From a virus, in IMG/VR virus record IMGVR_UViG_3300046001_002824, positions 1-22,940 of that record: a stretch of 22,940 bases of DNA, one strand, 5' to 3'. Made by a program: the position numbers and the translations under genes. Shown piece after piece: positions 1 through 22,940 of this stretch. Every line of letters begins with the position of its first letter. Position 1 is the stretch's first letter. The notes below the pieces were generated by a model. It was not told the origin of the DNA. It made no database searches and saw nothing but the letters and a program-made list of their open reading frames with translations.

Positions 1-2
1 TT

Positions 3-1241
3 TTATTTCAAATTCATTATTTCGTCGCATAGTGTTGTTTGTATTTGTGAGTTTTTAATTTGTTCAGTATGTATATTTACTATTGTTCTTTGTTCTATAA
101 TCCAACCCTGAGAATGTGGCATCATAAACATTTTCTTTTTATCCTTCATTGCCTTAAGTGAGAATATAACATCACTCATTTTTTTGTGTTCAGAATCTAG
201 TAAGCTTGTCGGGTTAAAGTAATCTGTTTTAAATGCAGTTACTCCCGTGCCACACACATCTAAATACATTCCATTGTTAACGGTCTTAAACGCGCTATAA
301 GAATCATGTCCTCTATAGTATTCCACCCCTATACCTTTCAATCTACGCCCGTGGTAAGTTACTATACAATTATGTTTGTCTATTGCTTGTATTGTTTTAT
401 GTATGTAGTCACTTGGGTAAATAATATCATCGTCACAACTGAAATAGTAAGACGGTTTAGTCACATAATTCAATCCGTAGAACTTGCCGTTATCGGTTAG
501 GTTGGTATTTAGTTCGTTATTGTAAACTATTATCTTATCAACTTGACCCTTTAAAGAGTCTATAGTTCTTTGCAGTAATAATTCACGGCCTTTAAAAGTT
601 GCTATTCCTACAATTATGGGTGTCCTAGTGAACTTATCTCTAATTGCTTGTATCTTTTGCGCTCGTTCACCTTGGTTTATTCCTTTACCTAAGCTCTTTT
701 GAGCGTCATGTCTACGGTAATTGTAAAGAATCTTATCTGTATATCCTAACTTATAACCAGCATCTAATAATCTAAGGTTTAAATCGTACTCTTCAGCACA
801 AGTTAATGACTCATCAAAGCCGTTTACAGCATCTAAAATGTCTTTTCTAAACATTAGTGTACCTCCGTGAATAACATTATTGTATATCATGTCATTAAAA
901 GTAGGATGTTTAAATCTAGGGTATTGAACTTGCACGCTATTTGTATGTACATTGTTAGCAACCCCATGAATAAAGTCAAAACCTTGCATAGCTTCAACAC
1001 TATCTGTAATTGAGTTAGGTGTTAGATAATCGTCTTCACATAGATATTTAATATATAAACCTTTCGCGCGTTTAATACCGTTGTTTATATTTGTTGATAC
1101 GTTAACATTATCATTTTGTATTAATAACTCAATGTTAGGATATGTTTGTTTTTTAACGCTTTCAATTGCTACATCTAAATAACCCCTATCAATTGAATAG
1201 GGAATTATAATACTTACTAGCGGCTGTAACATAGTAACCAT
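3..1241 (-). CDS. Two-domain GT-A glycosyltransferase
   Basis: Predicted 412-residue protein with two glycosyltransferase-like halves. The N-terminal half (about 8-190) has the family 2 pattern: LVSIIIPY opening strand, an acidic CEDDYL metal/nucleotide-sugar motif at 68-73 and FDESLTCAEEYDLNLRL at 142-158, the acceptor/catalytic region. The second half (about 208-400) restarts with PIIVGIATFKGR and carries SCDDDIIYP at 268-276, a second DxD-like site. It would transfer sugars from nucleotide donors, probably in the cytoplasm. The ATG at 1241 overlaps the end of the upstream methyltransferase gene by 25 bases; another ATG at 1232 is possible. The TAA stop is at the window edge, so the gene is complete. 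It is last of a GT-methyltransferase-GT series after the terminase genes. Targets could be virion proteins, phage DNA bases or host surface glycans; the sequence does not decide. The family call is solid, the substrate unknown. Confidence 0.85.
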   Translation of the reverse strand: MVTMLQPLVSIIIPYSIDRGYLDVAIESVKKQTYPNIELLIQNDNVNVSTNINNGIKRAKGLYIKYLCEDDYLTPNSITDSVEAMQGFDFIHGVANNVHTNSVQVQYPRFKHPTFNDMIYNNVIHGGTLMFRKDILDAVNGFDESLTCAEEYDLNLRLLDAGYKLGYTDKILYNYRRHDAQKSLGKGINQGERAQKIQAIRDKFTRTPIIVGIATFKGRELLLQRTIDSLKGQVDKIIVYNNELNTNLTDNGKFYGLNYVTKPSYYFSCDDDIIYPSDYIHKTIQAIDKHNCIVTYHGRRLKGIGVEYYRGHDSYSAFKTVNNGMYLDVCGTGVTAFKTDYFNPTSLLDSEHKKMSDVIFSLKAMKDKKKMFMMPHSQGWIIEQRTIVNIHTEQIKNSQIQTTLCDEIMNLK

Positions 1242-1747
1242 ACCTTAGGAGTTAACTCTTCATAATGTGTTTGACTCCAATCTTTAAAACGTTCTTCAAA
1301 GTCGGACAACTGTAATTTAAAAGTATGGTATTGGTCTACTTCAATATCTATGCCAGTTAAGATAATAACATTCTTTTGCGCTATCTTTTTAATGTTGTCT
1401 ATTGCCTTATCAAAGTCTAAGCAGTTATCTAGTACAGCCATACAGCAAACGGTATCTACTTCGATGCCCTCAATAGTTTCAATACTACCTTTCAATGTTG
1501 GCACTCCCTTAATTGGAAAAGCATCTAAACCGATATACTCAACATCTTCAGGAATACAAGTTTTTAGGAACTGACCACCGCAACCAACGTCTAAAATACT
1601 ATTGCCGTAACCGCACTTGTTTAAATGTGTTTCATAGTCTCTTAAAATATTCGGAGCTGTTCTATTATCGTCCGTGTGTTGTGCTTTCTGCTGTCTTGTA
1701 CGTAGGTTTTCAGTTGCGCTTTTCCACGCTTTTTTAGTTGCTTTCAT
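1217..1747 (-). CDS. Class I SAM-dependent methyltransferase
   Basis: A 176-residue protein with the glycine-rich SAM-binding motif ILDVGCGGQF at 51-60, an acidic residue after the second strand (YIGLDAFPI, about 71-79) and a later strand VDTVCCMAVLDN that fits motif IV of small-molecule or glycan methyltransferases. There is no NPPY/DPPY motif, so a DNA amino-methyltransferase is unlikely. The family moves methyl groups to small molecules, sugars, lipids or proteins. Its start overlaps the upstream glycosyltransferase by ATGA (1744-1747), and it overlaps the downstream glycosyltransferase by 25 bases, so all three should be translated together. Modification of a sugar added by its neighbours is the natural inference. 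The substrate cannot be read from sequence. Confidence 0.8.
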   Translation of the reverse strand: MKATKKAWKSATENLRTRQQKAQHTDDNRTAPNILRDYETHLNKCGYGNSILDVGCGGQFLKTCIPEDVEYIGLDAFPIKGVPTLKGSIETIEGIEVDTVCCMAVLDNCLDFDKAIDNIKKIAQKNVIILTGIDIEVDQYHTFKLQLSDFEERFKDWSQTHYEELTPKVWLLCYSR

Positions 1748-2652
1748 TTTATTAAATCTAGTATTCGTTTCCCTGTAGCTTCTATTGAATGTTTACTATG
1801 AAAGTCTTTATGAAACCTATCATTAAACGTTTCTGTTTTTAACATTGATGTCACTAGTAAAACTTGTCTAAAAGTTTCTTTATCATTTGCTATTAAAAAA
1901 TCATGTCTAGTAAAAACATTCTCGTAAACTTCCTTATTCAAATCATTTGTAATAACTAAGCAACCCAAAGCTGTAGCTTCAAATGCAGTCACTCCGAAAC
2001 ATCCGTATGGTTTGCCGTTCAATTCAGGCTTAAATAGTTCAATATAGATATGGCACTCTGCAATACGTTTTAAGTTTTCGTCATGCGGTAGGATAGTTTC
2101 GTCTATTCTAATCTCAAATTCATCTTTAAACGGTTCTAACATTCCCCTAATCTCTTTCGTGCCTTTTACAATTGCATTACTAGGATAATGACCGATAATA
2201 AGTTTACCGTCTTTACGTTTGTCTACGGGTTTTAAATCTGTGTGAGGTGCTAAGTATTCAATGTCTTTCGCTCCTAACTCCATAAACTCTGTTTGGTCTG
2301 TAATGCAACGGTAAACTATTGGATTGAATATGTTGTTATAAAAAAACGGTTCATCTCTATATCTACTCCCTGAATGGTAAACAATTAATTTACCTTTGAA
2401 TTTAGCTATCTCAATAAGTGAAAGTATAACGGGACAACTATGGAATATCTGTACAACATCGTAGTTGTTAACGTGGTTTATAATATATTGCCTATCTACT
2501 ACCTTGCTTTCTTCATTATATCCAAACACATGACTGTTTAATGTTAAATCTTCACATATAACACCTATCGACCTTAAAGCGTTTGCGTTATTGTGCGCCA
2601 TGTTAGCGTAATCATTACTACTTAAATTAAGGACTTTATAATTATATACCAT
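1744..2652 (-). CDS. GT-B (GT4-like) glycosyltransferase
   Basis: A 302-residue protein that looks like a short GT-B glycosyltransferase. The N-terminal part has Rossmann-type strands (VVQIFHSCPV, KLIVYHSGSRYRD). The C-terminal half starts a second Rossmann fold near LIIGHYPSN (151-159), with a basic KGTKEIRG stretch. It ends in the retaining GT4-type donor site around PYGCFGVTAFEATALGCLVI (215-234), where E225 and the preceding glycine-rich turn match the usual EX7E-like element in reduced form. Members transfer sugars from NDP donors. Length is below the usual 350-400 residues, so the N-terminal domain is trimmed. It follows a possible 25-residue membrane peptide and overlaps the methyltransferase gene by ATGA. 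Substrate unknown. Confidence 0.75.
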   Translation of the reverse strand: MVYNYKVLNLSSNDYANMAHNNANALRSIGVICEDLTLNSHVFGYNEESKVVDRQYIINHVNNYDVVQIFHSCPVILSLIEIAKFKGKLIVYHSGSRYRDEPFFYNNIFNPIVYRCITDQTEFMELGAKDIEYLAPHTDLKPVDKRKDGKLIIGHYPSNAIVKGTKEIRGMLEPFKDEFEIRIDETILPHDENLKRIAECHIYIELFKPELNGKPYGCFGVTAFEATALGCLVITNDLNKEVYENVFTRHDFLIANDKETFRQVLLVTSMLKTETFNDRFHKDFHSKHSIEATGKRILDLIK

Positions 2653-2699
2653 AGTATTACTGATATTATTATTACCACTATAAAAGACTTTGTACTCAT
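2622..2699 (-). CDS. Possible 25-residue membrane micropeptide
   Basis: A tiny ORF encoding MSTKSF followed by one hydrophobic segment (IVVIIISVILWYIII, about 7-21) and a lysine near the end. Its ATG lies in an ATGA overlap with the stop of the preceding 69-residue gene, the same coupling used by many junctions here, and its TAA at 2622 lies inside the start region of the glycosyltransferase. A single-span membrane peptide is the only visible property. It could be chance in AT-rich DNA, because isoleucine-rich translations are common there. The coupled start is the main argument for it. Confidence 0.4.
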   Translation of the reverse strand: MSTKSFIVVIIISVILWYIIIKSLI

Positions 2700-2905
2700 A
2701 ACATTATGATTATCTTTTGATTCTTCATAGCTTCGATTACAGATGAATAACTAAACTTTGAAATAGCTAATAGTATTATATCGTTACCATCCCTAAATAT
2801 ACCGTTTATCTTTATCTTAGGCAAAGGACTGATAAGAATATTGTTTATAAACTCAGCTTCTGGTATCTCTCTTAACACCATATTTTTAAAGATATTGTTT
2901 TTCAT
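2696..2905 (-). CDS. Small protein of unknown function (69 aa)
   Basis: A 69-residue ORF starting at an ATG, with a mix of charged N-terminal residues (NMVLREIPEAEF) and hydrophobic strands. No domain was recognised and no cysteine or signal peptide is visible. It lies 30 bases downstream of the terL stop; a TATATTTG -7-like box sits in that gap 5 bases before the ATG, so transcription could restart here with a very short leader. Its TGA overlaps the start of a 25-residue ORF. It may be a phage-specific small protein, or the first gene of the glycan cassette. Confidence 0.55.
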   Translation of the reverse strand: MKNNIFKNMVLREIPEAEFINNILISPLPKIKINGIFRDGNDIILLAISKFSYSSVIEAMKNQKIIIML

Positions 2906-2910
2906 GCTTG

Positions 2911-2918
2911 CAAATATA
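2911..2918 (-). promoter_or_regulatory. Orphan -7 box (TATATTTG)
   Basis: Minus-strand TATATTTG matches the Bacteroidetes -7 consensus TAnnTTTG in the short gap between terL and the 69-residue gene. No TTTG is found 17-19 bases upstream, so only half of the promoter is present. A transcript starting from it would be nearly leaderless. It could give the glycan cassette independent expression, or be chance in AT-rich DNA. Confidence 0.3.
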
Positions 2919-2935
2919 ACATTTTATTTTAATTA

Positions 2936-4138
2936 TTACGCATGAGTACCAATATAATGACCTTTTTTAATTAAGTCTTTTCTAGATTGTATTGCTAAAG
3001 CCAAAGATATAACCCCATCATCATGCACACCCTGAGGAGCTGAATACTTAACACCCCTAGTCTTTGTATCATAAATATAAGTAAAGGCTTCTAGTTCGTT
3101 TATTAGCCACTCTTCATTAAGTATAGATATATTCTTTTGCTCAAATAATAGCGCTAAGTCTTCAATCATAACGGGTTTTGTTTTACTAGAAGTTACATAA
3201 GGCTCTATAAATGTACGGCATTGTTTATGCAGCATCTCATAGAATACATCTCCTTGATTGTTAACCTCCACATATATCTTTGCTCTGAATCTATTTATTA
3301 CTTCAGCAACCTTGTTTATTATATTGGTCCAATCGTCCTGTCTCCATCGTTCAACGTGTATCATTTGATTATCACGGTTAACAATAGTGAGTACAGTATA
3401 ATCGTCTGCTCGTCCAATATCTAAACCACCAAACATTAATGGAGTTGATACAGGAAATTCATTAACACAATCTTTTATATTCTTAAATAATCCACTAGCA
3501 TTATCTAAAAATTCAGCTAAGTATTCTTGTCTAAATATATGGTCTGGCAAATTACGTCTACGTTCTTCTAAGTCCTCAACGCTAATCATTGGATTATCAT
3601 AACTAGAAAAATGAAAGTACTTATATCTATTGTCGTAGTTATGCTGTAATGAAAGTTTATAAAAATGGTTCTTACCTTTTGGAGTTGAAATAAACAGTAT
3701 CTTTTTTCCTTTAACTAATACGGTCGCACTTAATACTTCGCTCCATAATTGCTCTCTGCTAAATGCTATCTCATCCATTATAAGATAGTCGAATGTATTA
3801 CCCCTTATATTGTCAGGACGTTCACCAGAAAAGAATTGAATTGTAGAACCGAAACCTTTGATAGTTAAATCTGAGCGGTTGAATTGAAAGAATCCACTAC
3901 GCTGGCAAACCTTTTCCATTTCATCAAATACCTTTTTTGATTGCTTATAGATGGGAGTAACCCATGCAATACTACAACCTTTATCATTCATAGACCAATA
4001 AAGCAATTGATTAATGCCTAGCATAGTTTTACCAAACTGCCTACCGATATTTAAAATATAATACTTATACGGCTCATGGTTTATACTGTGATGTATTTCC
4101 TTTTGCTTATCGTGCGGTCTATATCCTTTAATTATCAA
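2936..4138 (-). CDS. terL: Terminase large subunit
   Basis: A 400-residue packaging motor. The ATPase part shows Walker A GRQFGKT (32-38), Walker B YLIMDE (118-123) with its glutamate, and coupling motif STP (151-153). The RNase H-like nuclease part shows GLDIGRADDYT with D240, EVNNQGD with E291, and HDDGVISLALA with D373/D374, giving the usual metal-binding acidic triad. It translocates DNA into the prohead and cuts the concatemer at the portal. The first codon is TTG at 4138: an in-frame TAG lies five codons upstream, and the next ATG comes after Walker A, so TTG is the only conventional start that keeps the motor intact. It overlaps terS by 11 bases. Portal and capsid genes are not in the window; glycosylation genes follow instead. 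Confidence 0.97.
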   Translation of the reverse strand: MIIKGYRPHDKQKEIHHSINHEPYKYYILNIGRQFGKTMLGINQLLYWSMNDKGCSIAWVTPIYKQSKKVFDEMEKVCQRSGFFQFNRSDLTIKGFGSTIQFFSGERPDNIRGNTFDYLIMDEIAFSREQLWSEVLSATVLVKGKKILFISTPKGKNHFYKLSLQHNYDNRYKYFHFSSYDNPMISVEDLEERRRNLPDHIFRQEYLAEFLDNASGLFKNIKDCVNEFPVSTPLMFGGLDIGRADDYTVLTIVNRDNQMIHVERWRQDDWTNIINKVAEVINRFRAKIYVEVNNQGDVFYEMLHKQCRTFIEPYVTSSKTKPVMIEDLALLFEQKNISILNEEWLINELEAFTYIYDTKTRGVKYSAPQGVHDDGVISLALAIQSRKDLIKKGHYIGTHA

Positions 4139-4526
4139 AGTCGAATCCTTCTACGGTTTTAGTTTCAATATGTTGTTTGTCGTGCATTCCTAAACGGTTC
4201 TTAGCATAGAATATACCTTTGCCTTCATTGGCTACTATATCGGTTGCTAAGGCTTTGAAAGTACCCTCTATCTTTTTTATAGTGTCGGATTTGATTTCAT
4301 TATCTGATTTCATCCAAGTATAATAAGTATCTCTATGAATGCTTTCCATGTTTAATAACGGTATCCAAATGTTAAGAAAATAATCTATTGTTGGGATATG
4401 TCTATCTCTAACTTCTATAACTTTTCCGCTTCCAGAAACAACTTCTTTAGTATGCGCTAAACATTCAGAAATATAGTTATCTGCATGCTTGCCTAAATTG
4501 ATTATAAACTCATCTGACTTAGCCAT
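4128..4526 (-). CDS. terS: Terminase small subunit
   Basis: A 132-residue protein directly upstream of and overlapping terL. The middle section (IHRDTYYTWMKSDNEIKSDTIKKIE, written here in part) looks like a helix-turn-helix with the small-terminase pattern of a step that picks a DNA site. The C-terminal KGIFYAKNRLGMHD followed by an acidic tail is typical of phage small terminases of this size, where the end contacts TerL. It would recognise phage DNA and load the motor. Its ATG overlaps the upstream HeH-domain gene by 8 bases. The call rests on position plus this C-terminal pattern. Confidence 0.85.
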   Translation of the reverse strand: MAKSDEFIINLGKHADNYISECLAHTKEVVSGSGKVIEVRDRHIPTIDYFLNIWIPLLNMESIHRDTYYTWMKSDNEIKSDTIKKIEGTFKALATDIVANEGKGIFYAKNRLGMHDKQHIETKTVEGFDFDN

Positions 4527-4878
4527 TGATTAATTTATTTAGTATTTCCTTTGTCGCGTTACGTGGCATTTTAATACCTTTATCTTTCAATAATGCTTTC
4601 ATCTCTTTAAAACTCATTATTTCAAACTGACCACTTATTACTTCAGTATCTAAAACTATCGTTAACGGTGCAGTTTCGTGAAATCTTATAAAGTTATTAA
4701 TTATGTTAATTGCATTAGCCCAACAACCTGAACAATTTAAAGATAACGTCTTTTTTGTTATTGCTTGGTATATTGTTTGGATATGTATTTTCTCGTCAAA
4801 GGTCGATGGCGTGAATTTAGCTATTATTTTGTTTCTTAATATATCTAAAGATATACGTCCTTGAATGTTTAACTCCAT
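4519..4878 (-). CDS. Small protein with C-terminal HeH/SAP-like domain
   Basis: A 119-residue protein when the ATG at 4878 is used; longer in-frame versions run through the upstream membrane-protein gene and are unlikely. The C-terminal 30 residues (SFKEMKALLKDKGIK then ATKEILNKL, 89-117) match the helix-extended-loop-helix/SAP-like fold that often binds DNA in phage proteins. The N-terminal part contains CSGC at 49-52, a possible metal or disulphide pair. It lies just before terS, so a role in packaging or DNA handling is plausible but unproven. The start overlaps the preceding gene by 10 bases and the stop overlaps terS by 8. Confidence 0.65.
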   Translation of the reverse strand: MELNIQGRISLDILRNKIIAKFTPSTFDEKIHIQTIYQAITKKTLSLNCSGCWANAINIINNFIRFHETAPLTIVLDTEVISGQFEIMSFKEMKALLKDKGIKMPRNATKEILNKLING

Positions 4879-5108
4879 AGTTTGTCTAGTATTGATGCTA
4901 TCACGAATGTAGCTAGTGAATAAATTATATTTTCTTGTGTGCAAATTACAACTATTACTGAAGTCCAAAAAGTAAAGCATGGAAAACAATCTAATACCTT
5001 AACAAATTTGAAAGGGTCTATACCTAGTAAAGATTTCGCTTTGCTAGATAATGACCATTCCCTTATTAGTAGTATAGCAATGAATAGTGATATTATTATA
5101 GTGTACAT
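4869..5108 (-). CDS. Small membrane protein with a CxxC motif
   Basis: A 79-residue protein with hydrophobic segments at about 1-15, 46-56 and 60-74. Between the first two lies LDCFPCFTFWTSV (39-51), which resembles the C-x-x-C-x-x-W signature of DUF1360-like small membrane proteins. It is the first gene after a promoter at 5138-5166, with about 30 bases of leader, and overlaps the HeH-domain gene by 10 bases. Function is unknown; the two cysteines suggest metal binding or thiol chemistry at the membrane. A holin-like role cannot be excluded, but the gene lies in the packaging module, away from the lysis genes. Confidence 0.65.
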   Translation of the reverse strand: MYTIIISLFIAILLIREWSLSSKAKSLLGIDPFKFVKVLDCFPCFTFWTSVIVVICTQENIIYSLATFVIASILDKLWS

Positions 5109-5128
5109 TAGTTTAAATAATAAGTGAA

Positions 5129-5170
5129 TATCATTGACAAAGATACGTTTTTTTTCGTTCTACAATGATA
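5129..5170 (-). repeat. 8-bp inverted repeat around a promoter
   Basis: TATCATTG (5129-5136) and its exact complement CAATGATA (5163-5170) are separated by 26 bases. On the minus strand one arm includes the -33 TTG and the other begins two bases after the -7 box, so the repeat brackets the promoter. It may be a repressor operator or form an RNA hairpin in a transcript starting further upstream. Confidence 0.6.
5138..5166 (-). promoter_or_regulatory. Promoter of the packaging operon
   Basis: On the minus strand ATTG (5163-5166) is followed after 17 bases by TATCTTTG (5138-5145), fitting the Bacteroidetes TTTG/TAnnTTTG promoter. It precedes the 79-residue membrane protein gene and would drive that gene, the HeH-domain gene and the terminase genes. 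A second TATATTTG box at 5200-5207, with no -33 partner, lies about 60 bases upstream just past the metallophosphoesterase stop. The inverted repeat at 5129-5170 overlaps it and could be its operator. Confidence 0.6.
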
Positions 5171-5217
5171 GTTAAAATGTAAAAGTAGTATTTTAGTTTC
5201 AAATATATCCATTATTC

Positions 5218-6339
5218 TCAAAAAAGTGTAGTTAAGCGTGCGACTTGCCCAAACTCCTTATGAAATATAAAACCTTCAATCGCTAAAGGTGAATGTTGGT
5301 AACCGCTTTTATGGTGCCAACTATCTGCAGGACTTGGTGAACGTAATGACTCTATTTGTACGCTCATAATATCACGGCTGGTCTTGTGGTGAACGTGGTG
5401 AGTAAACCAGTATCTATGTTTACAATCGTGCCAATAATTTGAAGCTTCATGGCACATTAATAAAGGTAAATCATTTTGCTTTGCTCCATCTCCGTGAGTT
5501 GTGCCTATAAGGTTTTTACCGTAGGTTGTGTATTTTCTATGTGACGGGCTTCGATTAAATTCTATATTCCGATGTGTGTTATACCAACTGTACAAAGAAT
5601 CCATTAGAAAAAACCCGCTCATCTCATCATGATTAGAGACGTTATAAATTATTTCTAAGTCTGCAATCTGTACTAAGGTTTCAATTATATCTATGTATAA
5701 CTGTTTTGCCATAATGAAAGCGTCGAACCATTTTAAATGTGTGTCCTGTTGTGTGCCTTTTGTCGTTTGGCTCTTAGCATTGTCAGTGTTTAGAACATCG
5801 TTACCAACTATTAATATAATCTTATCAATGTTGAAATATTTACTTTTCTTAAGTATTGAATAAACGCCTTCTTTTACCCTTTGAACTGCAATCTGTGAGT
5901 TGTATTCTTCACCCGTTTCAAATGCAGAACAAAGTTTGTTTATATGAATGTCGGCAGGGTCTATAAGTAAAGCGTGCGAGTCCTCGATGAGTTCCGACCG
6001 CTCAATTGTAATATGGTTAGGTTTAATATTCTCAACTGTGCTGATAAAATCTTGTTTAAATTCATGATAGTTAAAGGAGTCGTTTTCGACCCCCTTTACA
6101 TTGATAGAATAATGTTCACCTTTATACCAATAGTGCTTTACTTTTTCTATATCTATCCCTACGGCTTCGCACTCTTGATTAATACCATTGTTTAACCTAC
6201 GATTTATTAGTTTGCCTACGCTTCGTCTATTATTGTGGTCGAATTCAATTCCTTGCTCTTCACATATTGTTCTCGCTACATTTGTTTTCCCTATTCCAGA
6301 GTTAAACAGCTCCATTATTCGTTCTATGTTTTCAACCAT
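5218..6339 (-). CDS. Calcineurin-like metallophosphoesterase
   Basis: A 373-residue protein whose C-terminal two thirds shows the metallophosphoesterase series in order: D130-I-H132, GND (179-181), NHDE (236-239), H282 in THGDG, and HHVHH (314-318) in place of GHxH. These bind two metal ions and support phosphodiester hydrolysis. The first 60 residues (IERIMELFNSGIGKTNVARTI, shortened here, then basic residues) look like a helix-turn-helix, so DNA is a likely substrate. Phage relatives are often labelled SbcD/Mre11-like or DNA-repair nucleases, but no SbcC partner is present here. It ends the replication and repair group and is followed by the packaging promoter. The fold call is strong; nuclease versus other phosphodiesterase is open. 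Confidence 0.85.
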   Translation of the reverse strand: MVENIERIMELFNSGIGKTNVARTICEEQGIEFDHNNRRSVGKLINRRLNNGINQECEAVGIDIEKVKHYWYKGEHYSINVKGVENDSFNYHEFKQDFISTVENIKPNHITIERSELIEDSHALLIDPADIHINKLCSAFETGEEYNSQIAVQRVKEGVYSILKKSKYFNIDKIILIVGNDVLNTDNAKSQTTKGTQQDTHLKWFDAFIMAKQLYIDIIETLVQIADLEIIYNVSNHDEMSGFFLMDSLYSWYNTHRNIEFNRSPSHRKYTTYGKNLIGTTHGDGAKQNDLPLLMCHEASNYWHDCKHRYWFTHHVHHKTSRDIMSVQIESLRSPSPADSWHHKSGYQHSPLAIEGFIFHKEFGQVARLTTLF

Positions 6340-6361
6340 TTGATAAAGGTAATTAAGTTTT

Positions 6362-6595
6362 TTAAATACTTACATTATAATCTGACAAATACGACTGTAT
6401 ACTATCTCTTAATTCCTGTGCTAGTTCTATTTCTTCTGATGTAGCTTCTCTATTTTTATAGACTCCATGCTTAGTTATGCTTCTTAAATCATTATTTAAC
6501 TGATGAAGTATTACGCTATACTTATAGCCATTTAAAGCCATGTTTATATCGTCTTGCTCTTCTACTGAATCGAACTCAATTGTTACTTTGCCCAT
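6362..6595 (-). CDS. Small conserved-type phage protein (77 aa)
   Basis: A 77-residue, mostly charged protein. The layout, a short beta strand KVTIEFDS, an acidic EEQDDI helix, a central NGYKYSVILHQLNNDLRS segment and a C-terminal helix ending in QSYLSDYN, recalls a widespread small phage protein of unknown function often placed near replication genes. No catalytic motif or membrane segment is visible. It overlaps the upstream 65-residue gene by 20 bases and lies 22 bases before the metallophosphoesterase gene. Confidence 0.65.
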   Translation of the reverse strand: MGKVTIEFDSVEEQDDINMALNGYKYSVILHQLNNDLRSITKHGVYKNREATSEEIELAQELRDSIQSYLSDYNVSI

Positions 6596-6773
6596 CTTTT
6601 AAATCTTTAATTGTGTAAACCCCTTGAGGGCTGTTATTCATTGCTATCACCTTAATTTCGTCTGCTAAAAGTTCAGCTATTGGATTAGTAAAATTTATAT
6701 TACCGTTCATTCTCCTTGCTATTGGTATAACTTCACCAGTGCTTGGTATCTTTACTCCGAAGGTTGTACTCAT
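6576..6773 (-). CDS. Unknown small protein (65 aa)
   Basis: A 65-residue ORF beginning MSTTFGVKIPSTGEVIPIARR, with short predicted strands and an acidic helix NPIAELLADEIKVIAM. No domain was recognised. The ATG lies one base after the stop of the 80-residue gene, and the end overlaps the next gene by 20 bases, so it belongs to the same transcript. Nothing in it suggests membrane location or enzymatic activity. Confidence 0.6.
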   Translation of the reverse strand: MSTTFGVKIPSTGEVIPIARRMNGNINFTNPIAELLADEIKVIAMNNSPQGVYTIKDLKDGQSNN

Positions 6774-6774
6774 C

Positions 6775-7017
6775 TTACTTATATTTTCTAATTAATTCAA
6801 ATGTGTACTTAATGTCATGCCAATTAATATGATAAGTATCATAATTAAAAGAAGGGTACCATGCAATACAATGACCGTAATTAGCGTTTTTGCAATCCTC
6901 TCGTTTAATTACATTACCGTTTACACTTCTTAAGTAAATCCAAGGTATGTTGCCAGTCAACTGAATATCAATACCTATTTTCTTTAATCTCTCAACTAAT
7001 ACATCTAGCTCGTTCAT
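6775..7017 (-). CDS. Unknown small phage protein (80 aa)
   Basis: An 80-residue soluble protein with an N-terminal helix (MNELDVLVERLKKIGID), followed by strands (IPWIYLRSVNGN) and an aromatic-rich second half with several histidines and tyrosines (GHCIAWYPSFNY, HINWHDIKYTFELI). It resembles a small protein common in Bacteroidetes phage early regions but has no known activity. It starts in an ATGA overlap with the preceding cysteine-rich gene, which suggests coupled translation. Confidence 0.65.
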   Translation of the reverse strand: MNELDVLVERLKKIGIDIQLTGNIPWIYLRSVNGNVIKREDCKNANYGHCIAWYPSFNYDTYHINWHDIKYTFELIRKYK

Positions 7018-7217
7018 TTCATTATATCTTTTAATTGGTTTATAATTCCCTCGTTTCTATCACCCCAAAACATATCACACGTGAACTTGTTTTCCACTAT
7101 CTTAAATGGCGGCTCACAAAACCAGCTTTGTCGGTGTTCGCTTGCGTATGCTGTAAATCTGTAGCACTCTATTTTTTTAGGGCAGTTATTGCCGTTGCAC
7201 ATTGTTATGTCGCTCAT
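7014..7217 (-). CDS. Cysteine-rich small protein, possible zinc binder
   Basis: A 67-residue protein with five cysteines at 7, 12, 18, 34 and 47 (MCNGNNCPKKIECYRF, SWFCEPP, FTCDMFWGD). The spacing of the first four suggests a metal site, most likely zinc. It belongs to the strings of small unknown proteins in Bacteroidetes phages. It overlaps rusA upstream and the 80-residue gene downstream by ATGA. A DNA- or protein-binding accessory role in the replication group is possible; this is inference only. Confidence 0.65.
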   Translation of the reverse strand: MSDITMCNGNNCPKKIECYRFTAYASEHRQSWFCEPPFKIVENKFTCDMFWGDRNEGIINQLKDIMK

Positions 7218-7540
7218 CTTGTTTCTATTATGTCAAATTTAATATACTCTTCACCTTTTTTAATATTTAATTTAACCGCTTCAAGTTGATAAATATCCCT
7301 ATCATTAAAATCATACTTCACAGTTAAGCAATCCTGAAAAACTTTAATACAATTATCTAAGTCCTGAAGCTTACTAGATAATCCAAATTCTAAAATAAGC
7401 TTGTAAGGCGGTCGACCAATAAAAAAAATAGGTAACTGTCTCATAACTTCTGATACATATTCTTTATGTACTTGGTTCTTAAATCTTTTACCTTGATAGC
7501 ACGAATTTACGCTTAATGCTTTGATGTTTATCTTTTCCAT
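7214..7540 (-). CDS. rusA: RusA-family Holliday junction resolvase
   Basis: A 108-residue protein of the usual RusA length. The core motif is SSKLQDLDNCIKVFQDCL, in which D60, D62, N63 and K66 match the DxDNxxK signature, followed by YDFNDRDIYQLEAVKL (76-91), where the family has its last catalytic aspartates. RusA dimers cut four-way junctions symmetrically with divalent metal, resolving recombination intermediates before packaging. The ATG overlaps the stop of the preceding 58-residue ORF (TAATG) and its TGA overlaps the next gene, so it is within the replication transcript. Confidence 0.88.
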   Translation of the reverse strand: MEKINIKALSVNSCYQGKRFKNQVHKEYVSEVMRQLPIFFIGRPPYKLILEFGLSSKLQDLDNCIKVFQDCLTVKYDFNDRDIYQLEAVKLNIKKGEEYIKFDIIETR

Positions 7541-7716
7541 TACTTGCCAAATTTAATGATATTTTTTAACTCATCAATTGTTTTGAATATTTTATACGGT
7601 TTATTAATTAAATAACCGCAAAATACTTTCTCAATCGTAATATTATATTTTCTGTATAAAATTATGTCAGGAGTATCCACTCGTTGAAATCCTAATCTTT
7701 CAAGTTCTTTTTTCAT
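7540..7716 (-). CDS. Small unknown protein (58 aa)
   Basis: A 58-residue ORF filling what would otherwise be a 170-base gap. It starts at an ATG in an ATGA overlap with the 96-residue gene, and its TAA overlaps the rusA ATG (TAATG). The protein begins MKKELERLGFQRVDTPDIIL and continues with short basic and aromatic strands ending KNIIKFGK. No domain was recognised. Perfect coupling on both sides is strong evidence that it is translated. Confidence 0.65.
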   Translation of the reverse strand: MKKELERLGFQRVDTPDIILYRKYNITIEKVFCGYLINKPYKIFKTIDELKNIIKFGK

Positions 7717-8003
7717 ATCATTTTTATTAGTTCATCGTTAATTTTAATCTGTTCTGTCGTTTCTTTTTTAGCTATTAGCCAATGCAATTCTAAATCTGAA
7801 CATCTACTTCGTGCAACCCTCCATTCTTTCTCAAGTGTTTTAAACGTGTTTAAGACTATGTTTAAATCATTGATAGTACTTTCTACTTCTTTTATCTTTA
7901 AGTCGCTTAAACCTTTTCTTTTCATGCTTATTTTGCGAAATAGTAGTTTATTTATTGTCATTGATAAATAAATTTCCGATTGTGTTAATCTTAAGTCGTC
8001 CAT
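7713..8003 (-). CDS. Helical coiled-coil protein of unknown function (96 aa)
   Basis: A 96-residue, almost entirely helical protein: MDDLRLTQSEIYLSM, a basic KISMKRKGLSDLKI section, then long amphipathic helices (VESTINDLNIVLNTFKTLE, IAKKETTEQIKINDELIKM) likely to form a coiled coil. There is no catalytic motif. It sits between the replicative ATPase (TAATG overlap) and the 58-residue ORF (ATGA overlap). A helicase-accessory or loader role would suit the position but is speculation. Confidence 0.65.
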   Translation of the reverse strand: MDDLRLTQSEIYLSMTINKLLFRKISMKRKGLSDLKIKEVESTINDLNIVLNTFKTLEKEWRVARSRCSDLELHWLIAKKETTEQIKINDELIKMI

Positions 8004-8905
8004 TAAAATCCAAAATTAGGTTTTAAATACTCACTTTTTTCTATCAAAGTGTTTCTTTTTATTAAATCGTAACCCCCAATTCTAAAACCTAATCCATTAT
8101 TAAAATCAAAAGGTAAAGGAAAATCCATAAGTGTAGGTTGCCCCCCCGTTCTATTTCGTTTGTTTTTACGTACGTGAATATGCGTAACGTTGTTCATGGT
8201 TTCATGCTGTGTAAATCTGTGAACTATCCAAAAGTCATCAGCTCTATTTGCAAATGCTTGACCCCCTTCAGCGTCTGCCATCTTTGGCGGTTTTTGATGT
8301 CCTTCTAGTGGATGTCCTTTCGGAAATTGTCCCGTACTTCTTTGGCTTTCTGTTGATGGGTGCAAAGAAATATAAACCGTTTTCTTTGAGCTATTGCAAA
8401 ATTCCCGCATCTCGTTTAAAAAATCGTAGTTGTCAGAAAACCCGTAACCCCGTTTTAATCCTGTATAAGGGTCTATAAAAAAAGCATCGGATGAACTTTC
8501 TTTAAATATTTTTAAAAGGTCGCTAGGTGAATAAATTAATGAAGGGTCTATGAATGTAAACCAGTGTTCAATTTTTAAATTAAACTTTCTAATCTCATCA
8601 TGCGTAAGGTAGTAAAAGTTTTTGCCTGAATACATTTGAATTAAATTTATCATTGTTTCTCCTACTTCGTCCTCACCCATCCATAAAGTCCATTTAATAT
8701 CATGTTGACTAGAAATAGCTAGTGCATACCATTGAAACCAATACGACTTACCAACGTTAGCACCTCCTAGAATCATGTTCATTTGTCCACGTTTAAAACG
8801 AATATAGTTATCAATGTTATCACACCCCAACCCTAAACCGCTTTTAACTTTACCATCTTTTACAGCGAAAAGATAGTCTATTGAATTATTTTTATTTAGA
8901 ATCAT
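8003..8905 (-). CDS. RecA/DnaB-fold replicative ATPase
   Basis: A 300-residue protein when started at the ATG at 8905; an in-frame TTG at 8938 would overlap the previous gene by 47 bases. A short N-terminal part precedes the ATPase core, with Walker A GGANVGKS (47-54), Walker B AFFIDPY (about 141-147) and a sensor strand VYISLHPST with a polar residue, as in RecA, RepA and DnaB-type proteins. A DnaB-like arginine-rich segment (HIHVRKNKRNRTGG) lies near the C-terminus. It lacks a full DnaB N-terminal domain. Placed right after the initiator-like protein, it is probably the phage helicase or helicase loader acting at the fork. The ATPase call is strong, helicase activity is inferred. Confidence 0.82.
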   Translation of the reverse strand: MILNKNNSIDYLFAVKDGKVKSGLGLGCDNIDNYIRFKRGQMNMILGGANVGKSYWFQWYALAISSQHDIKWTLWMGEDEVGETMINLIQMYSGKNFYYLTHDEIRKFNLKIEHWFTFIDPSLIYSPSDLLKIFKESSSDAFFIDPYTGLKRGYGFSDNYDFLNEMREFCNSSKKTVYISLHPSTESQRSTGQFPKGHPLEGHQKPPKMADAEGGQAFANRADDFWIVHRFTQHETMNNVTHIHVRKNKRNRTGGQPTLMDFPLPFDFNNGLGFRIGGYDLIKRNTLIEKSEYLKPNFGF

Positions 8906-9608
8906 TTTGTAGGGCTTTTTGTTTAATAGCTTCTGCAATTTGTAGTTCTGCTATTCGTGAACTTTCAAGTTGAGCAGGTGAAAGGTTGTAAGGATTTGCA
9001 ATTACTTCTTCATTAATATATTTTAAAGTATTTAATAAAGTTGTTTTCCAAATTTTAATAGGTTCTTTTTTATCTTTACGAGTAATGCACCAGTCATTAT
9101 TTTCCCATGATTTATATTTAAATATTAATTCTTGCTTATTTGCTTTTGGTTTATTTTCTAAAGCGTATTCTATAAATTCATCAATCGTTGGTTTAATAGT
9201 TATTGGTTTATTAGTTATTGGTTTATCTATAGTACTATTGCTTTGCCCCATGCCTTTGATTTGCTTTACCCCATGCTTTACGATTGCTTTATCCAATGCT
9301 TTACCGTTTTTAGGTATAGCATTTATTAAGCTGATTATGTTTGCAGAATATTGATTTGTACTTTTTTGAACCATTTTTATAAATCCGAAATCAACTAATT
9401 CATTTAAGTATCTAGTATAAGTTTGATTCTTTTTTATTCCAATAGCATCCATTGCCATTTGAGTAGGGAATCCAAATTTATCTCTCCAGCCTAAACGATT
9501 ACAATGTTCAATAGCAAAGAAATAAATTGCAGTATGATTTGGAGAAACCTTTTCAGGATTTTCAAAACACCAGTCAAAATAATTTCGAGAAAGTTCGTAT
9601 CCGTTCAT
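8892..9608 (-). CDS. Replication-initiator-like winged-helix protein
   Basis: A 238-residue protein with the ATG at 9608; an in-frame TTG at 9632 is rejected because the ATG overlaps the previous stop as TAATG. The N-terminal domain (about 1-110) looks like a winged helix: HTAIYFFAIEHCNRLGW, then FPTQMAMDAIGI and a recognition-like helix NQTYTRYLNELVDFGFIKMV. A lysine/proline/threonine linker with repeated KPIT units joins a C-terminal domain (about 150-238) with KYKSWENNDWCITRKDKKE and IKIWKTTLLNTL, as in DnaD-like or phage O-like initiators. It likely binds the origin and recruits the ATPase encoded next, with a 14-base overlap. In-frame 15-base repeats encode the linker. Confidence 0.75.
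   Translation of the reverse strand: MNGYELSRNYFDWCFENPEKVSPNHTAIYFFAIEHCNRLGWRDKFGFPTQMAMDAIGIKKNQTYTRYLNELVDFGFIKMVQKSTNQYSANIISLINAIPKNGKALDKAIVKHGVKQIKGMGQSNSTIDKPITNKPITIKPTIDEFIEYALENKPKANKQELIFKYKSWENNDWCITRKDKKEPIKIWKTTLLNTLKYINEEVIANPYNLSPAQLESSRIAELQIAEAIKQKALQNDSK
9190..9225 (-). repeat. 15-base direct repeats in the initiator gene
   Basis: Plus-strand GGTTTAATAGTTATT (9190-9204) is repeated as GGTTTATTAGTTATT (9205-9219) and a third partial unit GGTTTA (9220-9225). They encode the KPIT repeats of the linker. Iterons inside an initiator gene serve as origins in lambdoid phages; here this is a possibility only, and simple protein-linker repetition explains them too. Confidence 0.5.
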
Positions 9609-9793
9609 TATTTCATATCTTTTTGAATGCAATGTAAAGCTCCTATCAGTTTAAATACATCTTTTTTAGTTAAACTTATATTAACAAACTCTTCTTCTTT
9701 CAAATCTTTTGAATGAATACTTAAGTAATTATCAATTAATTCAAACTCAATATTAGAGTCTATTCTTGTTTCATCTGTAAATTTGTAAATCAT
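9608..9793 (-). CDS. Small acidic protein of unknown function (61 aa)
   Basis: A 61-residue protein beginning MIYKFTDETRIDSNIEFELI, rich in acidic residues, with a C-terminal helix LTKKDVFKLIGALHCIQKDMK. No domain was recognised. It is the first gene after the terminator-like hairpin at 9818-9863, about 20 bases downstream, so its expression, and that of the replication genes behind it, could be set by read-through of that structure. Its TAA overlaps the initiator ATG. Confidence 0.6.
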   Translation of the reverse strand: MIYKFTDETRIDSNIEFELIDNYLSIHSKDLKEEEFVNISLTKKDVFKLIGALHCIQKDMK

Positions 9794-9811
9794 AATAAAT
9801 AAATTAAGTTA

Positions 9812-9896
9812 AATAAAAAAGTCATTTAAAAAAGGCGCTGGACTACCTTTGATAAATGACTTTATAGTAATGTTTTTAGAAGTGTCCAGCTTCGTA
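9812..9896 (-). ncRNA. Candidate kissing-loop small RNA or leader
   Basis: The minus strand can encode an RNA of about 80-85 nt. It starts with a small hairpin GAAG-CUGGACA-CUUC (9879-9893) placed immediately after a -7 box, has an A/U-rich linker, then a long hairpin: 11-bp stem (9853-9863 with 9818-9828), inner AAAGG/CCUUU stem (9846-9850 with 9831-9835) and a 10-nt apical loop UAGUCCAGCG. The loop contains GUCCAGC (9837-9843), exactly complementary to GCUGGAC (9884-9890) of the first hairpin. The two loops could therefore kiss or form a pseudoknot. A U-run ends the structure. It may be a free small RNA or an attenuator before the replication genes. No known family was recognised; the pairings are read directly, the function is unknown. 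Confidence 0.5.
9814..9863 (-). terminator. Intrinsic terminator or attenuator
   Basis: Perfect 11-bp minus-strand stem AAAGTCATTTA/TAAATGACTTT (9853-9863 and 9818-9828) followed by a run of T from 9820 down to 9815. It lies after the methyltransferase gene and before the 61-residue gene. It would end the helicase/methyltransferase transcript and/or the short RNA above. The stem is AU-rich, so termination may be partial. Confidence 0.65.
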
Positions 9897-9898
9897 TA

Positions 9899-9929
9899 CA
9901 AATATAGTAATTATTATCTAATTAAAAAA
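9899..9929 (-). promoter_or_regulatory. Candidate promoter of the 9.8-kb RNA
   Basis: TATATTTG (9899-9906, minus strand) is a full match to the -7 consensus. The expected -33 site, 19 bases upstream at 9926-9929, reads TTTT rather than TTTG, a weak match overlapping the end of the methyltransferase gene. The predicted start falls at the first base pairs of the 5' hairpin, which supports a discrete RNA. Confidence 0.45.
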
Positions 9930-10941
9930 GTGTTTCTTGTTTAATAGTTGCTTTAAATCTTTTTTCAGCTTCTTTTAAATTTAAGATAGCTTGTTTGTAA
10001 TAACTATCTTTTAATTCAATTCCTATTGCTTTACGACCCATTGATACAGGACTAAACACTTCGCTTCCAACTCCCATAAACGGAGTTAAAACAACTTCAT
10101 TAGGATTAGAATATAGTTCTACAATTCTATCAATTACATCTAATTGTAGTGGGTGTACGTGTTTTTCATCATCCTCTTCTTTTGAATCTCTAAACGGTAA
10201 AACATTATCAATTCTAATATCGTCCCAAACAGAGCTAGCGTAACGTTGCCATATATAATGGTTTAATTTAGTTATTTTATCGTCTTCATTTATATTGTTT
10301 AAATGTTCCCAAAGTTGCTCAGTATTAAAATCTGAATTATTAGCGTTGTTGTATGCTCTTAAAATATTTGGTAGTATTGGAGTTTCACCTGCATAATTAT
10401 TCATTCCATACGGATGTGTTACGGGTACTTTGTTTTCGCCTTTCTTTGTGAATACTAAAACATAGTCAGGCATTGCTGTAAAACATTTTGTACTATCTTC
10501 AACAATGAACTTGTGCATTAAAGATTGTACCATTGTTCTCATTCTAACCTTTAAAGGCTCTTTCCATATTGTTATACGGTTACGATATTCAAAACCATAT
10601 TTAGTATGTAGTCTTATAATCTCATTAGGGAAGTCCCAAAGTCTACAAGTATTATCAAATACATCTGTACAATGAACAGCGGTAATCCTACCAGCTTTTG
10701 TCACTCTTGAAATCTCTTTAATTAAAAATTCATATTGTTCTAAAAACTGTTCTTTACTTTCACAATTGCTAAAGTCATTTTCAGAACTTGAATAGTTATA
10801 TAGTCCAGCAAATGGAGGGCTATATACTGATAAATCAATACTTTCATCTGATAATGTAGGCATTACTAGCATACAGTCGCTATTATAAATAGCATAGTTT
10901 TCTGTTACTACTTGGTCTTTTACTTTGTTTTCTGTTTTCAT
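9922..10941 (-). CDS. DNA amino-methyltransferase (N6A or N4C)
   Basis: A 339-residue DNA methyltransferase of the amino type. The catalytic motif IV is SPPF (41-44) near the N-terminus and the SAM-binding motif I TPFMGVGSE (286-294) lies near the C-terminus, followed by IGIELKDSYY; this order is the beta-class arrangement. It would methylate adenine N6 or cytosine N4 in a short target site. SPPF fits either. The middle 150 residues probably contain the target-recognition region. No restriction endonuclease is seen nearby; the partner three bases upstream is an SNF2-like helicase. Likely roles are protection from host restriction or marking of phage DNA. The ATG follows an AAATTATGA leader similar to those of other genes here. 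Confidence 0.9.
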   Translation of the reverse strand: MKTENKVKDQVVTENYAIYNSDCMLVMPTLSDESIDLSVYSPPFAGLYNYSSSENDFSNCESKEQFLEQYEFLIKEISRVTKAGRITAVHCTDVFDNTCRLWDFPNEIIRLHTKYGFEYRNRITIWKEPLKVRMRTMVQSLMHKFIVEDSTKCFTAMPDYVLVFTKKGENKVPVTHPYGMNNYAGETPILPNILRAYNNANNSDFNTEQLWEHLNNINEDDKITKLNHYIWQRYASSVWDDIRIDNVLPFRDSKEEDDEKHVHPLQLDVIDRIVELYSNPNEVVLTPFMGVGSEVFSPVSMGRKAIGIELKDSYYKQAILNLKEAEKRFKATIKQETLF

Positions 10942-10944
10942 AAT

Positions 10945-12315
10945 TTATATAAATAAAGGTTTAATTATTTCTTTGTTAAATTCTTTTACTTTGTGTTCAA
11001 ATGAACGGTTTACATTTTCTGTTAAGTTTTTATGAAGTAGTATTGCCTTTTCTGTTTTCTGTTGTAACGCTTCTAATACTCTTGTTTGACCATCTGATAT
11101 AACCATGTCAATAGTAACGTCATTCTTTTGTCCGAACCTCCAAAAACGTCTTATAGCTTGGTAGTACTGTTCATAACTCCATGTAGGAAAAAATACAGAA
11201 TGATTACAATGCTGCCAATTTAACCCCATTGAAGTCATTTTAGCCTTTGTAATTAGTCTTTTAATTTCTCCATTTGCAAACGCTAAAAGTATTTCTTCTT
11301 TTTTATCAATACTTTGAGATCCTATAATTTCAACTGCATTTTTATCAGCGTGTTTTAAAATACTACTTTCGTTGTTAGTGTTGCACCAATATACTGATGT
11401 CTTATCTTTTGCTAATTCAATAGCCTTTTCACATCTTTTTTCTTCTGTTTGTTTTTGTTCATGTCTAACCTCTGTCATTGATTTTGCAATAGGTGTAAAC
11501 ATTTGAATTTGTCCGTTAACATCTATTAGACTTTGATTTTCTACAACGTGTCTATTAATTTTTAATTCAGGCAAATTATATCTATCGTTTGAAAATCCTA
11601 AGTCGCTAGGCATCTTTGCCATTATTGACCATTGATTAACCCATGCAAAGAAATCTTTTTCAGCGTGTGGTTTTAAATAAAACTTTTCTCCTATGTTTCT
11701 ATTGTTAGAATCTACTGAATTTTGATTATTCTTAAAGAATTTGCCTAACATATCCATGTAACCCATGTAACCCAAAGCTTCACTACTAGTACCTAGTTCT
11801 ATAAAATCATTTGGAGATGGTGTTGCCGTAGACAAAAACCTATAAGGTATCTTTTTAACAAAGCTAGTTACCTCTTGTTTTATTTTACCATCAAAGTTTT
11901 TAAGTATTGAACTTTCATCTAGAATAACTCCTACAAAATCTGATTCATTAAAGTAATGTAAACGCTCGTAATTACATACTACTATCTTTTTTGTATGTTT
12001 ACCATCTTTACTATATTCAATGTCATCAATTCCTAGCTTATCAGCTTCTAAAATAAATTGAAATGCAACCGCTAAAGGTGTTAAAATCAATACTTTTTTA
12101 TTAGTATGGTTTATAATATTTTTAGCTATTGATAATTGTATTAAGGTTTTGCCTAATCCAGTATCGGCAAATACAGCCGTACGCCCTTTTCTAATAGCTT
12201 TTTCAATAATAAACTTTTGGAAATCGAAAGCCATCTCAGGTATGTAATTTGGCTCAAAACCAAAACTACCTAAAAGATGTCTTTTGTTTTCAATAAATTT
12301 TTCGTAATCATTCAT
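10945..12315 (-). CDS. SNF2-like superfamily 2 helicase/translocase
   Basis: A 456-residue superfamily 2 ATPase. Motif I is DTGLGKT (51-57), motif II DESS (133-136) in VILDESSILKN, motif III STATP (162-166), and the C-terminal lobe has the SNF2-type motif VI QAIRRFWRFGQ (386-396) with its arginine fingers. Motif Ia LILTPLAV is also present. Such proteins move along double-stranded DNA; phage members of this length have few accessory domains. It ends three bases before the DNA methyltransferase ATG, so the two are probably made together. Joint work with the methyltransferase on target access, or in replication or recombination, is possible. It starts after an AAAAACACAAA leader. Confidence 0.88.
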   Translation of the reverse strand: MNDYEKFIENKRHLLGSFGFEPNYIPEMAFDFQKFIIEKAIRKGRTAVFADTGLGKTLIQLSIAKNIINHTNKKVLILTPLAVAFQFILEADKLGIDDIEYSKDGKHTKKIVVCNYERLHYFNESDFVGVILDESSILKNFDGKIKQEVTSFVKKIPYRFLSTATPSPNDFIELGTSSEALGYMGYMDMLGKFFKNNQNSVDSNNRNIGEKFYLKPHAEKDFFAWVNQWSIMAKMPSDLGFSNDRYNLPELKINRHVVENQSLIDVNGQIQMFTPIAKSMTEVRHEQKQTEEKRCEKAIELAKDKTSVYWCNTNNESSILKHADKNAVEIIGSQSIDKKEEILLAFANGEIKRLITKAKMTSMGLNWQHCNHSVFFPTWSYEQYYQAIRRFWRFGQKNDVTIDMVISDGQTRVLEALQQKTEKAILLHKNLTENVNRSFEHKVKEFNKEIIKPLFI

Positions 12316-12333
12316 AATTTTTTGTGTTTTTAA

Positions 12334-12552
12334 TTAAGATAATTTTAACCATTCAATAAACTCTTCATCTGTAAGATTGTTTAAAAAATCTCTCATTGAA
12401 CTATCATCATTTTCTTTTTTCAAAATACAAGTTAGATTTATTTTTTGTCTAACTCCTAAAGGTAATGATGTAATTCTTCTATACCCTAAAGAATATTCTA
12501 AAGGTTGAGAATTTACTTTTTTTAATGTTTTTGTGATAATTCCTGCTTTCAT
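12334..12552 (-). CDS. Unknown small protein leading the helicase operon (72 aa)
   Basis: A 72-residue protein when started at the ATG at 12552; the in-frame TTG at 12582 would fall in the promoter -7 box and is rejected. It has a basic N-terminal half (MKAGIITKTLKKVNSQ, SLGYRRITSLPLGVRQKI) and an acidic helical end (NNLTDEEFIEWLKLS). A nucleic-acid-binding or regulatory role would suit its charge and first position in the operon, but no domain was recognised. It is preceded by an AAAAACACAAA leader and by the duplicated promoter module. Confidence 0.6.
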   Translation of the reverse strand: MKAGIITKTLKKVNSQPLEYSLGYRRITSLPLGVRQKINLTCILKKENDDSSMRDFLNNLTDEEFIEWLKLS

Positions 12553-12579
12553 AATTTTTGTGTTTTTAAATTGTTTCTG

Positions 12580-12610
12580 CAAATCTAACTATAATATTGA
12601 CTATAACAAG
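12580..12610 (-). promoter_or_regulatory. Promoter of the helicase/methyltransferase operon
   Basis: Minus strand CTTG (12607-12610), 19-base spacer, TAGATTTG (12580-12587): one mismatch from the Bacteroidetes TTTG-N19-TAnnTTTG consensus. It begins about 28 bases before the ATG at 12552. The whole stretch up to 12654 aligns without gaps to the promoter of the ERF operon at 15890-15964. Confidence 0.72.
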
Positions 12611-12629
12611 CTTTATTATATTTTTACTC

Positions 12630-12654
12630 TTATTTATATTAATTCTAAATAGTG
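12630..12654 (-). repeat. 25-base upstream element, copy 1
   Basis: These 25 bases, reading CACTATTTAGAA at the start of the minus strand, are identical to 15940-15964. Both copies lie at the same distance upstream of a -33 box. Identity over AT-rich noncoding DNA within one phage suggests a binding site for a regulator or RNA polymerase factor. Confidence 0.75.
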
Positions 12655-12702
12655 TTTTGCACAAATATACGGTAAATGATTGTGTTTGTAGTGTATTTGT
12701 GT

Positions 12703-12731
12703 TTTGGCAGTAAATGAATAATAGTGCCAAA
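12703..12731 (-). repeat. Inverted repeat TTTGGCA/TGCCAAA
   Basis: TTTGGCA (12703-12709) and TGCCAAA (12725-12731) form a perfect 7-bp dyad with a 15-base spacer. It could be a protein-binding dyad or an RNA hairpin loop. It lies between the long hairpin and the helicase promoter. Confidence 0.55.
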
Positions 12732-12736
12732 GTAAG

Positions 12737-12787
12737 AATAGGGAGAGCTTAGACAAAATAATTGCGTTTATTTTTACTCCCCCTATT
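12737..12787 (-). terminator. Long hairpin, probable operon end structure
   Basis: On the minus strand AAUAGGGGGAG (12777-12787) pairs with CUCUCCCUAUU (12737-12747) over 11 bp with one G-U pair; an inner AAAATAA/TTATTTT stem (12755-12761 with 12768-12774) tops it. On the plus strand the same position would be an A-C mismatch, so the structure suits a minus-strand RNA. There is no strong U-run after it, so it may stabilise the 3' end or be part of a noncoding RNA. Confidence 0.5.
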
Positions 12788-12832
12788 CAGTTGCTTAACC
12801 GAACAATACGCATTAAACAACTATAACACTTC

Positions 12833-12858
12833 ATTAGCGCAACTTCGCAGACGCTAAT
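12833..12858 (-). repeat. Inverted repeat ATTAGCG/CGCTAAT
   Basis: A perfect 7-bp dyad with a 12-base loop, close to the stop of the 97-residue gene; an ACGG/CCGT mini-stem (12859-12870) lies between it and the stop codon. More GC-rich than its surroundings. Consistent with a 3' end hairpin; no clear U-run. Confidence 0.45.
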
Positions 12859-12869
12859 ACGGTCGTCCG

Positions 12870-13163
12870 TTATATAAAACTTTTATTAAAAAATTCCCTT
12901 AATTCCTTTGTATTTTGTATCTGCTCGTCTGCTACCCCCGCTAAGTCTTCATCTGATTGCTTATAGTATAGACTATTACTAAACATCTCTAACTTCTTAA
13001 GTAAGTCCGTTGTGAAAAACTCTGGCAATACTTCGTTAAGTTCCTCAAAGTTTTCTAAAAATAGCGGCTGCATTGTCATTGTTTCAGCTATTAGCTTATT
13101 ATAGTGTAGTTGATTGTTGATTAACTTCAACTTTCGTTCCTGTACTTTAAATTTCTTATTCAT
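12870..13163 (-). CDS. Helical protein of unknown function (97 aa)
   Basis: A 97-residue protein, basic at the start (MNKKFKVQERKLKLINNQ), then mostly acidic and helical (LENFEELNEVLPEFF, ADEQIQNTKELREFF). No known domain. It is the last gene of the ERF operon, overlaps the previous gene by 8 bases, and is followed directly by the structured spacer. Confidence 0.6.
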   Translation of the reverse strand: MNKKFKVQERKLKLINNQLHYNKLIAETMTMQPLFLENFEELNEVLPEFFTTDLLKKLEMFSNSLYYKQSDEDLAGVADEQIQNTKELREFFNKSFI

Positions 13164-13335
13164 ATTCGTTGTTTTTAAACCATTCTAAGCCATTTAAACA
13201 CTTGTTAAATGCTATCTTATCTTTACGTTCATATTTGTTTCTTAGAATGCCCCCGTTGTGTTCTCTAGTTAGTGGCATTAATCTAGTTCTTTTAAACTGT
13301 TTTAGCCATTTCATGTATGCTATTTCTTTATCCAT
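13156..13335 (-). CDS. Basic small protein of unknown function (59 aa)
   Basis: A 59-residue, lysine- and arginine-rich protein (MDKEIAYMKWLKQFKRTRL, then NGGILRNKYERKDKIAFNKC). The ATG at 13335 lies one base after the previous stop; an in-frame TTG at 13359 is less likely. Charge suggests nucleic-acid contact. No family was recognised. Confidence 0.55.
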   Translation of the reverse strand: MDKEIAYMKWLKQFKRTRLMPLTREHNGGILRNKYERKDKIAFNKCLNGLEWFKNNEYE

Positions 13336-13336
13336 A

Positions 13337-13591
13337 CTATTTCTTTTTAAATTGTTCAAACCATTCTTTAGGACTTAGAGGATTTTTATGCCTATTGTCA
13401 TTACTAAACTTCCAAGAATAATCAGCATACTCAATCATATCATCCTCACTATACATTCTTTCAGATTGCCATTTAGCACCATTATTAAATGCTGATATAA
13501 TATCATGTTTACAATACTCGCGAGTATCAGCTGTTTTTGGACATCTATAAGGTTCTGCATATAATTCAGCAGCTTCTTGTGTTTCTTTCAT
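13337..13591 (-). CDS. Conserved-type small phage protein (84 aa)
   Basis: An 84-residue protein with a pattern common in Bacteroidetes phage early regions: an N-terminal AAELYAEPYRCP segment, a middle DIISAFNNGAKWQSERMYSEDDMIEYADYS section (written in part) and a terminal SPKEWFEQFKKK. Helical and soluble, without a catalytic motif. The function of this group is unknown. It starts 10 bases after the preceding stop. Confidence 0.65.
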   Translation of the reverse strand: MKETQEAAELYAEPYRCPKTADTREYCKHDIISAFNNGAKWQSERMYSEDDMIEYADYSWKFSNDNRHKNPLSPKEWFEQFKKK

Positions 13592-13601
13592 TTTATTTAA
13601 T

Positions 13602-13862
13602 TTAAATTTTACTGTAAAATAATTTCTTTGATAGATTATGCACTTTACCGTTGTCGCATTGTATTCTGTATTGCTGCTTATAAGTTTCTATGATTGTGTA
13701 AATGTTCAATGTACTTATCAAATTAGCGTATCCAGCGCGTGCAATAACTTGCTTAGCTTCTAAGAAGTTTGGCTTTACATAATCTATTCCTGTTGTATAC
13801 TCGCTGCAATTTTTATGGTGATGCGTTTCTTTGCACCCTACTAAACAATATTCTGTTATCAT
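13602..13862 (-). CDS. Small Cys/His-containing protein (86 aa)
   Basis: An 86-residue protein whose N-terminus MITEYCLVGCKETHHHKNC holds three cysteines (6, 10, 19) and three histidines (14-16), which could bind a metal ion. The rest mixes helices (FLEAKQVIARAGYANLI) and strands (YRIQCDNGKVHNLS). No domain was recognised. It starts in an ATGA overlap with the 108-residue gene. Confidence 0.6.
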   Translation of the reverse strand: MITEYCLVGCKETHHHKNCSEYTTGIDYVKPNFLEAKQVIARAGYANLISTLNIYTIIETYKQQYRIQCDNGKVHNLSKKLFYSKI

Positions 13863-14185
13863 AATTTCTCTATTTCTTGTTTAACCCTATCCCAGTAATC
13901 TATCATTACTATATCGTGAAGCTGTAAGTGTTCTAAAACCTCGTCGCAGCATATTAAAGCGCATAACTTGCTTTGTGCGTACTCTATGTTAAAGTCTACG
14001 GTCATTTGTCTTATTAAGTGTTCTGCTTTGTCTTTAGCTGTCATCTCTTTTTTAATTAGTGTAAATTCGTTAATTACTATATCAATTGCTTGTGTTAATT
14101 CCTTAGGGTATATCATTTCTGTATCAGCACCTAATCTCCACTCTTGGTGTATTTTTAAAAGGTTTATAGCGTCTTCTAGTTTCAT
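13859..14185 (-). CDS. Fused small-phage-protein modules (108 aa)
   Basis: A 108-residue protein that reads as two modules usually seen as separate small proteins in Bacteroidetes phages. The first 40 residues (LEDAINLLKIHQEWRLGA, PKELTQAIDIVI) match one type; the second (AKDKAEHLIRQM, then SKLCALICCDEVLEHL and YWDRVKQEIEKL) matches another. Neither has a known function. Both sides are ATGA-coupled. The fusion view is from recalled patterns, not a search. Confidence 0.6.
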   Translation of the reverse strand: MKLEDAINLLKIHQEWRLGADTEMIYPKELTQAIDIVINEFTLIKKEMTAKDKAEHLIRQMTVDFNIEYAQSKLCALICCDEVLEHLQLHDIVMIDYWDRVKQEIEKL

Positions 14186-14406
14186 GGTTTAAAGGTTTCG
14201 TTGTAATAATCAATACCCCCTACCCAAACTTCGCAATTACTTGTTACCCTAGACTTCCTTAGTTTATTTCCGTGAGCTTCTATAATCTGATCTTTCTCTT
14301 GTTGTAACTTAAAATTCAATAAATTTAAAATCTGTTCCTTTGTGTATGTTGACTGCATTCTATCATTTTCAAATGAATGTATCAAATGTTGTATTGCTGT
14401 TTTCAT
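14182..14406 (-). CDS. Conserved-type small phage protein (74 aa)
   Basis: A 74-residue protein opening MKTAIQHLIHSFEN, with LNFKLQQEKDQIIEAHGNKL in the middle and DYYNETFKP at the end. This pattern recurs in early regions of Bacteroidetes phages, without known function. It starts and ends in ATGA overlaps with its neighbours. Confidence 0.65.
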   Translation of the reverse strand: MKTAIQHLIHSFENDRMQSTYTKEQILNLLNFKLQQEKDQIIEAHGNKLRKSRVTSNCEVWVGGIDYYNETFKP

Positions 14407-14576
14407 GGTTTCAATATTTTTAAATCCGCTTCTACTAATCTATTAATTAATTCAAAGGCTAATTTTACAAGGCTGTTAGCGTCATCTTTTAAACCGTTAT
14501 TTTCTGTAATCATTAAGATATTAGTAAGGTCTATTTCACTAAAATCTATTATATTCTTTTTAAGTTGTCTTTTCAT
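14403..14576 (-). CDS. Small helical protein (57 aa)
   Basis: A 57-residue ORF starting MKRQLKKNIIDFSEIDLTNI and ending in an amphipathic helix (NSLVKLAFELINRLVEADLK). Both ends sit in ATGA overlaps with adjacent ORFs, which supports translation despite its size. Soluble; no family was recognised. Confidence 0.6.
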   Translation of the reverse strand: MKRQLKKNIIDFSEIDLTNILMITENNGLKDDANSLVKLAFELINRLVEADLKILKP

Positions 14577-14698
14577 TTTGTAAGTATTTCGTAAACTGTT
14601 AACCCTATCATTATTCCTACTAATCCTATTATTGTTAAGAATAATTTTAATAGGAACTTCATTTCTTTTATATTTTTGTCGTCTTGGAACTCTCTCAT
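14573..14698 (-). CDS. Single-span membrane protein (41 aa)
   Basis: A 41-residue ORF: a charged N-terminus (MREFQDDKNIKEMK) followed by one hydrophobic span (LLKLFLTIIGLVGIMIGLTV) and EILTK. The start overlaps the stop of the 73-residue gene, and its end overlaps the next start, both as ATGA. Early-expressed single-span membrane peptides in phages may block superinfection or alter the host membrane; that is only an analogy. Confidence 0.55.
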   Translation of the reverse strand: MREFQDDKNIKEMKFLLKLFLTIIGLVGIMIGLTVYEILTK

Positions 14699-14916
14699 CT
14701 TACATCGTGTCTTAGGTCGTATTCTCTATTTTTTAGGTCAATGTATGCCTTTGTTGACTTCTTTTTTAATGCGGCCCAAATCTCATCACTTGAGTAGTCT
14801 ATACCATCTACTTCAACTTTGTAGATATTTAAAGCGTTTCTTTGCTCGTCTTCTAGTTGTCTATATTGTTCCTCCTCCATTCTAAAGTGTAGAAATTCTT
14901 TTCCTGCTATACTCAT
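14695..14916 (-). CDS. Unknown protein (73 aa)
   Basis: A 73-residue charged protein with an acidic helix (RMEEEQYRQLEDEQRNAL) followed by KVEVDGIDYSSDEIWAALKKK and a basic end. No family was recognised. It starts in an ATGA overlap with the ERF gene, so it could be a partner of the annealing protein; that is inferred from position only. Confidence 0.6.
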   Translation of the reverse strand: MSIAGKEFLHFRMEEEQYRQLEDEQRNALNIYKVEVDGIDYSSDEIWAALKKKSTKAYIDLKNREYDLRHDVR

Positions 14917-15425
14917 CTTTTAGTTATTTCGTTAATTTCTAATTGTTGTTGTGCTGTCAATGTGTATGCTGTTTTAAGCTTGTCGAATACATCTAACTCT
15001 AAACCTTCGTATCTACTTATTGCTTTCTCAAATAATGCAGATGAGCAAATTGGTTTAGTAATTGCTTGTGGCGCACTGGCTTTTTGTCCGTCATCATCGT
15101 CTGCCATTAAAAGTAAAATACTTGAAATTTGGTAACGTCGATAGTAAGTAATTTGACTACCCAAAGCCTGACTTGTTAAGTTTGGAGTTAGTTCAATACT
15201 GCTCTCAATCATTTCTCCGTTATCAATATCTATTATCTGAGTGAACACTTTACCGTCTTTAATGGGCTGTAATAGTATTAAACCTTTTTCTAGTAGTATT
15301 GGTTCAACTGCTTCGATTAATGCGTTTAAATCGGCATACGTGTTTTTAAAATGTGGATTCTTAGCGTTTTTCTTAACTACTCCTATCTCTTGTTTTGCTG
15401 CGTGTATTTTTGCGTATATTTTCAT
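14913..15425 (-). CDS. erf: ERF-family single-strand annealing protein
   Basis: A 170-residue recombination protein. The ERF core is seen as KNPHFKNTYADLNALIEAVEP (in part; 22-42), GLILLQP, and the signature QALGSQITYYRRYQISS (86-102) followed by the acidic LMADDDDGQ (106-114). ERF proteins form rings that anneal complementary single strands and help circularise or recombine phage genomes. The C-terminal 55 residues are short and helical. No single-strand-binding protein or paired exonuclease is evident nearby. RusA in the next transcript could resolve the junctions formed. Starts in an ATGA overlap with the 89-residue gene. Confidence 0.9.
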   Translation of the reverse strand: MKIYAKIHAAKQEIGVVKKNAKNPHFKNTYADLNALIEAVEPILLEKGLILLQPIKDGKVFTQIIDIDNGEMIESSIELTPNLTSQALGSQITYYRRYQISSILLLMADDDDGQKASAPQAITKPICSSALFEKAISRYEGLELDVFDKLKTAYTLTAQQQLEINEITKR

Positions 15426-15691
15426 AACTCTTGATTTTTAAGGTAAATTTCTACTAATTCATTTTGCATCCATTCCTGCTCGAATAATTCTGTAATATCT
15501 ACACCAGCAACGTATACTCTTAATACATAAACATATTGACCGTCTTCAGGGAATCTATTATCGTAGCTATCTTGAAATTCTACTTCTAAATCAATATCTT
15601 TATAATTGATAAATGTTGTTTTCGCATGACTAGGAATTAATTTCTTTAAATCAGCTATGCATTCTTCTAGTGTTTTAATTGTATTTCTCAT
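15422..15691 (-). CDS. Acidic protein of unknown function (89 aa)
   Basis: An 89-residue acidic protein with an N-terminal helix (KTLEECIADLKKLIPS), then beta strands (KDIDLEVEFQDSYD, YVYVLRVYVAGVDITELF) and a C-terminal helix. It resembles small phage proteins with a GVDITELF-type strand-turn but has no known function. It lies between the first small ORF of the operon and erf, overlapping erf by ATGA. Confidence 0.6.
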   Translation of the reverse strand: MRNTIKTLEECIADLKKLIPSHAKTTFINYKDIDLEVEFQDSYDNRFPEDGQYVYVLRVYVAGVDITELFEQEWMQNELVEIYLKNQEL

Positions 15692-15694
15692 AAT

Positions 15695-15850
15695 TTATTT
15701 GTTTATTGCTTTTAAATACTGTAAATATAATTCATAATTGAAGCTTCCTGTAGTTGCTTCTGCTTTGCTTTTTGATTTCCACCATTTAATACATATTCCT
15801 AAAGGCGGTGCGATGTACGTGTTTTCTAATTTGTTTTGTGATGCTTTCAT
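15695..15850 (-). CDS. First gene of the ERF operon (51 aa)
   Basis: A 51-residue basic protein beginning MKASQNKLENTYIAPPLGIC, followed by IKWWKSKSKAEATTG and NYELYLQYLKAINK. It has an ATG after an AAAAACACAAATT leader and lies 40 bases downstream of a full promoter. It stops three bases before the next ATG. Like the first gene of the helicase operon it starts MKA. No domain was recognised. The placement and leader support a real gene. Confidence 0.6.
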   Translation of the reverse strand: MKASQNKLENTYIAPPLGICIKWWKSKSKAEATTGSFNYELYLQYLKAINK

Positions 15851-15889
15851 AATTTGTGTTTTTATTATTGTTACGTCTTATTGACATAG

Positions 15890-15920
15890 CAAAGATAAGT
15901 ATAATATTGACTATTACAAA
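15890..15920 (-). promoter_or_regulatory. Promoter of the ERF operon
   Basis: TTTG (15917-15920), 19-base spacer, TATCTTTG (15890-15897) on the minus strand: an exact match to TTTG-N19-TAnnTTTG. About 40 bases precede the first ATG at 15850. It is almost the same as the promoter at 12580-12610, including most of the spacer. Confidence 0.8.
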
Positions 15921-15939
15921 CTTTATTATAAAATAATTG

Positions 15940-15964
15940 TTATTTATATTAATTCTAAATAGTG
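15940..15964 (-). repeat. 25-base upstream element, copy 2
   Basis: Identical over 25 bases to 12630-12654 and at the same distance (19 bases) from the -33 box. After a 9-base divergent block, the identity resumes over most of the promoter. The shared stretch marks a common control site for the ERF and helicase operons. Confidence 0.75.
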
Positions 15965-15971
15965 TATTAAC

Positions 15972-16045
15972 TAAGAAATGCCCGTAACAGGAGCTACGAG
16001 CATTAATTTTACCTAACCAAACACATGGGAAATTATGAAAAACCC
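15972..16045 (-). ncRNA. Possible second small RNA
   Basis: A complete promoter at 16049-16079 would produce an RNA beginning near 16045 with no ORF of credible length before the hairpin at 15977-16004. Its 5' end can fold as AUGGG/CCCAU (about 16025-16047) with a 13-nt loop, then a U/A-rich linker and the 10-bp hairpin. The layout (promoter, 5' hairpin, end hairpin) resembles the element at 9812-9906. It could also be just a leader reading into the ERF operon. Confidence 0.35.
15977..16004 (-). terminator. Hairpin after the lysozyme gene
   Basis: Minus-strand AAUGCUCGUA (15995-16004) pairs with UACGGGCAUU (15977-15986) in a 10-bp stem with one U-G pair and an 8-nt loop GCUCCUGU. On the plus strand this pair would be a C-A mismatch, so the minus-strand RNA is favoured. 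The U-run after it is poor (UUCUUAGUU), so a weak terminator or 3' end structure is likely. Confidence 0.55.
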
Positions 16046-16048
16046 ATA

Positions 16049-16079
16049 CAAATATAACCTTTATTTCTTAATAAACAAA
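16049..16079 (-). promoter_or_regulatory. Promoter at the end of the lysozyme gene
   Basis: TTTG (16076-16079), 19-base spacer, TATATTTG (16049-16056) on the minus strand, an exact consensus match. It overlaps the last codons of the lysozyme gene. It would transcribe the 16.0-kb spacer and possibly add to ERF operon expression. Confidence 0.6.
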
Positions 16080-16498
16080 TCAGCTTCAACCCTTCTACGT
16101 CTTACTAATCCTGCAAGCACTTTACCGCCACCCATGATATAATGGTTTATTAACCAATCATAGATTATCTCATCTGTAGCTTTTTGGTTTACTAATCTAA
16201 ACAAAGTTTGTGAGCTTCCACAGTTCCAACAAAACGATACTAAAGCATCAAATTGGTTTTGGGTTAAAGCAATCTTTATGTTTTTGATTACTGTAGCTTC
16301 GTATTTAGGTAGCAACTTTAACAGTAACATATCCGCTTCTACTTGGCTAATCTTTTGCCCCATTAGAACCTTGCTACCATCTAAGTAGAACGTGTTACCG
16401 TAGCCAATTGTCCAAACGGAAGCAGGACACTTATAACTTTTCAGCTTGCACCCTTCAAATTGTTTTATTAATTCAATACCTTTTTGGCTCGTTTTCAT
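16061..16498 (-). CDS. GH24 phage lysozyme
   Basis: A 145-residue endolysin of the T4/P22 lysozyme family, which cuts the MurNAc-GlcNAc bond of peptidoglycan. The catalytic pattern E-8-D/C-5-T is present as E15, C24 and T30 in KQFEGCKLKSYKCPASVWTI (13-31, shortened); here the middle position is cysteine, as in P21/P1-type enzymes, rather than aspartate. The typical FDALVSFCWNCG and GLVRRRRVEADLF segments follow. There is no signal peptide or SAR segment, so it needs a holin. It is expressed from its own promoter just after a terminator, separate from the M15 peptidase. Confidence 0.93.
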   Translation of the reverse strand: MKTSQKGIELIKQFEGCKLKSYKCPASVWTIGYGNTFYLDGSKVLMGQKISQVEADMLLLKLLPKYEATVIKNIKIALTQNQFDALVSFCWNCGSSQTLFRLVNQKATDEIIYDWLINHYIMGGGKVLAGLVRRRRVEADLFIKK

Positions 16499-16521
16499 AT
16501 TTTAATTTAATTGAATTTTTA

Positions 16522-16552
16522 CAAATATACAAATAACTTTATATAAAACAAA
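16522..16552 (-). promoter_or_regulatory. Promoter of the lysozyme gene
   Basis: TTTG (16549-16552), 19-base spacer, TATATTTG (16522-16529) on the minus strand, an exact match to the Bacteroidetes consensus. The -33 TTTG is formed by the U-run of the terminator just upstream. The ATG at 16498 lies about 20 bases downstream of the expected start site. Confidence 0.78.
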
Positions 16553-16593
16553 AAACCCAGGCAGTAGTTCTTGATCAGAGAAACTTTCCTGGG
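16549..16593 (-). terminator. Terminator after the M15 peptidase gene
   Basis: Minus-strand CCCAGG (16588-16593) pairs with CCTGGG (16556-16561), with an inner stem around TGATCA (16572-16577) and AGTT/AACT arms (16566-16569 and 16582-16585), then six T (16550-16555). This is a classic intrinsic terminator ending the structural and lysis transcript. Confidence 0.85.
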
Positions 16594-16690
16594 GGTAGTA
16601 AAGTTATAGACATCGTCATTTCCCTTACTTAGAAGTCCAAACTTCGGACGCTGTTCTTACGGGAAGCGTGTCTGGCACGTAGTTAATTAA
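16594..16690 (-). other. Structured, relatively GC-rich spacer
   Basis: About 97 bases between the M15 stop and its terminator hold no ORF but several short dyads: CGTG/CACG (16667-16679), GGGAA/TTCCC (16661-16665 with 16620-16624), and GTCC/GGAC (16635-16649). It is visibly more GC-rich than neighbouring spacers. The 3' end of the late mRNA, or a small RNA released from it, may fold here. It does not fit a tRNA: no TTCRA loop or acceptor stem is found. Confidence 0.45.
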
Positions 16691-17146
16691 TTATTTTATC
16701 TCAAAGTGCATCCAATCGTAGTTCTTTTCTCTACCTAAAGAAACAAATCCATGTTTATAGAATATGTCAATCATTTTAGCGTACTCAGGACGTGCAAATC
16801 TAGCAGTCTTATTAGTTTCTTTTAATTGGTTTCTTTGAGGGTCTAAATCAATTGCTATACCCCACGAATGACGGCTAAACTCTGTACCCCCTCGCATTTT
16901 TCTATAATTGAAACAACCTCCAAACTTATCTATACCTAAACGTACTATTTCAGGATACGTGTAAACACTTAGTAGCTCATTAAACACGTCTAAAAAGTTT
17001 TGTTTAACAAGCCTATGGCATCTCATTTTCTTAACGGGCTTGCCATCATAAACCATTGGATAAGGCAAAGTAATAGTTTCTAAATAACCTACTCCACCCT
17101 CGTTTGGCGTCCCGTATCTTTTAATACATTCAGCAGTTGTTATCAT
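16691..17146 (-). CDS. M15-type peptidase (endolysin)
   Basis: A 151-residue protein from the ATG at 17146; an in-frame TTG at 17161 is rejected because it lies inside the preceding gene. The zinc-binding motifs of the M15 family are SRHSWGIAIDLDP (91-103; H93, D100) and DWMHFE (144-149; H147). Members cut peptide crosslinks of peptidoglycan, as L-alanyl-D-glutamate or D-Ala-D-Ala peptidases. Coming after the holin candidates, it is probably a second lytic enzyme, hydrolysing peptides while the lysozyme cuts glycan. It is followed by the structured spacer and terminator. Confidence 0.9.
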   Translation of the reverse strand: MITTAECIKRYGTPNEGGVGYLETITLPYPMVYDGKPVKKMRCHRLVKQNFLDVFNELLSVYTYPEIVRLGIDKFGGCFNYRKMRGGTEFSRHSWGIAIDLDPQRNQLKETNKTARFARPEYAKMIDIFYKHGFVSLGREKNYDWMHFEIK

Positions 17147-17147
17147 A

Positions 17148-17345
17148 TTATATTTTAGCAAACTTTGAAACCGTTGCTGCAGTCGTTCCGATTGTAACTA
17201 GAACCGCACCTACTGAAGCAGTCGCAGGTAACGTAATTAACGCACCACCAACTAAACCTATTACTATTCCTACGTGGATTAACTTCTTAAAAAACATCGG
17301 TGTTTCCGCGTTCCATCTCTTTTTTACTTCTCTTAAATTTCTCAT
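17148..17345 (-). CDS. Small two-span membrane protein, holin candidate
   Basis: A 65-residue protein with a basic N-terminus (MRNLREVKKRWNAETP) and two hydrophobic segments, about 22-40 (LIHVGIVIGLVGGALITLP) and 45-62 (VGAVLVTIGTTAATVS), glycine- and alanine-rich, as in small holins. It ends one base before the M15 ATG and begins in an ATGA overlap with the upstream membrane protein. It probably forms membrane lesions that release the endolysins. No specific holin family was recognised. Confidence 0.65.
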   Translation of the reverse strand: MRNLREVKKRWNAETPMFFKKLIHVGIVIGLVGGALITLPATASVGAVLVTIGTTAATVSKFAKI

Positions 17346-17560
17346 GCTCTTTTTATTTTAAATTTGTCTGGTAATATTGCGTAATTAATTGATTTACTAT
17401 ACATTCTATTAGCTTTTAAATTCCCGTTTTCCATTCTTAACTCGTAACAATGTTCTAATTTGCCCTCTAATACTTCTACGCGTGAGTTTGTAATCCATAG
17501 CCAACAAGCTAGCACTCCTGTCACTCCATACTTTTTTGTTATTTCTACGAATTGTAACAT
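17342..17560 (-). CDS. Single-span membrane protein, holin-like
   Basis: A 72-residue protein with one N-terminal membrane span (about 11-25, YGVTGVLACWLWITN) followed by a charged segment RVEVLEGKLEHCYE. This layout recalls BhlA/UviB-type holin-like proteins. The C-terminus is basic (LPDKFKIKRA). It overlaps the next membrane gene by ATGA. Holin versus antiholin cannot be told from sequence. Confidence 0.6.
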   Translation of the reverse strand: MLQFVEITKKYGVTGVLACWLWITNSRVEVLEGKLEHCYELRMENGNLKANRMYSKSINYAILPDKFKIKRA

Positions 17561-17565
17561 TTCTT

Positions 17566-17889
17566 TTAACTATTTAATAATTCTGTACATATAATACCCA
17601 CATTGTCTACTATTAACTTATCTTCAGTACTCATTTCAGACACGTTTAAGCATATAACTTCACTATCTTCACCTTGTATATCTAATCTATTTACATCAGT
17701 TGTATAAACTGTGTATAATAATGGGTCTTTTTGTGTCAAACAAAATGTTTCAAGTTCATTAAATGACACTTGTTGTTGTTCTGTTAATTCATTTACAAAT
17801 CTTGGCACTACTTGAATATTATCATTTTGTGGTATAATCATCAAAGCTTGATCTGAATGTCTATATACTATTTGTTTAAAATTTTCCAT
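17566..17889 (-). CDS. Unknown protein between fibre and lysis genes (107 aa)
   Basis: A 107-residue acidic, soluble protein (MENFKQIVYRHSDQALMIIP, NELTEQQQVSFNELETFCL, DVNRLDIQGEDSEVICLNVS). No known domain. It starts three bases after the end of the long fibre gene. A virion-associated or fibre-assembly role would suit its place but is not shown. Confidence 0.55.
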   Translation of the reverse strand: MENFKQIVYRHSDQALMIIPQNDNIQVVPRFVNELTEQQQVSFNELETFCLTQKDPLLYTVYTTDVNRLDIQGEDSEVICLNVSEMSTEDKLIVDNVGIICTELLNS

Positions 17890-17892
17890 AAA

Positions 17893-20800
17893 TTAATAAT
17901 TATATGATGAACTTAATAATTCTGTTCCTGCACCTAATAAAGTTCCTGCGAATCCACCACCACCAGCATAAGTTCCTATAGAACCAATATTTGTAGTTAC
18001 TGTAAAAGTTGCCGTAAATCCTGCTCGTGGTATAAATACTACAAAACCATATGTTGAAGAATAAGAGCAATTTTGAAATAGTAGAATACTTGCTTTAACT
18101 AATGTTACTATTTCAGCAGAAATAACCGCAATTGATTTCCCTGCTCCTACTACAGAAATTATAACTGTATTTGTGCCGTCAAATATTGTTAACACTGTGT
18201 TTGTGTTTGCCAAAGATACAACAAACTTATTTATATCTCCTGTTCCACTTGTAGAGTTTCCGTATGTATTTCCATTAGACATTGCGTAAGCTAAAATAAC
18301 TTCTTTTGAAACAGATGTATTAGCAGCATATTTAACATACATGTTACAAGGATTAGACATTCTACCATTGTTTACAAGTACTCCATCTGTTTTTTCAATT
18401 AATGGCATGTACTCTACTGTACTATCAAAAATTAAATCTTTATTATTTATGAATTGTCCTGAATTTGTTAACTTGATAGGTGCTGAAGTAGCCGTAGCCC
18501 CATAAGTTAATATAGTACCATCATTTATAAACTTGCCAACTCCTGTATATGTTAACGCTGTTAATCTTATAAGACCACTATTAATAAATGTACCTGCTCC
18601 AATAATAACAGTCATATATCTTGATACTGCAGTACCTTCTTGATTTCCATTGAATTTGATACTACCGCTATTTACTGTAACCGTTCCATTTATTGAACCG
18701 TTTACAACACTACCCTTTGAAGTAGGAAATCCATTAAAAATTACATTTCCAGTAACATCTCCATCAAGTATCACAGGAGAACCTCCTAAAGTTACTGTTG
18801 TTACAGTTAATGAACCATAAACATTTACAGATTTTATATAATCTCCACTATCAATAGTTGCAGTTGTTCCTACTATATTGGCATATAAATTAATACCTCC
18901 ACCATGAGTATAACTTCCTAAAATAGTACCGTTTATATTGCCGCGCGTAGCAGTACCGTTTAAAGCTACTATACTTGCTGGAGTTGTTATCTTAGTGTTT
19001 ATATCAACATACCCTGAAGTATATCTTAACCCTCCTAATAATCCATAAGCGTTACCATTCCAAGTAAAATTACCTGATACTGCAATTAGAGAAACATAAC
19101 CAAATCTACAATCAAACATCTCTGTATTGATACTTAAATTTGTAAATGTTAAATAACTAGCTCCTCCTATATTTCCTAAATTATAACCAGTACATATTGA
19201 ATAGTAATTTCCTAAATCTAAAAAACCTTCAATCGCTGTGAACCCTGCTGGATTAATTAATCCTGAATTTGCGTGAGTTCCAAAAGTTTTCCCTAAGCTT
19301 AAATAAAAAGGTATTAAAATATTTGCAGTAAAAGTAAATAAAGTTAAATTTCCATAAGATATTGTAGCTCCTAAACTTTTACTATTAATATAGAATCCTG
19401 TTTTATGTATATTACTTGTTACAACAAAATTACCATTTAATATAACCTCATAAATAGTCCACCAAGTTGCAGTTATTGTAGCACTTGCTGTACACGCTTT
19501 ACTTAATACAATTGTATTAGACGTTTTACTTACAACTATTGTGTTATAAGGTATTCCTGTTCCTGTAATAAATTGTCCTACCACTATATTAGCTGTTGAA
19601 CTTACTGACGTTAAAGTAGAACTTGTACTTGTTGTTGTAGCTGTTACCGTTCCTGTATTAGTTATATCTGCTAAAGCGTATTCAGGAGTTAAATAAGGAT
19701 TATTAATATTTCCTCTACCTGTTGAATTAACTCCGTTTATTGAGTCAACGTAGATTTTATTTGCTTGTGGGATATTTGCTCCTGATGGTGTAGCCCATTG
19801 TGCCTTACCATCTGCTGTCATAGAAGTAAGAACTTTACCTACTCCTTCAGTTCCGTCTTGTAATTGTGCTGAATAGTTTGTAGTTGCACCACTTCCAACA
19901 AATTTACCTCCTATATTTACAGTACTTGCACCACTTGCCTGACCGTAAACACCTACATTTAAACTTGTTGAACTTTGCGCTGTTCCTGAAGCTCCGAAAT
20001 TAGTAGATGCACCTACACCTTGATTCACACCCGAAACACCTACAGCGCCATTTACAGTAGTGTTACCGTAGATAGTGTAGTTTTCTCCGGCAGTTGTACT
20101 ATATACGCCAAGTTTATAAGCTGAAGCTATTGTCCCATTAACTGCTATATTAGAACCATCATCCTTAATTAAACTATTACCTATTGCACCTGATGAAGTA
20201 AATTTAGAAAGAGTATTTATAGTTCCAGACCCAGTAATCCCTGCAGAAACAGTTGACCATGTACCGTCATCTTTTAAAAATTTCCCTGTGTTAGTACCTT
20301 TAGGAACAAAACCATGTTTAGTAGTAGAAAAGTCATTTGTAGTAATATCAGTTAATGATATTGTAGCATCACTAATTGTTTGGTCACCCGTATTTACTCC
20401 ACTTGTATTGCCTAGTAAAGTACTTTCAGCACTTGTTATAAGTCTTTCTCCTACAACCTTATCAACTTTATCTGCTAAAGCGTCAAAGACCCCGTTAGAT
20501 TCTACAGCTTTAACACTTCCATCAGTTGGCACGGTGTCAATAGTTTGTAATTCCCATACAGCAGTTGCGGTTGTTGAATCTGTGCAAATGTATAAATCCC
20601 CATTATCTAATATCCAACGTGACCCAATATAAAAGCCTTGTGAATTGTCATTATTTGCATCTGGAATGCTTGTAAATTTATGGTTAACCTCTCTTATTAA
20701 AAGACCGTTTCCGTCCATCACATACTGACTACCAGCTTCCCATTTCAACTCGTAACCTACAGCGCAAATTTGAGCAACCCCACCGCCAGCGCCTGAGTCA

Positions 20801-21117
20801 ATTGTACCCTCTCGAAGTCTTGAAGTATTATTTAAATACACACCAACACCGTCCCCAAATTGAATATCTGAAGCTGTAGTATTGCCAGCAGTTACAACGC
20901 TTTGAAGGTCTTGGTCGCCCGTATTCGTTCCACTAGTATTACCCAGCAATGTAGCTTCAGCACTAGTTATTAAACGGCTTCCAGCTTCTTTGTCTACCTT
21001 ATCATCTAATGCCGTTTGTGTAGCTGTAGATATTGGTTTGTTTAAGTCGGAAGTGTTATCCACATTTTCAAGACCCATATCTGCCTTGCTAAATGTTATA
21101 TTAATGTTATTCGCCAT
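17893..21117 (-). CDS. Long tail fibre / appendage protein
   Basis: A 1074-residue, glycine-, serine- and threonine-rich protein. It begins with the fibre-type NITFSKADMGLENVDNTSDL. Two copies of an LITSAEATLLGNTSGTNTGDQ-like block follow (about 47-68 and 225-246), then GVYG-type short repeats and an ITGTGIP segment. Repeating strand patterns over the C-terminal half (INGTILGSYTHGGGINLYAN, TVTTVTLGGSPVILDGDV and others) suggest a parallel beta-helix. It would be the receptor-binding or surface-degrading appendage. No catalytic motif or intramolecular chaperone is evident. The start ATG at 21117 is in a 30-base spacer after the previous gene. Confidence 0.85.
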   Translation of the reverse strand: MANNINITFSKADMGLENVDNTSDLNKPISTATQTALDDKVDKEAGSRLITSAEATLLGNTSGTNTGDQDLQSVVTAGNTTASDIQFGDGVGVYLNNTSRLREGTIDSGAGGGVAQICAVGYELKWEAGSQYVMDGNGLLIREVNHKFTSIPDANNDNSQGFYIGSRWILDNGDLYICTDSTTATAVWELQTIDTVPTDGSVKAVESNGVFDALADKVDKVVGERLITSAESTLLGNTSGVNTGDQTISDATISLTDITTNDFSTTKHGFVPKGTNTGKFLKDDGTWSTVSAGITGSGTINTLSKFTSSGAIGNSLIKDDGSNIAVNGTIASAYKLGVYSTTAGENYTIYGNTTVNGAVGVSGVNQGVGASTNFGASGTAQSSTSLNVGVYGQASGASTVNIGGKFVGSGATTNYSAQLQDGTEGVGKVLTSMTADGKAQWATPSGANIPQANKIYVDSINGVNSTGRGNINNPYLTPEYALADITNTGTVTATTTSTSSTLTSVSSTANIVVGQFITGTGIPYNTIVVSKTSNTIVLSKACTASATITATWWTIYEVILNGNFVVTSNIHKTGFYINSKSLGATISYGNLTLFTFTANILIPFYLSLGKTFGTHANSGLINPAGFTAIEGFLDLGNYYSICTGYNLGNIGGASYLTFTNLSINTEMFDCRFGYVSLIAVSGNFTWNGNAYGLLGGLRYTSGYVDINTKITTPASIVALNGTATRGNINGTILGSYTHGGGINLYANIVGTTATIDSGDYIKSVNVYGSLTVTTVTLGGSPVILDGDVTGNVIFNGFPTSKGSVVNGSINGTVTVNSGSIKFNGNQEGTAVSRYMTVIIGAGTFINSGLIRLTALTYTGVGKFINDGTILTYGATATSAPIKLTNSGQFINNKDLIFDSTVEYMPLIEKTDGVLVNNGRMSNPCNMYVKYAANTSVSKEVILAYAMSNGNTYGNSTSGTGDINKFVVSLANTNTVLTIFDGTNTVIISVVGAGKSIAVISAEIVTLVKASILLFQNCSYSSTYGFVVFIPRAGFTATFTVTTNIGSIGTYAGGGGFAGTLLGAGTELLSSSYNY

Positions 21118-21147
21118 AGTATAAAGATATTAATAATTATTTAATTT

Positions 21148-21738
21148 TTACGGTAATTTATCTATTGTTAAAAAAATACTTGGAGTTGCGGGTCTATCAG
21201 GTGTTGTTTCTACTCCCGTTGCTAATAATCGTAAATGTACATCATTACCACTCATCCATAATTCAACGTAATCATTAGCGTTTAAAGTGAATGGTATTGA
21301 AATAGTTAGCCTTTTTTGGTCGTTAGCATTTGCAACCCTAATCTTACTATTTGAGTTAGCTAAATTAGTTCCGTTTACTTTTATCCAAATATCTAGTAAT
21401 TTATTAGCCCCGCTAGAAAGTTCTGTTTGTGCTGAAATATTAGCTATAAAATTCCCACCTTCTAAAACTGTAAATCTAGAACTAGAAGTTTGTGTTATTT
21501 TAGCAGCAAAATCTAATGTGTTAAATGTAATTGCTTGGGGAGTGTTTGCAACTGCAATAGTTTGAATAGTTGTATCTAATAAGGCTATATGTGGAGTTAT
21601 ATTTGACTCAAAGAAATTACTCACACTTATTTCTGTATTCTTTTTGCTTTGACTAGTTTGCCTTACTAGTATAGTATCATTACTTGCAAGTGTTGTAAGT
21701 TGTTCTGTAAATGCTAAGTCGGTTATAAAGTTTTTCAT
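21148..21738 (-). CDS. Virion structural protein, jelly-roll-like (196 aa)
   Basis: A 196-residue protein with a helical N-terminus (LAFTEQLTTLASNDTILVRQ) followed by a beta-rich domain: QAITFNTLDFAAKI, SSRFTVLEGGNFIANISAQT, LLDIWIKVNGTNL and DYVELWMSGNDVHLRL (each shown in part). The order of strands looks like a C1q/TNF or carbohydrate-binding jelly roll, as found in fibre-associated tips. It sits between the putative tail-completion gene and the fibre gene. A baseplate or fibre-tip role is inferred. The start overlaps the upstream stop as TAATG. Confidence 0.6.
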   Translation of the reverse strand: MKNFITDLAFTEQLTTLASNDTILVRQTSQSKKNTEISVSNFFESNITPHIALLDTTIQTIAVANTPQAITFNTLDFAAKITQTSSSRFTVLEGGNFIANISAQTELSSGANKLLDIWIKVNGTNLANSNSKIRVANANDQKRLTISIPFTLNANDYVELWMSGNDVHLRLLATGVETTPDRPATPSIFLTIDKLP

Positions 21739-22367
21739 TAGCTTAATGTTGGAATAGTGAATGTACTATTTAAGTTACCATTAACATAAACATTGTATGT
21801 AGTATCTGGAAGCGTATAAACGTCACCACTTGCAGCCGTATGCGTAAACGAACCGTCTGAGTTTATTATAATAACGTCCTCACACATTTGTATATTTGCA
21901 GACGTTTCAAAGTCGTAACCCATCATAGGTAAATTACAAATACTTTGATTGTCGTATATTGTAAATGATATCGCTAAAATCCATCCAGCGCTTTCATCTG
22001 CACCCTTTTCTAAAAATTTACTTGCCGTTGCGCCTGTTATCTTACCAATGTTTTGCCATCTAGGACTTTTACTAATAACTTCGTAAACATCTCTAACAAC
22101 TTGCAAAGTATCACTTTCAGTATCGTTTAAATTGCCTTGTCGACCATTCTTAAAAAACTTGTCCGCCACAATTATATTAATAGTAACAGGAATAGTAACT
22201 TTTTCTAAACTGTTTCCCGTAACAAAGCAACACATTAAAGGGTAAGTAACCGCCTTGTCTTGGTTTATAGCATTTAGAAAGTCACCCCAATAGTAAGTGT
22301 TAACCTGAAGGTGTGCGTCTGCAATTGCTTGTAGTTCTGTATTAAGATTATTTAAAGTTTTCTTCAT
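21738..22367 (-). CDS. Neck/tail-completion-like protein (209 aa)
   Basis: A 209-residue protein. The first 145 residues (MKKTLNNLNTELQAIADAHL, YPLMCCFVTGNSLEKVTIP, NIIVADKFFKNGRQGN) have the size and alternating strands of phage tail-terminator or neck proteins. The last 45 residues form a separate small beta element (VIIINSDGSFTHTAASGDVY, then YNVYVNGNLNS) that resembles structural add-ons in Bacteroidetes phage proteins. It overlaps the connector-like gene by ATGA. Assignment rests on gene order and shape only. Confidence 0.5.
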   Translation of the reverse strand: MKKTLNNLNTELQAIADAHLQVNTYYWGDFLNAINQDKAVTYPLMCCFVTGNSLEKVTIPVTINIIVADKFFKNGRQGNLNDTESDTLQVVRDVYEVISKSPRWQNIGKITGATASKFLEKGADESAGWILAISFTIYDNQSICNLPMMGYDFETSANIQMCEDVIIINSDGSFTHTAASGDVYTLPDTTYNVYVNGNLNSTFTIPTLS

Positions 22368-22906
22368 TTAAAATAAATATTACTTCTAGTTTTACCTAAG
22401 TCTGGTTTAATTCCTTCACCGCCATCCGTTAAACAACTATAAAAAGAGTCAGGATTAGAAAAGTATTGGTAGTATTCAGGATATATAACAGAATTGTATT
22501 TTAAATATTGTATTAACTTTTGTCTATAATGTTCAAATTTACTTCTAAATGAATCTTGTAATCTATTTATTTCGCTTTCACTTGCACCCCTTAGAAACTC
22601 GTCGTTTGTTATTCCTGTAGCCTTGTTTCTAATTTGGTATGTAGTCATTACAACGGCTTCTAAATTACAACCCATAGCAACTACGGGAATAATATACTTA
22701 TCCATTAAAATAACCTCATCAGTGTTAAGATTATCTAGGTCAATACCTTCTAGTATTCTAGTGTACAAAGAAGTCCCTATAATAGGTTCTATCATTGTGT
22801 CTTGTACTATCTTAATAGTAGGTGTTAATATACTGTCCTCAACATTTCCATGAATCAAAGAAAGTTGTTTAAGATTATATGCGTTTATTAATAATGCTGT
22901 ACTCAT
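22364..22906 (-). CDS. Head-tail connector-like protein (180 aa)
   Basis: A 180-residue helical protein starting MSTALLINAYNLKQLSLIHG, with a long middle of helices (QDTMIEPIIGTSLYTRILEG, IIPVVAMGCNLEAVVM) and an aspartate/tyrosine-rich end (YYQYFSNPDSFYSC). The size and helical pattern fit adaptor (gp6-like) or head-completion proteins; the general appearance recalls DUF6712-type proteins of Bacteroidetes phages, from memory. It is first in the virion part of the window. Upstream bases 22907-22940 hold no start of another gene. Confidence 0.5.
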   Translation of the reverse strand: MSTALLINAYNLKQLSLIHGNVEDSILTPTIKIVQDTMIEPIIGTSLYTRILEGIDLDNLNTDEVILMDKYIIPVVAMGCNLEAVVMTTYQIRNKATGITNDEFLRGASESEINRLQDSFRSKFEHYRQKLIQYLKYNSVIYPEYYQYFSNPDSFYSCLTDGGEGIKPDLGKTRSNIYFK

Positions 22907-22940
22907 TTTATTTAAAGATTACGTTTTGTTTCCAAAAATG

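Follow-up and report, generated by a model that had tools for sequence, protein, structure and literature searches.

The replication, methyltransferase and terminase genes of the 22.9-kb viral record analysed here (the window) lie on the minus strand, and the interval between the end of the methyltransferase gene (9922) and the start of a gene for a 61-aa protein (9793) raises the question of whether a structured RNA is encoded there and what it would do. A first-pass annotation had proposed a phage RNA with two complementary hairpin loops, acting either as a free small RNA or as an attenuator of the replication genes that follow. We examined this locus and its relatives in other phages.

A predicted kissing-loop unit ahead of the replication genes

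We found a unit spanning 9906-9815 on the minus strand, composed of a promoter box, hairpin 1, an A-rich linker and an intrinsic terminator (Table 1). The -7 box seen in the first-pass annotation, TATATTTG, fits the flavobacterial box, and the fold recovered both the short GAAG/CUUC hairpin with CUGGAC in its loop and the two-part terminator hairpin with its U-run that had been described. The minimum free energy, with the kissing pairs excluded, was -19.5 kcal/mol (z = -3.1), and 1 of 200 shuffled sequences folded equally well. The outer terminator stem was formed by 9862-9853 and 9828-9819, and the inner stem, AAAGGU/GCCUUU, by 9850-9845 and 9836-9831, with AGUCCAGC as the 8-nt apical loop; on the opposite strand, TACCTTTG is found at 9844-9851. 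As a stable hairpin directly followed by a U-run, the element meets the criterion for an intrinsic terminator, and the terminator hairpins of the family average -16.9 kcal/mol. A 7-base match placed in both loops had also been claimed. The complementarity of GCUGGAC and GUCCAGC holds, but only 6 bp (CUGGAC at 9889-9884 with GUCCAG at 9843-9838) lie strictly inside both loops, while the seventh pair, 9890-9837, would use the base pair that closes hairpin 1.

The sigma-A -7 box of F. psychrophilum, TAnnTTTG, sits at -12 to -5 (PMC9723704). This spacing places +1 near 9894, one base ahead of hairpin 1, in agreement with the earlier prediction that transcription starts at the first hairpin. The box alone is weak evidence, as TAnnTTTG occurs 45 times in the window versus 38.6 expected. 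Members of the family also carry a T-rich stretch with a G 20-23 nt upstream of the box, as for the -33 TTTG element, and their box-to-hairpin spacer has a median of 5-6 nt. The putative promoter thus meets the criteria for Bacteroidetes sigma-A promoters (box, start 5 nt past the box and -33 TTG-like element), its activity being inferred.

Table 1. Predicted features of the element and the genes that follow it in the window
Feature	Position	Strand	Basis or remark
-7 promoter box TATATTTG	9899..9906	-	fits Bacteroidetes sigma-A box TAnnTTTG
Predicted transcription start	9894..9894	-	box at -12 to -5; inferred from PMC9723704
Hairpin 1 (HP1), 4-bp stem GAAG/CUUC, 7-nt loop CUGGACA	9879..9893	-	fold; stem covariation in relatives
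Kissing strand K1, (G)CUGGAC	9884..9890	-	exact complement of K2; CUCGAC in L190/L192, with K2 compensating
A-rich linker UAAAAACAUUACUAUA, 16 nt	9863..9878	-	AAAAACATTATAA-like motif recurs in many relatives with differing loops
Intrinsic-terminator hairpin, outer stem 10-11 bp, inner stem 6 bp, 8-nt apical loop	9819..9862	-	fold; covariation
Kissing strand K2, GUCCAGC, in apical loop	9837..9843	-	sequence
Terminator U-run	9815..9820	-	sequence
First downstream gene, 61 aa	9608..9793	-	start codon 25 nt past terminator stem
Replication-initiator-like gene	8892..9608	-	tblastn
DnaB/primase-helicase-like gene, same operon	8003..8938	-	PHROGs

The loop complementarity recurs across Bacteroidetes phages

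GCTGGAC is present at three sites in the window versus 0.63 expected, and two of the three belong to the element, the other lying at 10803-10809. It had been cautioned that a 7-base match by chance is not negligible, and on the window sequence alone the match is indeed only suggestive, so that the relatives decide. An exact search found two further viral contigs, one with the same locus (L002) and one with a nearly identical element in another gene context (L001). The exact loop pattern gave two unrelated matches in genome contigs and, in viral contigs, mostly chance matches in coding sequence, indicating that the loop sequence is a poor handle for finding relatives; a BLAST search of phages and plasmids with the short window element likewise found no homologue. 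A scanner for a promoter, hairpin 1 and a terminator with complementary loops was then applied to Bacteroidetes-phage contigs and isolate genomes. The same architecture was identified in many Bacteroidetes phage contigs, with 45 distinct element sequences and more than 40 loop pairs, among them GGTCAG/CTGACC, GTGGAG/CTCCAC, GTCGTCG/CGACGAC, GTAAGGC/GCCTTAC, GCGTGAGA/TCTCACGC and ACTGGAACT/AGTTCCAGT.

Several controls were employed. Matches of at least 7 bases numbered 28 for the reverse complement, versus 2 for reversed and 8 for merely complemented loops. When units were selected blind to their loops (27 clusters), 15 had a match of at least 6, versus a mean of 0.90 and a maximum of 4 in 2000 permutations. 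In a loop-blind set of 81 units, 35, 29 and 15 had at least 6, 7 and 8 complementary bases, respectively, versus means of 3.0, 0.85 and 0.24 and maxima of 10, 4 and 3 in 1000 permutations. Many unmatched units of this set, which were not individually checked, resemble ordinary gene-end terminators or coding sequence, and L174, L179 and L284, which match in other scans, escaped detection here because the scan settled on a different hairpin or terminator register. Units chosen only by promoter and linker motif, many of them chance pattern matches in coding sequence, still gave 13 of 40 with a match of at least 7 (permuted mean 2.7, maximum 9). On both strands of whole contigs we detected 29 elements in 1.43 Mb and none in locally shuffled sequence, and no element of the 29 lay within an ORF of at least 40 aa. 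Across relatives, the match is therefore far beyond chance. A single 7-base match is not rare, which could suggest an ordinary terminator that happens to adjoin a promoter, but this explanation is already refuted by the permutation tests together with the compensatory changes described below, and we give it practically no weight.

Compensatory changes in the stems and between the loops

The window and L001 carry GCUGGAC..GUCCAGC, versus GCUCGAC..GUCGAGC in L190 and L192, in an otherwise near-identical element; the inner stem of L190 and L192 has one more base pair, inserted on both sides (AAAGGU/GCCUUU to AAAGGAU/GUCCUUU). At the same locus, cultured Baltic Flavobacterium phages carry GTGAGACG/CGTCTCAC (lillamy and hattifnatt), GTGGAACG/CGTTCCAC (mumin and snusmum) and GTGAGAAG/CTTCTCAC (morran). 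A MAFFT alignment of 24 diverse elements came out misaligned, and covariation was therefore counted within homogeneous subfamilies. In subfamily A, whose alignment consists of copies mostly ahead of HNH genes, every cell was standard-paired and 8 of 22 pairs changed on both sides, with covariation in all four helices (hairpin 1, kissing, outer stem and inner stem), while a slide control gave no covarying pairs at -3 to +2 and one at +3. Subfamily B showed covariation in 8 of 27 pairs and was 96% paired, one row being misaligned by one base in the kissing strand. The first-pass annotation had suggested a covariation check, which the stems and the loop-loop pair both passed; the compensatory changes in them bear out its proposal of a structured phage RNA whose hairpin loops are complementary.

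In 34 of the 45 elements, the pairing between the loops ends where the stem of hairpin 1 begins. The kiss is therefore compatible with both hairpins, a pattern that kissing loops would produce and strand swapping would not. K1 is 60% G+C versus 33% elsewhere, and the kissing duplex averages -10.1 kcal/mol. The predicted RNA meets the criterion for a kissing-loop RNA, namely loops that pair, compensatory changes and retention of both stems. This structure rests on comparison of sequences, which shows hairpin 1, the terminator hairpin with its inner stem, and a kissing helix compatible with them; it also shows the position ahead of replication genes. One subclass has a longer hairpin-1 loop of about 14-16 nt, in which the kissing strand is followed by a recurring ATTATAG-like stretch and then by stem closure (L111:5026, L102:2505, L109:2512, L133:5024, L189:3684, L152:5817 and L193:9357).

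Neither the window nor 11 related loci (135 kb) matched Rfam 15 at the gathering threshold, in line with the earlier remark that no known family fits, and at E values up to 10 the window gave only unrelated weak matches. Searches of the open-access literature turned up no account of an element of this kind, and two phage-isolation papers on the isolates described below mention no promoters, terminators or non-coding RNA. The RNA family is real and, apparently, undescribed.

Gene context of the element

The element lies directly ahead of the replication operon in the isolates Olleya phage Harreka_1, Polaribacter phage Danklef_1 and Flavobacterium phages elemoA and 11b, as well as in Lillamyvirus and Hattifnattvirus. 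In Cellulophaga phages phi13:2 and phi19:3, read by eye, the gap ahead of a replication gene is laid out in the same way; the loops match over 9 bases (CTCTCACAA/TTGTGAGAG), and hairpin 1 is short, at only about 3 bp. Every element has the order promoter, terminator, start codon, and most have replication genes downstream; the box usually lies 0-40 nt past the upstream stop codon, and the following start codon mostly 10-50 nt past the terminator. In the window, the product of the replication-initiator-like gene matched a Marinitoga phage DnaD-like replication initiation protein (tblastn, E 5e-6) and also a Polaribacter Danklef protein, while no Pfam match was found for it. Genes after family elements include the window-type initiator, DUF6291, Phg_2220_C and BT4734-like/PriCT primase genes, with DUF3987 primase-like and SNF2/DEAD helicase genes as further downstream genes, and the replication genes are often preceded by a small-protein or HNH endonuclease gene.

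A small protein of 61-71 aa is often encoded first after the element, ahead of the replication initiator (window 9608-9793; L193:14488-14700; L215:9286-9486; L210:7446-7661; L223:8973-9185; L227:11600-11806). A beta4-alpha fold was predicted for it from an alignment (pLDDT 80), and a search with this fold returned nothing significant, the best PDB matches including Pur-alpha domains (E 1.3). Some copies of the element precede HNH endonuclease or unknown genes rather than replication genes directly. One subfamily is found repeatedly ahead of genes of which those tested (L193 and L251) encode HNH endonucleases, with copies at L251:2798-2884 and 4662-4746 (1.9 kb apart in one contig), L193:13299-13387, L245, L278:10572, L284 and L305; this subfamily may travel with homing endonucleases. 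Phage hattifnatt9-1 (L193) holds three copies, at 9358, 13299 and 14334, ahead of a helicase gene, an HNH endonuclease gene and a DUF6291 operon, with three loop pairs, and L278 likewise holds three copies with loops unrelated to one another.

Among 80 loci with the same upstream methyltransferase gene, 67 carried neither a promoter nor a terminator at this junction, indicating that the element is a module that comes and goes. A case that keeps the flanking gene and the terminator and loses the loop match would have refuted the proposed RNA; it was sought at these loci, and all convincing units keep the match (L127, L128, L131, L133, L135, L136, L142 and L144, as well as L111 and L130 by eye, since their 16-nt loops exceeded the scanner limit). 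L113 and L114 were low-scoring, and L120 had no loop match.

Some further observations were made in these genomes. The annotated hattifnatt helicase (L193:9441, MN812207.1 gp034) starts inside the terminator, its likely start being about 30 nt later, and morran gp042 (L320:141-284, MN812219.1, 47 aa), which overlies the element, is unlikely to be a real gene. The window holds an 80-nt direct repeat (12579-12658 and 15889-15968, 85% identical), which contains an AT-rich promoter-like region with CACTATTTAGAATTAATATAAATAA ... TAnnTTTG on the minus strand; the CACTATTTAGAATTAATATAAATAA stretch is also found just upstream of the promoter of the L001 kissing element. The methyltransferase region of OP947161.1 (L195), named Rhodobacteraceae phage LS06-2018-MD05, shares 81% DNA identity with that of the window; this record matches Flavobacterium phages, and its host name may be wrong.

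A putative attenuator of the replication operon

Since promoter, terminator and gene lie on one strand, this promoter can express the gene only by read-through, and given their order, transcripts from upstream must also pass the terminator. The predicted element meets the criterion for an attenuator, since a terminator separates the promoter from the coding sequence and all three have the sense orientation; a regulated shift between termination and read-through is inferred. We propose, with somewhat more confidence than doubt, that the element is a promoter-proximal kissing-loop attenuator which governs read-through into the replication operon of the phage. Transcription from a host-type promoter would yield a short leader opening with hairpin 1. 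Once the apical loop leaves the polymerase, hairpin 1 would kiss it through 6-8 bp, both hairpins remaining intact, and this kissing, coinciding with the polymerase at the U-run, would tune stopping versus read-through into genes 10-50 nt downstream. In most elements, the terminator stem ends about 13-24 nt past the apical-loop partner, which should therefore exit the polymerase as the U-run is reached, a timing that is itself inferred. No alternative anti-terminator fold was found, so the route from kissing to changed termination is a guess. The kissing-loop unit probably controls the timing of replication-gene expression, the regulatory step being inferred; in the absence of expression data, so are use of the box, partial termination, and the effect of kissing on read-through and its direction. 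The trigger might be a factor of phage or host origin, or leader RNA that has accumulated and kisses in trans.

The element might instead produce a free small RNA some 80 nt long, ending at an efficient terminator and made compact and stable by the kissing fold, with RNAs or proteins of the phage or the host as its targets in trans; this remains a serious rival, although we consider it rather unlikely. The element is a complete transcription unit (promoter, structured RNA and terminator) without an ORF of its own, and a 5′ hairpin clamped to a 3′ terminator suits a stable RNA. However, every copy lies directly ahead of a gene start, and one phage can carry three copies with unrelated loops, as expected of leaders and not of one small-RNA gene; moreover, the paired loops are unavailable for targets, and the window offers only one other GCTGGAC. 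Gene context thus favours the attenuator, with the caveat that gaps are short throughout these genomes, so that a start codon close by says little about action in cis.

More doubtful is a docking site, in which the kissing complex would be recognised by shape by a phage or host antitermination factor so that the polymerase passes the terminator. Rom likewise recognises the RNA I/RNA II kissing complex by shape. As shape recognition predicts, the kissing geometry is conserved although the loop letters are free to vary; the A-rich linker motif recurs, and a small protein with a predicted fold often follows first downstream. However, no factor has been identified, and the small protein lacks a significant structural match and is missing after many copies. 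Taken together, the layout and the inferred timing favour the cis attenuator over both of these explanations.

The loops might also act between molecules, loop 1 of one leader pairing with loop 2 of another. Terminated leaders would then accumulate with genome copies, kiss nascent leaders in trans and feed back on the replication genes as a self-antisense copy-number control; we regard this as slightly less probable still than the docking site. If it were true, the private loop pair of each copy would give specificity, like plasmid incompatibility groups. Finally, the position adjoining replication genes could point to a DNA element, either an origin or protein-binding inverted repeats. This is quite improbable in view of the stems within stems, the inserted base pair, the U-run, the promoter at fixed spacing on one strand and the copies ahead of HNH genes.

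Relation to known systems and implications

In the plasmid rep-leader attenuators of pT181 repC and pIP501/pAM-beta-1 repR, pairing is between the leader and a distinct antisense RNA. The phage element resembles them in that it forms the 5′ leader of a replication gene, places an intrinsic terminator immediately ahead of the start codon and involves loop-loop pairing, but it has both loops in one transcript, and no gene for an antisense RNA was seen. Kissing of ColE1 RNA I/RNA II and of R1 CopA/CopT is intermolecular, sense against antisense. Loop-loop pairing of 6-8 bp, a link to replication control and loop sequences that diversify while complementarity is kept are shared with the phage element, whose kiss is, in contrast, intramolecular and whose carriers are phages. 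The lambda oop RNA, antisense to cII on the opposite strand, is likewise a short terminated phage RNA (about 77 nt) adjoining a replication initiator gene, whereas the present element runs in the direction of the replication genes and has an internal kissing pair. The pistol ribozyme likewise has an A-rich linker and a pseudoknot between the loop of its 5′ hairpin and a strand further downstream, but the partner strand of the phage element lies in the terminator apical loop. A pistol ribozyme was considered and dropped, as there was no Rfam ribozyme match at E values up to 10. Kissing-loop riboswitches (purine class) and terminator-embedded aptamers (HMP-PP, PMC6478431) also combine a leader RNA, a tertiary loop contact and a terminator within the fold; unlike them, the phage element has no highly conserved ligand-binding core, and only the A-rich linker recurs. 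Antisense attenuators are the subject of PMC3753616 and PMC4878617.

The element is carried by phages of several viral families and genera infecting Flavobacteriia, in which gene control is largely unstudied. Because both partners of a loop pair can be exchanged together, the mechanism is directly testable, and the pairs may yield orthogonal RNA parts for Bacteroidetes genetics. Given its position ahead of replication genes, the element may be a general switch for the onset of phage DNA copying.
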